Source: a virus. Taken from it: a DNA stretch of 64,000 nucleotides. Where the stretch lies: the IMG/VR virus record IMGVR_UViG_3300042923_001201, positions 30,473 to 94,472 of that record; one strand, 5' to 3'. The notes below the pieces were generated by a model that was given only the letters and a program-made list of their open reading frames with translations, was not told the origin of the DNA and did not search any database. Position numbers and translations under genes: made by a program. Of this stretch, positions 1 to 64,000 are shown in pieces (within the stretch, counting starts at the first letter, position 1; each line of letters begins with the position of its first letter).

Positions 1-885
1 AAACGCTTTAGTTCAAAAAGTAAATACAATGAACCAGGAACAATGGTAAATAATGGTGCAGGTGGAACAGTAACTCCATCTGCATCTGCTCAAACTAAAC
101 CTGCAGGTTACTATTCTTCAGCTATTACTGTAGCTGCTGTACCAGTTCCAGCAGCTAACGTTCTTTCAGGAACTACAATTGCAGGGACAGCTGGTACAAT
201 GCCTGATAATCGCGGTGTGGCTAAGGACGCTGTAGGAACGACGCTTTATGCTGATGGAAATCTATTTTTAAACACACCGGAAGGATACTACAATCCAACA
301 TCGTCTATCCGTTCTTATGAGGCTAATCTTGCTAATACGGCTAACTGGCGAGCTGATAGAGCTATTTTCGGGCGTGCCGGCACCCTACCTATTATTTCTG
401 CGGCTGATGATGTAGCTCAAGGCGTGGCAATATGGCCAAACAGAGATTTAGCAGTCTATCCTAGAGAAGGGTACCGAAAGGGTGGTGCGGGAGCGGGAGA
501 AATTAAGGTAACAAGTGCTCAGATGCAGTCCGTTGAGGGTAATTTAAGGTCACATAATATACGGAATGGTGTTAATATATTCGGTGTAGTTGGCTCAATG
601 ATTGAAGGAAAACGAACGGACTTTGGGTGGATTAGAGTTGATAACTACGGCGTCCAATCAGGATGGGTGGTTCTTGCTTGGAGACCAAGAATTATTGTTA
701 TATTAAAAGCAAATAATGAAAGTCCGTATACTACAGCTGTTCTAATTGAAGATTATGGAGTAAACTTTTCAACATATTTTAATCCGCCCATATTGAATGC
801 AATTGTAAGAGATGCGGGAAATGGTTTTGCCATCGCAGGAAATGCGATGGGGCCGGGGGACTACAGATACTTCGCGTCAGAATAA
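1..885 (+). CDS. Tail-fibre / receptor-binding-like protein, 5' truncated
   Basis: The reading frame is open from base 1, so the gene begins outside the window; an internal ATG at 43 has no convincing ribosome site. The visible 294 residues contain the repeating pattern typical of phage tail proteins, with blocks such as VLSGTTIAGTAGTMPDN followed by glycine-rich segments. The C-terminal third (about residues 200-280) looks like a compact beta domain that could be the binding tip. It lies directly before the lysis cassette, the usual position of the last tail gene. It is a virion tail component by context and repeat style; the exact role is inferred. Confidence 0.6.
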   Translation, partial: KRFSSKSKYNEPGTMVNNGAGGTVTPSASAQTKPAGYYSSAITVAAVPVPAANVLSGTTIAGTAGTMPDNRGVAKDAVGTTLYADGNLFLNTPEGYYNPTSSIRSYEANLANTANWRADRAIFGRAGTLPIISAADDVAQGVAIWPNRDLAVYPREGYRKGGAGAGEIKVTSAQMQSVEGNLRSHNIRNGVNIFGVVGSMIEGKRTDFGWIRVDNYGVQSGWVVLAWRPRIIVILKANNESPYTTAVLIEDYGVNFSTYFNPPILNAIVRDAGNGFAIAGNAMGPGDYRYFASE

Positions 886-910
886 CACCACAGATTAAAC
901 ATTTATAGAC

Positions 911-938
911 CCTGGGCTATTTTATCTAGGGTCTTCCT
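911..938 (+). terminator. Possible terminator after tail gene
   Basis: A 7-bp stem (AGACCCT / AGGGTCT) encloses a 14-base loop 25 bases after the tail-gene stop. The U-tract is poor (TCTTCC), so termination may be partial and allow read-through into the lysis genes. Confidence 0.4.
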
Positions 939-954
939 AAATAGGAGTGATACG

Positions 955-1206
955 ATGGAACAGGGCATAATGGACATGCTTTTCAATAGAGAGACAGTAT
1001 TCTTCGCCTTATTCTTGTACTTATTTTATACGCAACTACAAGAAAAGAAAGAGCAGAACACTTTCCTTTTAAAACAACAAGGGATATTAAGTGACCTCAC
1101 AAACTCTTTTGAAAAGATGGCTCAGAACCAAGAAAAACTAACTGAGCGCATTGAAAGAATAGAAATAACGCTTGATAAAAATGGGGAGGGTTCAAAAAAT
1201 GAGTAA
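955..1206 (+). CDS. bhlA: BhlA-type holin
   Basis: An 83-residue protein with one N-terminal membrane segment (about residues 12-27), then a charged coiled-coil-like helix with repeated E/K/R and an LTERIERIEI stretch. This is the layout of the BhlA/UviB holin family, which permeabilises the membrane so endolysin can reach the wall. The start follows an AATAGGAGTGATACG ribosome site. It overlaps the next small membrane protein by 8 bases and precedes the endolysin, the same order as the SPbeta lysis cassette. Confidence 0.8.
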   Translation: MEQGIMDMLFNRETVFFALFLYLFYTQLQEKKEQNTFLLKQQGILSDLTNSFEKMAQNQEKLTERIERIEITLDKNGEGSKNE

Positions 1207-1390
1207 ATTTAAAAATTATGGTCTTTGGGTTGCCGTCGCTGCATTTATTGGTTTGATTCTTCAAGACGCAGGTGTGATTGTTACTCCTGAAAAGTTTCAA
1301 GGTTATGTTGATATTATCCTTAACATTCTTGTACTTGCAGGTATCATTAGCAATCCATCAGTAGGAAAAGGTTTTACAGATAAAAAGTAA
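1199..1390 (+). CDS. bhlB: BhlB / phi-LC3-type holin
   Basis: A 63-residue protein starting at ATG 1199 after a GGGGAGGG ribosome site; a longer upstream start lacks one. Two hydrophobic segments (about residues 7-25 and 34-52) and a short polar tail (GKGFTDKK) match the phi-LC3/BhlB holin family. It is translationally coupled to the BhlA-like gene and probably acts with it to form the lysis pore. Its 3' end is followed by an 18-bp copy of sequence found at bases 15-32. Confidence 0.78.
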   Translation: MSKFKNYGLWVAVAAFIGLILQDAGVIVTPEKFQGYVDIILNILVLAGIISNPSVGKGFTDKK

Positions 1391-1444
1391 ATACAATGAG
1401 GCTGGAACTATAGTGGTTTCAGTCTCTCCTAAGGGGAGAAAACA

Positions 1445-2035
1445 ATGAGATACGATAAAAGAAACCGTGCAACTCTTGACGAACTTGCTCCTAATACCCG
1501 TGCAGCTGCACTTAAATGGTACGAATACTGTGTAAAGAATAATGTTGAAATATTAATAACTGACGGTATACGAACCATTGAAGAACAGAAAGCAAATGTT
1601 GCCCGGGGCGCATCTAAAACAATGAAGTCTTATCACTTGGTCGGTCAAGCATTTGACTTTGTACCGCTAGACTCAAAAGGTAATCCTATGTGGGTTGTCG
1701 CAAAGTACTCTACAGATCCTTGGTTTGGTGCAGTTAAATATGCAATTGAACTAGGATTTGAGTGGGGTGGAGCGTGGAAATCGTTTATTGATGCGCCTCA
1801 TATGCAGTTTAACTACAAAGGTTACGGCACTGACAAAGTATTGGATAAAGCTCCAACTGAAACTAAATACGATTCGGGAGTGAAAGGTTATATGATCAAA
1901 CAGGGTGACGCTGAACAAGTGATCAAGATTCTTAGTGACTATTGGTTCCGCATGCAAGGTAATAAACCTGTCCAAGATTACACTCACTACCTTGCCAATG
2001 AGATCCGTAAGGCTGCAGGTATTGAAGTAAAATAA
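1445..2035 (+). CDS. Endolysin, M15C (CwlK-like) L-Ala-D-Glu endopeptidase
   Basis: A 196-residue peptidoglycan peptidase. Residues about 35-125 hold the M15 zinc site: His64 and Asp71 in SYHLVGQAFDF, and His119 in DAPHMQF, with the family's WGG turn before it. The remaining ~70 C-terminal residues should carry a small wall-binding domain; the type is not recognised. It follows two holins and is the lysis effector. The start follows AAGGGGAGAAAACA. Confidence 0.9.
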   Translation: MRYDKRNRATLDELAPNTRAAALKWYEYCVKNNVEILITDGIRTIEEQKANVARGASKTMKSYHLVGQAFDFVPLDSKGNPMWVVAKYSTDPWFGAVKYAIELGFEWGGAWKSFIDAPHMQFNYKGYGTDKVLDKAPTETKYDSGVKGYMIKQGDAEQVIKILSDYWFRMQGNKPVQDYTHYLANEIRKAAGIEVK

Positions 2036-2044
2036 AAATAGAGA

Positions 2045-2063
2045 GGAGGGTTATCCCTCCTTT
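2045..2063 (+). terminator. Hairpin after endolysin
   Basis: GGAGGG-TTAT-CCCTCC followed by TTTATA, 9 bases after the endolysin stop. It is GC-rich but has a short U-tract, and lies immediately before the ribosome site of the recombinase gene, so it may only partly terminate. Confidence 0.5.
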
Positions 2064-2077
2064 ATAGGAGGATTATT

Positions 2078-3052
2078 ATGTCAAAAAGACTAAGGGTTTT
2101 CAATGAAGAAACATGGGCAAAAGTACACGAAGATAATAAACAAATACTTGAAGATTATGTACTCGAATTACAATCAAAAAAGAAAAGCTCTGGAACAATT
2201 TATCAATATTCTGCAGATATTAAAATGTTTTTATGTTGGGTTCATGACAATTTGAAAAATGCGCCTATTTTAGAGTTAAAGAAACGTGACTTCCGAAGAT
2301 TCTTTCTATTCCTTCAAGAAAAGTCTCCCGCGCGAATTAATAGAGTTCAATGCTCAATAAGAAACCTACTAGAATTTTGCACACAGGATGACGATTTATA
2401 TGAAGAATATGAAATAAATATAATGAGATCAGTTAAAGGTTTGGAAAAGGAAAAAGTAAGAGAAATACACTTTTTGTCAAATGATCAAATTGAACTAATT
2501 ATTAATGACCTTTTAGCAAAAAAACAATATCAACGCGCCTTATATCTAGCCTTATCATATGAAAGCGCGGGACGTAGAGCTGAACTTCATCAAGTTTTAA
2601 AGACTAATTTCTTAAATGACAACAAGACAAATATTGTAACAGGTAAGCGTGGTAAAAAGTTTGCGCTTAGATACTTTGGCAAATCAAAAGAAATTGCTGA
2701 ATTATATTTCACTCAACGTGGCGAAGATGATGTTGAATCTCTTTGGGTTGTTGGTGAACCTGGTGAAAGAAAAGCAGCTTCATATGAAACTCTATACAAT
2801 TGGACGATGGGATTCAGAAAGATTTTGTTCGATTTAACTGAGGAAAATATTGATTTCAACCCCCACTCTCTCCGACACTCTTCATTGGAAAATTATGCAC
2901 AAGGGACACATTATGTTCTAAGGGAGATGGGCAAAGATAAATTAGATATTAAAGTATTGAAAGTATTAGCGAATCACTCAGATATTTCCACCACGGAATC
3001 ATATCTTAAAGATAGAGACCAAGAGATTCTTAATGAGGCGTTCGGTATTTAA
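2078..3052 (+). CDS. Tyrosine recombinase (XerC/D-like)
   Basis: A 324-residue site-specific recombinase. The N-terminal ~120 residues look like a SAM-like core-binding domain. The catalytic domain shows the arginine in SAGRRAEL (about 166), HSLRHS (His263 and Arg266), LANH (His300) and the nucleophile region TTESYL (Tyr309). SPbeta carries a similar recombinase (YomM) near its lysis genes. It could integrate the phage, but no attachment site is visible nearby. Given the partition genes at the other end of the window, resolving circular dimers is an equally good role. Confidence 0.85.
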   Translation: MSKRLRVFNEETWAKVHEDNKQILEDYVLELQSKKKSSGTIYQYSADIKMFLCWVHDNLKNAPILELKKRDFRRFFLFLQEKSPARINRVQCSIRNLLEFCTQDDDLYEEYEINIMRSVKGLEKEKVREIHFLSNDQIELIINDLLAKKQYQRALYLALSYESAGRRAELHQVLKTNFLNDNKTNIVTGKRGKKFALRYFGKSKEIAELYFTQRGEDDVESLWVVGEPGERKAASYETLYNWTMGFRKILFDLTEENIDFNPHSLRHSSLENYAQGTHYVLREMGKDKLDIKVLKVLANHSDISTTESYLKDRDQEILNEAFGI

Positions 3053-3091
3053 GGATGCCTCAATTTATATAATCCGAGGAGGAATTGTTTA

Positions 3092-4546
3092 ATGAGTGAC
3101 ACAAAAGTATTATGGGATTTATTGAACAAAGCATCGAGAATGGTTACAGATCAGACCTGGCGAGATGAATTTAATGCATTGATTAGAGCTCCTATTAATC
3201 CACTTGCTGGTGCAAAAACAAGAGCAGTATTGGATTTGTTTTACAGCTATCGAGGCAATCGAATTGTAACAGGACAACATGAATATATTGAAACTCCTTA
3301 TCAATATACAAATCACTTACGTGATAGAGTAGCCCTACAACCGTTGATAAAGGGTTTTGAGATTGGTCATTTTTCAGGACAGTCTGCAGCAACTATTCAT
3401 GCTCAACGCTCTGAAGTTGCAAATGCTGCTAATAACTGGATAAAAAACGAAAAAGGTATTGCTACGATTACCTATCATCCAGCTTATCCAGGATCCGCAC
3501 CTACATGGGCAAACGTTCAGCGAAATACAACACAAGCAGAATTTGACCAAATTGTTACACCTGGAACTACATTACACACAGCTCTAATCGCAGAACTTGA
3601 TCTTGTCGCAACTTATTTGATTCGTATGAGAGACAATGGAACCCCTATTCTTTGGCGACCTTATCATGAAATGAATGGTGGTTGGTTTTGGTGGGGCAAT
3701 AAGAATAACTTTGCACAGCTATGGGAAATTATGTATGATCGCTTTGTCAATTTTCATGGATTGCATAATCTGCTATGGGTATGGTCACCAAATGCAGAAA
3801 ACCAATGGACAACTCCTATGAAGAATTATTACCCAGGTCATTGGAGAGTAGATATTCTTGCTCAAGATATTTACAATTGGGATTTTAAACAAGAATATTA
3901 TGATTCAATTCAAGATCTTGCTCAAGGTAAACTTACATTTATCGGCGAATGTGGCGAAATGCCTAATATTGACATCTTGCAATCTACACAACCGCTTTAT
4001 ACTGCGTTCATGACTTGGGGTAAAATGCTTTGGGAAAATAATACAGAAGATAAAGTCAGAACTGTATATAATCATCAATTCACTAGGAAGCTTGTTGATC
4101 CTGTTGTAGTTATTCCTGACCCAATTGGTGATGGACTGAACGGCAAATATTACAGCGGACGCAACTTTGAAACTCTTATATTTGAGCGTATTGACCCAAC
4201 AATTAATTTTGATTGGACTGGCGGGCGAGTTAATTCATCTATGCCAACTGATAACTTCTCAATTCGTTGGACGGGTTATTTGATGCCAAAATCGACTGAA
4301 ACATATACAATCTTTACTCAATCTGATGATGGGGCGAGAGTATATATTGACGGAGTGCTTGTAACAAACAAATGGGTTAATGGCTCTGCAACGGCCCAAG
4401 GCAATATTAATTTGGTTAAGGGCCAAAAATATGAAATAGTTGTAGAGTATTATGATTCTGAATCAAATGCTAAAATCAACGTTTCATGGCAGACTCCTAC
4501 AATTGCAAAAGAGATTATTCCTCAAGAAAAACTGTTTACTGTGTAA
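3092..4546 (+). CDS. GH26 beta-mannanase-like glycosidase with PA14 domain
   Basis: A 484-residue protein. Residues about 40-340 are a GH26 (beta/alpha)8 barrel, with the acid/base glutamate in WRPYHEMNGGWFWW (Glu193) and the nucleophile region FIGECGE (Glu286). Residues about 345-484 form a PA14-type carbohydrate-binding domain (GLNGKYY, then SDDGARVYIDG). GH26 enzymes usually cleave beta-1,4-mannan or mixed-linkage glucan. No signal peptide or membrane segment is present, so it is either released on lysis or part of the virion. It is the last gene of the plus-strand lysis region and could be a receptor depolymerase or a cargo gene. Confidence 0.85.
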   Translation: MSDTKVLWDLLNKASRMVTDQTWRDEFNALIRAPINPLAGAKTRAVLDLFYSYRGNRIVTGQHEYIETPYQYTNHLRDRVALQPLIKGFEIGHFSGQSAATIHAQRSEVANAANNWIKNEKGIATITYHPAYPGSAPTWANVQRNTTQAEFDQIVTPGTTLHTALIAELDLVATYLIRMRDNGTPILWRPYHEMNGGWFWWGNKNNFAQLWEIMYDRFVNFHGLHNLLWVWSPNAENQWTTPMKNYYPGHWRVDILAQDIYNWDFKQEYYDSIQDLAQGKLTFIGECGEMPNIDILQSTQPLYTAFMTWGKMLWENNTEDKVRTVYNHQFTRKLVDPVVVIPDPIGDGLNGKYYSGRNFETLIFERIDPTINFDWTGGRVNSSMPTDNFSIRWTGYLMPKSTETYTIFTQSDDGARVYIDGVLVTNKWVNGSATAQGNINLVKGQKYEIVVEYYDSESNAKINVSWQTPTIAKEIIPQEKLFTV

Positions 4547-4554
4547 AATAAAAC

Positions 4555-4577
4555 AAGAGAGGGGAAGCTTCCCTCTC
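4555..4577. terminator. Bidirectional terminator between convergent genes
   Basis: The near-palindrome AGAGAGGGGAAGCTTCCCTCTCT sits between the glycosidase stop and the stop of the spore-protein gene on the opposite strand. It can fold in both transcripts and separates the two convergent units. Confidence 0.6.
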
Positions 4578-4588
4578 TCATTTCAACC

Positions 4589-4930
4589 TTAGTGGAGTTG
4601 CTGATTTGGTTCAGGAACAATAGGTGCATTAGCATAAGACTCAGCGCTTGTCCGAGAAATTTCTTCCTGCATGTCCTGTACATACGAATTTAAATCAAGA
4701 TTGGATTGGGAAGGATCTTGCTGTGCCAAGTACTTTTCACCCATCTCGATCAAACGTTTCGTCATTGTACCGCCTATCAAACCGTGAAGCCGAGCTGGTA
4801 GAGCGCCTTTGTCGATTTTATCATAATTCTGTACTCCTAGTTCAGCAGCAATTTCATTCTTGAACTTCGAAAGAAATTGATCAGCACCGGGCACTACGAG
4901 ACTATTACGATTTCCTCTTCCTTTGGCCAT
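4589..4930 (-). CDS. Alpha/beta-type small acid-soluble spore protein (SASP)
   Basis: A 113-residue protein read from ATG 4930, which follows AAGGGAGTGGTAAGA. Residues about 10-65 match the SASP core: NSLVVPGADQFLSKFKNEIA (signature around the germination-protease cleavage region), ELGV, and the DNA-binding GGTMTKRLIEMGE, like GGxxTKRLV in host SspA/B. SASPs coat DNA in dormant spores and protect it from UV. Host proteins are usually 60-75 residues; this one has an extra glutamine- and serine-rich acidic tail of ~40 residues. A strong stem-loop lies in its 5' leader (4955-5010). No clear sigma-G promoter was found. Confidence 0.88.
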   Translation of the reverse strand: MAKGRGNRNSLVVPGADQFLSKFKNEIAAELGVQNYDKIDKGALPARLHGLIGGTMTKRLIEMGEKYLAQQDPSQSNLDLNSYVQDMQEEISRTSAESYANAPIVPEPNQQLH

Positions 4931-4954
4931 TCTTACCACTCCCTTAGGTTTTTG

Positions 4955-5010
4955 GTAACAATCTATACCTAAAGGTGGCGCGAACAATCCACCACTAGGT
5001 CGATTGTTAC
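4955..5010 (-). promoter_or_regulatory. Large stem-loop in the SASP leader
   Basis: On the minus strand GTAACAATC pairs with GATTGTTAC, then ACCTA with TAGGT and GGTGG with CCACC, around a 10-base loop: 19 pairs with two small internal loops. It ends 25 bases before the SASP start. It lacks a U-tract, so it is more likely an operator, an RNA-stability element or a translational control element than a terminator. Confidence 0.55.
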
Positions 5011-5068
5011 ATTTATATTATTGACAAATGAATGCTCTTGTATACACTATTTTGAAACCAATTCATGA

Positions 5069-5347
5069 TTATGCCGTGAGTTTTTCAAATTTACTACCCT
5101 TCTTTTTATATATGGTAACTATTGCTGATTCCTTAGTAATTATTATCCATTTCCCCGAAGTCCAAATTTCTGCCATCTTATCTCTTTTTTCATAACAAAC
5201 AAAGGTTGCCTTTTCCATCATTTTAAGTATTTCTTCCATTGCTTCGTTGTAAGTGTTTATAAACTTGTTTCTTTCCACGAATTGCTTTACTACGTGATAG
5301 CTACATCCCCAAACCTTACCTATCTTCTTCTCACAAATCATTCCCAT
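5069..5347 (-). CDS. Small basic protein, unknown function
   Basis: A 92-residue protein not recognised. It shows a pattern HVVKQFVERN followed by alternating hydrophobic strands (MAEIWTSGKWIIITKE, AIVTIYKKK). This resembles the H..KQ...R helix-plus-sheet layout of the gene at 60514, so the two may be distant relatives. Its own promoter (5384-5412) and the preceding terminator make it a single-gene unit. Confidence 0.7.
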   Translation of the reverse strand: MGMICEKKIGKVWGCSYHVVKQFVERNKFINTYNEAMEEILKMMEKATFVCYEKRDKMAEIWTSGKWIIITKESAIVTIYKKKGSKFEKLTA

Positions 5348-5383
5348 GTCATTCTATCCTCCATTTGTATTAGTTTATAATTA

Positions 5384-5412
5384 ATTATATCATATTTACA
5401 TTTATTTGTATA
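5384..5412 (-). promoter_or_regulatory. Promoter for 5069-5347
   Basis: Minus strand TATACA, 17 bp, TATAAT; the -10 lies 37 bases before the start codon. It begins right after a terminator U-tract. Confidence 0.65.
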
Positions 5413-5443
5413 TAGAAAAAAAGAGGAGATTAGAATCTCCCCA
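5413..5443 (-). terminator. Terminator of the sigma-RtcB operon
   Basis: Minus strand GGAGAT-TCTA-ATCTCC then TCTTTTTTT, 6 bases after the stop of 5449-5607. The U-tract runs into the next promoter. Confidence 0.75.
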
Positions 5444-5448
5444 ATTTG

Positions 5449-5607
5449 TTAATAGTTAAAGACCTTGATTACGTTTTGAAATATAAGCGGCTGTCCATGA
5501 GGAACAACTAAAATTCCTCGATGAAATTCACTTTGATAAACGTCAACCTTAAACCCAAATTCGAAGAATAATTCGGCCTGAAGTTGTTTTAATTGTTCAT
5601 CGTTCAT
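5449..5607 (-). CDS. 52-residue protein, unknown
   Basis: Starts MNDEQLKQLQAELF, an amphipathic helix, then strands ending in VIKVFNY. The ATG overlaps the previous gene's stop as ATGA and follows AAAGGA, so translation is coupled. It is the last gene of a long operon that starts at the sigma factor. Confidence 0.7.
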   Translation of the reverse strand: MNDEQLKQLQAELFFEFGFKVDVYQSEFHRGILVVPHGQPLIFQNVIKVFNY

Positions 5608-5936
5608 TCCTTCAATCCTTTCAAGTTAACATCCCAGGTTTCTCCGTTGTTGTCAATATATTGAATTTGAACATATTTAAGTGTATGACAGTATCCATCC
5701 CAACCATTATATGGAATATCTAAATCATGTTCATTGTAGTAATTAGGGAGCTGATATGATAACCCATAATTATTTTGTAAATCTACCAAAGCATCTGCGA
5801 TAGTTTCTTCAAATTCTTCTTTTGAATATGTGTTTTCAGTTGTAATATAATCTGCGTCATTTGAGTCAGCGACAATAGTTACAATAAATTTATCTCTTTG
5901 TTTACTTTCAGGTTTTGTTAAAGTATATTTTTCCAT
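5604..5936 (-). CDS. 110-residue protein, unknown
   Basis: Acidic and aromatic-rich, with a tyrosine-rich middle (LSYQLPNYYNEHDLDIPYNG) and a beta-rich C-terminus. The start follows AAGGAGACATTAAA. No family recognised. It sits near the 3' end of the sigma-RtcB operon. Confidence 0.75.
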   Translation of the reverse strand: MEKYTLTKPESKQRDKFIVTIVADSNDADYITTENTYSKEEFEETIADALVDLQNNYGLSYQLPNYYNEHDLDIPYNGWDGYCHTLKYVQIQYIDNNGETWDVNLKGLKE

Positions 5937-5948
5937 TTTAATGTCTCC

Positions 5949-6182
5949 TTATATAGTTTTTTTGGGAGGTGGCAACAGACGTGAAATCGAAGGTTTGTAT
6001 TTATTATAAGAGAATAGAGGACAAGTTTTAGTGTCAGTTAATTCCATTCTTCCTCTATTACAATAGATAGTCTTTTTATAATTTATTACTTTCTTATCTG
6101 AAGTTAAAGTGGGAGCAAGTTGATGCATTGTACAATGAACACAATTAAGACATGTTTTTTCCTTTTTCTTAAACCATTTCAT
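5949..6182 (-). CDS. Cysteine-rich 77-residue protein
   Basis: Has four or more cysteines in a zinc-finger-like spacing: CLNCVHC near the N-terminus, then YCNRG and TCPLF. ATG 6182 follows GGAGAGATTTTG. It is preceded by a leader with a GC-rich hairpin and an AAAAT-4 nt-ATTTT hairpin shared with three other genes (see 6199-6262). Probably a small zinc protein; role unknown. Confidence 0.7.
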   Translation of the reverse strand: MKWFKKKEKTCLNCVHCTMHQLAPTLTSDKKVINYKKTIYCNRGRMELTDTKTCPLFSYNKYKPSISRLLPPPKKTI

Positions 6183-6198
6183 CAAAATCTCTCCTTAA

Positions 6199-6262
6199 TT
6201 AAAATCGACATTTTATTGCTAAAATTGCTCCCTATATCTTACTTTCATAGCATGATTAGGGA
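6199..6262 (-). promoter_or_regulatory. Structured leader of 5949-6182
   Basis: On the minus strand a 10-bp stem (TTGCTCCCTA / TAGGGAGCAA) is followed by ATTTTAGCAA and a second hairpin TAAAAT-GTCG-ATTTTA just before the ribosome site. Similar second hairpins precede the genes at 21252, 50988 and 60056. Confidence 0.5.
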
Positions 6263-6277
6263 GCAAAATGATGATTA

Positions 6278-6547
6278 TCAAGCTAAATTATTGTCCTCTA
6301 AGATATTGCACGTACCATTATATAGATCAAGTGGTACATCTGTTTTTGAATATCCACTTCCACTAATAGTTTCTGCTAGTTCTTTAATATTTTTATTAGA
6401 AGATTTTCTAAGAGAATCAATAACAATATCTGTATATGATTTTGCAAAAATTTCATTAATTACCATTACTTCTGCTAAGGACAATTCAACGGAAATAAAA
6501 ACCTCATGAGGATTAAGGGGCGTCTTATCTTTTTTAATATACTTCAT
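6278..6547 (-). CDS. 89-residue protein, unknown
   Basis: Predicted mostly helical and acidic; no family recognised. The start follows AAAGGATGAATAATT. Co-directional and closely spaced with its neighbours, so a member of the sigma-RtcB operon. It is followed by the hairpin leader described at 6199-6262. Confidence 0.75.
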   Translation of the reverse strand: MKYIKKDKTPLNPHEVFISVELSLAEVMVINEIFAKSYTDIVIDSLRKSSNKNIKELAETISGSGYSKTDVPLDLYNGTCNILEDNNLA

Positions 6548-6549
6548 AA

Positions 6550-6801
6550 TTATTCATCCTTTCCTAATACAAGTTTAATTTCATCGGAGGTATAAAATTT
6601 TTGTTTGTGAGCTATACTTGAAGCAAGTTTACTAATTGTGTCATATGTTAAACTTAGATTTGAAGTTTTGAGATTTACAGCAGCATACTGACCAAAAGCA
6701 ATTTTAACAATAAGATAAGGATCACCTGAAGATTCACCTATAATAACACATCCAACACCCAATATATCTTTATTTTTCTTTTCTTTAATTTTAATTTGCA
6801 T
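6550..6801 (-). CDS. 83-residue protein, unknown
   Basis: Beta-rich N-terminal half (DILGVGCVIIGESSGDPYLI) and helical C-terminus. The layout resembles the small proteins at 16611 and 16948, which also read as short SH3/KOW-like sheets; this is only a visual impression. The start follows AGGAGGAATTAACA. Confidence 0.75.
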   Translation of the reverse strand: MQIKIKEKKNKDILGVGCVIIGESSGDPYLIVKIAFGQYAAVNLKTSNLSLTYDTISKLASSIAHKQKFYTSDEIKLVLGKDE

Positions 6802-6813
6802 TGTTAATTCCTC

Positions 6814-8007
6814 CTATTCTGATGCTTTGAAATTATATAAAGGTTTGATAATATCAACAATATCTACTGATTCTCCAACATTATCAAGAATTTCCTCAAT
6901 GGGTTTATAAGCAAATGGTGATTCATCAAGGGTACTTTGATTAACAGATGTTGTCCAAATATCTTTCATTGTATCTTTAAATTCATCAAGATTAACAAGT
7001 TCCTTTGCTTTTGATCTACTCATCAGACGTCCTGCGCCGTGAGGTCCCGAAAAATTCCAATCAGCATTCCCTTTACCTCGTGCGATAATTGAACCATCTC
7101 TCATATTAATTGGGATGATTACAATTTCTCCACTTTGAGCAGAGATCGCGCCTTTTCGCAAAATCATGTTTTCCATATCAATGTAATTATGGATTGTTGT
7201 GAAGCCACCGATTTCTGTCCAACCCATACCACTGATAATCTCTGCCATCATTGCTTTTCTACTAACTTCAGCATATTTTTGAGCAATTTTCATATCATGC
7301 ATATAGTCTTCGAAACCTTTACCTTGAAGATATGCAAAATCCTTATTTACTTTTCCTGATTTAACACTTTTAAGCATTGTTTCAATTTCAGAATGTCTTC
7401 CTTCTTTTTGTAACTTTTTAATTAGTTCATCTTTTTCGTGTTTTACACTTGTGAGTTCATCATAGGCTCGTTTTTGATAATATTCAGCAATCTGTTTTCC
7501 AAGATTACGTGAGCCTGAGTGAATTACAACTGAAATGTAACCAGAGGATGTTTCATTTACCTCAATGAAGTGATTTCCTCCACCCAATGTACCGATACTG
7601 AGTTGTGCTCGATCAAAGTTAAATGGGGCTCGAACATCTTTCAGATTGGTAATTTGTTTGGCATAATGATGAATACTTCCTCTGATATTGAAACCACTCG
7701 GAACTTGTTTGCGAATTACTTGGTCAAGTTTATCGAAGTTAATTTCATCCTTTTTAACTTCAAAGAATGAAACCTCCATTCCACACCCAATGTCCACGCC
7801 AACAAGATTAGGAACAATCTTGTCAGTGATAGTCATTGTAGTACCAATTGTGCATCCTGCACCAGCGTGAGTATCAGGCATGATGCGGATTTTAGAGTCC
7901 TTTACAAACTCCTGATTACAAAGTGAAATAATTTGACCCAGAGCGGTTTGTTCTACGTTGTCTGTAAAAATTTTTGCACTGTTGTATTTTCCATTTACTT
8001 CAATCAT
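6814..8007 (-). CDS. rtcB: RtcB-type RNA ligase
   Basis: A 397-residue 3'-phosphate RNA ligase that joins 2',3'-cyclic-phosphate or 3'-phosphate ends to 5'-OH ends using GTP and Mn2+. Family motifs are visible: VGVDIGCGMEVSF (metal-binding Asp and Cys), GTLGGGNHFIEV, VVIHSGSRNLG and SGPHGAGRLMSR, where the histidine accepts GMP. In a phage the likely task is repairing tRNAs cut by host anticodon nucleases; this is inferred. The start overlaps the stop of the upstream peptidase gene. Confidence 0.95.
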   Translation of the reverse strand: MIEVNGKYNSAKIFTDNVEQTALGQIISLCNQEFVKDSKIRIMPDTHAGAGCTIGTTMTITDKIVPNLVGVDIGCGMEVSFFEVKKDEINFDKLDQVIRKQVPSGFNIRGSIHHYAKQITNLKDVRAPFNFDRAQLSIGTLGGGNHFIEVNETSSGYISVVIHSGSRNLGKQIAEYYQKRAYDELTSVKHEKDELIKKLQKEGRHSEIETMLKSVKSGKVNKDFAYLQGKGFEDYMHDMKIAQKYAEVSRKAMMAEIISGMGWTEIGGFTTIHNYIDMENMILRKGAISAQSGEIVIIPINMRDGSIIARGKGNADWNFSGPHGAGRLMSRSKAKELVNLDEFKDTMKDIWTTSVNQSTLDESPFAYKPIEEILDNVGESVDIVDIIKPLYNFKASE

Positions 8008-8831
8008 TATTGTTCCTCCCCGGTTGGTCGACCAAAGATTTGGTAAAATTCTTCGAGTGTCATAATATCATCTTCTTGAAAATTTTCGCCTTCTAGCAGT
8101 GTTGTTTGTCTGTATGGCGGATAGTAAATTTCCTGATAATCATATAAAACATTAGGGTCACTTTCTTTAATGATCTTAATTGTTTTTTCTACTGTTTCGT
8201 CCAGATAATTTAAATTAATATATTCATATCTTGTATGTTCGTTGAAATATCCAATTGAAAGATTTACCGCGGCAAGATCCCAAATTGGAGCAAGAATAGA
8301 TATATCAGAGAATGAACCGTAATTAAGTTCAAATCCAAAATCCAAGATGTGTTGCTGAAAATCCTCATTGCCGCAATCATAGAAAACTGCATCCTTATTT
8401 CCGCGTCGGTCGAACTCAATCATGAAGTTAACATTTGGAATATCAAGACCATATGCAGCAACCCTGGCTCCAACACCACCAACCTCTTCGTCGTGTAAGA
8501 AAATGACATGAGGTTTACAATGTTCAAGGACCTTAAGGATACCGTAAACCCCAGCTCGATCATCTCCTCCAATTCCTTGAGGCGACCACATAACCCGATG
8601 TTCAGCATCAAAGAATATTTCTGTAGGTATTTCACGGTGAACAGTATCGAGATGTGCTACCAGGAGTACGGGAATGTCTCCTGGAGCGTAGATATAACGA
8701 TTCTGTGGATGAGCCAAATCTCTTGAAATTTCTTCCTGTGGTTCATATCCTTTTTTAATAAGATAATCATAAAGGTATTCGTGAAGCTGACCTTGTGTTA
8801 ATTTAATAATATCATAAAGTACTTTTTCCAT
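8007..8831 (-). CDS. M20/M42-like metallopeptidase
   Basis: A 274-residue zinc amidohydrolase-fold protein. ATG 8831 follows AGGAGGAATTTAAAA. Metal-ligand motifs appear in order: VAHLDTVH, GIGGDDRAGV, HDEEVGGVGA and EFDRRG. It lacks the long dimerisation insert of typical aminoacylases and is shorter than the usual 350-450 residues. Substrate unknown; aminopeptidase or deacylase action on small substrates is the family expectation. Confidence 0.85.
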   Translation of the reverse strand: MEKVLYDIIKLTQGQLHEYLYDYLIKKGYEPQEEISRDLAHPQNRYIYAPGDIPVLLVAHLDTVHREIPTEIFFDAEHRVMWSPQGIGGDDRAGVYGILKVLEHCKPHVIFLHDEEVGGVGARVAAYGLDIPNVNFMIEFDRRGNKDAVFYDCGNEDFQQHILDFGFELNYGSFSDISILAPIWDLAAVNLSIGYFNEHTRYEYINLNYLDETVEKTIKIIKESDPNVLYDYQEIYYPPYRQTTLLEGENFQEDDIMTLEEFYQIFGRPTGEEQ

Positions 8832-8854
8832 TTTTAAATTCCTCCTAATTGGTG

Positions 8855-10264
8855 TTAGCAACCGCAAGTTGATGTTTCATTCGATGTTCTAACAGGGTCA
8901 CCGCAATGTAAGCAAGGTACTTCACCTACGCAAATTTTAATAACATGGCTGTCACGATCTTTCAGTTTCTTGTGTCTTACATAGGAAAAGTTATTTGAGT
9001 ATTTTAGGTCAACATATGCAAGTGTTCCATTGCTTTTAAACGCATTATCAGGCATATAGCTTGAGATATAGTAACTATTCTCAATTTCCAAATAATTTGA
9101 AATTGTTTCTTCAATTAAATTTCTTACGACAGTTTCTGTGTCCTTGCTTTTTGATGGATAATGTTTTCCAAATATCATAGAGCAGCTATCTTTATCTACA
9201 AAAACAAATTGTCTCCATGATTTTGAATTGCCCTTCCATTTAAAACCTGATTCGTCATAGTCATACAACTTATTATTTTCTTTAAAGGCTACAAGTGTGG
9301 ACTCGTCAATCATATAGTCAAGATTTCCTGTACTGTATTCCCCGCCGGCAATTGAATGGCAACTTCTCCAACCATGTCTGTTATATGACGCTGTAAGATA
9401 ATCATAAGGCTCGATGGAAATTTTAATGGAACCTTTAATTGTTCTGTATTGAAGAACCTTTGAAAGTTCAATATCAAATTCAGGATCCTCGAGGTAAGCA
9501 GAAATGATTTTTGATACTTTCATTCCTCTTTCATATTTTGGAGCATATTTCATCAAAACTTCATCATATCCCCTTGCGGCATTCTTAATATATTCTTCAC
9601 TGTTAAATCTATGGATTACAGTTGCATATTTTTTATATTTTTTGGTGAGTTCATCAATCATAGCGCCCATATCAACAGAATCAATGTCCATATCAATTTC
9701 TTTGTTAATTGATAATTTTCTACCAAATAGGAGGAAAAAGTCAACTTTAGCTTCAGCCCATTTTTCAAGGTAAAGTTTAATGATTTCTGTTTTAGGAAAT
9801 ACTTTATCATCATAGGTAGCAGCGACAGCCATAACAGATCGAAATTGTTTCATGTCAACCATTGAAATCATTTCTCTTTTGGCTGTTTCCCTTACTTCGT
9901 CGTTAGTTATTTTAATACTTATTTCACGAAGTGATTCATCATCAAAAACAAATTCCGGCTCTGTTTCAATTTTCTTCGCACCTTCCTTAAATTTTACCAT
10001 ATCAAGACTCCATGAGAATCCAAATTCTCTCCATATCATAGATTGACCTTCTTTAATACGATCCATTGCCTCTGAGTTGACTAATAATTCCTTTCCCGCA
10101 AATGCTCCCATGGCGCCTTCAGCCCAACCGCATCTTACACTGTGAAAATAAGGACCAAATTCTTCAACTATTTCTTCTTCTCTTCTTATTACAACAACAT
10201 CACCAACAGTAATACCACGAAGATGTTCAGGAATAAATTTATTAGAATTTACAGATTGAATCAT
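8855..10264 (-). CDS. 469-residue phage protein with terminal zinc motif
   Basis: Function not recognised. A conserved-looking segment near residues 300-340 reads RHGWRSCHSIAGGEYSTG; similar W.SCHS..GGEY..G segments occur in other large phages. The extreme C-terminus has CLHCG and STCGC, a likely zinc knuckle. Lies between the small gene 10289 and the peptidase in the sigma-led operon. The start follows GGAGGTAATTTAAA. Confidence 0.8.
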   Translation of the reverse strand: MIQSVNSNKFIPEHLRGITVGDVVVIRREEEIVEEFGPYFHSVRCGWAEGAMGAFAGKELLVNSEAMDRIKEGQSMIWREFGFSWSLDMVKFKEGAKKIETEPEFVFDDESLREISIKITNDEVRETAKREMISMVDMKQFRSVMAVAATYDDKVFPKTEIIKLYLEKWAEAKVDFFLLFGRKLSINKEIDMDIDSVDMGAMIDELTKKYKKYATVIHRFNSEEYIKNAARGYDEVLMKYAPKYERGMKVSKIISAYLEDPEFDIELSKVLQYRTIKGSIKISIEPYDYLTASYNRHGWRSCHSIAGGEYSTGNLDYMIDESTLVAFKENNKLYDYDESGFKWKGNSKSWRQFVFVDKDSCSMIFGKHYPSKSKDTETVVRNLIEETISNYLEIENSYYISSYMPDNAFKSNGTLAYVDLKYSNNFSYVRHKKLKDRDSHVIKICVGEVPCLHCGDPVRTSNETSTCGC

Positions 10265-10288
10265 TTTAAATTACCTCCATTTTATGTT

Positions 10289-10480
10289 TTAGTTAATTGA
10301 TTCCCAACCGATTACTTTCCCGCCAACAATCTTTAAATACATGCCATCATTATCATTTCCTTGACTTCCAACAAGCGTTTTAGTAGGTGGTTTGTTAGGT
10401 GGAAGTGAACTTGAAACTTGTGTCCTAACTTCATATCCATCGGCACTACCAACAAACCTTTTAAACAATTCTGAAACCAT
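10289..10480 (-). CDS. 63-residue protein, unknown
   Basis: Read from ATG 10480 after GGAGGAAATTAAA; a longer upstream start lacks a site. The middle is proline/serine rich (SSSLPPNKPPTKT), followed by a short sheet (YLKIVGGKVIGW). It overlaps nothing but starts inside the 3' region of the sigma gene. Confidence 0.65.
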   Translation of the reverse strand: MVSELFKRFVGSADGYEVRTQVSSSLPPNKPPTKTLVGSQGNDNDGMYLKIVGGKVIGWESIN

Positions 10481-10500
10481 TTTAATTTCCTCCTTTATTT

Positions 10501-11097
10501 CTAACAAGTTACAAATCCAGCATCTGTTAGTATTTTTGCCATTTTATGTTTGAATTTAATAACTTTTTTGTTCGCACCCTGTCTTGAAATGCCAAGTTCA
10601 TCACCTAAATCACGAACAGAATAATCTGTTTTGTCCATGAATAGTCGCAGAATTTTTTTTTCTACGGGGTCTATATTTTTTTCTAAATTTTCTATAAAAT
10701 CACGAAATGCAAGAGAGGAAATGTCTACATCCTCTTCGCCGATAACTGATTCAATACTCATCTCATCCTCATCGGACGCAGATTGGTTTAGGCTTATGAA
10801 TCCTGCCTCATTATTACGCTTTTTTGCATACATTTTAAAAGTTGATCTGTGAATGGCACCTTGAAGATAAAAGACAAGATATGTTGAAAAAGCATTAGTT
10901 CCATCATACCTTTCGTAGGCAATCCATGTTTGAAGCTTCAATTCCTGTAATACTTCCTCATGATCGGGTTTATTAAAGTCACTTTTATTACATGCTGTCC
11001 ATGCAAATTTTTCTATCATTGGTGTAAATTGTTTGAGTACCTCCTCATATGTCATTTCGACGGGTCCACGATCTGAAAGAATAATAGTTTTTGTCAT
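10501..11097 (-). CDS. Sigma-70-family (ECF/SigF-like) sigma factor
   Basis: A 198-residue sigma factor. Region 2 covers about residues 20-110 (HEEVLQELKLQTWIAYERYDG then FSTYLVFYLQGAIHR). Region 4 covers about 140-190 and ends in a helix-turn-helix (DLGDELGISRQGANKKVIKF). No region 1.1 or 3 is evident. It should direct host RNA polymerase to a phage promoter class. ATG 11097 follows AAAGGAGTGAAAATA. It heads a ten-gene operon through RtcB. Its promoter has a canonical TTGACA -35 and sits inside a perfect 10-bp dyad, unlike most promoters here, which suits an early gene read by host sigma-A. Confidence 0.88.
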   Translation of the reverse strand: MTKTIILSDRGPVEMTYEEVLKQFTPMIEKFAWTACNKSDFNKPDHEEVLQELKLQTWIAYERYDGTNAFSTYLVFYLQGAIHRSTFKMYAKKRNNEAGFISLNQSASDEDEMSIESVIGEEDVDISSLAFRDFIENLEKNIDPVEKKILRLFMDKTDYSVRDLGDELGISRQGANKKVIKFKHKMAKILTDAGFVTC

Positions 11098-11138
11098 TAT
11101 TTTCACTCCTTTGGTTTTTCTACGGTGTTTTTTAAAAA

Positions 11139-11185
11139 ATCGTCACTACAATTTTATTATATCATAGTGACGATTGCCTTGTCAA
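11139..11185 (-). promoter_or_regulatory. Sigma-gene promoter inside a dyad/terminator
   Basis: Minus strand TTGACA (11180-11185), 18 bp, TATAAT (11156-11161). Perfect arms ATCGTCACTA and TAGTGACGAT (11165-11174 and 11139-11148) flank the -10, and the downstream arm runs into TTTTTT. It can be an operator, or a terminator for the ligase unit with the promoter in its loop. Confidence 0.75.
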
Positions 11186-11194
11186 TAGGAATTT

Positions 11195-12481
11195 TTAATC
11201 ATATGATACATCGGTTTTGTCCCAACGGATACGAACAAAATTAGCATGGCGAATACCTACTGTTCCATTTTTATTATTAGATTCCTGAAATAATTCTACT
11301 TCAATAATCTTTCCAATCCATTTATCCCGGTCTTCCCAAAATTTAATGCGTTCAGTATTGGAATATCCGCCACCGATTCTTGCAGGATATCCTTTATAAT
11401 CAACAATAAAGGCACCTAACTTACCAGGATGTTTATGTTCAACATAACCTGTAATTTTAAGGTCGGCTGTATAAAACTTTTTAACTTTCATAAGTCCTAC
11501 ATGACGATCTGCAATATATTTAGAGTTCATATCATTAAGCATGAGCCCTTCGTATCCTTGCTCTTCAACGATTTTTACATATTCAGCAACTTTTGAATGA
11601 TCTTCACCTACGTAATAAATTGGGACCATTTGAATCAGATTAAGGTTTTTTGATTCACAATACGTCATAAGTTCATACATTTTCGACAGACGATAATCAT
11701 AAATAAGTTTAGATTCACCTTGCTCGAACTCATCTAAAGGTAATAGATCAAAAAGTACGAATATAATATCTTTCTTTTCGCCTTTTGATTTGAGAATTGA
11801 ACCTGTTTTGCGGAAGCGATCATCTGACCTCATTGTTTCGTCAATATATAGAAGCTCGCCGTCATAAACATAATTTCTAGGAAGTTGATTTAATTGAGCC
11901 TCAAGTTCCAACAAACCTTCAAATTTCATACCTGACTTTGAGAGGATTTCAAGGAAGTCTTCATGACTCTTGATTGTTGCTCGATACCCATCAATCTTGA
12001 GGTTAATGCAGTAACTGCCTTTTGTGAACTTTTCCTTATCATCCTCATACTTTTTAGCAAGTTGGATGTTGTGTTCAGGTATAAAGCCTGCGCCAATTGC
12101 CTTGTTGAAAGATGATGATGTTGCACCAATCTGCATATCCTGTGTAAATACTTCTTTCAGAAACTGATGAGTTTCATGAGGTTGTCCAAGAATCCATGAC
12201 TGAACACTTTTAACAACTGTATCAGATCCACTGTTATGTTGCCTAACAAGATTAAACATATGAAATAAAGTGTTATTAGGATTGTAATAAGGTGTAGCAC
12301 CTAGCTCCTTCTCTATTTTCTTTTTAGCAATACCTGTTGTAAAGAAGGGACTAAATACAAAATGAGCAACTTCTTTAAACAATTCGTCGTCTTTATATTT
12401 TTTAATAACTTCAATTTTTTCTTTACCTTTGGCAAGACGAATTTCCTCGAATTGATTTTTAAGTTTTACAACTTCACTCAT
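11195..12481 (-). CDS. ATP-dependent DNA ligase
   Basis: A 428-residue ligase. The nucleotidyltransferase motif I is INLKIDGYRAT, with Lys162 as the AMP-accepting residue. Later motifs include YVYDGELLYID, EGYEGLMLND and LMKVKKFYTAD (motif V type). A C-terminal OB fold spans about residues 335-428. It seals nicks during replication and repair of phage DNA. SPbeta's YoqV is a much shorter relative. Cotranscribed with the 65-residue gene upstream from the promoter at 12722. Confidence 0.92.
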   Translation of the reverse strand: MSEVVKLKNQFEEIRLAKGKEKIEVIKKYKDDELFKEVAHFVFSPFFTTGIAKKKIEKELGATPYYNPNNTLFHMFNLVRQHNSGSDTVVKSVQSWILGQPHETHQFLKEVFTQDMQIGATSSSFNKAIGAGFIPEHNIQLAKKYEDDKEKFTKGSYCINLKIDGYRATIKSHEDFLEILSKSGMKFEGLLELEAQLNQLPRNYVYDGELLYIDETMRSDDRFRKTGSILKSKGEKKDIIFVLFDLLPLDEFEQGESKLIYDYRLSKMYELMTYCESKNLNLIQMVPIYYVGEDHSKVAEYVKIVEEQGYEGLMLNDMNSKYIADRHVGLMKVKKFYTADLKITGYVEHKHPGKLGAFIVDYKGYPARIGGGYSNTERIKFWEDRDKWIGKIIEVELFQESNNKNGTVGIRHANFVRIRWDKTDVSYD

Positions 12482-12495
12482 TAATCATACCTCCA

Positions 12496-12693
12496 TTATC
12501 TTAGGAATGAACTTATGAAAACATATTTTGCAGGGCGGCCGTATTTCTTTGAAAGTTCTTTTGATTTATGATTTACCGCCATTATGTATGGCTTAATCTG
12601 TGCGTGTGCCTCCTCGCGAGTAATCTCGTTTCGTTTATAGAGGAGTCGAGCTGCTTCAGCACGTTCCTTTAATACGCGGATATCCTGATTCAT
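12496..12693 (-). CDS. Conserved 65-residue phage protein
   Basis: An all-helical basic protein (VLKERAEAARLLYKRNEITREEAHAQI in outline, ending in FISSFLR). Small proteins of this type are common in Bacillus phages, but no function is known to me. The start follows GGAGGTGTAGAAC, and the gene is the first of a two-gene unit with DNA ligase. Confidence 0.8.
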   Translation of the reverse strand: MNQDIRVLKERAEAARLLYKRNEITREEAHAQIKPYIMAVNHKSKELSKKYGRPAKYVFISSFLR

Positions 12694-12721
12694 GTTCTAC
12701 ACCTCCATTTGTTTATAATTC

Positions 12722-12750
12722 ATTTTAACATATTTTTCATTCGATGTAAA
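12722..12750 (-). promoter_or_regulatory. Promoter for ligase unit
   Basis: Minus strand TTTACA, 17 bp, TAAAAT, 29 bases before the start at 12693. Confidence 0.65.
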
Positions 12751-12758
12751 TAGAATTT

Positions 12759-12944
12759 TTACCACCAATTTTTACCGTGTACGATAGCCACGCCAACAGT
12801 AAGAAATATAAAACTAATTCCTAGACCTATCGCAGCTTGAGGATTAAAATTACCTACTGTAATAACTAAAAAGACGATTGTTAAAGCGAAAAAAGCTAAC
12901 ATGAACATTACAGATATAACTTGAAAGAATTTATTCCAATTCAT
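12759..12944 (-). CDS. 61-residue membrane protein
   Basis: Two hydrophobic helices (about residues 8-29 and 35-54) and a short polar tail. The start follows GGAGGTGATATA. It has its own promoter (12969-12997) right after the terminator of the 3D-protein unit. Function unknown; one of several tiny membrane proteins in this window. Confidence 0.75.
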   Translation of the reverse strand: MNWNKFFQVISVMFMLAFFALTIVFLVITVGNFNPQAAIGLGISFIFLTVGVAIVHGKNWW

Positions 12945-12968
12945 TATATCACCTCCATCAATAATTTT

Positions 12969-12997
12969 ATTTTATCATAGAATTTTTCATTTGTATA
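12969..12997 (-). promoter_or_regulatory. Promoter for 12759-12944
   Basis: Minus strand TATACA, 17 bp, TAAAAT, 25 bases before the start codon. Its -35 abuts the U-tract of the upstream terminator. Confidence 0.6.
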
Positions 12998-13000
12998 TAG

Positions 13001-13031
13001 AAAAATAAAAAAGAAACCCGAAGGTTTCTCA
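13001..13031 (-). terminator. Terminator of the RusA-3D unit
   Basis: Minus strand GAGAAACC-TTCG-GGTTTCTT followed by TTTTATTTTT: a stable UUCG-loop intrinsic terminator overlapping the stop of the 3D gene. Confidence 0.85.
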
Positions 13032-13634
13032 TTTATCAAGTATATATACAGTAGCTCCATAAGTTCTACCCAATTGCTTAAGACTACTTGTTGAGTCCTT
13101 TTTATAAACATCAATAATCTTTCCCTTTACTTTGCTACCCGTATCATCAGCTCGTCTTGTGATTTCTTTACCATCAGGAAATACAATGCGAACCCAAGTT
13201 CCAAGTGGGATAACTTTAGGATCTACTGAAATTGTTGTCCCATCAACAGTCTCCCTTCCGCTTTTTGTTGTACCTGTATCATTATACCAAGTTATTTCAA
13301 AACCCGTTAGTTTTTTTAATTCTTTTTGTTTTTTAAGCTGTGCGATCTCATTTTCGAGTTCACGTATACGGATTTTGGATTGATCTAATTTGTCTAATAC
13401 CAAATAGTTATAAGAAATGAGTTTACTTTGATAGTTAACCAATTCCTTATTTTTTAGTGTTAGTCCATTATTAATCAATCTTTCTTCTTTTACGTTTTGC
13501 TCCAAAACTTGAACCTTTGACTCAAGTCCCGGAGCTTCAGCGGCTTGAGAATATAACGTACCTCCACCATATACCATAAGTGCTGATATAGTAAAAGCAA
13601 TTACATTAGTTGCCACCTTAGCTCCCTTATTCAT
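13029..13634 (-). CDS. Exported 3D-domain cell-wall protein (YorM-like)
   Basis: A 201-residue protein with an N-terminal signal/anchor (about residues 8-30), a long coiled coil (residues 35-110, QVLEQNVKEERL and following) and a C-terminal 3D domain (about 115-201). The latter shows SVDPKVIPLGTWVRI and the aspartate motif RADDTGSKVKGKIIDVY. 3D domains are related to lytic transglycosylase folds and act on peptidoglycan outside the membrane. SPbeta encodes a comparable protein, YorM. It may assist superinfection control or wall remodelling; that part is inferred. Confidence 0.85.
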   Translation of the reverse strand: MNKGAKVATNVIAFTISALMVYGGGTLYSQAAEAPGLESKVQVLEQNVKEERLINNGLTLKNKELVNYQSKLISYNYLVLDKLDQSKIRIRELENEIAQLKKQKELKKLTGFEITWYNDTGTTKSGRETVDGTTISVDPKVIPLGTWVRIVFPDGKEITRRADDTGSKVKGKIIDVYKKDSTSSLKQLGRTYGATVYILDK

Positions 13635-13638
13635 AAAC

Positions 13639-14208
13639 TCACTTCTTTCTAGGTTTTATTTTGTTGCAATTATTATAATCTAGATTAATATCACCTGTCA
13701 ACCTATTTTCGAGGGCTCCCTTAAATATTGAACATTTTTCATGATTTTTAGAACAGTTAATACAGTTTTTAAATTTAAATACTTCAAGTTCCCTTTCGCT
13801 ATCAAAAATGCCCACATAATTAGATTCATATATGATAAGTTCAATTTTTGGATCTTTGGAATCTATATAAATTCTTTTTGTCCTTTCTATAACTTTACTA
13901 TCATCATGGTAAATCCCTGCAGATTTTAAAACATCTAATGGTAACTTATAATGATTGTTAGAGTCCATACCATGCCTAGGAAAATAAAAAGTACATTCAA
14001 CTATTATATATTTCTCAGGAGTTGGTTTAACCCATGCTTGTTCTCTCGCAGCTTCTTCCGATATTTTTAGAAAGATATTTTCAAATATAAGAGAGGCTTC
14101 TGATTTATATGCTTGAACAAATCGTCTTTTATTTTTAGTCTGAACCCTATAATTTAAATAGTTATTAACTGATGGTGGAATAGGACCGACTATTTTAAGT
14201 TGTTTCAT
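13639..14208 (-). CDS. RusA-like Holliday-junction resolvase
   Basis: A 189-residue protein. Residues 1-130 match RusA: GPIPPSVNNYLNYR at the N-terminus, then MDSNNHYKLPLDVLK and IYHDDSKVIE with the acidic residues that bind Mg2+. It resolves four-way junctions arising in recombination-dependent replication or packaging. A C-terminal extension holds CINCSKNHEKC, a possible zinc-binding tail not usual in RusA. It overlaps the GIY-YIG gene by 14 bases. Confidence 0.85.
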   Translation of the reverse strand: MKQLKIVGPIPPSVNNYLNYRVQTKNKRRFVQAYKSEASLIFENIFLKISEEAAREQAWVKPTPEKYIIVECTFYFPRHGMDSNNHYKLPLDVLKSAGIYHDDSKVIERTKRIYIDSKDPKIELIIYESNYVGIFDSERELEVFKFKNCINCSKNHEKCSIFKGALENRLTGDINLDYNNCNKIKPRKK

Positions 14209-14719
14209 AGTTTTTTACCTCATATCTTTTATTAATTAAAGTCCCCTTATCTAAATGATTGTTTAATGTTCTTATAGTTGTCCCTATAAAATCTTTTGCT
14301 TCATCTCTACTATTAAAGATTTGTGAAGTACTATTTAAATTATCAACCACAAGAGTTAATTTTTTTGCTTTTTTACTTCTTTTTTCTTTTGACTCTTTTG
14401 AATGTTTTCTACCTTTCATAGTTTCAGATTGATTTAATTGCCATTTGATGCCTTGTTCAAAACAAGCTTCATTCATTCCTAAGGACCAATAATATCTTTT
14501 CATTTCTGTTTCGTATTTATATGCCTCTTTCCTATTGTCCGTTAAAAAGATTATTTCAATATCATAGCCGTTTTTATCTACAATTTCCCACCATTTCTTA
14601 TTTCTCTTACCTCCATTTGTTCTTTTAGCATGATAAGGCCTACCTAAATCCCCACTACCGACATAAAAAACGTGATCGGTTCCTTTTATTTTATGAACAT
14701 ATACACAGTACTTTACCAT
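14195..14719 (-). CDS. GIY-YIG family nuclease
   Basis: A 174-residue protein whose first ~90 residues form a GIY-YIG domain (YCVYVHKIKGTDHVFYVGSG, then the arginine/glutamate core YKYETEMKRYYW). A basic linker (MKGRKHSKESKEKRSKKAKK) resembling the NUMOD-type DNA-recognition repeats of homing endonucleases follows, and the C-terminus looks like a small helix-turn-helix (DEAKDFIGTTIRTLNNHL). This layout is typical of a free-standing homing endonuclease inserted between the kinase and resolvase genes. Confidence 0.85.
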   Translation of the reverse strand: MVKYCVYVHKIKGTDHVFYVGSGDLGRPYHAKRTNGGKRNKKWWEIVDKNGYDIEIIFLTDNRKEAYKYETEMKRYYWSLGMNEACFEQGIKWQLNQSETMKGRKHSKESKEKRSKKAKKLTLVVDNLNSTSQIFNSRDEAKDFIGTTIRTLNNHLDKGTLINKRYEVKNYETT

Positions 14720-15252
14720 ACAACTGATTCCTCCACAATTATTTTTTTGACCTTTTTAAGCGCGTCTTGATAGGTCTTGTTATTAATTACAATGTGCTCA
14801 ACCTCATATTCAATTCCTTCAAAGTCGACATTATCTGCTGAAAATCTACGATGGGCTTCAATTGCATTTCCATCTCTTTTTACATATCTATAAAATCTGT
14901 CTGCTTGCGGAGCCATAATATAAACGCCAATAACTCTATCTCCAAACTTCTCTTTAAAATTTCGATACCCTTGTGGTTCCAATACAATAACATATTTTTT
15001 ACCTTCTTGGATAGAGTTATTAGGTGTTCCATATTTCCAATTATTAAATTCTTTGATTTCTATAAAGTCATTTTTATTAAACTCATCTTTTTTCTTGAAG
15101 TGATAGTGAACTCCATCAATTTCTCCAGGTCGGGGCGGACGTGATGTTGCTGTTACTACCTCTTCTATACCAAATATCTTTGAAATATCCTTGCAAATAT
15201 CGCTCTTCCCAGAAGCAGCCTTACCTAATATAACAAAAATTGTATCTTTCAT
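14713..15252 (-). CDS. Guanylate-kinase-like nucleotide kinase
   Basis: A 179-residue P-loop kinase starting at ATG 15252 after AATGGAGGTAAAATC. The Walker A is LGKAASGKSD and the GMP-binding signature is TSRPPRPGEIDGVHYHF, as in Gmk. It probably converts (d)GMP to (d)GDP for phage DNA synthesis, possibly with altered specificity. It follows a hairpin that may reduce read-through from the MazG gene upstream. Confidence 0.85.
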   Translation of the reverse strand: MKDTIFVILGKAASGKSDICKDISKIFGIEEVVTATSRPPRPGEIDGVHYHFKKKDEFNKNDFIEIKEFNNWKYGTPNNSIQEGKKYVIVLEPQGYRNFKEKFGDRVIGVYIMAPQADRFYRYVKRDGNAIEAHRRFSADNVDFEGIEYEVEHIVINNKTYQDALKKVKKIIVEESVVW

Positions 15253-15276
15253 GATTTTACCTCCATTGAAAATTAC

Positions 15277-15303
15277 AAAGGTCACCCGATTAGAGTGACC
15301 TCA
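15277..15303 (-). terminator. Hairpin between MazG and guanylate kinase genes
   Basis: Minus strand GGTCAC and GTGACC around a 9-base loop, followed by TTTGTAATTTT. A moderate intrinsic terminator or attenuator inside the operon. Confidence 0.55.
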
Positions 15304-15313
15304 ATATTAATTT

Positions 15314-15871
15314 TTATTTTTGTGAATTTTTAATCTGACGTTCAATTTCTGCAGTCAATTTAGGTTCAGGTGCAGACCAACCTTCAGGTTTCATAATTTT
15401 ATTACCGTTCGCCGCATCATATCGAGGTTTTCCATCTTCCCAAAGTTTTGACATATTAGCATCTTGTACAATATCAAACAGTGGCTGCGGATCGGTTCCT
15501 GCAACAACAAACGAACCTTGGACAAAGTAGTTAACATCTGTAAGTGCATCCATTTGTTCTACAAGAACATTTACAACCTTGTTATCTTTTGCAATAATCT
15601 TTCTTTCTGTTTCAAATAAAGAGATTGACAATTTTCTAACAAGTTGACGAAAAAGATCGAGATCATTGTTGGCAGTTGCATAAAGGAACTCAACAAGTTC
15701 TTCAGCAGTCCATTTTGTACGAGCAAGAGCAACGTCTGTAGGAATAGCTGTAGGTGAATCGGTAACAATATGACCAAATGCTTCGTGAAAATCCTTCACC
15801 TGATCTTTAGTATAATCGAGACCCTTACGTTGAATTTTAGTTGTTGTTGTTGTTGTTGTTGTTTTAGCCAA
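15314..15871 (-). CDS. MazG-like nucleotide pyrophosphohydrolase
   Basis: A 185-residue all-helical NTP-PPase of the phage MazG type. The family pattern is clear: VKDFHEAFGHI near the N-terminus, LVEFLYA, then MDALTDVNYFVQGSFVVAG and DANMSKLW. It hydrolyses (d)NTPs to monophosphates and may remove host or alarmone nucleotides. Residues 4-11 are eight threonines encoded by an (ACA)7ACT tract (15839-15862), a slippage-prone repeat directly after the start. The start is coupled to the upstream gene. Confidence 0.8.
   Translation of the reverse strand: MAKTTTTTTTTKIQRKGLDYTKDQVKDFHEAFGHIVTDSPTAIPTDVALARTKWTAEELVEFLYATANNDLDLFRQLVRKLSISLFETERKIIAKDNKVVNVLVEQMDALTDVNYFVQGSFVVAGTDPQPLFDIVQDANMSKLWEDGKPRYDAANGNKIMKPEGWSAPEPKLTAEIERQIKNSQK
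15839..15862 (-). repeat. (ACA)n trinucleotide repeat at a gene start
   Basis: Seven ACA codons plus ACT code for eight consecutive threonines just after the start of the MazG-like gene. Trinucleotide slippage would keep the frame and change only the length of the N-terminal tail. Confidence 0.85.
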
Positions 15872-16352
15872 TTTTAGCTACCCCCAAGAATTTTTTGTGA
15901 ATATACAAGCCGCGGTCGACTTGTTTAATTGTAGGATTATATTTCATTGAAGTTTGAATTAAACTTGTGTAACTTTTTTCCTTCCACTTATATCCATGAA
16001 TATTCATAATTTCTCCGATTTGTTTTGCAGTCAAACCTTTTTCACAGATAGCCAAGATTGAGGCAAGGAAATTTGCTTCAGACAAACATCCTTTTTCAGA
16101 TCGACGATTTACTTCCCCCACTGTTCTGCGGCGGATAACTGTTACTTTAGTAATTCGTTTTCTAAGAACATATGCTTCAATTCCAGGACTTACATAAATT
16201 TCAGGGATATATCGTTTAAAAGTTGCTTTTTTCTCAAGACCGTCACGACCTACAACTATAACTTTATCACCATCAACAAGTCCATCAATATTGCAGATAT
16301 AATTATAAGTATTTTCAGTACCTTTAAATTTAATCATTGCATATTTTGTCAT
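15864..16352 (-). CDS. 162-residue protein with HTH-like C-terminus
   Basis: The N-terminal ~60 residues are beta-rich (YAMIKFKGTENTYNYICNID, then GDKVIVVGRDGL). The C-terminal half (FLASILAICEKGLTAKQIGEIM) looks like a winged-helix or HTH. The role is unknown; the layout is compatible with DNA or RNA binding. Starts after TTAGGAGGCTAATATA and overlaps the MazG start. Confidence 0.75.
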   Translation of the reverse strand: MTKYAMIKFKGTENTYNYICNIDGLVDGDKVIVVGRDGLEKKATFKRYIPEIYVSPGIEAYVLRKRITKVTVIRRRTVGEVNRRSEKGCLSEANFLASILAICEKGLTAKQIGEIMNIHGYKWKEKSYTSLIQTSMKYNPTIKQVDRGLYIHKKFLGVAKIG

Positions 16353-16376
16353 TATATTAGCCTCCTAATTTTAGAA

Positions 16377-16393
16377 GGGGAGAATTACTCCCC
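16377..16393 (-). other. Intercistronic GGGGAG hairpin
   Basis: GGGGAG-loop-CTCCCC between the stop of 16385 and the next gene, with no proper U-tract. One of a set of such hairpins at gene junctions. Confidence 0.5.
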
Positions 16394-16606
16394 GAAATTT
16401 ACATCGAACGCTTCTTTTTCAGCAACGTGAGTGACAGTAATATTAGCAATCCAATATTCTACACCTTTTTTAACTTTTTTCGTAACTGAGGACTTTTTAA
16501 TTTCATGTCCTCCTTCACGGTAATTTTCTACAATCTGTTTTGCTTGAAATTCTGAACCAGCCATGTGTACAAACGTCTGTGAAAGCAAAATGTTCAAAGT
16601 GTTCAT
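16385..16606 (-). CDS. 73-residue protein, unknown
   Basis: A helix followed by a sheet (SVTKKVKKGVEYWIANITVTHVAEKEAFDVNF). The sequence suggests a small alpha/beta fold; no family recognised. The start follows AAAGAGGTTAATTAA. Confidence 0.7.
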   Translation of the reverse strand: MNTLNILLSQTFVHMAGSEFQAKQIVENYREGGHEIKKSSVTKKVKKGVEYWIANITVTHVAEKEAFDVNFGE

Positions 16607-16610
16607 TTAA

Positions 16611-16901
16611 TTAACCTCTTTTCTGAAGAATGAGTTCATATTCGGACGAAGGGTAATAACTATAGCGCCGGCGGCATGCTGGAACATTGAAGGCATCGTT
16701 GAGATCTCCCAAAGAATTAAATGCTCCAAATGCTCCACCCGCACCATCAAAACTTTTAGCGATATATTGTGCGTTTTCGCCAAATTTATTAAATGCTACA
16801 ATAATATATGGAGAATTAGTTTCTTTATAGATAATTACATCGCCTAATTGAAGTTCTACCTTTCCCAAATCTGTTTTATTTTCTTTAACTTGCATTATCA
16901 T
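16611..16901 (-). CDS. 96-residue protein, unknown
   Basis: Read from ATG 16901, 29 bases downstream of its promoter; earlier start codons would lie in the promoter. The sequence is beta-rich (VELQLGDVIIYKETNSPYIIVAF) with a glycine-rich middle (FDGAGGAFGAF). This resembles 6550-6801 in style. No function assigned. Confidence 0.65.
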   Translation of the reverse strand: MIMQVKENKTDLGKVELQLGDVIIYKETNSPYIIVAFNKFGENAQYIAKSFDGAGGAFGAFNSLGDLNDAFNVPACRRRYSYYPSSEYELILQKRG

Positions 16902-16929
16902 CAACAACCTTTCGTTTTTGTTATATGTC

Positions 16930-16958
16930 ATTATATATATTTTATATTTAACTGTTAA
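16930..16958 (-). promoter_or_regulatory. Promoter for 16901 operon
   Basis: Minus strand GG-TTAACA, 17 bp, TATAAT. It overlaps the last codons of the upstream gene. Confidence 0.7.
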
Positions 16959-17172
16959 CCAGATTTTGTGATTTTTTTTCTATAATTTTATATTCATTGT
17001 GGAAGATAAAATTAGTAGCGGCAGGATTATCTGAATATTGTTTTACATAGACGCCATCTTTATCTTTGTTCATTACAACCATTCTTGTGCCAATATCGTA
17101 ATCGCTGAAAGTAAGATCAGGATTAGTAATTTCAATTTTGTCGCCAGGTTCAACAATATCTTTATTTTCCAT
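16948..17172 (-). CDS. 74-residue protein, unknown
   Basis: Reads like a short SH3/KOW-type sheet (DIVEPGDKIEITNPDLTFSDYD, then GTRMVVMNKDKDGVYVK). The start follows GGAGGAAATGAAAA and overlaps the end of the glycosyltransferase gene. Last gene of the HipA-glycosyltransferase unit. Confidence 0.75.
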   Translation of the reverse strand: MENKDIVEPGDKIEITNPDLTFSDYDIGTRMVVMNKDKDGVYVKQYSDNPAATNFIFHNEYKIIEKKSQNLVNS

Positions 17173-18367
17173 TTTTCATTTCCTCCACACTTTTATTAAT
17201 AAGATTATTAAAATGAGTTCCATCTTTATACTTCTGCTGAATAATAGCATCGCGCAATAGCAATCTCATTTTTGGATAGGCCCCGGGGTGAGTCTCTAAG
17301 AACTCAACTTTTTGTTTTAGTTCTTCAGGCGAGCTCACATACAACCAATCAGGTACACCGTGGTATTTTACAAGTAAACGGTCTTCATCATAGGTTTCAT
17401 GGAAGAAAGGTATAATACCATGAGCTACAGCCTCCACCCATTTCCCGCTAATGTCGCCCTTAATAATAGGATAGCAAAAAGTATATTTAACTGAAGGGAG
17501 AATAGTCTGAAGTTCATCAAATGATACCGAACCCATAAATTTGCGTTCATTGCCTTTTTGTTGAGTTTCATCCCATTTTCCATATACTTTAATATCGTCA
17601 AAGTTATTAATACAAAAATCTTGAATTACTTTTATTCTCTTCTTATCATCGTACTGGTGGAAAAAAATCGAAAATTTTTCTGTCTTCGGTTTGTTAGGAT
17701 GTTTTAATTGACTGTCAAGCAAGTATTGAGTTTCTGCTGCAGCATATTTTAACTTAACAGTATGCTCGACCATTGTAACTTGATCTTCATAGGACTTCAT
17801 ACGTTTGATTTTAACTTCACCCTCACGAACTCCCAAACTAATCTTTTCAGGATTGATCATATCTCTCGCGGGCAATGGCATGTATCGGCCATCTGATGTG
17901 ATTGTTAGCCAATTAATACGCGATTCATTAAGATAATAAGTAATGGGAGAAACATAATTAACAAGAGACATAATAGGACGCCGTATGTCTTTTGTCGGAA
18001 GTTTAGTTTTTCGGTCCAGACAAAAAATTCGACCAGGAATGGAAAGGCTACACATCCCACCGTGAATAATACCCACATCAATCTCAACATCTTTTAATCT
18101 CTCCCATACCCAAGTTGTTGGGTCATCAGTTTTAGGGTTAAAGCCTTCCCAAACATCAATTACATTCTTATTAGGAAACCACTTATCATATGTTTCTTGA
18201 TTAATTCGACTCAAATCTGACTTGCCAATCATATAGTAAATATTCTGAGGATTAAGTCGTGCAAGCGCCGATAGCAATATAGGAAATTCGTTATTTCCTG
18301 CATTGTGACCCCACTTTGTTCTATTAAAATATGAAGACCTACCAATCTTACCAATAACTATTAACAT
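17162..18367 (-). CDS. GT-B-type glycosyltransferase (candidate DNA glucosyltransferase)
   Basis: A 401-residue protein with two Rossmann-like halves. The C-terminal half has DIKVYGKWDE, RKFMGSVSFDELQTIL, then GDISGKWVEAVAHGIIPFF and the tail pattern SSPEELKQKVEFLETHP. This order closely parallels T4 beta-glucosyltransferase (FFGNAREKQF, FTGKIPMNMV, RVWETMASDAVMLI). By that likeness it would transfer a sugar onto hydroxymethylated cytosine, but a cell-surface acceptor cannot be excluded. It overlaps the HipA-like kinase gene and is the first of two glycosyltransferases in the region. Confidence 0.75.
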   Translation of the reverse strand: MLIVIGKIGRSSYFNRTKWGHNAGNNEFPILLSALARLNPQNIYYMIGKSDLSRINQETYDKWFPNKNVIDVWEGFNPKTDDPTTWVWERLKDVEIDVGIIHGGMCSLSIPGRIFCLDRKTKLPTKDIRRPIMSLVNYVSPITYYLNESRINWLTITSDGRYMPLPARDMINPEKISLGVREGEVKIKRMKSYEDQVTMVEHTVKLKYAAAETQYLLDSQLKHPNKPKTEKFSIFFHQYDDKKRIKVIQDFCINNFDDIKVYGKWDETQQKGNERKFMGSVSFDELQTILPSVKYTFCYPIIKGDISGKWVEAVAHGIIPFFHETYDEDRLLVKYHGVPDWLYVSSPEELKQKVEFLETHPGAYPKMRLLLRDAIIQQKYKDGTHFNNLINKSVEEMKNGK

Positions 18368-19059
18368 GCTAAACCTCCGTTTTGATTTTGAATTTTAAAT
18401 TCTAACTCTTTTTTAATAAATTCTTGTATTTCTGAGAATCTATTAATAGTCATTTCAATTTTTTCTGAAGGATAGGTTTTTTCAAATCCTTTGGGTGTTT
18501 TTAGCATATATTTAATTTTTCTAGGTGTAATTGATAAAAATTTTGTAACTACTTTCATTAGGTCCTTATCAATTGAATTAACAAAATCTTTAATATCTCT
18601 TGTTTCCCACTCTCTAAATCTAACCCAAGGATTTGCACTTCCATTATCAATTAAAAATAATCTATTATTTTTATACCCATAATTGCCTGAGTGTCTGTCT
18701 CCATTATTTATAATAATATCAAATAGTGTTAATAATTTTGATTCAGTTTTTGTCTTTGTTCTTCCATCACTATTTGCTTTATCTGCAACTATAAACTTGT
18801 CTTCCCACCAATGAACTGAACAGTATTTATTTAGTCCGAATACATCTCCCGTATTAATTAATTCTACCTTATTTGTAGGAATACCTAGTGTCTTACCTAG
18901 TCTGTAAGCAAAACATTCCATTAGTGCCTCTTCAAAGTTTTCACCTTTAATCATTACCTTTTTGTCTTCAAATTTGCCAATAACCTTTGGTGTAATTCCT
19001 CCGTGGCTCTTTCTTGCGTCATTTTTTGACAATACAACTTCGATTTTACTTGAGTCCAT
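18361..19059 (-). CDS. HipA / PI3K-PI4K-fold kinase-like protein
   Basis: A 232-residue protein with the catalytic signature FDIIINNGDRHSGNYG (HRD-like, with the metal-binding Asn) and LIDNGSANPW (DFG-like), as in HipA and small PI4K-like kinases. The N-terminal nucleotide-binding part is short (VMIKGENFEEAL..AYRLGKTLGIPT). It lacks a HipB-like partner, so a toxin role is not supported. It may phosphorylate a small molecule, sugar or protein in the glycosylation region. It starts a three-gene unit after the promoter at 19099. Confidence 0.75.
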   Translation of the reverse strand: MDSSKIEVVLSKNDARKSHGGITPKVIGKFEDKKVMIKGENFEEALMECFAYRLGKTLGIPTNKVELINTGDVFGLNKYCSVHWWEDKFIVADKANSDGRTKTKTESKLLTLFDIIINNGDRHSGNYGYKNNRLFLIDNGSANPWVRFREWETRDIKDFVNSIDKDLMKVVTKFLSITPRKIKYMLKTPKGFEKTYPSEKIEMTINRFSEIQEFIKKELEFKIQNQNGGLAC

Positions 19060-19080
19060 TTTAATCCTCCTTATAAAATA

Positions 19081-19120
19081 AAAAAATCGTTATGATAAAT
19101 TATATACATAACGATTTTTT
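19081..19120 (-). terminator. Terminator with a promoter in its loop
   Basis: Perfect 14-bp arms AAAAAATCGTTATG and CATAACGATTTTTT separated by 12 bases. The loop contains the -10 box of the next gene's promoter. It lies right after the stop of the 485-residue gene. It can end upstream transcription, yet a transcript starting inside the loop carries only one arm and escapes. Confidence 0.75.
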
Positions 19121-19127
19121 CTGTAAA
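19099..19127 (-). promoter_or_regulatory. Promoter for HipA-glycosyltransferase unit
   Basis: Minus strand GG-TTTACA, 17 bp, TATAAT, 40 bases before the start at 19059. Confidence 0.75.
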
Positions 19128-19138
19128 CCAGGATTCAA

Positions 19139-20596
19139 TTATTTATATAACTCTTTGAAATAATTATGTTTAAACTGATTGTCATACCAATCTTTGTTAA
19201 AATGTTCAGGTTTGACATAATATTCATAGAGTTCAAAGAATAAGTCTTTATAGGCTTGAGGGTATGTTTTAGCCCAAAGTACAGCTCGCTCAATATCCTC
19301 ATTGCTGCTAACTACAAGATGATTTTTAAATTTTTTAGGAATCTGAAGGTTATCAATGTCATAGTTATCCGCAATAAGTGGAATAACCCCGTTGAGCAAA
19401 GACGAATACATACGGAAGTTCAATGAATCATACTTGCCGTAAAAACATTTAAGGATAATTGTGAATCTATAATCTTTTTGCTCTTGATGATATTCTGCCT
19501 GTGAAACAGTAGGTTTTACATTTTTATTAAGTGAAATACTTTTAATAACTTCAAATGCCTTTTCATCTTTAATCTTTTTATTTTTAAATTTCTTTGTTTC
19601 TAACGGGTCTAAAATTTCACTCTGCGTAATAGTTGAAGTTCCATCAGTTTGAGTTCTAATTGTTGCATCAACCGATAGGTCATTGAAGAATCGAGTCCAA
19701 TCATGAAGCCTGTATGAAACATCATAAGGAAAAGTACCGCCAAAAATAAAGTCATGCTTTTTCTCCTCCAAAATAGTAGATAATTCGGCTATTGTAGGTT
19801 CTTCATTTCCATAAGCGTCTTGTAATTGTGCTGATGGAAACTCATGAAAGTCTCTCATAGGGCCTCGTTTATCATCCACGAAGTAAAAACACTTAACATT
19901 TTTCGTTAAGGGATTTACTTTGGCACTAAACGGGTACCAAATAGAGCTAGTGTCGTGAGAGAATGAGTAATGCCAAAGGTCTTTGTACTCTTTCATCAAT
20001 CTTATGAGCAGGTATAAAGGGTACATATTTCGTTGACTTATCATTCTGAAACTGAAGAATTGTTGTTCGCCGTTTAGTCTTCGTTGTGCAGTTCTTAAAG
20101 CGCCCGCAGATAACTTTTCACTTTTTTCATCATAAGGAATAATTTCGTGATTCCGTTCATATACTAGGAATAGAGCAGAAGTGAGAGTACCCACAAGATT
20201 GTTAAAAATCCAAGGCTCGCCAGAAATAAGGTTAGTAAAAAGCTCTTGCATATAAGAATAAGTATGTTGAAAAGCTTTCTTATCATCATAAAACAACTCC
20301 TGTTCTCCAATTTCCATCCTCATGAATTTACCAGCGGCATCAAGATTAATATAAATACAGTCTTCAAGTACAGGAATTTCTTGTGCAGCTTCCATCCAAA
20401 CTCCTTTTGAACTTGAGGATCGCGCAATCAAAAATACATTAAAATCTTTTTTAAGTATTTTTACAGTATTAAGAATATATGAATAAGATAGGAAATTCGT
20501 TTTCTTACTAAGGTTTCGTTCAAGTAGAAATAGCATAATATTTTTCTTACCAGGAATATACTTTTTATAGTTTACAATTTCATAAGTTTTGGACAT
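19139..20596 (-). CDS. Second GT-B-like glycosyltransferase
   Basis: A 485-residue protein. The first ~300 residues are a Rossmann-like domain with a large insertion (NIMLFLLERNLSKK, then FIFGGTFPYDVSYRLHD). The last ~150 residues show YDSLNFRMYSSLLNGVIPLIA and FKNHLVVSSNEDIERAV, the same acceptor/donor layout as the C-terminal half of the neighbour at 17162. It is probably a glycosyltransferase; sugar and acceptor are unknown. It is the last gene of the sugar-activation operon and shares a 1-base-frame overlap with the upstream 47-residue gene. Confidence 0.65.
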   Translation of the reverse strand: MSKTYEIVNYKKYIPGKKNIMLFLLERNLSKKTNFLSYSYILNTVKILKKDFNVFLIARSSSSKGVWMEAAQEIPVLEDCIYINLDAAGKFMRMEIGEQELFYDDKKAFQHTYSYMQELFTNLISGEPWIFNNLVGTLTSALFLVYERNHEIIPYDEKSEKLSAGALRTAQRRLNGEQQFFSFRMISQRNMYPLYLLIRLMKEYKDLWHYSFSHDTSSIWYPFSAKVNPLTKNVKCFYFVDDKRGPMRDFHEFPSAQLQDAYGNEEPTIAELSTILEEKKHDFIFGGTFPYDVSYRLHDWTRFFNDLSVDATIRTQTDGTSTITQSEILDPLETKKFKNKKIKDEKAFEVIKSISLNKNVKPTVSQAEYHQEQKDYRFTIILKCFYGKYDSLNFRMYSSLLNGVIPLIADNYDIDNLQIPKKFKNHLVVSSNEDIERAVLWAKTYPQAYKDLFFELYEYYVKPEHFNKDWYDNQFKHNYFKELYK

Positions 20597-20739
20597 TAAG
20601 CTTCCTCCTCAAACATTTCCATAGCATCACCATAACCGTCCCAATTATCAACTCCGCATGCTTGCAAACATTCTAATAGAGCTTGATCATTCAAGAGTTG
20701 TTCATATTTTTCCTTACTAATTCTTACTGTGTTATTCAT
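20596..20739 (-). CDS. 47-residue acidic protein
   Basis: A short ORF starting MNNTVRISKEKYEQLLNDQ, with NWDGYGDAMEMF near the end. It precedes and overlaps the glycosyltransferase start (TAATG), with its C-terminal EEEA codons providing the GAGGAGG ribosome site for that gene. Such small proteins are common in Bacillus phages. Function unknown. Confidence 0.7.
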   Translation of the reverse strand: MNNTVRISKEKYEQLLNDQALLECLQACGVDNWDGYGDAMEMFEEEA

Positions 20740-20742
20740 TTG

Positions 20743-21252
20743 TTATTTAATCTCCTTTGTAGTTGATTTACAACATCTTAAACATCTGCTAATGGGTCCT
20801 GATTCAAAAATGGGTCCTCCACACCTACAGGTTTTAGTCTTGAACAAATCCATTAGTTCCTGGTAATCATCAACCAATGACTGTCTTCCCTGTTTTATAT
20901 ATTGCCTAATAACATCTGCCTGACAATTTTGACTTTTACCTTTAAAGATGTCATTAAAATCATCGAAACCTCTTGCATATTCAACAAGTTCAGGATTATT
21001 GTCTAAATAGTTTACCCATAACATCTTATACCATTGAGATAGAAACCTTTTATCATATCTTTTGCCATTTAATTCAATATGGGTGGGTTCTCTACCTTTA
21101 CCATCTTGCCAACCTATAGGAACAAAATCATCAAACCTTTTACAAGTTTGGTAGTGATTTTCTATGCTATCAAATCTTTTCCATGCAGTTATTTTTGCAT
21201 AAAAAGCAGAAAATCTTTTGTCACCTTTTGAAGAACATTCAAGTATCTTCAT
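20743..21252 (-). CDS. 169-residue protein with C-terminal zinc motif
   Basis: Read from ATG 21252 after TATAGGAGGACAT. The core (SSKGDKRFSAFYAKI, SIENHYQTCKRF, FKGKSQNCQADVIRQYI) looks like a family I have seen in phages without known function. The end carries CRCGG and RCLRCC, a zinc-ribbon. Its leader (21265-21328) shares hairpins with those of three other genes. Role unknown. Confidence 0.75.
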   Translation of the reverse strand: MKILECSSKGDKRFSAFYAKITAWKRFDSIENHYQTCKRFDDFVPIGWQDGKGREPTHIELNGKRYDKRFLSQWYKMLWVNYLDNNPELVEYARGFDDFNDIFKGKSQNCQADVIRQYIKQGRQSLVDDYQELMDLFKTKTCRCGGPIFESGPISRCLRCCKSTTKEIK

Positions 21253-21264
21253 ATGTCCTCCTAT

Positions 21265-21328
21265 ATAAAATGAGAATTTTATTGCTATCATTTCCCTCTA
21301 ATTTGCTTATTAGGGCAAGTTAGAGGGA
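21265..21328 (-). promoter_or_regulatory. Structured leader of 20743-21252
   Basis: Minus strand: a 14-bp stem (arms 21293-21306 and 21315-21328, one G-U pair) and then ATAAAAT-TCTC-ATTTTAT directly before the ribosome site. Same two-hairpin plan as at 6199-6262. Confidence 0.5.
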
Positions 21329-21345
21329 GCTAGATGAAGGTAGAG

Positions 21346-21642
21346 CTATTTAATCTCAACCTGAACGTCAATTTCAGCATTTTCATTAAAATAAATGGTT
21401 TTTAGGTCTTTTTCGACTTGTTTTGTAAATTCAACGAGTCTTTCATCAATTTGTTCTTGAGTTAACTGATTAAATATCTCTTTTTCTTCACCTTCGATGG
21501 GTTGAGTGACATTTACTTTAAAATAAATCTGTTTCATCTTATTTCCTCCATTTGTACAATTCGGACAATCAACAGGTTCAGCTAAAGGGCCACTACCATC
21601 TTCCCAACCACCTAAATCATTACAAAGTTTACATTTTACCAT
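21346..21642 (-). CDS. Zinc-finger small protein, possibly two nested products
   Basis: A 98-residue ORF. Residues 4-30 form a DnaJ-like zinc finger (CKLCNDLGG, then DCPNCTNGG). The rest (MKQIYFKVNVTQPIEG onward) is an alpha/beta domain. A strong ribosome site (AATGGAGGAAATAAG) lies in frame before Met36 (21537), so a 63-residue product may be made separately. It overlaps the nucleotidyltransferase stop. Confidence 0.65.
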   Translation of the reverse strand: MVKCKLCNDLGGWEDGSGPLAEPVDCPNCTNGGNKMKQIYFKVNVTQPIEGEEKEIFNQLTQEQIDERLVEFTKQVEKDLKTIYFNENAEIDVQVEIK

Positions 21643-22412
21643 ATGGCAATGTCCTTATCTATATTTTTAGCTTTTCTATAAGCATATTGTTGAGCCTCAG
21701 CTAAGGAATCTTTATCTCCGCAGTCAAACCATGGTGATGAAAGAAAATCAAAACTAAAACCTAAATTGTCAATATAATAATTAATTACATCTACAATTTC
21801 ATATTCGCCACGACTAGAAGGTTCTAGTCCTTCTATAATGTTCCAAACATTTCTATCGTATATTTGTACGCCACAAAACGCCAAGGATGATCCGGGAACC
21901 TCAGGTTTTTCCTCAAGACTGTGTACAGTTCCATTTAGTGGATCTTTATGTCCCCCACCCCAAAAGTTTAACACTGCAAATTTTTGAAGGTCCCTTATAT
22001 TTGTAAATTCTTTAACTGTAATAAATGCTCCACTATCATATTCATCAACAAATTTGTTAAGATCATCATATATAATATTATCTGCACAAAGAACAACAAT
22101 ATTATTATCTCTTGCAAAGTCTTTTGCCTGATACAAAGCATGAGCAACACCTTTTGGTTCATCCTGATAAAAGTATGTGAATTTACAACCATACTTTTCA
22201 CCCGACTTCAAATAGTCAATCGTTTCACCTGCTGATTTAACACCAAGTACAATTGCAATATCAGTAATTCCTGCGCTTACTAAATGCCACACTGAATACT
22301 CAATCATCAACTTGTCATAAACAGGCATCAAGAATTTGTTTGTTACATCAGTGAGAGGAGACAATCTAGTCCCTCTCCCTCCTGCAAGGATTACGCCTTT
22401 AAATTTACTCAT
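21636..22412 (-). CDS. Sugar-1-phosphate nucleotidyltransferase (RmlA/GalU type)
   Basis: A 258-residue protein beginning VILAGGRGTRLSPLTDVTNK, the nucleotide-binding signature of hexose-1-phosphate thymidylyl/uridylyltransferases. It also has the PVYDKLMIEY loop and VVLCADNIIYDD. It should make an NDP-sugar from NTP plus sugar-1-phosphate. It is slightly shorter than RmlA (about 290). Coupled to the HAD gene by a 4-base overlap. It likely feeds the glycosyltransferases at 17162 and 19139. Confidence 0.88.
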   Translation of the reverse strand: MSKFKGVILAGGRGTRLSPLTDVTNKFLMPVYDKLMIEYSVWHLVSAGITDIAIVLGVKSAGETIDYLKSGEKYGCKFTYFYQDEPKGVAHALYQAKDFARDNNIVVLCADNIIYDDLNKFVDEYDSGAFITVKEFTNIRDLQKFAVLNFWGGGHKDPLNGTVHSLEEKPEVPGSSLAFCGVQIYDRNVWNIIEGLEPSSRGEYEIVDVINYYIDNLGFSFDFLSSPWFDCGDKDSLAEAQQYAYRKAKNIDKDIAIW

Positions 22413-22999
22413 TTTTGTACCTCCACCATAATAATATCCTTGATATTAGCACGTTCTGCGGATACTCTGCCGATTTTATTATCTTCGAATACAATTACAT
22501 CTTCTCCACCCAAACCCAAAGTGTTTAGAGCAAGAATATATGGATCGGCTTCTGGTTTTGCTTTTTTAACACTTTCCTTCGTGATGATTAAAGACAAATA
22601 TTGAATAATCCCTAGTTTATCAAGAATTTGCTCAATCGAACCTCTACGTCCATTGGACACAACAGCAATTTTTCTACGACCATATTGTTGTTTGATAAGA
22701 TCAATTAAAATGGTATTGGGTACCATGTATTGATCAAGACATTGACCCAAAAACATTTTTTTGTCAGCAATGACCAATAACTTCATTGTTTCATAATTTT
22801 CATCATCAAGTAAAGACCTCATAAGGAAATCTCCACCAAATGGAGCACATGCATCAAATACTTCTTCTTTAAAAGGAATGTTATTTTTTTCAAATGCGAG
22901 TTTATATGCTTGTTTGTGACATTCCATAGTGTCAGCGAGGGTTCCATCACAATCAAAAAGTAGTGCTCGCTTGCCAATCATCATTTTTTCAAGATCCAT
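22409..22999 (-). CDS. HAD-superfamily phosphatase
   Basis: A 196-residue HAD hydrolase read from ATG 22999 after ATAGGAGGAACTTTAGT. The nucleophile motif is ALLFDCDGTLADT, motif II is VVSNGRRGS, then the Lys in ITKESVKKAKPEADPY and the acidic VIVFEDNKIG. It resembles beta-phosphoglucomutase or sugar phosphatases. The frame stays open 37 codons further up to 23110 and encodes a cysteine-rich segment (CYCYEKY, CFKNNCANY), so a longer form may exist. It sits between kinase-like and nucleotidyltransferase genes, fitting a sugar-activation path. Confidence 0.85.
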   Translation of the reverse strand: MDLEKMMIGKRALLFDCDGTLADTMECHKQAYKLAFEKNNIPFKEEVFDACAPFGGDFLMRSLLDDENYETMKLLVIADKKMFLGQCLDQYMVPNTILIDLIKQQYGRRKIAVVSNGRRGSIEQILDKLGIIQYLSLIITKESVKKAKPEADPYILALNTLGLGGEDVIVFEDNKIGRVSAERANIKDIIMVEVQK

Positions 23000-23110
23000 A
23001 CTAAAGTTCCTCCTATAATTTGCGCAGTTATTCTTAAAACATTTCAATTTCTTCATGGGTATACCATGAACTTGTCTACTATATTTTTCATAACAATAAC
23101 ACTTATTCAT

Positions 23111-23341
23111 TTAAAGGTACCTAATTTCGGTAGTGCTATGTCCACCTGTCGTAGACGGAATAAAAGTTCCAATAATATCTTTTCTTTCTTTATAAACGAT
23201 ACAAACTGTAGCATAACTTATTGTATCGCCTGTTCTGTGAGAAAATTGAAGTATTTCAATATCAGGATTTTTATAAAAGAAATTGTTCATGTCATCTTCT
23301 ACGCACGACCGGCTACCACCAAAAATTTTAGTTTTGTACAT
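23111..23341 (-). CDS. 76-residue protein, unknown
   Basis: Overlaps the end of the APH-like gene by 14 bases. Predicted as a small beta sheet with one helix (IEILQFSHRTGDTISYATVCIVYKE in outline). Weak ribosome site AGGAATGGAAAA; probably coupled. No function recognised. Confidence 0.65.
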   Translation of the reverse strand: MYKTKIFGGSRSCVEDDMNNFFYKNPDIEILQFSHRTGDTISYATVCIVYKERKDIIGTFIPSTTGGHSTTEIRYL

Positions 23342-24350
23342 TTTTCCATTCCTCCATAACTTGATTCAGGATTTCTATACCTATACAATAACAAATTTGC
23401 ATCGAATCAAAGTTTTCCTTTAATCTGAATGGAACCATTGAAATAAAGTGACTTGCTTCAAAAAATTTTGCCGCAATTTCCCAATTTAGTCCAACATCAT
23501 AATACTGAGGAATTACAATTTGAGCCATTTCATATAAGGTATTAAATTTTTCTACATTTCCTCGAATAAAATAGTCAACTCTATGATATTCCTCAAAAAA
23601 GTAATCACTATTTACAATATAATTCCCATCATAGATAAGATCATATTTACCATGACAAGATTGGAAAATCTTACTAATGTCATAATAAATACTGTCGGGA
23701 CCTTCTCCACGTGGGTCAATTACTTTCATATCCCAACCATCAGACAAAACATTCTGAAATGTAAAGTCTCCGTGAGATCTATACCATTTTTCTGGACGTA
23801 AAAAATTTAAAAAGTCTTGGTCGTTCGATATTTCCTCTATTAATAACCGAAGATTTTTTAATTTTCTACCGTTAATAATTAAGTAATCTTCCTCAAAAAG
23901 AGAATGATCCTTAATTTTTTCACATCTTTCAACCATCTTATCAAGATGTTTTTCTTTTATATAAGTATCTTTGTTTCCATCGTATGTTTCTGATTCAAGT
24001 GCAATTTTGGCGCCCAATGCAACCATATTGGACAGCGCCTCAAGGTGAAAATGTTCCAAGTCTTTTTCAATAAAAGTGTCTTTGAGAGTAGGCATATCTA
24101 AATATTCCATATCATAATAAGCTTTGTCCTTCTCAATAACGAACAAATTCACTTGAGGAAAAATTGATTCAGGGGAATAGTAATTAAATATCTTCATCCA
24201 TTCAAATTGGTTCTTTAATTTTTCGAGACCCAAAATATCATTATTTTTAGTGTTAACAATTTTCCTAACATAGGCTTGTTTATCTTTTACAATAAAGAAA
24301 GTTTCAGCCATTGATCCGCCTTTAAATTGTTTAATAATTTTAGCTTTCAA
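23328..24350 (-). CDS. APH/choline-kinase-like phosphotransferase, TTG start
   Basis: A 340-residue protein of the aminoglycoside-phosphotransferase fold. The catalytic loop is HGDFTFQNVL and the metal site is VIDPRGEG. An in-frame upstream region exists, but it holds the promoter (24378-24406). The only well-placed ribosome site (GGAGGTG) precedes TTG 24350, so that is the start. With the HAD and nucleotidyltransferase genes it makes a kinase-phosphatase-nucleotidyltransferase set like those producing NDP-sugars. The exact substrate is unknown. Confidence 0.8.
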   Translation of the reverse strand: MKAKIIKQFKGGSMAETFFIVKDKQAYVRKIVNTKNNDILGLEKLKNQFEWMKIFNYYSPESIFPQVNLFVIEKDKAYYDMEYLDMPTLKDTFIEKDLEHFHLEALSNMVALGAKIALESETYDGNKDTYIKEKHLDKMVERCEKIKDHSLFEEDYLIINGRKLKNLRLLIEEISNDQDFLNFLRPEKWYRSHGDFTFQNVLSDGWDMKVIDPRGEGPDSIYYDISKIFQSCHGKYDLIYDGNYIVNSDYFFEEYHRVDYFIRGNVEKFNTLYEMAQIVIPQYYDVGLNWEIAAKFFEASHFISMVPFRLKENFDSMQICYCIGIEILNQVMEEWKNVQN

Positions 24351-24377
24351 TGTAGCACCTCCAAATTTATATATATC

Positions 24378-24406
24378 ATTATATATAAATTGAATGAAGG
24401 TGTAAA
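24378..24406 (-). promoter_or_regulatory. Promoter of sugar-activation operon
   Basis: Minus strand GG-TTTACA, 17 bp, TATAAT, 28 bases before TTG 24350. Confidence 0.78.
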
Positions 24407-24424
24407 CCAAGATTAAAATTAATT

Positions 24425-24841
24425 TTATACTGCAACAGATTCAAGTTGACGGATTCTTTTACCTGTGTAAACCATATCTTCATCAAATACTTTGTTAAGT
24501 ACTTCAATAACAAAATCAATCAAGTTTTCGTTATATAGCTTGATTTTATTTTGAACAAAGTTACCTGAGATCTTCGATTGGATACTTGCTACTTTATTTT
24601 CGTAGGAAGGAAGTGTTTTGAGGCTTTCTTCAAGCATTACATCTTGTTTGGTATCAATATACAAAGTGATAAAAGAATTTTTATTCATTCGGATAGCTCC
24701 GATACCTTTTTGTCTTTCAGCAGTTTTCAACAATAACCAACCCGGTTTTTCAGCAAATTGTACTCTTACCTTGTCACCACATTCCATTTCGATGATTTCT
24801 TTTAGGATTCCGAGTTCTGCTTTATTGTTGTTAACTGTCAT
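24425..24841 (-). CDS. 138-residue protein, unknown
   Basis: Read from ATG 24841 after AGAAGGAGCGATAATA. The N-terminal part is a sheet (VRVQFAEKPGWLLLKTAE, AIRMNKNSFITLYID) and the C-terminal part is helical. It is a single-gene unit. No family recognised. Confidence 0.7.
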   Translation of the reverse strand: MTVNNNKAELGILKEIIEMECGDKVRVQFAEKPGWLLLKTAERQKGIGAIRMNKNSFITLYIDTKQDVMLEESLKTLPSYENKVASIQSKISGNFVQNKIKLYNENLIDFVIEVLNKVFDEDMVYTGKRIRQLESVAV

Positions 24842-24896
24842 TATTATCGCTCCTTCTAATTGGTTGTAATTTTTTGTATTTGCGTTCCATAGATTT

Positions 24897-24925
24897 ATAT
24901 TATCATAGTAGAACATTTTTGTAAA
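24897..24925 (-). promoter_or_regulatory. Promoter for 24425-24841
   Basis: Minus strand TTTACA, 17 bp, TAATAT, 56 bases before the start. The ~180 bases to its right (to the MazG terminator) are very AT-rich and show nothing else supportable. Confidence 0.55.
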
Positions 24926-25104
24926 TAGTTTTGACTCGACTTTTTTTAATTGTTTTTAATTACTAAAATTTGCTACGACATTGTTATATTATTATATTAA
25001 ACCAATTTAACGTATTTTAAACATCATTTTCATAATTTAATTTTAACATTTTTCATAATAAAATTATATGATGAAATATTGTAAATATTCATAAAAATAT
25101 GTAA

Positions 25105-25137
25105 AAAAAATAAAGCAGTTTTTACACCGCTTTATTA
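25105..25137 (-). terminator. Terminator of the MazG unit
   Basis: Minus strand AATAAAGC-GG...CTGCTTTATT followed by TTTTTTT, overlapping the MazG stop. Confidence 0.75.
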
Positions 25138-25508
25138 ATGTAACCTAGGCTAGGATCTTCTTGACGTAGGATATTTATGTTGTTTTTTTCGAGGTACATT
25201 TTCATTATCGTTTTTTCGTCAAGATCAAGGAAGATAGCTATGTTTGATAAAAATATAAAAATGTCAAGAAATTCCTTTCGCCCTTCTTCAATTTTTTTTT
25301 CTAATTCTTCTTGAGTTAGATGAGAATAGTCTACCCAAGGTTTGTGAAATGGCAATTCACGAAGCATTTCATATGTTTCTTCGATAAGGAACATAGAGTG
25401 AGTATGAATGAAATTCATTCTTTCCTCAATGGACATGTTTTCGCTGAATCCAAAACGTTTTTGAAATTCAGCCTGCATGTTAAGAACTGTTTGGAACGAC
25501 TTTTTCAT
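25122..25508 (-). CDS. MazG-like / dUTPase-fold small NTP pyrophosphohydrolase
   Basis: A 128-residue all-helical protein. The pattern LIEETYEMLRELPF, then EEGRKEFLDIFIFLSNIAI, is the EExxE...ExxD metal site of MazG/iMazG enzymes. It is the second NTP-PPase in the window, with a shorter single-domain form than 15314. It presumably cleans up unwanted dNTPs. Cotranscribed with the 77-residue gene. Confidence 0.75.
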   Translation of the reverse strand: MKKSFQTVLNMQAEFQKRFGFSENMSIEERMNFIHTHSMFLIEETYEMLRELPFHKPWVDYSHLTQEELEKKIEEGRKEFLDIFIFLSNIAIFLDLDEKTIMKMYLEKNNINILRQEDPSLGYINKAV

Positions 25509-25526
25509 CTTTTACCTCCGTTACTT

Positions 25527-25760
25527 TCATGCACTTTTAAGATGGGGACCATCAGAGTTTTCGTTAATATTTTCAATTTCATCTTCAACAAAAGATGAAA
25601 TTTCATAAGCAAAATCGTCCGCATCAGACAAGAAATCAGGACATGATGTTAATTCATAACCCGTCTCATCCAACACATTACTTAGTTCAAGTGCGACGGA
25701 AGCAAAGGCTTTTAATGCTGCCTCAAGTTTTTTTGCATTCTCTGCAGAAATTTTATTCAT
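25527..25760 (-). CDS. 77-residue acidic protein, unknown
   Basis: Helical, rich in Asp/Glu (SDADDFAYEISSFVEDEIENI). The start follows AGGGGACATGATAATTA. First gene of the MazG unit, after the promoter at 25825. Function unknown. Confidence 0.7.
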   Translation of the reverse strand: MNKISAENAKKLEAALKAFASVALELSNVLDETGYELTSCPDFLSDADDFAYEISSFVEDEIENINENSDGPHLKSA

Positions 25761-25824
25761 TAATTATCATGTCCCCTTGTCCATATCGGATTTTTGTACC
25801 TCATGGTACCATTTCACATTATTA

Positions 25825-25853
25825 ATTATACATAGAATTAAACGACTTGTAAA
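25825..25853 (-). promoter_or_regulatory. Promoter for 25760 unit
   Basis: Minus strand TTTACA, 17 bp, TATAAT, 65 bases before the start. Confidence 0.65.
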
Positions 25854-25907
25854 TACATAATTTACATTTTAATTTCATAATTTTAACAAAGTTAGTACTG
25901 TAGACGA

Positions 25908-26096
25908 CTATTTTGTCGAAAGATTCGCTTTTAAGAAATTACCAACAATAATGAATAAATATACTAGCAGAAAAGTTTTAAACCAACTAATTTCAAAGTC
26001 TAAAGTAAAATTAAAAATAAAAGAAACAACGTATGAGATTGCCGCTGTTAATCCCGCATGAAGCAGAAGTAAACCCAGTGTTTTAATCAATTTCAT
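25908..26096 (-). CDS. 62-residue membrane protein
   Basis: Two hydrophobic helices (about residues 5-28 and 36-56) with a lysine-containing tail. The start follows AAAGGAGAATATTAA. Single-gene unit with its own consensus promoter. Function unknown. Confidence 0.72.
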   Translation of the reverse strand: MKLIKTLGLLLLHAGLTAAISYVVSFIFNFTLDFEISWFKTFLLVYLFIIVGNFLKANLSTK

Positions 26097-26175
26097 TTAA
26101 TATTCTCCTTTGCAGACGATTGAGGAGATGGTCTACACCTCCATCAACGCCCTTTATGATTTTTTGTATATTATC

Positions 26176-26204
26176 ATTATATATACATTCTAGCAATGTG
26201 TAAA
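26176..26204 (-). promoter_or_regulatory. Promoter for 25908-26096
   Basis: Minus strand GG-TTTACA, 17 bp, TATAAT, placed just after the polymerase stop. The -10 is 80 bases before the start, leaving a leader with its own GGAGGTG. Confidence 0.7.
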
Positions 26205-26218
26205 CCATTGTACAACCA

Positions 26219-29200
26219 TCAAATATTAACTTTTTGCATTCGTAGTTCCACATCATTTTTTGTAAATTTTTCAATTTTCATGGTAGTATGTCTATAGGCT
26301 GAGTCCTTATAAACTTTAGGTACAAATTCATCATTTCTTCTAAATCCAACGATTACAAGTTTAGTTCCACGTTTAAACCAAGAGTCATCTAATACAACTT
26401 TCTTCTCACCACTTGTATCAACTATCTTTTTGTCATAATGTAAAAATGTTCCTTTTGAATATTTAACTGGAACTACTCCATTTTGAGTTGAAAGATATAC
26501 AATATGCTTGTCCTTGTCCTTATCAACGACTGTGCCTGATATTGCTAATGTTTTATACTTGGGAGTTTTTCGTCCTCGCCAAACATTATAACCCGAAATT
26601 TCCATATGCTTCATGGTTGTAAAATCAGAAATGTCAAAGTATTTGCTTAAAGGAATATAGTCAAGCTCATGCTTGTCACTGTAAAATACAACAGTTTCCA
26701 TTTCCCATTGTTCTTTCGTACCCATACAATGTTTAACCCAAAGTTCCCTCATACCTTGTTTATTAAATTCAGCTGCAGCCTCATCAGATATAATCCATAA
26801 TCTCAAAGGCTCTATGAGTTTTTTATATGCCTTGTCAAACGATTTTTGATCAATAACTAATTTTCCATCATTGAAAGTGTACGTTACTTCCTTTGAATAT
26901 TTTTCCATAAATTCTCTTTCTATTTCTTCGTTCATAGGAACTTTTCCTCGACCAAAAATAGAGTTCCTGAAATTGTAAATTTCAACTTCCCTTGACAATG
27001 ATTCGGGCACAAAAGACAAGGCTCGTTGGATATTTTGCATGGTTAGTTTTTCCTTTTTAGGACTAACCATCTTAATAAAATCAACCATTAGTTCACGTCT
27101 GGGTCTGCCATCAATTTTGTCAAAACAGCCTGATTTAATAAGTGTAACAGTTTTACCTATGCTTAATGATTTTTCACTTTCTTCACCCTCAGATTCATTT
27201 CCAACACATCTTTCAAAGAAATCCTGGAATGATGTAAACGGTCGACGTTCCATAATAATTTTTACGCCATCCTTACCTAATCCTGAGATAGGTTTCAACC
27301 CGAACAATATCTTATTGTCCCTCTCAATAGGCGTGAAACCAAGTTTAGAGATATTAATATCAGGATTCAATACCTCTCCCTTCATATCACCTATAGCCTT
27401 TGCTACAGAGCCATAATCAGTATTACCTTCACGTTCACCAATCAGTCCCGAGTTGACAGTTAAACACGCAGTCTTCCAAAAAATTACGCCGTATTTATAA
27501 GCAAGATTAAGTTGCTGCATCAAGATCATTGTGTATCCTGCAATGTGTGGCAAACTGAAAGAATAACCAAACTGAGGTTTAAATAATACTTCCCAAACAT
27601 AGTTCATCATTGCGTCACTTGTATTCATTGCAATACATCCTGTTTTGAAGTCCCCATAGCATTCATCAATAATTTCTTTTTTCTTTTTAGCAACGCCTTT
27701 TCTTAATTTGTTCGCTCCTAACAAACCAAAACCTGAAATTCGTTTGTCCATCGAGATAAGCATCATGCTTTCCTGCGTATCACAGAGTCCGTAGTTTTCA
27801 AGTAGGTGTTCCTTTATAATTTCAACTTCAAAAACGTTTAATCCTGCTTTATACATTTCATCGTACCACTCTTGAATGTTTGCTTTATGTCTTACATATT
27901 TATCAAGTGGTGATTCTCCACTTTCTGCAGACAATCTCATGAGCGAGTTACCCGCAGATAACTCTTGGAAACTCATTGGTTTAATTTTTGACACAGCCTG
28001 TGAACCTACAGCCGAGTCAAATTGAAATGCATCAATTATCTGACCGCTGTGAAGTAATTTAAACATTTCTGGTGAATCCATATCAAGTACGTCAGGATGA
28101 AAGTATTTATTATAAGTGGCACGAAGTGAACCTTGCCATTCAATTTTACCTTCTTCAAGTAACAAATCCATTCCTGCACGGAGTTTGTCCAAGGCATTGA
28201 TTGTTAGGAAGTCAAGTTTCAATCCGCCTTGATAATCACTGTCTCCCATGTTAAATTGAGTTACTTCCTGACCACCCGTTGTCTTCATCATTGCATTTTG
28301 TGCTAAATATCCATCTCTAAATACATAAACACCACTTGCGTGAACTGATCGTCCTGAGACTAATCCTTCAATGGTTTCAATAGTTTCACGCAAACCTGGG
28401 TGTTTCTCAAATTCTTCCTGAAGTTCACGAACGGGCCTTTTACCCGTTTCTTCATCACCTTCAAGACATTCCTTCAATGTCCACATGCCTGTCTTATCTG
28501 TAGGAATCAAGTTAGCAATGTTTTGAGCTACATCATTATCAATTCCTAATCCTCGACAAGATGTCAAGATAGATGAACGAAGCTTTTCTGTTGACAAAGT
28601 ACAAATATTGAGGACGTTCTCATGACCAAATTCTTCTTTGGTTTTTGCCAAAATGTTAGCACGTTGAGAAGCCTCTGTATCAATATCAATATCTGGCAAT
28701 TCGGGTCTTTCATGAGTAAGATGTCGCCAGTGAGGTAGTTTATACTTAATTGGATTAATCTGAATTATATCCATAAGGTAACAAGTATAATAGGATGCAA
28801 CAGATCCACGGCTCACACCTACAAATGAAACTTCCCACATTATTTCAATAACCTTTTCTGTGAGTATATAATATGAAGAAATAGGTTGTCCTAATTGCTC
28901 ACTTGTCAACCAAAGCTCTTTCATTTCCTCATTTATACGTGCCAAATTTTCATCGTTATATTCCTGTTTTTTGTTTAAAAATCCCTTTTCACAAAGGAAC
29001 AAAAAGAATCTATCCTCAATATTAGGGCTATTAGAGAATTTTCTAATATAATCATATTGTTCATAAAAATCTTTGAATATATGCTGAATTTCAAATTCAG
29101 GTATCTTTCTATGAGGAATGACAGTCTCCTGCTTTAAATCAAATGGCTCAATCATATCCATAATCTCTAAAGTGTTATTCATCATCTCAGTTACATAATC

Positions 29201-30025
29201 GTCTGGCATATAGTCCTTAAAAAAAGAACGCAACTCATCTTCATCCATAAGATATGTTGTTGAATAAAAATCAGCAACTTCCCGCTCGCCATCATCAGAT
29301 CTTAAGTAATTTTCATGAATGATTGCTTGTTGTTTGTTAAGGTAATGAGCATCAGTAGCAACAATAGTTTTAATCTTGTATGCTTTTGCAATATGAGCTG
29401 CCATTTTATTATAAATTATTTGTTCTTCCTGATCTGATGGCTGTAACTCAATAAAAAAATCATCACCGAATATTTTTTGATACCAGGTAATGAGGCTGTG
29501 AATTTTACGCTTCGATTCAATATTATCAGTCTGTGCGTAGTCAATTACAGCTCTTGCAAATTCGGAACCAATACAAGCTGTTGAGGCAATAATATCACCT
29601 TTGTACTTCAATAAAGTTTCCTCGAAGTGGTCAGTGTATGTAGGTACACGTTCCATACCACGAAAGAAGAACGATTCTTCCCACGCCCTTGAACTCATTT
29701 CCTTTAGAGCCTGATAACCATTTAAATTTTTGGCAATAAGTAGAAAATGATAAAATCTTGTTCCTTCATTTTTTTCTTTTGCCGCAGCAACTTCCTCGCG
29801 GTTTACCAAATAGATCTCATTGCCTAAGGCAACCTTAAAGTCATCATATTTTTTTGCATATTTAATAGCTTCGACATGTGAAGATAAAGTGTCATGGTCA
29901 GTAATAGCGATACCTTTTAAACCTATTTTTCGTGCATAATCTATCAACTTATCAACTTTGTTAATACAGTCCTTTAGGCGGAAATTACTTCTGTCTGTAT
30001 GGTTATGAGATCCGAAATATGACAA
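26219..30025 (-). CDS. dnaE: DNA polymerase III alpha subunit (DnaE/YorL type), TTG start
   Basis: A 1268-residue replicative polymerase. The N-terminal PHP domain (residues 1-~260) has GSHNHTDRSNF and IAITDHDTLS. The palm carries the catalytic aspartates in LPDIDIDTEAS (about 440-446), with further C-family motifs in FGLLGANKLRKGVAKKK and the helix-hairpin-helix region (IERDNKILFGLKPISGLGKDG). The C-terminus looks OB-like. The start is TTG 30025, after TTAGGAGG. SPbeta's YorL is the closest known type. It replicates the phage DNA with its own helicase, primase and topoisomerase. Confidence 0.93.
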   Translation of the reverse strand: MSYFGSHNHTDRSNFRLKDCINKVDKLIDYARKIGLKGIAITDHDTLSSHVEAIKYAKKYDDFKVALGNEIYLVNREEVAAAKEKNEGTRFYHFLLIAKNLNGYQALKEMSSRAWEESFFFRGMERVPTYTDHFEETLLKYKGDIIASTACIGSEFARAVIDYAQTDNIESKRKIHSLITWYQKIFGDDFFIELQPSDQEEQIIYNKMAAHIAKAYKIKTIVATDAHYLNKQQAIIHENYLRSDDGEREVADFYSTTYLMDEDELRSFFKDYMPDDYVTEMMNNTLEIMDMIEPFDLKQETVIPHRKIPEFEIQHIFKDFYEQYDYIRKFSNSPNIEDRFFLFLCEKGFLNKKQEYNDENLARINEEMKELWLTSEQLGQPISSYYILTEKVIEIMWEVSFVGVSRGSVASYYTCYLMDIIQINPIKYKLPHWRHLTHERPELPDIDIDTEASQRANILAKTKEEFGHENVLNICTLSTEKLRSSILTSCRGLGIDNDVAQNIANLIPTDKTGMWTLKECLEGDEETGKRPVRELQEEFEKHPGLRETIETIEGLVSGRSVHASGVYVFRDGYLAQNAMMKTTGGQEVTQFNMGDSDYQGGLKLDFLTINALDKLRAGMDLLLEEGKIEWQGSLRATYNKYFHPDVLDMDSPEMFKLLHSGQIIDAFQFDSAVGSQAVSKIKPMSFQELSAGNSLMRLSAESGESPLDKYVRHKANIQEWYDEMYKAGLNVFEVEIIKEHLLENYGLCDTQESMMLISMDKRISGFGLLGANKLRKGVAKKKKEIIDECYGDFKTGCIAMNTSDAMMNYVWEVLFKPQFGYSFSLPHIAGYTMILMQQLNLAYKYGVIFWKTACLTVNSGLIGEREGNTDYGSVAKAIGDMKGEVLNPDINISKLGFTPIERDNKILFGLKPISGLGKDGVKIIMERRPFTSFQDFFERCVGNESEGEESEKSLSIGKTVTLIKSGCFDKIDGRPRRELMVDFIKMVSPKKEKLTMQNIQRALSFVPESLSREVEIYNFRNSIFGRGKVPMNEEIEREFMEKYSKEVTYTFNDGKLVIDQKSFDKAYKKLIEPLRLWIISDEAAAEFNKQGMRELWVKHCMGTKEQWEMETVVFYSDKHELDYIPLSKYFDISDFTTMKHMEISGYNVWRGRKTPKYKTLAISGTVVDKDKDKHIVYLSTQNGVVPVKYSKGTFLHYDKKIVDTSGEKKVVLDDSWFKRGTKLVIVGFRRNDEFVPKVYKDSAYRHTTMKIEKFTKNDVELRMQKVNI

Positions 30026-30053
30026 TATATAAACCTCCTAATCATTTTACATC

Positions 30054-30082
30054 ATTATATATAGAAAACGTTAAAAAGTAAA
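30054..30082 (-). promoter_or_regulatory. Promoter of dnaE
   Basis: Minus strand GG-TTTACT, 17 bp, TATAAT, 29 bases before TTG 30025. Confidence 0.78.
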
Positions 30083-30122
30083 CCAGAAAAGAGAATACCT
30101 CAATTATATAAGGTATTCTCTT
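30083..30122 (-). terminator. Terminator before dnaE promoter
   Basis: Minus strand GAGAATACCT / AGGTATTCTC, 10 bp, then TTTTCTGG, which runs into the -35 box of the dnaE promoter. The loop itself contains TATATAAT. Confidence 0.8.
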
Positions 30123-30130
30123 TAATTCTA

Positions 30131-30535
30131 CTACCTATTTCTAACTAATTGGTAATAACCACGACTTACAGGTTCAACTATTCCTTTCTTTGTTATTTGT
30201 GAATAGGCCGATTGATAACTTGAAGAAACAAAGTTAAATTTTTCTAATTCTTTAAGAATTTCAGATATTTTCATGGGTCTTCCCTTATTGTCGAAAATAC
30301 GTTTTATGCAATCTTCGAATGTCAATCGGTCTACACGTCCCGTTTTGCTTGAAGAAAATACAAGACTTCTATCCTGCATCCGATCGAGCAGTTCATATTC
30401 AGCAATTCTCATTTGCCGTTTTGTTTGAAGCTTTTCAATTCTTTCTTGTAATTCCTTAACCTCCTGTTCAATTTCACCTACCTCATTAATAATTTCATTT
30501 TGTCTTGCCTTAACTACATGATCTGCATCAAGCAT
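30131..30535 (-). CDS. Coiled-coil plus winged-helix protein
   Basis: A 134-residue protein read from ATG 30535 after AAGGAGTGAACAAA. Residues about 10-50 are a strong coiled coil (VGEIEQEVKELQERIEKLQTKR). Residues about 75-134 look like a winged helix (MKISEILKELEKFNFVSSSYQSAYSQITKKGIV). Likely a DNA-binding dimer, perhaps a replication accessory or regulator. Sole gene of its unit, next to dnaE. Confidence 0.72.
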   Translation of the reverse strand: MLDADHVVKARQNEIINEVGEIEQEVKELQERIEKLQTKRQMRIAEYELLDRMQDRSLVFSSSKTGRVDRLTFEDCIKRIFDNKGRPMKISEILKELEKFNFVSSSYQSAYSQITKKGIVEPVSRGYYQLVRNR

Positions 30536-30576
30536 TTTGTTCACTCCTTAAAGTTTATTTGTTGTTTACATTTATA

Positions 30577-30605
30577 TTTTATCATAATTTGTCGACTATG
30601 TAAAT
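30577..30605 (-). promoter_or_regulatory. Promoter for 30131-30535
   Basis: Minus strand TTTACA, 17 bp, TAAAAT, 42 bases before the start; it follows the topoisomerase terminator directly. Confidence 0.6.
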
Positions 30606-30632
30606 AGAAAAAGAGATGATTAAATCATCTCA
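30603..30632 (-). terminator. Terminator of topoisomerase A gene
   Basis: Minus strand GAGATGAT-TTA-ATCATCTC followed by TTTTTC, overlapping the stop codon. Confidence 0.8.
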
Positions 30633-32623
30633 ATTTCTTTAAGTACACCTTTCATCGGTCCTGCTACACCTTGAGTCCATCTTTCCTTCAACTCAAACTT
30701 TGAGGTAGGTACAACAAATGAAGTTGTAGTAGTTTTAAATTTAAACTTTCCTTCCTCAGAGAACGTAAGGATTCCTACTACATCATTATTTTTGGCGAGT
30801 GAATTGGCAAGTTTTTTACGGTTTCCATTAAATGAGTCTAATTTAATTTTAGCAATCTTATTATTATTATATCCGATGATAATAAATTTATTCTTCCCGT
30901 CAATAACCGAGGTTCCTACAATTGTTTTTACTTCGCAAAGTGAAGGTATAAAGACTCCTAATTGCCTTGTAGTTACTTCGTCAATTTCACTTATTTTAAT
31001 CTTGTAACAACATTTATCAGCTCCAAATACTAACAGCTCGCCCGAGTTTCTTGTTGAATATTCAGTTACAAGTTCATCGCCCGGTTTAAGATTAAAGGAT
31101 TTTGTGTCAGCGTCAAATTGTATGCTCTTTCTTACATATCCTTCTTTTGTAATATAAATCTTCACAGGATAATCGGGTACGGCTTCCATTTCTTTTTTGA
31201 CAGCCTTAACCTTTTCAGTATTAACCTCGATGATTTTTGTAGCTCGATCAACGCCGTACTTCTCACTTGTTTCGGTTAGTTCCTTAATGATAATTTCATT
31301 TTTTCTTTCGTCGCTTTGTGCAATATCTTCATAGTCCTTAATTTTTTCCTCAAGACTACTGATTTCAGCAATCCGTTTAATGATATAGTCTTTATTAATA
31401 TTGCGAAGTTTCATATCTGCAATAGCAGATGCCTGGGACTCATCAATTTTAAAATGGTCCATAAGGTTCTTTTCAATTAAGTCATCTGCTGATCGGCGGA
31501 TTATTTCAATAGCTTTGTCAATATCAAGCAATACTTTTTCTAATCCTCGAAGGAAGTGAAGATCCTTTTTCATTTTAGCAATATCGAATAGATATCCTCG
31601 AGTTATTGTTTGACGTCTCCATTTTAACCATTCTTCAATAATTTGCCATGCTCCCATGACCTTCGGACCTTTGTCAATAATCACGTTCATGTTGGCGCTG
31701 AAACTTGATTGGAGTGGGGTTGTTTGGTAAAGAACTTCGAGAGCCTTATTCATATCCGTACCACGCTTAAACGATACTTCAATGTTCATTCCTTTGAGTC
31801 CCGTAAGATCCTTAACATCGGAAATCTCCTTCATTTTACCGCTTTTATACAGGTCAACAATTTTTTCAATAATCGCTTCGCGGGTAGTTGTATAAGGAAT
31901 TTCCGTAATTTCAATCTTATTGCCTTTAATTTCAGCTTTACCACGAAGAAAAATTGATCCTCTACCTTCAAGGTTAATCTGTTTAAAGACATCCTTATTT
32001 TTAACAATATACCCACCCGTAGCAAAATCAGGCACCAGCAATGTTTTCACATTTTCCTTCAAGTATTTGATGATAGCTTTTGCCAATTCTTTCATGTTGA
32101 AGGAAGGAATTTGTGAAGCCATACCTAATGCTACGCCATTTGAGGGCCTCATTAATACATAAGGAAATTTCACAGGCAGTACTTCGGGCTGCATAATCGA
32201 GCCGTCGTAATTGGGTACAAAGTCAACAAGGTTCTTTTTAAGGTTTTTCATCATTTCTATAGCTATAGGAGCCAATTTAACCTCAGTATATCTCGATGCA
32301 CCTTCTTGCAAATCTCTTGATGTTGCTTGACCAAAGTTACCTTTACCAATAATCAGAGGTGTTTGATTACGGTCCTTTTGAACCATATTTACCATAACTC
32401 CGTAAGATGAACCGTGAGGGTGAAGCTTCATAACTGCGCCTTCAATATTCGCACTTTTTGTAAATTTTGTAGCATCCTCTAAATCCATTGTATAAAGGAT
32501 CCTTCTGTTAACAGGTAACATACCATCTCTGAAGTCAGGCAATGCCCGACTCAGGATAATATATGCTCCATATTCCATCATGTTTTTTTCGATATGATCT
32601 TGTACTAAAACTGTTTTTGACAT
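30620..32623 (-). CDS. Type IIA topoisomerase subunit A (GyrA/ParC-like)
   Basis: A 667-residue breakage-reunion subunit. The catalytic tyrosine is in EGASRYTEVKL (about Tyr112), after the winged-helix region LPVNRRILY and the HPHGSSYG loop. The tower and coiled coil follow to about residue 490. The C-terminal beta-propeller is shorter than in ParC (about 800) or GyrA. It lacks a clear GyrA box (QxRGGKG), which argues for decatenation and relaxation rather than supercoiling. It pairs with the subunit at 32856. Confidence 0.92.
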   Translation of the reverse strand: MSKTVLVQDHIEKNMMEYGAYIILSRALPDFRDGMLPVNRRILYTMDLEDATKFTKSANIEGAVMKLHPHGSSYGVMVNMVQKDRNQTPLIIGKGNFGQATSRDLQEGASRYTEVKLAPIAIEMMKNLKKNLVDFVPNYDGSIMQPEVLPVKFPYVLMRPSNGVALGMASQIPSFNMKELAKAIIKYLKENVKTLLVPDFATGGYIVKNKDVFKQINLEGRGSIFLRGKAEIKGNKIEITEIPYTTTREAIIEKIVDLYKSGKMKEISDVKDLTGLKGMNIEVSFKRGTDMNKALEVLYQTTPLQSSFSANMNVIIDKGPKVMGAWQIIEEWLKWRRQTITRGYLFDIAKMKKDLHFLRGLEKVLLDIDKAIEIIRRSADDLIEKNLMDHFKIDESQASAIADMKLRNINKDYIIKRIAEISSLEEKIKDYEDIAQSDERKNEIIIKELTETSEKYGVDRATKIIEVNTEKVKAVKKEMEAVPDYPVKIYITKEGYVRKSIQFDADTKSFNLKPGDELVTEYSTRNSGELLVFGADKCCYKIKISEIDEVTTRQLGVFIPSLCEVKTIVGTSVIDGKNKFIIIGYNNNKIAKIKLDSFNGNRKKLANSLAKNNDVVGILTFSEEGKFKFKTTTTSFVVPTSKFELKERWTQGVAGPMKGVLKEIEMI

Positions 32624-32628
32624 TATAT

Positions 32629-32793
32629 CTACTCCATTTCAGAAAGGATATGTTCCAATTGTTGTTTTGTTAATCTTATTGTAGTTAATTTACCAAACGT
32701 ACCGATAACATGAATTAATACTGTTCCTGGAAAATATTTACTATATTCGATAGTTATATTTTTTGAAATAGTTACCTTATCTCCTGATTTCAT
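32629..32793 (-). CDS. 54-residue protein, unknown
   Basis: Begins MKSGDKVTISKNITIEYSKY, a short beta-barrel-like start, and ends in a helix (TKQQLEHILSEME). The start follows GGGAGATATTAAA. It is cotranscribed with the topoisomerase A gene, 5 bases away. Confidence 0.65.
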   Translation of the reverse strand: MKSGDKVTISKNITIEYSKYFPGTVLIHVIGTFGKLTTIRLTKQQLEHILSEME

Positions 32794-32826
32794 TTTAATA
32801 TCTCCCATCTGTACTATATAGAATTA

Positions 32827-32855
32827 ATTATACACTACGATTTATTAAAATGCAA
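32827..32855 (-). promoter_or_regulatory. Promoter for topoisomerase A unit
   Basis: Minus strand TTGCAT, 17 bp, TATAAT, 34 bases before 32793, overlapping the 3' end of the B-subunit gene. Confidence 0.6.
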
Positions 32856-34799
32856 CTATTCTTCAAGAGCTGTTTCTGTATATTTATGAAGATTTTTTTC
32901 AATGAAGCCTTTTCGATCGGTTATATCACTTCCCATAAACATATTGATCATATCCTTCATCTTTTTAGCATCGTCCATTGTGATTTGCTCAAGGATTCGA
33001 GTTTTAGGATCCATAGCTGTATAATTCATTGTTTCAGGTTCCAACTCACCCAAACCTTTACAGCGAGCAAGTGTGTACTTCCGTTTTATTTTTGGTAATT
33101 GTTCGTCCTTTTCAGCTTCACTAAACAGATAAGACATTGAATCATCTTCATATTTCACTTCATAGAGCGGTGTCTTTGCAATATAAACCCTACCATTTTC
33201 AATCAGTTTCGGAACAAGGACATAAACCATTGTAATAATGAGGCACTGAATTTGTTGTCCATCTGGATCTGCATCTGTTGCAATGATAAGTTTACCATAT
33301 CTCAACAATTTTTCATTAAATGATTCAAGATCCTTATTCTTTTTATCGGCTTGAATACCGCATCCCAAAGCACGAATCAAATCGAGGATAATACCATTCT
33401 TGAATATCGTTGAATAATCTGCTTTGAGGCAATTTAGGATCTTTCCACGTAAGGCATACGCTGCTTGAATTTGGGAATCCCTTGCAAGAATCAATGAACC
33501 CAATGCTGATAATCCTTCTGCAACAAACAGTTCAGATTGTTCGCCATGTTGAGCGCAATCAACAAGGCCTTCAATTCGTCCTCCGATATTGTCAACCTTT
33601 TCATTTAATTTCTTTTTAAGTTGCGCCTTTGCAGCAGTATTCCGTGAGTTGAATTTATTTACCTGTAAGATATGTTCAATAAATTTTTTGAACTCTTTAG
33701 GCTGTTCAACTTGAAATACATTTAGCAGAGACTGTACATATTCACTTGCTATTCTTCGATAAAGTACTTTATTCGTTGAGAGCTTCGTTTGATTCGCATA
33801 CTCAACATTTGTACTTAACAATGAGCAAACATAAGAAACTGAATCTTCAACATCACTTGTTGAAATAGAAGGAGCCTTTTTGTCAAGTAGTTTTTGTTCA
33901 AGACAATACTTGTTCACAAACGTTCTGATTCCTGAAATAACTCCATCATGAATCGTACCATGTTCTGGAAGCCAATTTATATTAAGATATGACTCATGAA
34001 TGGGCTCCGAAGTGGTCGCAAATAAAATACATATTTTATTCCTTTCCTTATCATCTTTCTCTAATAGTTGATTATAGGAAGTTTCAGGCCCAATTACTGC
34101 TTTACAGGTAAGATTATTGACAATTTTTTCAAAATATTGCTGTAAATTATTATAATGGAAGACAGTTTCCTCATCTTTGTGCTTAAACTTAAATGTTATC
34201 TTATTTGCGGTAGCTGAGATGCGTTCCAGTATTCCTTTAAGATCATTTGGGTCATAAACTGTCTTAGTGTATACTAATGGGTCTAAACGGAAGGTAACAA
34301 TTGTTCCATGTTGTTTTTCATCTGCACTTGTAGATGTTAGATCACTTTTAATATTCGCTCCACCTTCGTAGGTGATGGAATGTCTTTTTCCATTCTTAAT
34401 GCTTGTGACCCTAAAAAATTCAGACGTATAGTTTAACACTGTAACTCCTACACCATTTGTTCCAACAGCAACCTTACCAAGATCTTTGTTTTCATAGTTT
34501 GTTCCAGCAAATAAAGTTTCAAATAAAAGTTCATAATTGGGTTTACCATCAGTTTCTCCGTCAATGGGAATTCCTCTGCCTGTATCTGATACAGATATTG
34601 TCCTCATATCATCAAGTAAAGTTACAGTAATAATTCCTTTTGAAAAGTTATTATTAATTTCATCTATTCCATTTCCAATAACTTCCTTTAATCCATGAAG
34701 ATAATTTTCTCTACTTCCATAAAATATGGGAAGTTTTTCACGACTTTGTTCTCTATCTGACAAAACCCTTATTTTGTCTTTATTTTCATTCATTAACAA
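32856..34799 (-). CDS. Type IIA topoisomerase subunit B (GyrB/ParE-like)
   Basis: A 647-residue ATPase subunit. The GHKL motifs include GNGIDEINNNFSKG, SVSDTGRGIPID and VAVGTNGVGVTVLNYTSEFF. The TOPRIM shows LFVAEGLSALGSLI (about 428) and IIATDADPDGQQI (about 508). Length matches ParE/GyrB (about 640). A TTG at 34799 and ATG at 34793 both fit the upstream GGAG; the upstream 37-residue gene ends in TAATG at the ATG. Together with subunit A it would decatenate or relax phage DNA. Confidence 0.92.
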   Translation of the reverse strand: MLMNENKDKIRVLSDREQSREKLPIFYGSRENYLHGLKEVIGNGIDEINNNFSKGIITVTLLDDMRTISVSDTGRGIPIDGETDGKPNYELLFETLFAGTNYENKDLGKVAVGTNGVGVTVLNYTSEFFRVTSIKNGKRHSITYEGGANIKSDLTSTSADEKQHGTIVTFRLDPLVYTKTVYDPNDLKGILERISATANKITFKFKHKDEETVFHYNNLQQYFEKIVNNLTCKAVIGPETSYNQLLEKDDKERNKICILFATTSEPIHESYLNINWLPEHGTIHDGVISGIRTFVNKYCLEQKLLDKKAPSISTSDVEDSVSYVCSLLSTNVEYANQTKLSTNKVLYRRIASEYVQSLLNVFQVEQPKEFKKFIEHILQVNKFNSRNTAAKAQLKKKLNEKVDNIGGRIEGLVDCAQHGEQSELFVAEGLSALGSLILARDSQIQAAYALRGKILNCLKADYSTIFKNGIILDLIRALGCGIQADKKNKDLESFNEKLLRYGKLIIATDADPDGQQIQCLIITMVYVLVPKLIENGRVYIAKTPLYEVKYEDDSMSYLFSEAEKDEQLPKIKRKYTLARCKGLGELEPETMNYTAMDPKTRILEQITMDDAKKMKDMINMFMGSDITDRKGFIEKNLHKYTETALEE

Positions 34800-34906
34800 A
34801 TCAACTCCAACTTATAATTATTTATAGGATTTCCTGTTTTAACTCTATTCATAATTACTTTTCTTGTAGTGTTAAAATATCGAGCATTAGGAGGTTTATA
34901 AACCAT
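34793..34906 (-). CDS. 37-residue basic peptide
   Basis: Encoded between a strong promoter and the topoisomerase B gene; starts MVYKPPNARYFNTTRKVI after GGGAGAGTGATTGAG and overlaps the next start as TAATG. It may be a leader peptide coupling translation, or a functional microprotein. Confidence 0.5.
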   Translation of the reverse strand: MVYKPPNARYFNTTRKVIMNRVKTGNPINNYKLELIC

Positions 34907-34941
34907 CTCAATCACTCTCCCATATTTTTAATTTATGATTC

Positions 34942-34970
34942 ATTATATCAATAAAAACAGAAACTGTAAA
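34942..34970 (-). promoter_or_regulatory. Promoter of topoisomerase B unit
   Basis: Minus strand G-TTTACA, 17 bp, TATAAT, 36 bases before 34906. Confidence 0.7.
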
Positions 34971-34973
34971 CAA

Positions 34974-35114
34974 TTATTTTCTATTACAGCTCTTATCTTC
35001 CCATTCAAGTTTGTGTGAAAACTTTTTACATTTGCAACATTTAACTGTTCTGTTTTCAAGGTCGTGATTAAACAAGTTTGGGTATCTACAAATTGGGCAC
35101 TTGATAGTTTTCAT
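34974..35114 (-). CDS. 46-residue zinc-ribbon protein
   Basis: Read from MKTIKCPICRYPNLF at 35114 after AATTGGAGGAACAAC; a longer ORF upstream lacks a site. CPIC and CCKCKK form a classic two-knuckle zinc ribbon. It ends a run of four tiny genes. Possibly a transcription or translation accessory; function unknown. Confidence 0.7.
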   Translation of the reverse strand: MKTIKCPICRYPNLFNHDLENRTVKCCKCKKFSHKLEWEDKSCNRK

Positions 35115-35152
35115 GTTGTTCCTCCAATTTTCTAATAAGATTTCAATGTTAA

Positions 35153-35171
35153 GGAGGGATTGGCTCCCTCC
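35153..35171 (-). other. Intercistronic GGAGGGA hairpin
   Basis: Minus strand GGAGGGA-gccaa-TCCCTCC between two tiny genes, without U-tract. One of a recurring set. Confidence 0.5.
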
Positions 35172-35190
35172 ATACTGTAATCTTATGTAA

Positions 35191-35334
35191 TTACTTCGAA
35201 AAGTTTTCTCTGACGTGTTCAAAAATTCTTGAGGTTTCTTCAAAATCATTGTTTTTAAAGGCCTCAAAATATAGACTGTGTAATTCGGCTAATGTTTTTC
35301 CTTGAAGATCCTTAGTTACTGTTTGAGTTGTCAT
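35191..35334 (-). CDS. 47-residue protein, unknown
   Basis: Starts MTTQTVTKDLQGKTLAELH after TAGGAGTGATAAAA; predicted helical throughout. Third of the tiny-gene run. Function unknown. Confidence 0.65.
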   Translation of the reverse strand: MTTQTVTKDLQGKTLAELHSLYFEAFKNNDFEETSRIFEHVRENFSK

Positions 35335-35407
35335 TTTTATCACTCCTAATTTGTTTTCCTTACGTTATATTATATTGAATAATTGTGGAAAAATACCAAG
35401 AAATTTT

Positions 35408-35548
35408 TTAAGATACATTATTTTTAAACTTTTGACGATTGTATGAGCCTTTACCTTTATCATTTTGTTTAACTTTAGTTGCAGCATTGAAATTCCAAAC
35501 TTGCCTTGTTTTTGTCATTTCGCCTATTTTCTTCAGTTTCTTTTTCAT
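35408..35548 (-). CDS. ArfA-like ribosome-rescue peptide
   Basis: A 46-residue very basic peptide. Residues 29-42 read NDKGKGSYNRQKFK, nearly the KGKGSYxRKxK motif of E. coli ArfA, the part that occupies the ribosome's empty mRNA channel. A short aromatic helix region (RQVWNFNAA) precedes it. ArfA recruits RF2 to stalled ribosomes lacking a stop codon. The start follows TAAGGAGCAAAC, coupled to the upstream gene. The match is one short motif; the ArfA-type role is inferred. Confidence 0.6.
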   Translation of the reverse strand: MKKKLKKIGEMTKTRQVWNFNAATKVKQNDKGKGSYNRQKFKNNVS

Positions 35549-35557
35549 GTTTGCTCC

Positions 35558-35722
35558 TTAATGTATTATAGTTTTAAAAGGTTCAATTTTAAACCCAAAC
35601 CAATCTTCATATTTTTCTTCTCCCATGAAATAGTCTGTAACGTCCTTTTTATAAAGATTTCCATTGATAACCATTACAGCAAATAATCTACCACCTTCAC
35701 TCATTAGTCTGAACGTTTCCAT
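35558..35722 (-). CDS. 54-residue protein, unknown
   Basis: Starts METFRLMSEGGRLFAVMVINGN after ATAGGAGGTGATTTTA. A short alpha/beta pattern with a WFGFKIEPF end. First gene of the tiny-gene unit with the ArfA-like peptide. Confidence 0.7.
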   Translation of the reverse strand: METFRLMSEGGRLFAVMVINGNLYKKDVTDYFMGEEKYEDWFGFKIEPFKTIIH

Positions 35723-35742
35723 TAAAATCACCTCCTATAAAT

Positions 35743-35771
35743 ATATTAACATAGATTCTATCAAATGTAAA
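35743..35771 (-). promoter_or_regulatory. Promoter of tiny-gene unit
   Basis: Minus strand TTTACA, 17 bp, TAATAT, 21 bases before 35722. Confidence 0.55.
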
Positions 35772-35800
35772 TAGAAAAGACCCAGAATTTTCCGGGTCAT
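35772..35800 (-). terminator. Terminator after thioredoxin
   Basis: Minus strand GACCC-GGAAAATTCT-GGGTC followed by TTTTC, overlapping the stop of the thioredoxin gene and abutting the next promoter. Confidence 0.75.
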
Positions 35801-36063
35801 TTTAATGAGTTTATAATTCCTTGAATTGTTGTTTTAGTTACAAAACCTGTTGTCCTTTCAAACGGCAACCCATCACGCTCAAAAATCAACGTTGGAACAC
35901 TTGATACACCATAGTCCGTTGCGAGACTCATTCCTTGTTCATCGTCAAGGGCCACTGTTATGAATTCAACGTCTTTGTTTTCTTTTTCAAGTTCTTCAAT
36001 GGTTGGTTTAAGTATTTTACAAGGTTGACACCATGAAGCAGTAAATCTAATTACTTTTAACAT
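35797..36063 (-). CDS. Thioredoxin
   Basis: An 88-residue thioredoxin fold with active site SWCQPC (Cys12, Cys15) and the cis-proline loop VSSVPTLIF. ATG 36063 follows GAGGAGAACTAAT. It is a likely electron donor for the class II ribonucleotide reductase at 46003, whose C-terminal cysteine pair needs re-reduction. It overlaps the upstream 40-residue gene. Confidence 0.9.
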   Translation of the reverse strand: MLKVIRFTASWCQPCKILKPTIEELEKENKDVEFITVALDDEQGMSLATDYGVSSVPTLIFERDGLPFERTTGFVTKTTIQGIINSLK

Positions 36064-36179
36064 ATTAGTTCTCCTCTGCTGCATCTAATTACTTTAGGTT
36101 GTTCAGCGATTGTAGGAACAAACAAAATTGGACCTACAAAAGCCAATATGATCATCAAACTCAAAATGTGTCCTTTCAT
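36057..36179 (-). CDS. 40-residue membrane peptide
   Basis: One hydrophobic helix (HILSLMIILAFVGPILFV) and a short basic tail. The start follows AAAGGAGCGACGTT, and it ends inside the thioredoxin start. Could be a membrane microprotein or a coupling leader. Confidence 0.55.
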   Translation of the reverse strand: MKGHILSLMIILAFVGPILFVPTIAEQPKVIRCSRGELIC

Positions 36180-36199
36180 AACGTCGCTCCTTTGGATTA

Positions 36200-36217
36200 G
36201 GGAGGGTTTCCCCTCCC
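36200..36217 (-). other. Intercistronic GGGAGGG hairpin
   Basis: GGGAGGG-GAAA-CCCTCCC (minus strand) with a GNRA loop, 7 bases after the methyltransferase stop; no U-tract. Possibly an mRNA processing or stability element. Confidence 0.55.
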
Positions 36218-36223
36218 ACATGA

Positions 36224-37432
36224 TTATACTGTAAGTGCTTGTTTTTTATCTTTGACTGTATCCATTTTCTTCGTAAGCAAGAACTCTTCAGTTGTAAATT
36301 CAGTCAGTGTTTCTTTTGTATGATGCTGAAATTGAACTCGGGTATCTTCGAATTGCGTTGTGCTTTCACGTTCGCCACGAAGTGCAGCAAGGACCTCGCC
36401 GCTAGCCCATTCAAAATATTTAGCAGGTACGCCTTGAGCAAGGTGACGAATGATTTCCTTATGAGGAAGAATTTCAAAGGTGTCAGGGAATCCCATCAGA
36501 CGCGCATATTCACGAATTGTAAACTGACGATTGTGAATTGGATGAATAAATGAAGAATAACCTGTCATTGACGGCGCTTGTTTATCAGGATTAGGACGTT
36601 GCGAAGATTTATCCCAATATCCAAGGTCGTTGTTTTGTTTGTACAACTGAGTTGTCAGAGCCTTTTTAACTTTTTCTGGCAGAGTTGGCTCATATTTTGC
36701 GTAATTGTCACAGATTACCCAGTTTACAGTTTTGTGTCCACCTTTTACGAATGGTACATCAGGGAAGATATATTCGACTTCTTGATAAGGACGATTGGGA
36801 ACAAGATCATGATTCAAAAACGTTCCAAGTTCTACATCATACAAATCTCCAATAATTTCCTTAACTGTCGTTGGGACATCTGTTTTGCCCATGTGAAGTG
36901 TAGGAATTTGAGGGAAAGCATCTTTGCGCCATCCAATAAAGAATGTCCGTTGACGTTTCATTGCCACATTATGGTACATACCAAACTCACGAATGATCGT
37001 AAAGTTGTAGTTTGGCAGGTTCTTAATGAAATCATCAAGAATCGGTTTACCTGTAGTGATCAGTGTTGGAGCATTCTCGTACATAAACGCTCGAGGTTGA
37101 ACGCCTTTAACAATGTTCATATACCGATATTGATGACAGTTTGGACCCTTTTCATGAGATTGTCCACCGCGTACACCCAGAGAAAGCCCTGAACATGGCG
37201 GATTACCATAAAGCAAATCATAATTTTCTTGACGAAGTTTTTCAAGATATTTGCTATTTTCCCATACAGAAGGGGGAACCATAGGAACTTGAGGATAGTT
37301 ATGAACAAAGTGCATTCCATTGTCTAAATACATGTCGTCCGTTAGCTCCAAAATTTGAGTAGGTGTATACCCGTTATTCATTACACCAATACTTGCGCTA
37401 CCTGCAAAAACAAATGCCCCTAATACCTTCAT
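36224..37432 (-). CDS. DNA cytosine-C5 methyltransferase
   Basis: A 402-residue protein of the Dcm family: motif I VFAGSASIGV, motif IV YGNPPCSGLSLG with nucleophile Cys80, motif VI MYENAP, motif VIII KRQRTFFIG, and late motifs near TIREYARLMGFPD and QGVPAKYFEW. The target-recognition region (about 190-300) is unassigned. Cognate sequence unknown. It is in the same operon as the dCMP-hydroxymethylase-like gene, so the phage has two routes for marking cytosine. Confidence 0.92.
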   Translation of the reverse strand: MKVLGAFVFAGSASIGVMNNGYTPTQILELTDDMYLDNGMHFVHNYPQVPMVPPSVWENSKYLEKLRQENYDLLYGNPPCSGLSLGVRGGQSHEKGPNCHQYRYMNIVKGVQPRAFMYENAPTLITTGKPILDDFIKNLPNYNFTIIREFGMYHNVAMKRQRTFFIGWRKDAFPQIPTLHMGKTDVPTTVKEIIGDLYDVELGTFLNHDLVPNRPYQEVEYIFPDVPFVKGGHKTVNWVICDNYAKYEPTLPEKVKKALTTQLYKQNNDLGYWDKSSQRPNPDKQAPSMTGYSSFIHPIHNRQFTIREYARLMGFPDTFEILPHKEIIRHLAQGVPAKYFEWASGEVLAALRGERESTTQFEDTRVQFQHHTKETLTEFTTEEFLLTKKMDTVKDKKQALTV

Positions 37433-37731
37433 TAATTAATTCCTCCATTTTTGTATTGTTCTACTAGACTTTCAAGATTTTCAAAATCAACAGTCCAACC
37501 ATAATTTAGAATGCTGACCATAGGATTGGTTTTCAATCCTAACTCATCATTATATTTATCTTTAAAATAATCAATCTTTTCTGTAATTTCATCACAAAAG
37601 TTAACAATTAGTTCAGGTTTCTTTTTATTAGGCAAATTCATAACAACGCCAATATATCCAACTTTATATTTTGATTTTCGTTCGAGAAAAGTGATGAAAT
37701 CTTCTTTTGGTGTAGTACATTTTTCATTCAT
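37432..37731 (-). CDS. 99-residue protein, unknown
   Basis: Alpha/beta protein (KVGYIGVVMNLPNKKKPELIVNF, then an amphipathic helix). It lies between hydroxymethylase and methyltransferase genes, overlapping the latter. Function unknown. Confidence 0.7.
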   Translation of the reverse strand: MNEKCTTPKEDFITFLERKSKYKVGYIGVVMNLPNKKKPELIVNFCDEITEKIDYFKDKYNDELGLKTNPMVSILNYGWTVDFENLESLVEQYKNGGIN

Positions 37732-38760
37732 TTATTTACCTCCTATTGTTTTTAATTGTAAGGCATAACTTCTATATTCATTAGTAATATAAGGAAGGAA
37801 CGCTTTAAACTCTCCTTCATTTGCACCTAATTTTCTATAATTATACATTACAATCAAAGCAATAACAGATCTCCACCAAGAGTTTTCAATATTTTCAATT
37901 GAAATCATAAACACATCAAGCAACGCATCAATTTGAGCCTTTTTATAAGTTCTTGACGCATGTTCAAGAAGAGCAATTTTTGACATTAACCCGTTAAAAC
38001 CATCAAGGGACACAAGTGGTGAGCCATAATCAATATCTTCATATGTTTTGAAATCTGATTTAATCAGGTTTTTAAAATATTCTATATCAGATTCATAAAT
38101 ATGAAGTGACACAGCAGTATGAGTATATTTTCCAACATCAATGCCCAACCAACCCGCAATAACATGCTGAAACATAATAAAGTTAGGGATGTCATAGATT
38201 GCACCTTTGTGCAAATCATTACTTCTCATAGCGACATACATATTAAGTTTACCTTCACGAACTGTGAAGTTAAAATAGTTCGTACAAGGAATATCTTTAG
38301 AGTAATTTCCATTTTCATGGATATAATTATCTCGGTCAGGATCAAAAATAACCATTGAAGCTTGACGTGAAAATGGGTCATTTTTCAATTTTTTATAAAC
38401 TTCAAAGAATTGATCAATTTCACCATTCCAATTTCGCAGACGTTCACCATAAGCGCCATTTAAAATGCCAGGTTCATCTTCGTCCTCAAAGTTTCGCCAA
38501 TTTGCATTATAATGAGCAATTTCATCAAGATTGTTTGAACCTCTTAACATCCATAGTGCCTCAGCTAGTTGGAAAGTATGGTTGCCTCGACGTCCCGTAG
38601 GAACTGTTAAAAATTTTCGAGGATTAGTAATAACAATAGTAGCAGGGCTCAACTCAAGTGTTTTTGACCCACGGGGTGCAACCTCAACCCCATGAGCCAA
38701 AATTTCTTCAGCGGCCTTTTTATATACTTCATCAAAAGATTCTCCAATGATTAAGTGCAT
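37732..38760 (-). CDS. Thymidylate-synthase-fold dCMP hydroxymethylase-like enzyme
   Basis: A 342-residue TS-fold enzyme from ATG 38760 after GGAGGTCCGAT. The nucleophile Cys159 is in DIPCTNYFNF, and MRSNDLHKGAIYDIPNF follows. TS normally has Asn where this protein has Asp190; T4 dCMP hydroxymethylase has the same MRSND and Asp, plus the CTN after its cysteine. The Asp recognises cytosine, so the expected product is 5-hydroxymethyl-dCMP (or 5-methyl-dCMP). Thymidylate itself can come from ThyX (52761). Confidence 0.82.
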   Translation of the reverse strand: MHLIIGESFDEVYKKAAEEILAHGVEVAPRGSKTLELSPATIVITNPRKFLTVPTGRRGNHTFQLAEALWMLRGSNNLDEIAHYNANWRNFEDEDEPGILNGAYGERLRNWNGEIDQFFEVYKKLKNDPFSRQASMVIFDPDRDNYIHENGNYSKDIPCTNYFNFTVREGKLNMYVAMRSNDLHKGAIYDIPNFIMFQHVIAGWLGIDVGKYTHTAVSLHIYESDIEYFKNLIKSDFKTYEDIDYGSPLVSLDGFNGLMSKIALLEHASRTYKKAQIDALLDVFMISIENIENSWWRSVIALIVMYNYRKLGANEGEFKAFLPYITNEYRSYALQLKTIGGK

Positions 38761-38791
38761 ATCGGACCTCCATCGTTTTGTTTGATATATC

Positions 38792-38820
38792 ATTATACAT
38801 AGAAAATTCTACACTGTGAA
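38792..38820 (-). promoter_or_regulatory. Promoter of hydroxymethylase operon
   Basis: Minus strand TTCACA, 17 bp, TATAAT, 32 bases before 38760. It lies inside an upstream extension of the hydroxymethylase ORF, confirming ATG 38760 as start. Confidence 0.65.
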
Positions 38821-39306
38821 CAGAGTTTGTAATATTTTTTCTACATTTTCGTCAATATTCTCGTCAGTATTAATTGTGATTTTTGGCAAAGTAGAGTCTT
38901 TGTATATTTCCTCAATCTTATTATAACAATAATGAAAATGCTCGGGTTTTACAAAATCTTCGCCTCGTTCAGCGATTCTCTTGATGATCGTTTCAAACGG
39001 AGGTTGAAGGTGTACAAGAAGGACATTAAACTTCTCGATTAGTATTCTCTCGAGGTAAGGAAAATAGTCTGCCTCATATCCACGATAGAGTGGAGCATAT
39101 ACTCGCTCACCTTCGAAAAATCTATCCTTAATTACTGAATAATCATTATCCTTAATACTATTCAAATATTCTAACTTACCATCAATATATGATTTTACAG
39201 GGCCGTGGTGTTCAATTGGAAAACCTGTTTTTTCACTGAGAGCATTAGCGATAGTGGACTTACCGGCTCCATCAGAACCGATAAGTATAATGAAATTATT
39301 TTTCAA
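38809..39306 (-). CDS. Deoxynucleoside monophosphate kinase (P-loop), TTG start
   Basis: A 165-residue kinase with Walker A IGSDGAGKST and a lid-like arginine stretch (IIKRIAERGED). It resembles dNMP/thymidylate kinases such as SPbeta YorS. It starts at TTG 39306, which overlaps the stop TGA of the upstream gene after GGAGGACTATACATT. A plausible role is phosphorylating hydroxymethyl-dCMP and other dNMPs on the way to triphosphates. Confidence 0.8.
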   Translation of the reverse strand: MKNNFIILIGSDGAGKSTIANALSEKTGFPIEHHGPVKSYIDGKLEYLNSIKDNDYSVIKDRFFEGERVYAPLYRGYEADYFPYLERILIEKFNVLLVHLQPPFETIIKRIAERGEDFVKPEHFHYCYNKIEEIYKDSTLPKITINTDENIDENVEKILQTLFTV

Positions 39307-39485
39307 AATGTATAGTCCTCCACATTTATAATAGATACTTTATCTTTTTCAAAATTAATACAATACATATTCGTAAACAAAACTCCCTTTTTATTTTCAA
39401 TCCTTTCTTCAATCCTACTGACGTCATTAGGTGGGACAATAATATCTACCTCTTCACTGTTTACTTTAATTGTTATTCTTTTCAT
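39303..39485 (-). CDS. 60-residue protein, unknown
   Basis: A small sheet (ITIKVNSEEVDIIV) and helix; ends with the GGAG site that serves the kinase gene. Lies between RecJ-like and kinase genes. Confidence 0.7.
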   Translation of the reverse strand: MKRITIKVNSEEVDIIVPPNDVSRIEERIENKKGVLFTNMYCINFEKDKVSIINVEDYTF

Positions 39486-39496
39486 ATTTTCTCTCC

Positions 39497-41227
39497 TTAA
39501 AATATAATATTCTCCTCATTTATTTCCTCTTCTGTATCATTATAAATTACTTCAATGTCCTTTATTACAAGTTGCGGGGAGTTCCTCCCGCCCCAATCAT
39601 TAATTGAATAATATCCTACAACATCAAAAACAACATCATCACTTGGACAGTTTTCAATTTGATGAAGCAATTCCTCACTTGCACCAAACTTTACAACATT
39701 GACTCCCCAGGAATATATTGAAAGCATTGATCCTTTAACACTTATAAATCTTTTTGGAACACTCATCTTTTTAATTCCAATAAACGGCTCCGATACGACT
39801 CCACCAAACAATGACTTATTTCGGTCAATCAATTCACAAAGTTCTTTATCAGGTTTGTTTGTCAAGTAATCAACATCATAAAGGACATCTTGTTTTTTAA
39901 TTGTTCGTGAATATTCCTTAAACTGTTCAATTTTATCTTTTGAAATTTCTATACCAAATGCATTGTCATGGCCTTGAGCAAACACTACAAAACCCGATTT
40001 CTCACACCATTCACGGAAGTCAGCAATTGTTTTTTCATGACCTCTACCCGAACCGAAGTAACTTCCTTCTTTTTCATTTAAAAGTAAAGCGGGCTTATCA
40101 TATTTGCTGACAAGTTTATTCGCCATCAAACCTGAAATTCCTGGGTTTTCGGAACCACCCGAAAATGCAATAATAACTCCTGCATCATCAACTAAAGTAC
40201 TATCAATCTGTTCAACCATCTTTTTAACAGCAGAGTCTTGACGACTTTTACACTTTGTTGCTACATCATAAGCGTGTTGAAAAATATTAAAATCAAAAGT
40301 AACATTCTCAAACTTTCCTGTTGCCTTATTCTTTTTCTTTTTAACGGTTGTAAATACTTGATCGGTATCAATATGTGCCATAGCCTTGAACAATGTTTCA
40401 CGTTCTTCAAGTGTTCCCACGCGAGTTACAGCATTAATGATTGGGATTACGCCGAAAGAAAGGTCCTTAGGTGCTAATTTAATTCCTAAACCATTTTTCT
40501 CACCAATTGCGACGCTCAGGAATCCATTTGTAATATTTTCAAGTCCCTTTTTAACAAGATATCTGATTTCATTATTTGAGATATCTGATGCGTCACCAAT
40601 CTGACCGACAGCAAACAAATCAAGAAATCTGTCTACAACATCCAATCCATATTCTTCGTCAATAAGTTGAATGAACTTATATACGACTCCCGCTCCCACA
40701 AACCGATCATTTGTATTTTCACAAAGTTGGTTGTTAACAATGATGCCTTTATCTGTCCATTCAGTTACAACGTGATGGTCGAGAACAAGCACTCTAATAT
40801 TATTGTTTTCTAATAGCTCAATTTGAGCAACATCATTCGACCCAGCATCTGGAACGATAACAAGTGTTGGCTCTATATGCCAAATTTTTTCCATAATAGG
40901 ATCTGTAAGTCCATGAGCCTTAAATTCATGAACTAAAAATTCAATCTTATCATCACCGTTGTCGAGATATTTCAAAAATTGGTATAGCATTGCAGCAGAT
41001 GTAAATCCATCAGCGTCCTGGTCAACAATTATAACTATCTTATGATCATCTTTTGATAGTTCTTTAAGAAGTAAGTCCTTACCTTCTTTAGCATTTTTAA
41101 AATTTTCGGGCAAACTTTGATCTGTATTGTCAGGATTAAAAAATCTTTCCTTGTCAACAATTCCTCTATTTTCAAGTACAGTATCAATTATATTACCTAA
41201 ATAAGGTCTTGTTTGAATAATATTCAT
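39497..41227 (-). CDS. recJ: RecJ-like single-strand exonuclease (YorK type)
   Basis: A 576-residue DHH-family exonuclease. Motif I is IVDQDADGFTSAAML, motif III VLDHHVV, and the DHHA1 domain shows AFSGGSENPGISGLMANKL. The length equals what I recall for SPbeta YorK. It degrades 5' single strands in recombination and repair. It is followed by the kinase gene and preceded by the Pro-rich protein. Confidence 0.9.
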   Translation of the reverse strand: MNIIQTRPYLGNIIDTVLENRGIVDKERFFNPDNTDQSLPENFKNAKEGKDLLLKELSKDDHKIVIIVDQDADGFTSAAMLYQFLKYLDNGDDKIEFLVHEFKAHGLTDPIMEKIWHIEPTLVIVPDAGSNDVAQIELLENNNIRVLVLDHHVVTEWTDKGIIVNNQLCENTNDRFVGAGVVYKFIQLIDEEYGLDVVDRFLDLFAVGQIGDASDISNNEIRYLVKKGLENITNGFLSVAIGEKNGLGIKLAPKDLSFGVIPIINAVTRVGTLEERETLFKAMAHIDTDQVFTTVKKKKNKATGKFENVTFDFNIFQHAYDVATKCKSRQDSAVKKMVEQIDSTLVDDAGVIIAFSGGSENPGISGLMANKLVSKYDKPALLLNEKEGSYFGSGRGHEKTIADFREWCEKSGFVVFAQGHDNAFGIEISKDKIEQFKEYSRTIKKQDVLYDVDYLTNKPDKELCELIDRNKSLFGGVVSEPFIGIKKMSVPKRFISVKGSMLSIYSWGVNVVKFGASEELLHQIENCPSDDVVFDVVGYYSINDWGGRNSPQLVIKDIEVIYNDTEEEINEENIIF

Positions 41228-41559
41228 TAATTTACCTCGTTTCCTGTTTCATCTCCAATAGGTTCAGGTTCAGTTGGAACTTCTGGGTCTGTTGGTGTTT
41301 CTGGGTCAGAAGGTTCGGGTTGATCAATAACAGGATCAATTAATTCTGGTGGAAAGCCGTCGCCCATTCTAGAAGGAACAATAATAAAACCATATTTTTG
41401 AATAGCCTGAATAACAAATTGTTGGTCGTCATAAAACTTTTGCTTTTTATATTCAACTTCCTTTTCTAATCTTTTAATATAAGACTGTTCAGTAGGGAGC
41501 TTATTATCATGTAGGTGCTTTGCTTCTTTAAATACAAGTTCTCTAATTAAATCTTTCAT
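41227..41559 (-). CDS. 110-residue protein with Pro/Glu-rich tail
   Basis: Read from ATG 41559 after AAGGAGAATGTAT. The N-terminal 60 residues form basic helices. Residues about 75-110 are a low-complexity PEPSDPETPTDPEVPTEPEP repeat. Such acidic disordered tails can bind basic partners; here a role with the RecJ-like protein is possible but unproven. Confidence 0.68.
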   Translation of the reverse strand: MKDLIRELVFKEAKHLHDNKLPTEQSYIKRLEKEVEYKKQKFYDDQQFVIQAIQKYGFIIVPSRMGDGFPPELIDPVIDQPEPSDPETPTDPEVPTEPEPIGDETGNEVN

Positions 41560-41589
41560 ATACATTCTCCTTAAAATTTTATTTAAATT

Positions 41590-41618
41590 ATTATACATAG
41601 AAACATTAGGACTGTAAT
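41590..41618 (-). promoter_or_regulatory. Promoter of RecJ unit
   Basis: Minus strand ATTACA, 17 bp, TATAAT, 31 bases before 41559. Confidence 0.6.
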
Positions 41619-41688
41619 CTTATTTAATAAATAATGTAAAACCTCCAAATTTTTTAGGTCTTTTAAATTTAATCATTAATATCTCCCC

Positions 41689-42723
41689 TTAAACTAATAT
41701 TTTATTTTTAAATAACTCCTGAAACACTTCTTTTCCTTTGTCAGTTGGTGCGTCTTTATAATCAAGTAATCCCTTTGTATCCCAAATAACCGATACTCTA
41801 AAATAAGGAATTAATTTATCAATAAATCCCGACCTTACTTTTTGCTGATAAAATTTTTCTTCACTTTCATTTTCAAATTCTTTATCAAGTGCCAAAATTA
41901 CATTTTCAATACCCATCTTTTGTAATATCTTAACTTGTTCGTTTGTTAGTGAGCTTCCTGATATACCTCCTCCAATACTCATTTGAGGAAACATTGTATC
42001 AAGTTGTTGTACTCCTTTTTCTGATTCAAATAATATAATAGTTTTATATTTTTTTATACTTTCTTTAGTTATGTTGAGTCCATAAATGTTGCCTCCTGTG
42101 GGGTGTTTTCGTACTTCACCTTTATGATAAATGGGCATATACTTTTTACCAGCTTTAATTTCTTCATCGTTTAAAGATCTTGCACGAATACCTAATAACC
42201 TATTTTCAATATCAAAGTGTGGTATAATAATCTTATTTTCATTTATTGAATAAAGAATATTAAATTTTTTCATTGTTTCTTTGCTTATTCCATCTTCAAT
42301 CCATGACCTGTGATAAAGTTTGTAAAAACTATTTAATAGTCCTGTATCAATATCTGTAAGGACGTGTGGCTCTTCTTTTTTATTAAATTTTTTAATAAAA
42401 GACAAGTCAAGTCTATCACTTGCGTCAAATGATGATTGGTTATTTATACCAAATTTTCCACAAATGTATCTTATTGATGAAGCAAAGTCTATATTATAGA
42501 CCTTGCTCACCAAAGAAAATATATCATAAGAACACTTACAATCAGTAAAACAATGAAACGTTTTGCTTGATTCATAATATACTAGCTTATTTTTATTACC
42601 GCCGTGACATATTGTCCTACAGTATAATTCATTTCCTCTAGGAATTGGGTTTCCGCCAAGTTCGTAAAGTATATCTGTAATGTCATTTAGTGTGAGCATA
42701 TCTTTAATATCTTGCGGATTCAT
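41689..42723 (-). CDS. DnaG-like primase (YorJ type)
   Basis: A 344-residue primase. Residues about 32-58 hold a zinc-binding region (YCRTICHGG, then FHCFTDCKC). The TOPRIM fold follows: IILFESEKGVQQLD and VILALDKEFENE, with GGGISGSSLT between. It lacks the DnaG helicase-binding domain and is shorter than bacterial DnaG (about 600). Coupled to the helicase gene upstream. Confidence 0.87.
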   Translation of the reverse strand: MNPQDIKDMLTLNDITDILYELGGNPIPRGNELYCRTICHGGNKNKLVYYESSKTFHCFTDCKCSYDIFSLVSKVYNIDFASSIRYICGKFGINNQSSFDASDRLDLSFIKKFNKKEEPHVLTDIDTGLLNSFYKLYHRSWIEDGISKETMKKFNILYSINENKIIIPHFDIENRLLGIRARSLNDEEIKAGKKYMPIYHKGEVRKHPTGGNIYGLNITKESIKKYKTIILFESEKGVQQLDTMFPQMSIGGGISGSSLTNEQVKILQKMGIENVILALDKEFENESEEKFYQQKVRSGFIDKLIPYFRVSVIWDTKGLLDYKDAPTDKGKEVFQELFKNKILV

Positions 42724-42736
42724 TCAGGTCACCATC

Positions 42737-44368
42737 CTAAAACTCGGGTATTCCATCTTCACCAAATTCTTCAATAGCCTCTGTATCCCTTTTTTCTACG
42801 AACTTTTCATGTATAGTTTTAGGGACTTCATCATTAAACAAAACCTTAACTTGTTGGATATCAGCAATGTGGTTATAATCCATATCGGTCAAGAACAATG
42901 GTTCCTCGCGAATTGTTGCACCATGATATTTAGTCCAAATAATAATTCCTGTGCGTCCTCCACGATTCTTATAAACATAATGACAGAAATTTGGTTTTTC
43001 TACATGGTATCCTCTTTCAAGAATATGTTTCAGATTTTCTAAATCTTTTTGTGTTGTTCTGAACATCATTACACCATGGTCGACCTTATCTGCGGTGGCA
43101 GATCCACCACGAAGCGACGAAGTATCGCGCATTTCATGGTCTTTGGAGTTTCTATTTAATTGAGTTGCAGAAATCACGTATACATCGTACTTATTACTTA
43201 GCAATTTCAATGCGGCAGATAACTGAACAAGTATTTGATCTTCACGGAGAGCTCCTGCAAATGCTTCTTGCATTGTTCTTGCTAGTTTTGGAACCATTTG
43301 AATATAGTCAAAACCGATATATTTAACATCATGCTCAATGATATGTTGTTCAATAATCGTCTCAATATCATTAATTGAGAAATCATCAATATAAACAACA
43401 TAATAAGGAGCCGCTGCAATAATTTCTATGCCTTTTTCCAATCTTTTTTGAATATCTGAACTATAACCACCATTTTTAATAACATCCTCATCCACACCTG
43501 ATATATGAGCTAACATACCTGTTTGTAATTCTTCTTTTTCCAACTCAGTTGATATAAATAGTACGGGATGAGTAGGACCGTTTGATATATAACTCTTTGT
43601 TTCATAATCCCAAATATGAGAACAAGCTATACCTGCAAGGTCAGCAATCGAATGGCGTGTTTTACCAACACCCGTTCCAGCTGAACGCAACATAAACTTT
43701 TTAAATCTCATTCCTCTAAACAAAGCGTTATAATAACCATTTCTGAAAGGATAACCGAACTCGGGGGTTTCTCTTAATCGGTCAAGCAATCCTGCCATTC
43801 CTTCCCCTGCCATAAATGACTTTTTATTATCACCTATCTGCCATTTATCACGAAGTTGAATCATTTTTAATGAGAAGTGTTCAATCATATTGTCTATAGT
43901 CATTTTGTCCAGGGCCCTCATTTGTTCTTCTTGTAATGCAAGATCCTCAACTCTATAATCATAAAGTGAAGTTACATCCATACCCTGTTCAACGTAATCT
44001 CTCAACATCGCAAACTTTTTCAGTCTCCAATAATTGTTTTTGTAGGTTTTAATATTTACGTTATCAATAGCATTTTGAATGAAATCAAACCCATTGTGCT
44101 GTTCCCAAATCTTATAGTTAGCAGGATACTGTGCAAGATAATTGTCAATATCAACGGCTGTAACTTTTTCAATAGTTGCATCTGAATATGCGATATTATT
44201 AATTGCTGCAAATATATTTTTATGAAACTTGTGAAAGAAATCCCCTTCATTTAAAGGCATCTCTTGATTTCTAACTATTTGCGGTTTATGACAAAGTATT
44301 CCTAAAACTGTATAAACTGATCTTCTGGGATCAAGGTTTGCCAAGAATGTCTTATCAACTGCTGTCAT
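42737..44368 (-). CDS. DnaB-like replicative helicase (YorI type)
   Basis: A 543-residue hexameric helicase. An N-terminal helical domain covers about residues 1-150. The RecA fold has Walker A SAGTGVGKTRHS (230-238) and Walker B-like YIGFDYIQMVPKL. The DnaB H4-type region is ISATQLNRNSKD, and the arginine-finger area RGGSATADKVDHGVMMFR. It unwinds DNA ahead of the DnaE polymerase. It overlaps the zinc-finger gene by one base. Confidence 0.9.
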   Translation of the reverse strand: MTAVDKTFLANLDPRRSVYTVLGILCHKPQIVRNQEMPLNEGDFFHKFHKNIFAAINNIAYSDATIEKVTAVDIDNYLAQYPANYKIWEQHNGFDFIQNAIDNVNIKTYKNNYWRLKKFAMLRDYVEQGMDVTSLYDYRVEDLALQEEQMRALDKMTIDNMIEHFSLKMIQLRDKWQIGDNKKSFMAGEGMAGLLDRLRETPEFGYPFRNGYYNALFRGMRFKKFMLRSAGTGVGKTRHSIADLAGIACSHIWDYETKSYISNGPTHPVLFISTELEKEELQTGMLAHISGVDEDVIKNGGYSSDIQKRLEKGIEIIAAAPYYVVYIDDFSINDIETIIEQHIIEHDVKYIGFDYIQMVPKLARTMQEAFAGALREDQILVQLSAALKLLSNKYDVYVISATQLNRNSKDHEMRDTSSLRGGSATADKVDHGVMMFRTTQKDLENLKHILERGYHVEKPNFCHYVYKNRGGRTGIIIWTKYHGATIREEPLFLTDMDYNHIADIQQVKVLFNDEVPKTIHEKFVEKRDTEAIEEFGEDGIPEF

Positions 44369-44853
44369 TATTCCAACCCCTTCATTTTTATAAAAGCTTT
44401 TTCTCTAATTGTATTATTGCTATGGACTATAGGAGCGATTTTAATCGTTACAACTTCATTTTTAATACTTGACGTATTTTTCATTTTTTCTTCTAAATCT
44501 TCATAATATTTAACGGAGCTGTCATAATAATAAGGTAATATTGACAGAGCTCCACGTTGGGTTAGTTCAATTTTTACAACCTTAACAATATAGCAAAGTG
44601 CCTTTGTTATTCCCTCATAAGTATAATTTCTTGTTTCCTTAAATTCTCTTATCTGTTTTAGCATTTGACCATTAGGATAAGGTATTTTATAAATCACTTG
44701 TATTGTTTTATAAAGTAAATCTCTATCAGTTTGTTCTTTTATTTTTGCGGCTGCACATGTTTTACAGTAGTTTAAACTACCAACCTGTTCCATTTCATTC
44801 TTTAGGTATTTTGAGCCACATGTTCCATAACATTTCAATGGACGCAAAGACAT
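44368..44853 (-). CDS. Zinc-finger replication-associated protein
   Basis: A 161-residue protein with an N-terminal zinc finger (CYGTCGSKY, then YCKTCAAAK) and a helical middle (YEGITKALCYIVKVVKIELTQRG). The position before helicase and primase suggests a helicase loader or replication initiator. No family recognised, so this is inferred from context. Confidence 0.7.
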   Translation of the reverse strand: MSLRPLKCYGTCGSKYLKNEMEQVGSLNYCKTCAAAKIKEQTDRDLLYKTIQVIYKIPYPNGQMLKQIREFKETRNYTYEGITKALCYIVKVVKIELTQRGALSILPYYYDSSVKYYEDLEEKMKNTSSIKNEVVTIKIAPIVHSNNTIREKAFIKMKGLE

Positions 44854-44885
44854 TTCAAGTCACCCCATTTATTATTTCATAATAC

Positions 44886-44914
44886 ATTATACATAGAAGT
44901 AATAAAAAAGTAAA
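44886..44914 (-). promoter_or_regulatory. Promoter of helicase-primase unit
   Basis: Minus strand GG-TTTACT, 17 bp, TATAAT, 33 bases before 44853. The GG is the last pair of the upstream terminator stem. Confidence 0.8.
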
Positions 44915-44934
44915 CCGAGTGAATGATCACTCGG
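44909..44934 (-). terminator. Terminator fused to the helicase promoter
   Basis: Minus strand CCGAGTGA-TCAT-TCACTCGG followed by TTTACTTTTTT: this tract is also the -35 box and spacer start of the next promoter. It overlaps the stop region of the PH-like gene. Confidence 0.8.
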
Positions 44935-45313
44935 CCATAAGTTTTTCAACTATTAAGTTAATTTCTTGTCCTATGTGGATTGGTATATATCCTATACCTT
45001 CATTTTCATTGGCTGTTGCTATATTTATCATTGCAAATGTACCAAACTTATCAAAGTCAACAGCCGTTATGTGTTTTATAAGTATGTTTTTTCTTTTTAC
45101 ATCATGCGGTCTGAATATCTTTATGAATATTATTCTTTTATCAGTTACATAAACTTGATTTTTTGGATGAAACATATCAAAACCGACGGCAAGTAATTTT
45201 TCATCTTTAGGTAGGTCTTTTTCGAAGTTTTTAATATGAATCTTTGTTATTCGTCTTAACCCAAATTGAGCGAGCCTTACAGTTTCTTCAATTGTATTGA
45301 CCGTACCTAACAT
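44927..45313 (-). CDS. PH-like domain protein
   Basis: A 128-residue protein. Residues about 30-128 show the bacterial PH / YvbH-type sheet pattern (LPKDEKLLAVGFDMFHPKNQVYVTDKRIIFI, then ILIKHITAVDFD). The match is by strand pattern only. Function unknown; PH-like domains often bind membranes or proteins. Starts after GGGGAGGTAATAAA. Confidence 0.6.
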   Translation of the reverse strand: MLGTVNTIEETVRLAQFGLRRITKIHIKNFEKDLPKDEKLLAVGFDMFHPKNQVYVTDKRIIFIKIFRPHDVKRKNILIKHITAVDFDKFGTFAMINIATANENEGIGYIPIHIGQEINLIVEKLMAE

Positions 45314-45343
45314 TTTATTACCTCCCCGTTTGTGATTAATTTA

Positions 45344-45372
45344 ATTATACACTAAACGAGCAAGGAAATCAA
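45344..45372 (-). promoter_or_regulatory. Promoter of 44927-45313
   Basis: Minus strand TTGATT, 17 bp, TATAAT, 31 bases before the start: closer to the sigma-A consensus than the others. Confidence 0.65.
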
Positions 45373-45387
45373 TAAGTTAGAAAAGAT

Positions 45388-45894
45388 TTATTTTATTTTT
45401 GTTGCAGAAATACCTTCATTTTCTTCAAATTGACCATCATAAATTAAATTGTTTCCCAATGTACAACTACAAGAAATAACTGCCTGTAATTTTCTTTTTC
45501 TTTTATAAACCGTACCACATTCCTTGCAATGATATTTATAATAAGGACCCATCATGTTAATTTTTCTGCTGCTGCTTATTCCATATTTATCTAATTGACT
45601 TTCAAATAAAGCATCACCATCTTCATGGTCTTTGCCTTGAACATACAAAGCATAATGAGTCAGTTCATGTTTTAATACGTCTATTATTTTTTCTCTGCTA
45701 TAAAACCTAACAAGTTCCTCGGATAGCTGTATTTTTAAAGGAGTTCTTACGCCCTTAATCGTATTAAACATAAATCTTCCTAAAACTTTTTTAATCCTTG
45801 AGTTAAATTCGATTGGTATTCCCAATTCCATATTATAAGCTTCTTTTAAAAAAATATTTGCCTCCTCAATGACTTCATAGTGTCTAATGTTCAT
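45388..45894 (-). CDS. SprT-like zinc metallopeptidase
   Basis: A 168-residue SprT-family protein: HELTHY (residues 76-80 hold HExxH) and a C-terminal zinc ribbon with CKECG and CSCTLG. Related proteins such as SPRTN remove DNA-crosslinked proteins, which could help a phage with heavily modified DNA; this is inferred. Single-gene unit. Confidence 0.85.
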   Translation of the reverse strand: MNIRHYEVIEEANIFLKEAYNMELGIPIEFNSRIKKVLGRFMFNTIKGVRTPLKIQLSEELVRFYSREKIIDVLKHELTHYALYVQGKDHEDGDALFESQLDKYGISSSRKINMMGPYYKYHCKECGTVYKRKRKLQAVISCSCTLGNNLIYDGQFEENEGISATKIK

Positions 45895-45931
45895 TTAACT
45901 ACCACCTTTATATCAAAAATTTGTTAATTTA

Positions 45932-45960
45932 ATTATATCATATGAAGTATAAAAAGTAAA
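45932..45960 (-). promoter_or_regulatory. Promoter of sprT-like gene
   Basis: Minus strand TTTACT, 17 bp, TATAAT, 38 bases before the start. Confidence 0.68.
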
Positions 45961-45966
45961 ACTAAA

Positions 45967-45998
45967 TCATAGAAAAAAAATCCACCCGAAGGTGGACT
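45967..45998 (-). terminator. Terminator of ribonucleotide-reductase operon
   Basis: Minus strand TCCACC-TTCG-GGTGGA followed by eight T, 6 bases after the reductase stop. Confidence 0.88.
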
Positions 45999-46002
45999 TT
46001 AA

Positions 46003-48375
46003 TTATCTTACAGGACACGCTCCACCTTCGCAGGATTCAACAGAATCATCAAGTTCTTCAGAATAAAGTTCCCGATCATATTGTGCTAACAGGTCTGTGC
46101 GAAGTGGTTTAAAGATATCGGTCATTCTTTCATATTGTTCTTCAGAGATTGCTTCGTACGGTGCCAATTGATATGTTCCGCCATCAAGTGCGAGGAATGA
46201 CACACCAACATATTCATCCCAATTATTATAAATCTTCATGAACAAATCTTCCCATTCACCAGGTTTTACAGTGATTGTATTTGAAGTATTCATATCAGTG
46301 TAAGAACGTTGGAACATACGGTAAATTTCAAACTGTTCAAGAGCAGTTACATCTTCTTTGCTAATTTCGGAACCCGATTTAATTGGAAAGTCAATTACCC
46401 AAGTTCGAGCATTATCCATTTGTTCGTAGTAGTCTTTACCTTGTGTGCCTACTTCAGGGTTAATTTGCCATCCTGAATCTCTTACTGCCAACGCAAGCGG
46501 ATCTTTTGAATTGATGCGAATGCGGCGAATGAAATGAGGCGAGTGAGAGAAGTGCAAACCACTTGATACTCCACCTGCTACCTGTGATAGTGTTCCTTCT
46601 GGTTTAATAGCAGTTACAAATAGAGGATTTGGAATACGCAGTTCACTTGCATATTGTTTTACTGCATCCCAACCTATTTGTCTCAAACGCTTCAGCAATT
46701 TTTCCTGTTCTTTTAAGTCATATTCGACCATTGCCATTGCATCCTGCCAACCTGTAAGTGAACATCCTGTCAGACGATGGACTTTTAGTGTTTTGTCCCA
46801 TTCATCAAGTTCCAATTCAACAAGTGTCATTCGTAATCCAGATCTGGCAGACCGAGCTTGTGCCTTAAGTAATCCTTCAACGTCAAGTTTATAACCACGA
46901 TCAGTTTTAATAACAAAGTTTTTAACATTAATTGTTGTGAGATTACACACGCCACGCGAAGTCAAGATAATTTCAGCACATGGATTCAACCCAAGTTGTT
47001 TAGCAATCTCAACAATAGTTTCATGGTCAGGACGATCAATACCCATATTCTTCAAGTATCTTCGTGCAGCTTCATACAGGTTAATCATACCAGGTTCGCC
47101 CTCGAGTTGCATCATTTTACACAAGAACATTACATAGTCTTTATTTGGTTTATCAATGAAGGCAACAGAGTTATTTGACATTCTACGGTGGTGGAGGCCT
47201 GTGCCATAGTAAGCACCATTTGAGTTATAGTCCGTGAAAGCAGTTTCGACATTTTTAACAGGATAAGGAATACCTTTTTCATCAAGATAATTAACAATTT
47301 CTTGAAGCAATTTTGCTTGATCATCAGTATAAATACCGTTCATTAGGAACTTTGAAAATACGGTTTCATAATCTTCAGGTGAGAACAAATAAATTTCAGC
47401 CGTACGTCGAACTCCACCAACAACTACATTATATCCAATCAGATTACAAATATCAAGTACGTGGATAGGACGTAATTTAACATAGTCACCTTCAACTACT
47501 TCGAGAGGTTTTTGTGTAGGATCCATTTGATTGCGAAGTACTTTAACAATTCCTTCAAACATTTCTTGAAGAGGTTGCGGACCTGATGCAGTTCCACCAA
47601 AACCTTTCAGCGGACGACCTGCAGGGCGAACATAATTAAAGTCAAATACAATCTTTTCTATATCTTTGAAGAATGGATCTTTAATTACTTTAAGGAATTG
47701 AAGCAGTGAATCAACCCAACCTACTTTACTGTCGCCAACTGTAATTGTTGCAGTTTTACCTTCAACACTCAATTCAGTAAACTCAAGCAGTCCATCAATT
47801 CCAACAAACTCGTATGGTTTAAACTCAACATCATATCCATAGGCACGTACTGGTTCAAGGTGTTCAGCGTGTTCAAGACGACAAGAGATACCTACTCCTG
47901 TACCAACCATCAAAGCATAAAATACTTCTGTAACATTATCAATCTTGTCGATAATTACATGAGAGCAGTTAAATTGTGAAAGACCAATTGCTTTCAGTTT
48001 TTCATTATGAATATCTCCTGCCCACAGAGTACGACCTGCAAGGAATTGGTCAAGATTGTAAATTGATTCAAATAATTCAATTGCTTCACGTTTCATACGT
48101 TCTCTACGTTGTTTTGTAATTGTGATTCCATTTCTTACACAATGTTCAAGTTCCATCCAAAGATTATATTCTGCAGATCGTTTAACAGTCTCTTTCCAAG
48201 TTTCTCTACGTTGTTCATCTCTATTATATCGAGAATAAGTTCGTAGATAAACAAACTTCCCAAGGTCGTTCATATGTTCAGGAAAATCAGAATAGTTAGA
48301 TAGAAAGTCCTTTGAAAAAATGTCAAAGTTATTCTTTGTGTCGAGTTTTTTAGGTGCATTAATATTAAAGTTCAT
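46003..48375 (-). CDS. Class II (adenosylcobalamin-dependent) ribonucleotide reductase
   Basis: A 790-residue monomeric reductase of the RTPR type, reducing ribonucleoside triphosphates. Visible elements are GLSQFNCSHVII (an active-site disulfide cysteine), LNPCAEIILTSRGVCNLTTI (thiyl-radical loop), TAIKPEGTLSQVAGGVSSG, and a C-terminal cysteine pair (SCEGGACPVR) that shuttles electrons, supplied by thioredoxin. It needs host vitamin B12, and no small subunit gene is present, as expected for class II. SPbeta instead has a class I enzyme. Last gene of the 50101 operon. Confidence 0.93.
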   Translation of the reverse strand: MNFNINAPKKLDTKNNFDIFSKDFLSNYSDFPEHMNDLGKFVYLRTYSRYNRDEQRRETWKETVKRSAEYNLWMELEHCVRNGITITKQRRERMKREAIELFESIYNLDQFLAGRTLWAGDIHNEKLKAIGLSQFNCSHVIIDKIDNVTEVFYALMVGTGVGISCRLEHAEHLEPVRAYGYDVEFKPYEFVGIDGLLEFTELSVEGKTATITVGDSKVGWVDSLLQFLKVIKDPFFKDIEKIVFDFNYVRPAGRPLKGFGGTASGPQPLQEMFEGIVKVLRNQMDPTQKPLEVVEGDYVKLRPIHVLDICNLIGYNVVVGGVRRTAEIYLFSPEDYETVFSKFLMNGIYTDDQAKLLQEIVNYLDEKGIPYPVKNVETAFTDYNSNGAYYGTGLHHRRMSNNSVAFIDKPNKDYVMFLCKMMQLEGEPGMINLYEAARRYLKNMGIDRPDHETIVEIAKQLGLNPCAEIILTSRGVCNLTTINVKNFVIKTDRGYKLDVEGLLKAQARSARSGLRMTLVELELDEWDKTLKVHRLTGCSLTGWQDAMAMVEYDLKEQEKLLKRLRQIGWDAVKQYASELRIPNPLFVTAIKPEGTLSQVAGGVSSGLHFSHSPHFIRRIRINSKDPLALAVRDSGWQINPEVGTQGKDYYEQMDNARTWVIDFPIKSGSEISKEDVTALEQFEIYRMFQRSYTDMNTSNTITVKPGEWEDLFMKIYNNWDEYVGVSFLALDGGTYQLAPYEAISEEQYERMTDIFKPLRTDLLAQYDRELYSEELDDSVESCEGGACPVR

Positions 48376-48398
48376 TTTTTAGTAGTTCCTCCTGTTGT

Positions 48399-49055
48399 TT
48401 AGTCAATAGCATCGGCCCACTGTGCTACACGACCTCTAAAGTTTTTTGTCAGTTCAACATGCTTAATCCAATCTTGACCTTGCGAATAGTTAAAATATGG
48501 AAGTAAACCTGATTCGCTAGGATCTTTCAAGTCACATTGTTTAAGATTGCCAATAATAATAATTTTGCAATTATCATTACATCTTGTAATCAGTTTGCGC
48601 AATTCGTGTTTAGTAAAGTTTTGCGCTTCATCAATAACTACAGTTTCATTTTCGTAATTTACTCCTCTTTCAAAGGTGTGAGGGTGAGCAAAAACCCATG
48701 CTTTATGATTCATAAACTCATTTAGTCTTGTATCAAAAATAGCATCCTTAGGTTTTTCCTTTAACTTCACTAGCGCTTGTTCGATTGGCGTTAAATAAGG
48801 CTTACTTTTTTCAATTAAATCACCGGGCAAGAATCCTTGTGCTCCTTCTTGAACGGGTGCAACAATATATCTCAAATTTCTACCACGAAGTTTCGCACCC
48901 ATAGTAGATATAAGTGTTTTGCCCATTCCAGCACCTGCATCAACAAAGATAATTTGTACTTCTTCAGTTGGTGCGACGATTAATTTTAAAAAGTTAAATT
49001 GTTCGTCAGTTACGGTAGATTTAAATCCAAAAAGTAGGTTGTCCTCAAGTTTCAT
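48399..49055 (-). CDS. phoH: PhoH-like ATPase
   Basis: A 218-residue P-loop protein with Walker A DAGAGMGKTLIS, Walker B VVIDEAQN, and ending ELTKNFRGRVAQ. These match the PhoH/helicase-like group common in phages. Role unknown; RNA or nucleotide metabolism is proposed for the family. Lies between the Sak4-like and reductase genes. Confidence 0.85.
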   Translation of the reverse strand: MKLEDNLLFGFKSTVTDEQFNFLKLIVAPTEEVQIIFVDAGAGMGKTLISTMGAKLRGRNLRYIVAPVQEGAQGFLPGDLIEKSKPYLTPIEQALVKLKEKPKDAIFDTRLNEFMNHKAWVFAHPHTFERGVNYENETVVIDEAQNFTKHELRKLITRCNDNCKIIIIGNLKQCDLKDPSESGLLPYFNYSQGQDWIKHVELTKNFRGRVAQWADAID

Positions 49056-49126
49056 AATTTTGCCTCCAACAAGTTAGTTGTAATGGGTGGGGAGATAAGA
49101 TTTACATATCTCCCACACACTTTGTG

Positions 49127-50101
49127 TTACACTTCAATTTCAGTTAGAGATTTGAGTTGTTCAACGGCAACAGATACTTGTTCAACTTGACTAGGAATTG
49201 CATCTTTCAACAGTTTACCTTGACCGAATACTTTTTCTACAACAGCAGTAACTTCAGCCATTCGTCCTGCTTTATGCAATTTAACTGCGAGAGATTTTGC
49301 AGCTTCCATCAGTGCATCAAAATCAAGGGCTTCAGATTGAACATAGTTTTCTTCTTTATCTTCCTTGAGATTATCTTCACCAAGTGCAAGCAATGCAGCT
49401 TCAACATTTTTACGATATTCATCAGCATCAAGTGTAATTGCAGATGGCATATGACGAAAACGAGTTCCTGCTTGGAAAGCAAGAGTTTCACGAGTGTACA
49501 ATGTACGAACTTCTTGTCCTTCTTCATTTTTACCAAGGTGAGCAAACAGGATATTATCAACCATTTTCGTCATAAGTTCAAGACCTCGACGTGGGACAGA
49601 TGGAATATATTTTTCAAATTCCTCTTTGCCAATTTTTTCTACCTTAACGGATGAGTGAGAAACAAATACGGGAGTGTATCCTTCGCGCTCAATAGCATTC
49701 AAAGCATCAAACAGTGTATCGGACAATTCAGCATGACCTACACCATATCCTCCACCGATTTCCTTAATTGTTTCTGCACCATGTTTAGTCTTTACATATT
49801 TTTCTAGATATCTGTAAAGATTGTCAACAGTGTCCACAACTACGACCTTAAACTTTTTCTTTACATCAGGGCGGCGAAGTTGTTGAAGTGCTTTCATGAG
49901 ATCAGACCAAGATCCAATATCAACACCCATCAAACCAGGAATAAGTTTTGTACCTTTTTCAGTACGAAGGAATAGTGCATCCTGTCCATAAAGTTCAAAC
50001 AGAAATGTTGTTTTACCTGCTTTTGGGTTACCATAAAGCAAAGTAGTATAGGTTCGAAGATCGGTTGAAACTTTTTGAGGCTCAATGTTTAGCAAATCCA
50101 T
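49127..50101 (-). CDS. RecA/Sak4-like recombination ATPase
   Basis: A 324-residue protein. Walker A is YGNPKAGKTTF (about residues 25-34) and the Walker B-like VVVVDTVDNLYRYL. Length and motifs fit the Sak4/AAA_24 phage recombinases, which anneal single strands with an SSB. A coiled-coil-like C-terminus follows. Near the SSB-like gene at 51648, with which it likely works. Confidence 0.82.
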   Translation of the reverse strand: MDLLNIEPQKVSTDLRTYTTLLYGNPKAGKTTFLFELYGQDALFLRTEKGTKLIPGLMGVDIGSWSDLMKALQQLRRPDVKKKFKVVVVDTVDNLYRYLEKYVKTKHGAETIKEIGGGYGVGHAELSDTLFDALNAIEREGYTPVFVSHSSVKVEKIGKEEFEKYIPSVPRRGLELMTKMVDNILFAHLGKNEEGQEVRTLYTRETLAFQAGTRFRHMPSAITLDADEYRKNVEAALLALGEDNLKEDKEENYVQSEALDFDALMEAAKSLAVKLHKAGRMAEVTAVVEKVFGQGKLLKDAIPSQVEQVSVAVEQLKSLTEIEV

Positions 50102-50135
50102 AAATATAATTCCTCCAATATTTTAGTGATATGAT

Positions 50136-50164
50136 ATTATATATAGTAATCGGACTTTTGTAAA
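50136..50164 (-). promoter_or_regulatory. Promoter of Sak4-phoH-reductase operon
   Basis: Minus strand GG-TTTACA, 17 bp, TATAAT, 35 bases before 50101. Confidence 0.78.
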
Positions 50165-50166
50165 CC

Positions 50167-50988
50167 TTATGTGAAATTCTTAACGCCACTTGCGTTAACA
50201 ATTGTTACTCTTGTTTCTGCAGGTCTTTTACCTTTTTCAAGGTCCTTAATTTGCTTTTGAATTTGTTTGATTTTTGCGCGGTTAAAGGCAAGTTGAGCTC
50301 CAATATGAATATCATAAACATCATCGGGATCTCTCTTTGAAATTCCAACAGTTCCATCTTTCAAGATTACCACTGTCTTATCACCGTCATAAATAACTTT
50401 ATATTCATCGGCATTCCCACTAATAATCTGACTTTCAACAAAGTTTCCCTTGTCATCTTCAACAATTGCATTGAAAGTATATGGCAGCTTTTTATAAATA
50501 TGAACTTTCGCTTTTTGTTTTACAGGTTTGGGAATAATAGTTTCTTTGGCATGAAGATTAGCTATAATTTGATATTTTCCTTTTGCAGATACGCGCCATA
50601 CGCTTCCGTTGTCAAATTCAATATTAAATCCATCTTCTGATTTAAAGAGTCCACTATTATGTCCTTTATTTGTTACTACACCAGTTTTATTATCCGCACC
50701 TTTAGCTCCATTCCCTGCATCAATAACTAAGAGTTTAGTACCTACTGGGAATTTATTATTCATATTAGTATCTCCTTCAAATTTAATAAGATCTCTTTCT
50801 AAAAATAAGTCACCACCGTGATGCTCGCCATTAGTAATACCACAAACAATTATACCGTCGAGTTTTATTCTATTAACATATAAATATGTTTGGCTCATGT
50901 CCTTTGCTCTAAGCCATTCTCTTGAATTACTAATGCTATCTCCCACGGATTTGCCAATTGGTATTACCTTATCCCCAATTTTAAACAT
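50167..50988 (-). CDS. Two-domain small-barrel protein with an internal start
   Basis: A 273-residue protein of unknown function starting at ATG 50988 (TTAGGAGGAGTAAT). It holds two similar SH3/KOW-like starts, FKIGDKVIPIG near residue 2 and KFPVGTKLLVID near 79. In-frame GAAGGAGATACTAAT precedes Met76 (50763), so the second half may also be made alone, as if two genes had fused. The C-terminal helix is basic. Its leader carries the shared ATAAAATT-type hairpin. Confidence 0.68.
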   Translation of the reverse strand: MFKIGDKVIPIGKSVGDSISNSREWLRAKDMSQTYLYVNRIKLDGIIVCGITNGEHHGGDLFLERDLIKFEGDTNMNNKFPVGTKLLVIDAGNGAKGADNKTGVVTNKGHNSGLFKSEDGFNIEFDNGSVWRVSAKGKYQIIANLHAKETIIPKPVKQKAKVHIYKKLPYTFNAIVEDDKGNFVESQIISGNADEYKVIYDGDKTVVILKDGTVGISKRDPDDVYDIHIGAQLAFNRAKIKQIQKQIKDLEKGKRPAETRVTIVNASGVKNFT

Positions 50989-51002
50989 ATTACTCCTCCT
51001 AA

Positions 51003-51058
51003 ATAAAATTTTCATTTTAAATCTATATTTTGGTGATTTAACTCCCAAATTCTCCTTA
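51003..51058 (-). promoter_or_regulatory. Structured leader of 50167-50988
   Basis: Contains a TTAAAATGAAAATTTTAT hairpin immediately before the ribosome site, as in the leaders at 6199, 21265 and 60075. Confidence 0.4.
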
Positions 51059-51232
51059 TTTTAAGGAAAAAAGTCGGTTATATACAGATATCCATCGTTT
51101 TTGGGCCTCTGGTGAACAATAATCAAGAACCACCATAATTTCATACAATGCAACACTATCCATTATCTTGTAGAAGTCCTCAATTACCTTTTCATCTGTT
51201 ATAGAGTTAAGAAATAGGACTAATGCTCGCAT
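51056..51232 (-). CDS. 58-residue protein, unknown
   Basis: Starts within the last codons of the HAD gene (MRALVLFLNSITDEKVI). Helical, ends SVYNRLFSLK. Weak ribosome site, so translation is probably coupled. Function unknown. Confidence 0.6.
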   Translation of the reverse strand: MRALVLFLNSITDEKVIEDFYKIMDSVALYEIMVVLDYCSPEAQKRWISVYNRLFSLK

Positions 51233-51591
51233 TTGAATAAAAGATCCATAATAGTATCAACATCATTTACATTTACTGCAGTATCGTCAATTAAAATATT
51301 AAAATGAAGTTTTCTACTCGGTGATTCACTTTCCTTTTGCATTGGATCTTCAGGATTTTCATTGAAGTAATTAAAAGGAATGTTATTTTCAATTAGGAAC
51401 TTTTTAGCTTCCTCTGCAGATTGTCCACCGCGAGCAGTCCAAATAATTATACAATGACCCGCCTCATATGCTTTCTTCATTAGTTCGACAGTTTTTGGTT
51501 TAATAGATCCAATTCCTGGCCATGCAGACTCAACAATCGTTCCATCAAAATCCACACCAATCCAAAGTCGCTTATATGCTTTGATTTTCAT
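51220..51591 (-). CDS. Small HAD-like phosphatase
   Basis: A 123-residue HAD-fold protein without a cap domain: WIGVDFDGTIVESA (nucleophile Asp), IIWTARGG (motif II) and FNILIDDTAVN (acidic motif). Phages often encode such short HADs as nucleotide or polynucleotide phosphatases. The specific substrate is unknown. Within the SSB operon. Confidence 0.8.
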   Translation of the reverse strand: MKIKAYKRLWIGVDFDGTIVESAWPGIGSIKPKTVELMKKAYEAGHCIIIWTARGGQSAEEAKKFLIENNIPFNYFNENPEDPMQKESESPSRKLHFNILIDDTAVNVNDVDTIMDLLFKCEH

Positions 51592-51619
51592 ATTATATCT
51601 CCTTATAATTTAAGATAAT

Positions 51620-51638
51620 GGGAGGGTAATACCCTCCC
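51620..51638 (-). other. Intercistronic GGGAGGG hairpin
   Basis: GGGAGGG-TATTA-CCCTCCC between SSB-like and HAD genes, without U-tract; same family as at 36200. Confidence 0.5.
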
Positions 51639-51647
51639 GAATTTCAA

Positions 51648-52589
51648 CTAAAATGGAAGATCATCGTCAGAAATGTCAAGGGAACCAGGAGCCGCTGTAC
51701 TACCTGCAGGTTTGCCAAATCCTTGTCCGAATCCACCAGATTGAGCAGGTGGTGTTTGAGCAGTATTGGCAAGTTCTTGAAGTTTCAAGGCACGAATGCG
51801 ATTGGCAAGCACAATGTCCTCTTCCTCAAATGCTCTTTCATCATAATAAGGAGGGAATCCACCAACAACTTTCAGGTTTCGAGTATAATTTTTAACCTCG
51901 TCACCAATCTCAACTTGAATACCAAATCCACCAGCATCAGGAGATACAGGTTTTTCTACAATTTCGGCATAGTTATTAATATTAAATGTCAGTTTACCTG
52001 TGTTTCCAGCTTGATAATTACCTGTAATTACTTCAGCGAGATCTTCACCAACAACAAGATTTTTCAATACAATTACACTTTGATTGTAACCAACCGTGAA
52101 AGCATCAATCGCATACTCGCCAGTTTCAATACCTTCTTTGTCTGTAAGTGGACGAAGATTTTTAACGACAAGTTCAATTTGAGCGATAGCTTCATCTTGT
52201 ACAGCCGCATCATCTACACGATTTACGAACAGACCACGGATACGATTTACTTCACGAAGTTGTCCATCTTGACCGTAATAATCATTACCATCTACACTAC
52301 CTGTTACAGTCAATCGAGTGGCATTTTCTACACCAACTGTGTCAATAGCTTTGTATTCATTTTTAACAGTTTCATAACCTTTAAACAGTTTACTTGTATC
52401 TTTTGCAAACAATTCTACACGGTGTTCATTGGCTTTTCCATCAACAACTGACAAAATTACAATATTGCCTTGAATTTGTTTTACTGTAGGATCTTTCTTG
52501 TTTGGTTTAATTTCAAGATTCATTTCCTTTAGCGTTCCTGTAATACGCACTGCATTTGTCAATTCACGAAGTTTTCTTTGATCTGTCAT
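51648..52589 (-). CDS. SSB-like single-stranded DNA-binding protein
   Basis: A 313-residue protein ending in DISDDDLPF, the acidic tip by which SSBs recruit partners. The tail before it is Gly/Gln/Pro-rich and flexible. The body looks like two OB-type domains (VRITGTLKEMNLEI, then IEVGDEVKNYTRNLKV). No exact SSB signature is visible, so the call rests on the tip and context: it heads the operon next to the Sak4-like gene. Confidence 0.75.
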   Translation of the reverse strand: MTDQRKLRELTNAVRITGTLKEMNLEIKPNKKDPTVKQIQGNIVILSVVDGKANEHRVELFAKDTSKLFKGYETVKNEYKAIDTVGVENATRLTVTGSVDGNDYYGQDGQLREVNRIRGLFVNRVDDAAVQDEAIAQIELVVKNLRPLTDKEGIETGEYAIDAFTVGYNQSVIVLKNLVVGEDLAEVITGNYQAGNTGKLTFNINNYAEIVEKPVSPDAGGFGIQVEIGDEVKNYTRNLKVVGGFPPYYDERAFEEEDIVLANRIRALKLQELANTAQTPPAQSGGFGQGFGKPAGSTAAPGSLDISDDDLPF

Positions 52590-52628
52590 ATTATATATGA
52601 CCTCCTGTATGTTTTTTAATTACAAATT

Positions 52629-52657
52629 ATTATATATAGAAGTCCATTAACGGTAAA
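52629..52657 (-). promoter_or_regulatory. Promoter of SSB operon
   Basis: Minus strand GG-TTTACC, 17 bp, TATAAT, 40 bases before 52589. Confidence 0.75.
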
Positions 52658-52665
52658 CCAACATT

Positions 52666-52764
52666 TTAATCTTTTAATGTCATATATAGCAAAGTCAATA
52701 AAAATACAAGCGCCATAAAATAAACAATCAGCCCCGATAAATTATCACCGATTTCAATTATCAT
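52666..52764 (-). CDS. 32-residue membrane peptide
   Basis: One hydrophobic helix (LIVYFMALVFLLTLLYM). The start codon overlaps the ThyX stop as ATGATAA and follows GGAGGGATTTTTTGT. A microprotein with unknown role, last in the ThyX unit. Confidence 0.5.
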   Translation of the reverse strand: MIIEIGDNLSGLIVYFMALVFLLTLLYMTLKD

Positions 52765-53474
52765 ACAAAAAATCCCTCCGTCCACGGTTCAACTGCCACA
52801 ATCTCATCTTTCATTTTGATGGCAAGTTGTTGTATTTCTCCTTGTGCGTGTGTTCCGGGTTTTCGCTTTGAATAGAAACTAAGGAATGAAGTAAGGTTAC
52901 AAGTAACAACAATATTAGTATTAGTAGCTTGTGGAAGAATAGCGCGAGCATCTTCAGCCTTAATACCCATACCAATCATATCATCATAGGCTGTCTGCAA
53001 ATTACTCATGTGCTTCTCAAAAACACTTATTTGAATATCGGTTAAAGTATCTGGAATTGTGTAATTGAACCCACCAGCTTTTCCACTACTCTTATAATTT
53101 ACATATCTTTGTGATTCAACTGAATAGGACCATCCAACTCTATGCCTTGTCAATTGAGCCAATAGAGCACGACTTACGTCTTCAATAATAAAAGTAAATG
53201 AGATATGTTCAAGAGTTGAGGTATGTCCGCTATGAACAATATGACGAATTAATCTGTCCATATCCGTTCCAGAACCATTATCAACAGGGGCCTTGGTAAG
53301 ATACCGTTTACCTTCTTCAGCAATAACTTTGGAAGGTTTAACAGCAGAATAACAATTACGAATGGCAGAGAAACCAACAAGTTTTCCATCTGTTACACCC
53401 ATATTAAACAAATCCTGAAATTCTTTCCTTTTCTTTTCTGTTAGTTGTGAATGTGCAAGTAGTTCTACGTACAT
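52761..53474 (-). CDS. thyX: Flavin-dependent thymidylate synthase (ThyX)
   Basis: A 237-residue ThyX. The signature RHRVGWSYSVESQRY is clear (RHR plus S..SQR). It makes dTMP from dUMP using FAD, NADPH and methylene-THF. This leaves the TS-fold enzyme at 37732 free to act on dCMP. The start lies after ATTATTTTAGGAGGAAATT. Confidence 0.95.
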   Translation of the reverse strand: MYVELLAHSQLTEKKRKEFQDLFNMGVTDGKLVGFSAIRNCYSAVKPSKVIAEEGKRYLTKAPVDNGSGTDMDRLIRHIVHSGHTSTLEHISFTFIIEDVSRALLAQLTRHRVGWSYSVESQRYVNYKSSGKAGGFNYTIPDTLTDIQISVFEKHMSNLQTAYDDMIGMGIKAEDARAILPQATNTNIVVTCNLTSFLSFYSKRKPGTHAQGEIQQLAIKMKDEIVAVEPWTEGFFV

Positions 53475-53483
53475 AATTTCCTC

Positions 53484-53615
53484 CTAAAATAATGAGATAA
53501 CAAACATGCAAATAAGATAAAACGAAAAAGTATAAAACAAAAAACTGACAATGGCACTTAACAAGAATATAACTCCGGGGATTAAGAAAGGATTCCCTTT
53601 AAAGAAATTTTTCAT
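53484..53615 (-). CDS. 43-residue membrane peptide
   Basis: Two hydrophobic stretches (IPGVIFLLSAIVSFLFYTF, then YLICMFVISLF). The start follows GGAGGTTAAAA. First in the ThyX unit. Function unknown. Confidence 0.6.
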   Translation of the reverse strand: MKNFFKGNPFLIPGVIFLLSAIVSFLFYTFSFYLICMFVISLF

Positions 53616-53643
53616 TTTTAACCTCCATTTATCAATATGAATT

Positions 53644-53672
53644 ATTATATAAATTTCTACAAAAACTGTTAA
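53644..53672 (-). promoter_or_regulatory. Promoter of ThyX unit
   Basis: Minus strand GG-TTAACA, 17 bp, TATAAT, 29 bases before 53615. Confidence 0.7.
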
Positions 53673-53675
53673 CCA

Positions 53676-54311
53676 TTATATATAACTCATTATAATATCA
53701 CCAATCTTATTTTTATCATAAAGACTAACAAGTTCGCCATTAAAAAATATTGTATCTTGATCTCTATAGAGTACATAATATACTTTCATATTATTCTCTA
53801 ACTCAAACTGTTTATGATATGGAAGTTCGGAACCTTTATCATAAGATTTGAATGAAAGTGGTTTGATTTGAATTGCAAAATCGCCAATGCCCTCAACTGT
53901 TATTATTGCGTCGACTTTGTAATTAATATCAATATCTACACTTGTCTCTATACATTTAATATAATCTTCAATAGAGTTAAAGTTGGTAATTATCTTGTGT
54001 TCCATAAATTTCCCATTGTAAATGTTTCCTAATCTTGAAACAAGACAAGCATAAACTTTCTCCTTTGTTAATCCTTTAAACTCGTTCTCATTTTGATTAA
54101 ACATTTTTTCTACAACAATATCAATTAATTCAGTTCTATCTTTCGTGTGGTAATTAAAGAAGTCACCAAAGGTTTTATGTTCCTTGGCACTATTCAAAAG
54201 TTCATTATAATCAAATATTTCTCTAATACCACTTGCCAATACCTTACCATTAAATTGTTGATACAGACCTGAAACTGACCTTTTCAATTTTAAATATTCG
54301 GCTTGATCCAT
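53676..54311 (-). CDS. Possible PD-(D/E)xK (MjaI-like) nuclease
   Basis: A 211-residue protein. The segment NYKVDAIITVEGIGDFAIQIKPLSF places an Asp and a Q-x-K on consecutive strands, as in PD-(D/E)xK nucleases including the MjaI restriction family. A catalytic test is missing, and the rest is unrecognised. It overlaps the upstream gene and ends next to the ThyX promoter. Confidence 0.5.
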   Translation of the reverse strand: MDQAEYLKLKRSVSGLYQQFNGKVLASGIREIFDYNELLNSAKEHKTFGDFFNYHTKDRTELIDIVVEKMFNQNENEFKGLTKEKVYACLVSRLGNIYNGKFMEHKIITNFNSIEDYIKCIETSVDIDINYKVDAIITVEGIGDFAIQIKPLSFKSYDKGSELPYHKQFELENNMKVYYVLYRDQDTIFFNGELVSLYDKNKIGDIIMSYI

Positions 54312-54580
54312 AGGTTATTGTCCTTTCTTATTACTTCGTTTAACTCATGACAAAGATCATACAAGATAAAATCACTAATATTACCAACATAAGTTGTAAT
54401 AAACTCGTTTGTATAACTACCTCTAACCTTTAATATTCCTTGTTGGTTGTCTAACCACACCGATAATTCTACAGTATATCCTGAATAATCATAAGTTGGA
54501 TACGTTCTGATTATTCTATTTGTTTCATTTACTTGTTTTGCTAAAAAATCATAAGTTCTCGACAAAATAAGGCTTTCCAT
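54290..54580 (-). CDS. 96-residue protein, unknown
   Basis: Beta-rich (YSGYTVELSVWLDNQQGILKVRGSY) with a helical end. The start follows TTAGGAGGATATT. It overlaps the nuclease-like gene by 22 bases, so the two may act together. Confidence 0.7.
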   Translation of the reverse strand: MESLILSRTYDFLAKQVNETNRIIRTYPTYDYSGYTVELSVWLDNQQGILKVRGSYTNEFITTYVGNISDFILYDLCHELNEVIRKDNNLWIKPNI

Positions 54581-54601
54581 AATATCCTCCTAAATTAAAT
54601 A

Positions 54602-54626
54602 AGGAGTGTTTCCACTCCTATTTTTT
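54602..54626. terminator. Hairpin after sigma-like gene
   Basis: AGGAGTG-GAAA-CACTCCT (minus) sits at the stop of 54618; on the plus strand it is followed by ATTTTTTT, and on the minus strand by TATTTAATTT. Probably a weak terminator on the minus strand. Confidence 0.5.
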
Positions 54627-55568
54627 TGTTGCAATTGCTACTTTTACAATTCTATCAACAAGCATGTTAATATTTTTATTGACACGTTGTTTTGAGATGT
54701 TTAGGGTTTCAGCGATTTCTGTTTGACCTTTATTAGATCTCATTAGGGAAACAATTTCTTTTTGAAGTGGTGTAGGTTTTGCTCTATTTAATTTTTCTAC
54801 AAATTCATCAATAAGATATTGAAGATCTTCATCTAATCTATAACCTGGTCTCATATACAATAGAGCCTTAACATGTTCAGGATTTGTTAGGTCACAAAAG
54901 TCCCAATCAACTACCATACTTTCACTTGCATTGGACTTGTATCCAAACACTCCCAATAACATGTCCTTTGTAAGAACCATATCTTGTCTCACAGAACCAG
55001 AGATTTCAGATAATTTATAACGTGTCAGTTTAGAGTCCTTGTAATTAGTAAGTTCCTTTGTAATTTCTTTAAGATATGATCTGTAAATTCGAAGGATATC
55101 ACCAAGTTCGTCTGTTCGATCATAGTCGGTTTTACTAATAGTTTGAGTTTTAGGTGTTTTATAATTTCTATTTTCATTTTTAAGGAAGTGAATCACATTT
55201 TCTTGTTGATCTCCATTGCCCATTCCTTCAATATTAGGTTCTTTCATAAGAGCTTTTTTAAATGACATTTCATCATTATAAAATACATAGTGATCTTCCT
55301 TTTTTGCTTCCTTTGACTCATCAGAATTTAAAAGGTAATTTGCCATTTTTTCCAAAGATAGACAAACACTGTCTTGTTCAGATAGTCCATCACCCGAATT
55401 AATATTTACCTTAAAATATTTTTCAAAGTATTCTTCGTGGAACTTTGTATCTAAAATATCATCAATAATTTCTTTTCTATCTTTTAAACTACTTTTAGTG
55501 TAGTCAATTTTTTTAATCAGATCAGTCTGTGTAACATTATTAATTTCTCCAATAAAAAACGTACTCAT
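54618..55568 (-). CDS. Sigma-like / HTH regulator
   Basis: A 316-residue protein from ATG 55568 (AAGGAGGAAATAAT). The last ~60 residues are a region-4-like helix-turn-helix (TPLQKEIVSLMRSNKGQTEI, AETLNISKQRVNKNINML). The N-terminal two thirds are charged, helical and unrecognised. It may be a divergent sigma factor or a repressor/activator of later genes; a second sigma (10501) is clearer. Confidence 0.65.
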   Translation of the reverse strand: MSTFFIGEINNVTQTDLIKKIDYTKSSLKDRKEIIDDILDTKFHEEYFEKYFKVNINSGDGLSEQDSVCLSLEKMANYLLNSDESKEAKKEDHYVFYNDEMSFKKALMKEPNIEGMGNGDQQENVIHFLKNENRNYKTPKTQTISKTDYDRTDELGDILRIYRSYLKEITKELTNYKDSKLTRYKLSEISGSVRQDMVLTKDMLLGVFGYKSNASESMVVDWDFCDLTNPEHVKALLYMRPGYRLDEDLQYLIDEFVEKLNRAKPTPLQKEIVSLMRSNKGQTEIAETLNISKQRVNKNINMLVDRIVKVAIATKK

Positions 55569-55596
55569 ATTATTTCCTCCTTGTTGGTTATACATT

Positions 55597-55625
55597 ATTA
55601 TATGTAGAATCAGACTTTCTGTAAA
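55597..55625 (-). promoter_or_regulatory. Promoter of sigma-like gene
   Basis: Minus strand GG-TTTACA, 17 bp, TATAAT, 29 bases before 55568. Confidence 0.8.
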
Positions 55626-55627
55626 CC

Positions 55628-55652
55628 AAAAAGCCTCCCCGAAGGAAGGCGA
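55628..55652 (-). terminator. Terminator of NAD-pair operon
   Basis: Minus strand GCCTTCC-TTCG-GGGAGGC followed by TTTTTGG, which is the start of the next promoter's GGTTTACA. Confidence 0.88.
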
Positions 55653-55663
55653 TTGAATATTTC

Positions 55664-55822
55664 CTAATTATCAATATTATTTAAAGCTATAGCAAAATGA
55701 GCAATTATAAGAAGTATACCTATTACATCAAAAATTGAAGGATTATCAACTGGAAAGATTATAATCGAAAAACATAATGCCATATAAAATGAGCCTTCTT
55801 TAAATAATTTAGATAGCTTCAT
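55664..55822 (-). CDS. 52-residue membrane protein
   Basis: Two hydrophobic helices (about residues 10-24 and 33-47). The start follows TTTGGAGGCATAGAT, inside the 3' end of the Namat-like gene region. Unknown function; third gene of the NAD-pair operon. Confidence 0.6.
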   Translation of the reverse strand: MKLSKLFKEGSFYMALCFSIIIFPVDNPSIFDVIGILLIIAHFAIALNNIDN

Positions 55823-55824
55823 AT

Positions 55825-57594
55825 CTATGCCTCCAAATTTGATAGTAAAGTAGCTCGAATATCACTCAATTTCTGATCTACAAGTAGTTTACCATCTTCA
55901 AATACAGGTTTAAGTAAATCAATACTTTCGGACCATCCTTGCTCCTTAATTGTAAATCCATCATGATACTCAATATTTCCATTTTCTTCATTATTATATA
56001 CAACAACTCTACCTTTTTGTGAGCGTTTTAGTCCGTTATCCGTTTTAGGATCTTTAAATAGGAACTTTTCTTCATTATTGATTACCGCATGAGTGGCCTT
56101 CATAGCAAATCCGAAGGTATCTCGAGTGTTATATTGATAAGTAAAGGAACCAATGCCTAGCACTACATTTGTTGAAGCAAATCCTTTTGCTTTCAAACGC
56201 TTGCAAATTTCTTCCGCGCGTTCAAGTGTGATGGAATCTCCATAAATTGCACCGATATGAGTGTCGAGTAATTTATAACCTGTTTCAGTAATTGTACCAC
56301 CAAAAGTATTCCATAATGACTCAATTAAACCAAGTTGTTGAGCAGTAGGTGTAATTTCTTCAATTGATGTAACTCTGTGTCCGTCAATAAAGTAATACTG
56401 TTTGTCATATCTATTCCAATCAATTTCAACTTTTGCCTTAAAATACTTGTCTTTATATTTAAAGGTTCCCTCTACTTCATGATCTCCGTGTTCGCCATGG
56501 TCTGTTTCACTACGAACCTTATCTACAAGGATGTCTTCTACCCAATCTTTAATTTGATAAATTAGTTCCCCATCCTCTTTGACATATTTTTCAAAGCGAG
56601 TAAGATCCTCAATATCTTCACCACAAAGAATTTCTACAGGGTCTCCCGAATCAGGTCTAATTACCACTCGTCCATCTCTACTTGTAATTTCATTTTTGAG
56701 TGAAGGAATTACATTTTCTACAATGTTCCAAAAATCCCATGTATCACTTACTACAGAAAAGAATCCAGTAGGATAGATTTCCTGCATAAGTTTACGGATT
56801 ACTTCACGTTCATCCTCATTGCCATTCGCACACATAACTGAGTGTTCAGTTGCAGGAATAGAGGTTCCTACAAGTTCTGTCTCAATGTTAGCATTGTAAT
56901 ATTCCTCGAGATACAAGATTGCAGGAATTGTATCTGTTCCAACGAAAGACAAAAGGTGAGCTGCACCAGAGGCTTTAGTGGCATCCAATCCTGCCATACC
57001 TCTCATAGAGAAGTCATGTCCTTGGAAAGGAACTGTATCAGCATTACCAACTGTTTCAATCGCATATTTTTGCAATATTTTGCGGTATTGGAAGGCAATA
57101 GTTGCAGAAGTCATTGGCAACCAAACAAGGTTGGATATCAAAGTTTCAAGGTAATTTGTAACCCAGAAAAACTCATCTTTAGTATTTTCAATTGTAAAAG
57201 CAGGTACACGAATAGGTACAAGTGTTCCTTCAGGTATAGCTCTAATAAGAACAGGAAGTTTATTATAGTCCCACAATGCTTTAATATGAGAAGAATCGGG
57301 ATTTTCTACACCTAAAGTATGTTTGATTACTCTTTCATACTCTCCCTGTACATCTACCCAATGACGATTAAAGAAATTTTCATTAAAATAATCAATAAGA
57401 AATTCTTTAATAAATGCTTGAAGTCCGAACATTACAATCTTGTCAATTCCTTTAATTCGACTTCCCCTCGGCGTCCATGTACTATAAACCTGTTGAGTAC
57501 CTGTAGGATACTGCTCCCGGTGACTGACCTTATAAAAGTCGCAGAGAAGTGATGCAGGAAAAGCGATACGATTAATACGATTAACAGTTTTCAT
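55825..57594 (-). CDS. Nicotinamide phosphoribosyltransferase-like (Nampt / Namat) enzyme
   Basis: A 589-residue type II phosphoribosyltransferase-like protein: LLCDFYKVSHREQYPTG at the N-terminus, FQGHDFSMRGMAGLDA, PATEHSVMCANGNEDE, VSDTWDFWNIVE and VIRPDSGDP, all typical of Nampt. Usual length is about 490; the ~90-residue insertion at about 315-405 contains an acidic/His-rich stretch. In a NARP1-type pathway a relative (Namat) joins nicotinamide to ADPR-pyrophosphate to restore NAD+. It shares a base with the Prs-like gene stop, so the two are cotranscribed. Confidence 0.9.
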   Translation of the reverse strand: MKTVNRINRIAFPASLLCDFYKVSHREQYPTGTQQVYSTWTPRGSRIKGIDKIVMFGLQAFIKEFLIDYFNENFFNRHWVDVQGEYERVIKHTLGVENPDSSHIKALWDYNKLPVLIRAIPEGTLVPIRVPAFTIENTKDEFFWVTNYLETLISNLVWLPMTSATIAFQYRKILQKYAIETVGNADTVPFQGHDFSMRGMAGLDATKASGAAHLLSFVGTDTIPAILYLEEYYNANIETELVGTSIPATEHSVMCANGNEDEREVIRKLMQEIYPTGFFSVVSDTWDFWNIVENVIPSLKNEITSRDGRVVIRPDSGDPVEILCGEDIEDLTRFEKYVKEDGELIYQIKDWVEDILVDKVRSETDHGEHGDHEVEGTFKYKDKYFKAKVEIDWNRYDKQYYFIDGHRVTSIEEITPTAQQLGLIESLWNTFGGTITETGYKLLDTHIGAIYGDSITLERAEEICKRLKAKGFASTNVVLGIGSFTYQYNTRDTFGFAMKATHAVINNEEKFLFKDPKTDNGLKRSQKGRVVVYNNEENGNIEYHDGFTIKEQGWSESIDLLKPVFEDGKLLVDQKLSDIRATLLSNLEA

Positions 57595-58445
57595 TAATTG
57601 AATCCTCCCAATTTATAAACTTTTAATTGTTCTGTTTCTTCATGGTGTCTAACAAAGAAATCTTTCGTGTCAAGAATACTGTCTGTTGTATAAACTCTAT
57701 CAATTAAATCTTCCTTAAAAATTGAACCTTTAAAAATAGAATCTTCACAATGAGCAACAAGAAGATAAATATACTCAAAACCATTCTTATAAAGTTCTTT
57801 GGCAGATCTTGTGAAAGTTCCTCCGTAAGAACAAAGATCATCAATAATAATCACTTTTCTGTTAGGTTTGTATTCAGGAACATTACCTACAATATCCAAA
57901 CCTTCAATATTTCCCGTTTCCCAATTTCTTTTCTTAAATCCAACAAGTTGATTATGACCCGGAATATCATACCGTTTTTGAGCACCTGCATCAGGAAAGA
58001 AAATATAATCTTTCTCAATATCAAAGTCAATATCTTTCTTTACCCATTTAAGAATATTATAATTAATATTTTTGTTATCACATCTGTCAATAAGTGCAGG
58101 AGTAACATCAGAATGCGCTTCATGAATATTTACTTCAGCAAAATTAAGTGAATTAATAAATTCGGCGATGTATTTCAAAGTAAATACTGAATCATTTACA
58201 CTCCTGTCCATTCTACTATAAGGTACATAAGGACAATACAATATAATATCTTTAACACCTAACGAATCAAGATGTTTTTTAATAATCATCAGATGAATAA
58301 GATCTCTATCATCTTCGAACCTAAAGTGAATAATATTTACATCATCTTCAAAAGTGTAGATATGTTTGTTAATTGAGTCTTCAATCTTTGATTCTTTGTT
58401 CGGAAATTGTGAAATTTCAACCTTTTTTCCATTAAGCCAGATCAT
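57594..58445 (-). CDS. PRPP-synthetase-like enzyme (candidate Adps)
   Basis: A 283-residue Prs homologue. The family motifs are CPYVPYSRMDRSV (residues 71-83) and VIIIDDLCSYGGT (198-210). It either makes PRPP for the neighbouring Nampt or, as reported for phage Adps, pyrophosphorylates ADP-ribose. The fused genetic layout favours a two-step NAD+-salvage path. Confidence 0.88.
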   Translation of the reverse strand: MIWLNGKKVEISQFPNKESKIEDSINKHIYTFEDDVNIIHFRFEDDRDLIHLMIIKKHLDSLGVKDIILYCPYVPYSRMDRSVNDSVFTLKYIAEFINSLNFAEVNIHEAHSDVTPALIDRCDNKNINYNILKWVKKDIDFDIEKDYIFFPDAGAQKRYDIPGHNQLVGFKKRNWETGNIEGLDIVGNVPEYKPNRKVIIIDDLCSYGGTFTRSAKELYKNGFEYIYLLVAHCEDSIFKGSIFKEDLIDRVYTTDSILDTKDFFVRHHEETEQLKVYKLGGFN

Positions 58446-58474
58446 TTAATTTCCTCCATTTCGTTTGATATTTC

Positions 58475-58503
58475 ATTGTATAATTTTGTAATTAAACTGT
58501 AAA
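58475..58503 (-). promoter_or_regulatory. Promoter of NAD-pair operon
   Basis: Minus strand GG-TTTACA, 17 bp, TACAAT, 30 bases before 58445. Confidence 0.72.
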
Positions 58504-58509
58504 CCAATT

Positions 58510-58587
58510 TTAATCCCAAAAATAAAATATTGCTAAAAGTGCAATCACTATCATTACAAATAGCCAAAGAATTAGTAACTGTTCCAT
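58510..58587 (-). CDS. 25-residue membrane peptide
   Basis: MEQLLILWLFVMIVIALLAI-type single hydrophobic helix; the ribosome site CTGGGGATATAAAT lies in the upstream gene's stop. Possibly a microprotein. Confidence 0.42.
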   Translation of the reverse strand: MEQLLILWLFVMIVIALLAIFYFWD

Positions 58588-58589
58588 AT

Positions 58590-58829
58590 TTATATCCCCA
58601 GTTCATCAATTAGTTTTTGAACATCAATATTAAGTATCCGCTTTTCATCGTTTTCTGGATCATCAGATGTAATCTTAATGAGATTTTCTTTTGATTCTTT
58701 AGAAAGTTGTATCCAAACGGATCTTATTGCATTTTCTTCTTCTTTTGTGAGTTTGGTACATGTTTCTTCTGCATAAGATATTACTGCCCATAAAAGATGT
58801 AAAGCTGCATTTTCTTGAATTGTAATCAT
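58590..58829 (-). CDS. 79-residue protein, unknown
   Basis: Helical, acidic (EENAIRSVWIQLSKESKENLIKI in outline). The start follows GAGGTATATTA. Unit head after promoter 58866. No family recognised. Confidence 0.7.
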   Translation of the reverse strand: MITIQENAALHLLWAVISYAEETCTKLTKEEENAIRSVWIQLSKESKENLIKITSDDPENDEKRILNIDVQKLIDELGI

Positions 58830-58865
58830 TAATATACCTCATTTCTACGTGTTAATTTTAATATA

Positions 58866-58894
58866 ATATTATCATATAAATGATATAATGTATA
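58866..58894 (-). promoter_or_regulatory. Promoter of 58590 unit
   Basis: Minus strand TATACA, 17 bp, TAATAT, 37 bases before 58829; it abuts the thymidine-kinase terminator. Confidence 0.58.
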
Positions 58895-58896
58895 TA

Positions 58897-58920
58897 GAAA
58901 AAACGCCCCTAAAGGCGTCT
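58897..58920 (-). terminator. Terminator of thymidine-kinase unit
   Basis: Minus strand ACGCC-TTTAGG-GGCGT followed by TTTTT, overlapping the thymidine-kinase stop. Confidence 0.82.
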
Positions 58921-59475
58921 TATACACTTTTCACAAAGTACGATATATTCAGAGTCTCCAACATGAATTGAATCTCCGTCAGTTACTCTATTTCCATCGC
59001 TATCTAAAAGAATATTATATACAGCAATATTCTTATTGCAACAGTTACACTTTCCATGTTTAAATACGTAGAAGTGAGTATTTTCTTTTAACCATAAAGA
59101 CGATTCAAAATATTGTTCCTTAAAGTCAGTTTCGAGACCGCTAAAATACAAGTCCACCTCATATTTTTTACAGGCTTCATTAATAAAAATTACATCATCA
59201 AGAGATAGGAAATGAGATTCATCAATAAAAACTGACCTAATGGGTTTTAATTCAAGGGTACTTAAAAATTTAGTTTTATAATCTTCATTCCATGTTTCTG
59301 CAGAATACATTATCCTACTGTCTCTACTTACAACATTAGCCCCATCCCTTGTGTCAATTTCAGGCTTTATAATTATCATACAAGCATGACTATCAACAGT
59401 CCAACCTATGAGTTTAATTAATAGTTTGGACTTTCCACCGAACATCGACCCGCTAATAAAATTTAGTCTGTACAT
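58909..59475 (-). CDS. tdk: Thymidine kinase
   Basis: A 188-residue type II thymidine kinase. Walker A is ISGSMFGGKSKLL, Walker B region is SVFIDESHFL, and a C-terminal zinc site shows CNCCNK plus LCEKC. It salvages thymidine to dTMP, supplementing ThyX. Last gene of the 60380 operon. Confidence 0.9.
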   Translation of the reverse strand: MYRLNFISGSMFGGKSKLLIKLIGWTVDSHACMIIIKPEIDTRDGANVVSRDSRIMYSAETWNEDYKTKFLSTLELKPIRSVFIDESHFLSLDDVIFINEACKKYEVDLYFSGLETDFKEQYFESSLWLKENTHFYVFKHGKCNCCNKNIAVYNILLDSDGNRVTDGDSIHVGDSEYIVLCEKCIRRL

Positions 59476-59476
59476 A

Positions 59477-59716
59477 TTAGACTACTCCTTGTTCAATCAT
59501 ACCTTCTAAAATATCTTTTAACACATCAAGGAATAGAGCTTTGTCGTCAGGTTCGAGTGCATAAACAGCTTTACAAAGATCATTGTCGGGCCATTGTCTG
59601 TGTACTTTTCCATCCATAATTTGAGCAACAAGTGATACATTATCAAATGATTCCTGATCAGTTTTACCTTTAATATTCTCCAATAGTGCAATACATTTTA
59701 AAATTCCGTTTTGCAT
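59477..59716 (-). CDS. 79-residue protein, unknown
   Basis: Helical, from ATG 59716 after AAAGGAGACTATTTT. Includes HRQWPDNDLCKAVYALEPDDKA. No family recognised. Confidence 0.68.
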   Translation of the reverse strand: MQNGILKCIALLENIKGKTDQESFDNVSLVAQIMDGKVHRQWPDNDLCKAVYALEPDDKALFLDVLKDILEGMIEQGVV

Positions 59717-59729
59717 AAAATAGTCTCCT

Positions 59730-60056
59730 TTATTCCATTGATAGGTCTTCATCTGAATAATTAGTAGCAAGAGTATTAATCATATTATTTATATGATTAT
59801 GGTAATCATTCTCGCTCCTTTTTATTTCTTTATCTAAATCTATCATAAGTTTGAATTTTTTAACAACATCTTCATATTTATTTGCGCTAACTTCATTCCA
59901 CTCATCTTTCCAAGGACCATATGATCGAGAAAATTTAACAACCTTGCCATTTTTTATAGACAGATCTTTTAATTCATAACTTTTAATTCCGAAAATAATA
60001 AGTAATTGACCAAATATCTCTTTTTTCTTTTTTAAAGAAAGATTACTTATATTCAT
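59730..60056 (-). CDS. 108-residue protein, unknown
   Basis: Lysine-rich N-terminus (LSLKKKKEIFGQ), beta-like middle (VVKFSRSYGPWKDEWNEV) and helical end. Its leader shares the AT-rich hairpin with three other genes. Function unknown. Confidence 0.68.
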   Translation of the reverse strand: MNISNLSLKKKKEIFGQLLIIFGIKSYELKDLSIKNGKVVKFSRSYGPWKDEWNEVSANKYEDVVKKFKLMIDLDKEIKRSENDYHNHINNMINTLATNYSDEDLSME

Positions 60057-60074
60057 CAATATACCTCACTTTAA

Positions 60075-60092
60075 ATAAAATTCAAATTTTAT
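60075..60092 (-). promoter_or_regulatory. Leader hairpin of 59730-60056
   Basis: Minus strand ATAAAATTTGAATTTTAT directly before GTGAGG. It recurs (similar) at 6201, 21265 and 51003. Confidence 0.45.
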
Positions 60093-60146
60093 ATCTAATA
60101 TTAGCTAAATTAACCCATATCTGGTATGGCCTGGTAGGTTTGACTA

Positions 60147-60380
60147 TTAATCAATGAGGCCTTTTTCCTTCAAATCTGATAAAATAAGATCTAGATCAAG
60201 TTGGATGATCTGGTAGTCACCTTTTTTAATTTTAACCTGTTTATACTTGCCATCTTCACGAACCCAGTTTTCTTTTTGTCCAATTGAGCGACTGAGTGTT
60301 TCAGGACTCATGAATGCTGCTTGATTTTTTGCACCTGTTACCAATTTACCTTGCTTGACTGCAATAAAGATACTTGACAT
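60147..60380 (-). CDS. 77-residue protein, unknown
   Basis: Basic N-half (VKQGKLVTGAKNQAAFMSPETLSR in outline), then YQIIQLDLDLILSDLKEKG. The start follows AGGAGGAAATAATT. Operon head of the thymidine-kinase unit. Confidence 0.72.
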   Translation of the reverse strand: MSSIFIAVKQGKLVTGAKNQAAFMSPETLSRSIGQKENWVREDGKYKQVKIKKGDYQIIQLDLDLILSDLKEKGLID

Positions 60381-60411
60381 AATTATTTCCTCCTATAATT
60401 TATGATGTTTC

Positions 60412-60440
60412 ATTATACACAAAACGTAGAAAAATGTAAC
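60412..60440 (-). promoter_or_regulatory. Leftward promoter of thymidine-kinase operon
   Basis: Minus strand G-GTTACA, 17 bp, TATAAT, 32 bases before 60380. Divergent partner at 60450; the two -35 boxes are 9 bases apart. Confidence 0.75.
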
Positions 60441-60449
60441 CACTAATGG

Positions 60450-60478
60450 TTTACAATTTAAAATTTTTCTAATATAAT
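60450..60478 (+). promoter_or_regulatory. Rightward promoter of 60514 gene
   Basis: Plus strand GG-TTTACA, 17 bp, TATAAT, 36 bases from the -10 end to the start codon. Confidence 0.8.
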
Positions 60479-60513
60479 GATGCATCAAACAAAATCGAAT
60501 GGAGGTAATACTT

Positions 60514-60801
60514 ATGCTATTAGGAAAATATTATGTATCTGATCATGCGAAGAAACAATACAGTGACCGTGTTTATTATAAAGGTTCGGTAGAACAATCA
60601 ATTAAAAATGATTTAAGAACACTTAATATTAGAAATATAGTTCGAACTGAAACTTGTATCCACGTATTTACAAAAAATTCGAAAGAATTTATATTCTTGA
60701 AGCGAAAGAATACTGATACACTTTGTCTTAAAACAATAATTAAACGAAATGCTGAAGATAACAAGAGAACCATAGAAAAACGTAAAGCTCTGGTCAAATG
60801 A
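60514..60801 (+). CDS. 95-residue protein, unknown
   Basis: Read from ATG 60514 after TGGAGGTAATACTT. The pattern YYVSDHAKKQYSDRV is followed by strands and a KRNAEDNKRTIEKRK tail. It resembles the layout of 5069-5347. It could be a small RNA- or DNA-binding regulator; no family recognised. Confidence 0.72.
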   Translation: MLLGKYYVSDHAKKQYSDRVYYKGSVEQSIKNDLRTLNIRNIVRTETCIHVFTKNSKEFIFLKRKNTDTLCLKTIIKRNAEDNKRTIEKRKALVK

Positions 60802-60818
60802 CCAGGGTTTTTATTTTG
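60786..60818 (+). terminator. Terminator after 60514 gene
   Basis: CTGGTC-AAAT-GACCAG followed by GGTTTTTATTTT, overlapping the stop codon. Confidence 0.82.
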
Positions 60819-60897
60819 TGGAATTTGTTGGAATAAATGTTTAAAACTCATCATATTATATATCATGAACCAAAATGGAACTATAGGAGGAATGTAA

Positions 60898-61764
60898 ATG
60901 TCATTTCAAGTATTAGGAATAGACCCAGGCAACTATAAAACAAAAATAGTTCATGAATCTGGTTTGGATCAGTTTCTTAGTCCGATTGGCGAATGGCGAA
61001 AAAGAAATGCTGGTGAAAGTCACTCAAAGTTAGATATGGAATTTGAAATTGTAAACAAATACGATTCATTCCGTGGATTTTGTGGACCTCTTGCAAGTAT
61101 TGAATCTGAATATGGTGGAACAGTATTCGGCTCTACAAAAAATCATATCGACGCAAAGACAAGAACTCTTTTAGCAATTCATCGCAATTTACAACAACAA
61201 GATGTAAAGATTGTAGTTGGACAACCTTACAAAGGTCATACTGATACTGAAAAGGAAGAAATTATTAGTAGTCTTATGGGTGAGTGGACTGTAACCATAA
61301 ATGGCAATAAGAAAGAATTTGTTATATCAGATGTCTCTGTTGGTATTGAAGGAGCAATGGCATTCTTATCTGCACCATTCTCAGGACCCGTCAATATTAT
61401 AGATGTAGGTAGTGGTACTGTAAACTGCATACATTTTAATGATAAAAGAATAGTAGATTTAAGATCAGATACTTTACTATTCGGTTCCGAAACTAATAAG
61501 GATGGTGTTAACTTTGAGGGAATGGCGAGTGGTATATTCAAAGGTATGAGTGCAAGGTGGAATAAAGATCACCCTACCTTTGTATGTGGTGGTACTGCGA
61601 AGGATATGGTTATGCCACTTAAACGATATTATAAATCTGCTGAGGTCCTACCATGTCGTGCAAATATAAATGGCATAAAGATATCTGTTGATGTTGAATA
61701 TGCTAATGCGGTAGGAATGTATATTGCAGGAGTAAAGAACTATGCCAAACTACAAGTCAGTTAA
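60898..61764 (+). CDS. Actin-like ParM/Alp-type segregation ATPase
   Basis: A 288-residue actin-fold protein. The phosphate-1 loop is GIDPGNYKTKI, phosphate-2 is IIDVGSGTVNCI, and the adenosine motif is FVCGGTAKDM. Length is near AlfA (about 275) and ParM (about 320). It polymerises in an ATP-dependent way to push plasmid copies apart, as in ParMRC-type systems. The start follows TAGGAGGAATGTAA. The following overlapping gene is the matching adaptor. Confidence 0.85.
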   Translation: MSFQVLGIDPGNYKTKIVHESGLDQFLSPIGEWRKRNAGESHSKLDMEFEIVNKYDSFRGFCGPLASIESEYGGTVFGSTKNHIDAKTRTLLAIHRNLQQQDVKIVVGQPYKGHTDTEKEEIISSLMGEWTVTINGNKKEFVISDVSVGIEGAMAFLSAPFSGPVNIIDVGSGTVNCIHFNDKRIVDLRSDTLLFGSETNKDGVNFEGMASGIFKGMSARWNKDHPTFVCGGTAKDMVMPLKRYYKSAEVLPCRANINGIKISVDVEYANAVGMYIAGVKNYAKLQVS

Positions 61765-62044
61765 AATTATATTTGATCTTGAAGATGAACATCAAAAAAT
61801 GTTATATGAGTTCCTAAAGAAAAGATCTAATCGTAGCTCATATATACGCACACTATTATATAATGCAAAGCGTGAAGGTAAAGTTGAACCTATTCCTTTT
61901 GATGATCAGACTACACAAATTTTAAATACAGAAGTTCAAAGAACTATATCATCTCAACCCATTCGGATTAAAGTTAACTCAGTTCCTATTGTTACTGAAC
62001 AAGTCATTGACGATGAAGATATTATATTGGACGGATTACTTTAG
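61742..62044 (+). CDS. ParR/AlfB-like ribbon-helix-helix adaptor
   Basis: A 100-residue protein whose N-terminal part (SVKIIFDLEDEHQKMLYEFL and SNRSSYIRTLLY) has the beta strand and two helices of a ribbon-helix-helix DNA-binding domain. The C-terminal half is acidic and hydrophobic. It overlaps the ParM-like gene by 23 bases. It would bind a centromere and cap filament ends. Confidence 0.78.
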   Translation: MPNYKSVKIIFDLEDEHQKMLYEFLKKRSNRSSYIRTLLYNAKREGKVEPIPFDDQTTQILNTEVQRTISSQPIRIKVNSVPIVTEQVIDDEDIILDGLL

Positions 62045-62046
62045 GA

Positions 62047-62076
62047 TGTGGTCGCCGAACCACTCCTTTTTCTTTT
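62047..62076 (+). terminator. Terminator of the partition operon
   Basis: GTGGT-cgccga-ACCAC then TCCTTTTTCTTTT, directly after the ParR-like stop. Confidence 0.72.
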
Positions 62077-62082
62077 GTCCTC

Positions 62083-62113
62083 TAGATTATCTGAGTGTAA
62101 CGAAGATAATCTA
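62083..62113. repeat. 10-bp inverted repeat downstream of ParR-like gene
   Basis: TAGATTATCT and AGATAATCTA, separated by 11 bases. It may be an operator, a partition-site element or part of the antisense transcript. Confidence 0.5.
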
Positions 62114-62168
62114 TTATTTAATATAGTATTAGTATATAGATAATAGAACCATAATGATTTGTTTTTAT

Positions 62169-62197
62169 ATTATACATATGGCAGACCTCATTGTAAA
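62169..62197 (-). promoter_or_regulatory. Minus-strand promoter facing the partition operon
   Basis: Minus strand GG-TTTACA, 17 bp, TATAAT. It points left into the 3' end of the ParR-like gene and no gene on its strand follows within range. Confidence 0.72.
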
Positions 62198-62219
62198 CCA
62201 CAAATTTTAATTAAAATAG

Positions 62220-62248
62220 TTGACAGTTCGCAAACAGTCTAATATAAT
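62220..62248 (+). promoter_or_regulatory. Strong sigma-A promoter for 62285 gene
   Basis: TTGACA, 17 bp, TATAAT: exact consensus. The transcript reaches the start codon within about 30 bases. Confidence 0.85.
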
Positions 62249-62284
62249 ATTGTATCGCCGAATAAATACGAATGGAGAATGTAA

Positions 62285-62557
62285 ATGAAAAAATATTGGT
62301 TCATGGGTCCTATTAGATTTACAAAAGGTTTATATTATGACAACCATAGTGAAAAATCTATACTTCGTAACATGGTTATTACTGATGAATATTTAAACTA
62401 TCTTGGAGATGAATTTCAAACCACTTGTGCTAAACATGAAAGAGGATGGTCATTTGATTCATGGTGTCATGAAGTAGTTGGTATGGATATTACTTCATCA
62501 TATTATAGAGTTAAACTTTCTGAACTACCGTATGCCAATAAAAAGAAAAGAAAATAA
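62285..62557 (+). CDS. 90-residue protein, unknown
   Basis: Starts MKKYWFMGPIRFTKGLYYD after AATGGAGAATGTAA. Aromatic-rich with GWSFDSWCHEVVGMDITSSYYR and a basic tail NKKKRK. No family recognised. Its consensus promoter suggests strong expression by host sigma-A, so possibly an early gene. Confidence 0.75.
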   Translation: MKKYWFMGPIRFTKGLYYDNHSEKSILRNMVITDEYLNYLGDEFQTTCAKHERGWSFDSWCHEVVGMDITSSYYRVKLSELPYANKKKRK

Positions 62558-62608
62558 AAACTACCCCGTATAGTATTTTAGTATAGCCCCGTCAGATTTT
62601 TTGGACTA

Positions 62609-62644
62609 AGGAGGTCTCACTTGACACTAGAGGAGGTCTCACTT
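62609..62644 (+). repeat. Tandem 14-bp AGGAGGT-containing repeat
   Basis: AGGAGGTCTCACTT occurs twice with a 22-bp period. Each copy includes a perfect Shine-Dalgarno-like AGGAGGT. A TTG-initiated 34-codon ORF (62621-62725) follows the first copy but is weakly supported. Confidence 0.7.
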
Positions 62645-62703
62645 CGTGTCTATATAATGGGGCAGCCCCACCTAGCAAATAAGTTTCCTAAAGAAAGGAA
62701 AAC

Positions 62704-62747
62704 AAAAAGTCCTAGCTGTTTTTAAAACCTCTAGAACTTTTTTTCGT
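62704..62747. terminator. Bidirectional terminator
   Basis: AAAGTCCTAG and CTAGAACTTT (9 of 10 pairs) with T-rich tails on both strands. It separates the plus-strand 62285 unit from the minus-strand membrane-peptide gene. Confidence 0.7.
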
Positions 62748-62765
62748 CAAAATCTTGAGTTTTTA

Positions 62766-62936
62766 CTATTTTTGTTTCTTAACAATAAACATTAAGTATA
62801 TAGATATTATTACTAAAATCAAAGATCTTGTATATAGTGCTTCTCTTTCACTTTCTATAAAAATAGGAACAAAAATAAAAAAAATAGTGATCAATAATAA
62901 AATTATGACTGTAATTGTTTGTCTGTACTTTTTCAC
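62766..62936 (-). CDS. 56-residue membrane protein, GTG start
   Basis: Two hydrophobic helices (about residues 8-26 and 38-51), charged loop ESEREALYTRS and basic ends (KKYRQ, KKQK). GTG 62936 follows AAAGGAAGTTAAAA. The competing plus-strand frame lacks a ribosome site. Promoter at 62962. Function unknown. Confidence 0.65.
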   Translation of the reverse strand: MKKYRQTITVIILLLITIFFIFVPIFIESEREALYTRSLILVIISIYLMFIVKKQK

Positions 62937-62961
62937 TTTTAACTTCCTTTTCTTTTTTTAA

Positions 62962-62991
62962 ATTTTATTATTTATTTAAAACTTATGTAAA
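62962..62991 (-). promoter_or_regulatory. Promoter of 62766-62936
   Basis: Minus strand TTTACA, 18 bp, TAAAAT. Confidence 0.5.
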
Positions 62992-63193
62992 CTTTTAAAA
63001 TTTAAATAATTAAACTTTAAAAAATATTTTTTATAAATACTTATCATCAACACCCAACTTGCTACTAGCTAGATAGGGCTTTCCAATAAATACATATACG
63101 AAGCTCCTATAGCTCCAGCTTGCAGAAATCTCCCATTTTCACAGTTTTCAAGGATTTTTCCTCAGCACAACAGTTTTTTGCAATTTCATAAGT

Positions 63194-63322
63194 GTTGCCC
63201 AACTGCAAAGATGTTAATTTGTCACAAATATGTTTCCTTACTGCAACAAACTTAAAACTGAAACATTTTTAACTGACTGCAACATTTTTTCGAGGTCTTA
63301 AAAATTGTTTCCTAACTGAAAC
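63194..63322. repeat. Array of four 16-bp dyad units, ~37-bp period
   Basis: Units at 63194, 63232, 63268 and 63307 follow GTTTCCTAACTGAAAC (63307), a dyad of GTTTC and GAAAC. The unit at 63194 reads GTTGCCCAACTGCAAA, where both arms change together. The 63268 unit is weaker (12 of 16). Extra AACTG / CAGTT half-sites lie at about 63138, 63170, 63256 and 63355. Likely protein-binding iterons for an origin, centromere or operator. No gene was found across 63000-63600. Confidence 0.6.
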
Positions 63323-63425
63323 TCTTTTCACTTGCGTAAACAGTCTTTCATCATCAACAGTTTTCACTCAGGGAAACTCTTGCTCGCAACTATCCTTACA
63401 TTAAGGTCGTGTTCCTTATATAAAC

Positions 63426-63455
63426 ATTATATCATACGACAAAATTTCTTGTAAA
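63426..63455 (-). promoter_or_regulatory. Minus-strand promoter reading across the dyad array
   Basis: Minus strand TTTACA, 18 bp, TATAAT. No ORF with a ribosome site follows before the gene at 62936, so it would make a leader or non-coding RNA. Confidence 0.5.
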
Positions 63456-63719
63456 TAGAGAGTTCTAGGTCTACAAAAGGTTGAGCTTCTTTACGAAAGG
63501 TTATGCTTAAAATGTAAATTCCTCATTTCACGTCCTTTTAAATTTGAATACATATATATACGATTCGCGTTAAAATTTGACCAGGAAGGAACCAGTAATG
63601 TCACACATCATTTCCATATACAATCACATGTACAAACAATTCAAACAACAGTCGAACCTTTTTCTACACCTATGATTAAATCAATGTATTCATATACGAC
63701 AAAACAAATTGAGTGGTTT

Positions 63720-63824
63720 AAAACAGGAATATGAGGCATCCTCCCTAAAGCTCTTGAATATTCCTTCCGTGTACGATGATACACGAACTTTTAAATAAGG
63801 AGGACTCATCTAAAAGACTGCATC
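63720..63824 (-). ncRNA. Candidate structured small RNA
   Basis: Downstream of a good promoter, the minus transcript folds: ATGAG-TCCTCC (63799-63809) pairs with GGAGGA and CTCAT (63731-63744), enclosing the hairpin CGTGTA-TCATCG-TACACG (63768-63785). A moderately U-rich end follows (CCTGTTTT). No ORF with a spaced ribosome site is present. The CCUCC arm could also bind 16S-like or ribosome-site sequences. Size and ends are estimated. Confidence 0.45.
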
Positions 63825-63829
63825 AATTT

Positions 63830-63858
63830 ATTATATCATAAGGCTTTTAAACTGTAAA
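63830..63858 (-). promoter_or_regulatory. Promoter of the candidate small RNA
   Basis: Minus strand G-TTTACA, 17 bp, TATAAT; follows a terminator U-tract directly. Confidence 0.68.
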
Positions 63859-63859
63859 C

Positions 63860-63882
63860 AAAAAAATCTCCCAATCGGGAGA
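63860..63882 (-). terminator. Terminator of the right-edge gene
   Basis: Minus strand TCTCCC-GATT-GGGAGA followed by seven T. Confidence 0.85.
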
Positions 63883-63908
63883 CTTTTAAAGGATTTTCCT
63901 ATTGACAT

Positions 63909-64000
63909 TTACATCATAAATTTTCGTACTTGCTCCCTATAAATATCGCAATCAATACCATCCTCATTCGCTTTCATATACAGTTCATACAGGCTATCAG
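63909..64000 (-). CDS. C-terminal end of a gene entering from the right
   Basis: The minus strand reads DSLYELYMKANEDGIDCDIY and EQVRKFMM before TAA at 63909-63911, then a terminator. Only about 30 residues are visible, so the product cannot be identified. A helical acidic end is all that can be said. Confidence 0.6.
   Translation of the reverse strand, partial: DSLYELYMKANEDGIDCDIYREQVRKFMM

Follow-up and report, generated by a model that had tools for sequence, protein, structure and literature searches.

The operon and its genomic setting

The operon lies in a stretch of 64,000 nucleotides, here called the window, which forms part of a 94,472-bp and possibly incomplete IMG/VR virus record (IMGVR_UViG_3300042923_001201). 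All of its features are on the minus strand. A 283-aa gene of the Prs superfamily (57594..58445) is followed by a 589-aa gene of the Nampt superfamily (55825..57594), as a first-pass annotation had described. Open reading frame, families and motifs, together with the tree, mark the former as Adps-like (ADP-ribose pyrophosphate synthetase); open reading frame, families, residues, tree and structural model mark the latter as Namat-like (nicotinamide ADP-ribose transferase). The two reading frames overlap by 1 nt in the sequence TAATG, and GGGAGGA is found about 8 nt ahead of the start codon of the second gene.

That annotation had also placed the pair under one promoter with a terminator behind, and both elements can be located. 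A promoter-like motif, GGTTTACA-N17-TACAAT, lies just 5' of the Prs-like gene (58475..58505), and an intrinsic terminator-like hairpin, GCCTTCC-TTCG-GGGAGGC followed by TTTTT, closes the operon (55633..55650). The operon motif exactly repeats one that recurs across the phage, of which the phage-wide form is also written GGTTTACA-N17-TATAAT. With up to 2 mismatches allowed, the window holds 25 sites against 2.4 expected (for example 19099-19129, 24378-24408, 50136-50166, 55597-55627 and 58475-58505), so the motif is very likely a promoter of this phage, and it is helpful for delimiting the operons of the phage. Absent from the first-pass annotation is a 52-aa open reading frame, hydrophobic and membrane-protein-like (55664..55822), which sits between the Nampt-like gene and the hairpin as the final reading frame ahead of the terminator; it has no relatives among the related loci that were fetched. 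Directly 3' of the operon, a gene for a 325-aa protein resembling a PHROG sigma factor (2.6e-51; 54618-55595, minus strand) has its own promoter motif at 55597-55627.

Around the operon are the replication genes of a phage, encoding topoisomerase II, DNA polymerase, ribonucleotide reductase, thymidylate synthase and thymidine kinase. The source is a large phage, probably of the Bacillus type; no known phage is similar to it at the DNA level, and PADLOC returned no match.

Enzyme identity and the proposed route to NAD+

The product of the second gene matches the Pfam families NAPRTase (2.3e-39) and NAMPT_N (7.9e-10) and the PHROG nicotinamide phosphoribosyl transferase (1.9e-202). By sequence, its best match in the PDB is the Namat of phage SPbetaL1 (9w5w/9w5x; E about 1e-208), followed by NadV of Haemophilus ducreyi (4e-148), with Xanthomonas and human Nampt at about 1e-63 to 1e-64. 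An AlphaFold2 model (pLDDT 91.9, pTM 0.90) searched with Foldseek gives the same order of closest structures: SPbetaL1 Namat with a TM score of 0.97 on the target and 54% identity, and human Nampt with 0.92 and about 27%. In the comparison proposed by the first-pass annotation, the protein is nearest to the solved Namat.

The specificity of Namat for ADPR-PP is set by a clamp consisting of the loop residue R40 and the helix motif GSX-Phi-X-Phi-X-Phi-TRD, the aromatics of which stack on adenine (PMC12774641). The clamp loop was defined by its stacking residue, R40 in SPbetaL1, or by K/Y and then a stacking residue, and the window protein has such a loop (aa 41-52, TPRGSRIKGIDK, 57439..57474), with R46, in TPRGSR, at the position of SPbetaL1 R40. 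Its clamp helix, GSFTYQYNTRD (aa 482-492, 56119..56151), fits the published motif. Nineteen of the 20 NAD+-contacting residues of SPbetaL1 Namat are identical in the window protein, and the sole difference, A362 to S, is shared with Bas63 and DyoEdafos. The core that handles nicotinamide, ribose and phosphate is kept (D13, Y15, F189, R192, D215, A242, H245, R306, D308, G360, D361 and R399 in SPbetaL1 numbering). Six Nampt proteins served as controls (human, Xanthomonas, V05, CfP1, Ccr34 and RpAliso, the last two encoded beside NMN adenylyltransferases), and all six have GG(G/A)L..., no clamp aromatics and a shorter loop.

In the tree, the window protein falls in the Namat clade (support of 100 against Nampt) and within an 11-row set with SPbetaL1 (97). 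Also inside this clade is H. ducreyi NadV, which was crystallized with NMN; phylogeny of the second gene alone is therefore no proof of ADPR-PP use. The tree that includes NadV does not fix the deep order among Namats. NadV has GAQTYQRNTRD, with Q and R at the two aromatic positions of the clamp, and so the argument is carried by the residues and the gene partner rather than by phylogeny alone. On its residues and predicted structure the second gene is a Namat.

The first gene product matches Pfam Pribosyltran_N (9.4e-6) and PHROG ribose-phosphate pyrophosphokinase (5.4e-68). Since the literature consulted contains no Adps structure, we compared three Adps proteins, those of SPbetaL1, DyoEdafos and Bas63, with canonical Prs. 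Bas63 we take to be the founding NARP1 system. Its Namat is handled as a NARP1 Namat in PMC12774641, and the activities of SPbetaL1 and DyoEdafos Adps have been published (PMC12774641, PMC13232231). The motif contrast that emerged was derived here from the sequences: canonical Prs has DLHA and DT(G/A)GT, whereas Adps-like proteins have [DE]xHS and an altered ribose-phosphate loop. The window protein has EAHSDVT, PDAGAQKRY and DDLCSYGGTF where SPbetaL1 has EPHSDVT, PDAGAAKRY and DDLSSFGGTF; it lacks both canonical motifs and scores 85 bits under TIGR01251 (ribose-phosphate diphosphokinase), below the cut-off of 113. A scan of viral contigs confirmed no relatives of the Adps gene, so relatives were drawn from the Namat loci; nearly all loci with a clamp have an Adps-like gene nearby on the same strand. 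The resulting tree splits canonical Prs from the Adps-like proteins (98) and places the window protein in a 22-row set with SPbetaL1 (97), which answers the call of the first-pass annotation for alignment and phylogeny by grouping it with characterized Adps. We accordingly name the first gene, by its motifs and grouping, as the putative adps.

NARP1 was reportedly first described by Osterman et al. (Nature 2024). In the proposed mechanism, host defense NADases (TIR, SIR2 or SEFIR effectors) cleave NAD+ to ADP-ribose and nicotinamide. Adps would then use ATP to put pyrophosphate on ADP-ribose, forming ADPR-PP, and Namat would replace that pyrophosphate with nicotinamide, regenerating NAD+ in two steps. 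Arrangement, families, residues and motifs are read from the sequence, and we infer the reactions, the counter-defense role and its timing; because the reactions have been established for relatives rather than for this pair, the mechanism is assigned by relationship. We put the probability that the operon is a phage NARP1, rebuilding NAD+ after the action of host defense NADases, at roughly 0.87. The same reading in the first-pass annotation gains support from the Namat clamp, from the grouping of Adps and from the lack of an NMN adenylyltransferase domain (PF01467), which that annotation had noted for the window and which extends to the whole 94,472-bp record (14 of 14 controls positive); since the record may be incomplete, this absence is a weak point. 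Canonical placement of both proteins together with an NMN adenylyltransferase elsewhere in the genome, the outcome which that annotation had set against its own reading, was not seen in the sequence tests.

It is formally possible that the pair carries out plain NMN synthesis, with the first enzyme producing PRPP, the second NMN, and a host NMN adenylyltransferase completing NAD+. Prs and Nampt are indeed the superfamilies of the two proteins, Namat retains some activity with PRPP and yields NMN from it in vitro (PMC12774641), and the NMN-bound NadV is a member of the same clade. However, the window Namat has the full ADPR-PP clamp, and its partner groups separately from Prs, has DDLCSYGGT instead of DTGGT as its ribose-phosphate loop, and falls short of the TIGR01251 cut-off. 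Clamp and Adps pattern, together with the lack of PF01467 in the record, make the plain NMN route less likely, and we regard it as very improbable. General nucleotide or NAD supply during infection, with no counter-defense role, would suit a neighborhood containing thymidine kinase, thymidylate synthase and ribonucleotide reductase genes. Yet ADP-ribose is no ordinary precursor, and published NARP1 operons protect cells from NADase defenses (PMC12774641) and use the products of immune signals (PMC13232231), so that a supply function appears quite unlikely.

The insertion domain of Namat

The window Namat has an insertion of about 100 aa (about aa 326-420, 56335..56619) where SPbetaL1 Namat has 15 residues. 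The first-pass annotation had recorded an insertion of about 90 residues and taken it as consistent with a changed substrate; the insertion is real, but the substrate argument fails. Among close relatives it has been gained or lost in at least 11 state changes over 73 rows, and the Namats of SPbetaL1 and DyoEdafos work without it. The insertion is therefore no mark of a changed substrate, and this explanation was rejected. NARP1 Namats occur with or without the insertion, and specificity resides in the clamp.

Even so, sequence and model describe the insertion as a conserved domain that folds independently. Modeled alone it is composed of helices and a three-stranded sheet (pLDDT 85.8, pTM 0.73), with the signature T-P/D-HGE-x-G ... 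WNRYDKQYY, and T, H, G, E, G, R, D, K and Y are invariant in a set of 15 sequences. It is present in the Namats of about 40 viral contigs and was recognized in 38 phage records. It belongs to no Pfam family, and its fold has no match in the PDB (best E 0.26). The only significant match in BFVD is A0A1C9LVZ4 (156 aa, 40% identity, 8.8e-7), which from its length and identity is evidently the stand-alone insertion-domain protein of Vibrio phage S4-7 (L074, 3734-4204, 156 aa). A second stand-alone form is encoded in L152 (3872-4216, 114 aa), and neither has a Namat nearby. The window Namat matches phage S4-7 only through the insertion domain; the annotation of the S4-7 protein as nicotinamide phosphoribosyl transferase looks mistaken. 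An origin of the insertion as a homing element or intein was considered and rejected, given the lack of a Pfam match, the alpha-beta mini-domain model (pLDDT 86) and a motif common to many phages. The word "insertion" is absent from the open-access paper on the Namat structure.

One reading would have the insertion alter the function of a NARP1-type pair, through another donor or through a defense signal as ligand. Strong conservation, independent folding in the model and free-standing forms away from any Namat would be in keeping with this, but the active-site and clamp residues are unchanged, the domain comes and goes among close relatives as described above, and the insertion at the same place in Bas63 Namat is very divergent. 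We consider an altered function unlikely. It is possible, and we propose it tentatively, that the insertion is an unnamed phage domain with a ligand or a partner from the host, such as an immune signal built on ADPR or an inhibitor, and that it adjusts Namat during defense; any such role in regulation or ligand binding is a guess.

Related operons and a candidate nicotinate branch

The NARP1 system of Bacillus phage SPbetaL1 (Adps WIT26982.1, Namat WIT26983.1; PDB 9w5w, 9w5x) has the same Adps-Namat order with overlapping ends, about 52-54% identity per protein and every clamp and catalytic residue, but its 491-aa Namat lacks the insertion domain and it has no relative of the 52-aa open reading frame. 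The closest isolated phage is Bacillus phage vB_BcoS-136, the prs and nicotinamide phosphoribosyl transferase pair of which (57% and 48% identity) has the same insertion domain, overlapping genes and a terminator behind, although the 52-aa open reading frame is not conserved and the clamp loop has K rather than R. Escherichia phage Bas63 (JohannRWettstein) shares the Adps-Namat order and has a 593-aa Namat, but its insertion is only a weak profile match (7e-6). Mycobacterium phage DyoEdafos, with NARP1 and RyDEP, has Adps, Namat, the clamp-loop R and the helix GSFTYQHNTRD; unlike the window, it has a cyclic-ADPR glycosidase gene between Adps and Namat and no insertion domain. H. ducreyi NadV (PDB 9ke8, 9keo), at 43% identity, is in the Namat clade but has Q and R in place of clamp aromatics and was crystallized with NMN and nicotinamide. 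NARP2-type salvage, as in Caulobacter phage Ccr34 and Ruegeria phage RpAliso, has the Nampt fold and catalytic core in common with the window protein; however, it lacks the clamp aromatics, has a short loop at the clamp position and has an NMN adenylyltransferase in place of Adps. Neither NadM nor NadR is encoded with the window Nampt-like gene within the 94,472-bp, possibly incomplete record. The window operon is a further example of the known NARP1 system, and what is new is the conserved and previously undescribed extra domain in its Namat.

Other related loci show additional features. In L013 and L034 a macro-domain gene lies between Adps and Namat at 5446-5946 (Pfam Macro, 1.2e-4 in L013), and its product is possibly an ADP-ribose-releasing partner; an open reading frame of L046 (5502-5978) resembles it by eye, with no Pfam match. 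Four loci (L050, L051, L052 and L065) encode a Namat with E, not D, at 215 and have the Adps gene downstream rather than upstream. The Namat gene of Pectobacterium phage phiTE (L061, 5908-8371) is split by an HNH endonuclease gene, and that of L032 (2487-5221) by a homing-endonuclease-like open reading frame right after the clamp motif, which suggests that an intron or intein occupies a highly conserved position.

In a further clade, the Namat-like proteins carry A215 and S242 (SPbetaL1 numbering). Asp215 of SPbetaL1 Namat hydrogen-bonds nicotinamide (PMC12774641) and aligns with Asp219 of human NAMPT, which defines base specificity (PMC7096376). An isochorismatase-fold gene is found in the fetched flank of 20 of the 24 A215/S242 loci (L076, L083-L091, L093, L095-L098, L059, L060, L063, L068 and L069; Namat-like gene mostly at about 6000-7500), against 0 of 68 D215/A242 loci. 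A D-K-C and metal-site pattern is expected of nicotinamidases. These neighbor genes keep that pattern, mostly directly adjoin the Adps gene, and vary in placement: upstream of Adps, between Adps and Namat, or downstream. The one in L076 lies at 5427-5978. The clamp helix loop is also longer in most A215/S242 proteins (GSFSMxC...PFTRD), and the carriers are mostly gut Bacillota and phages. Because the clade is one lineage, the 24 loci are not independent events. We regard the substituted enzymes with their nicotinamidase-like partners as a candidate nicotinate-using variant of NARP1, in which nicotinamide would be deamidated and nicotinate joined to ADPR-PP, giving deamido-NAD for the host NAD synthetase. 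A literature search pairing NARP1 with nicotinamidase listed no paper in which NARP1 appears. The window Namat is of the nicotinamide type (D215, A242), and its record contains neither macro nor isochorismatase domains.

A complete and intact NARP1 operon is now placed in a large phage, and if the NARP1 reading is true, this phage should withstand defenses that cleave NAD+ to ADP-ribose. The published clamp motif and the Adps loop pattern derived here can tell ADPR-PP enzymes from plain Nampt and Prs in raw sequence. If the insertion tunes Namat, NARP1 in such phages would be a regulated rather than a constitutive enzyme. The D215A operons with nicotinamidase, if confirmed, would add a new, nicotinate-dependent branch to the ways in which phages and bacteria reconstitute NAD+.
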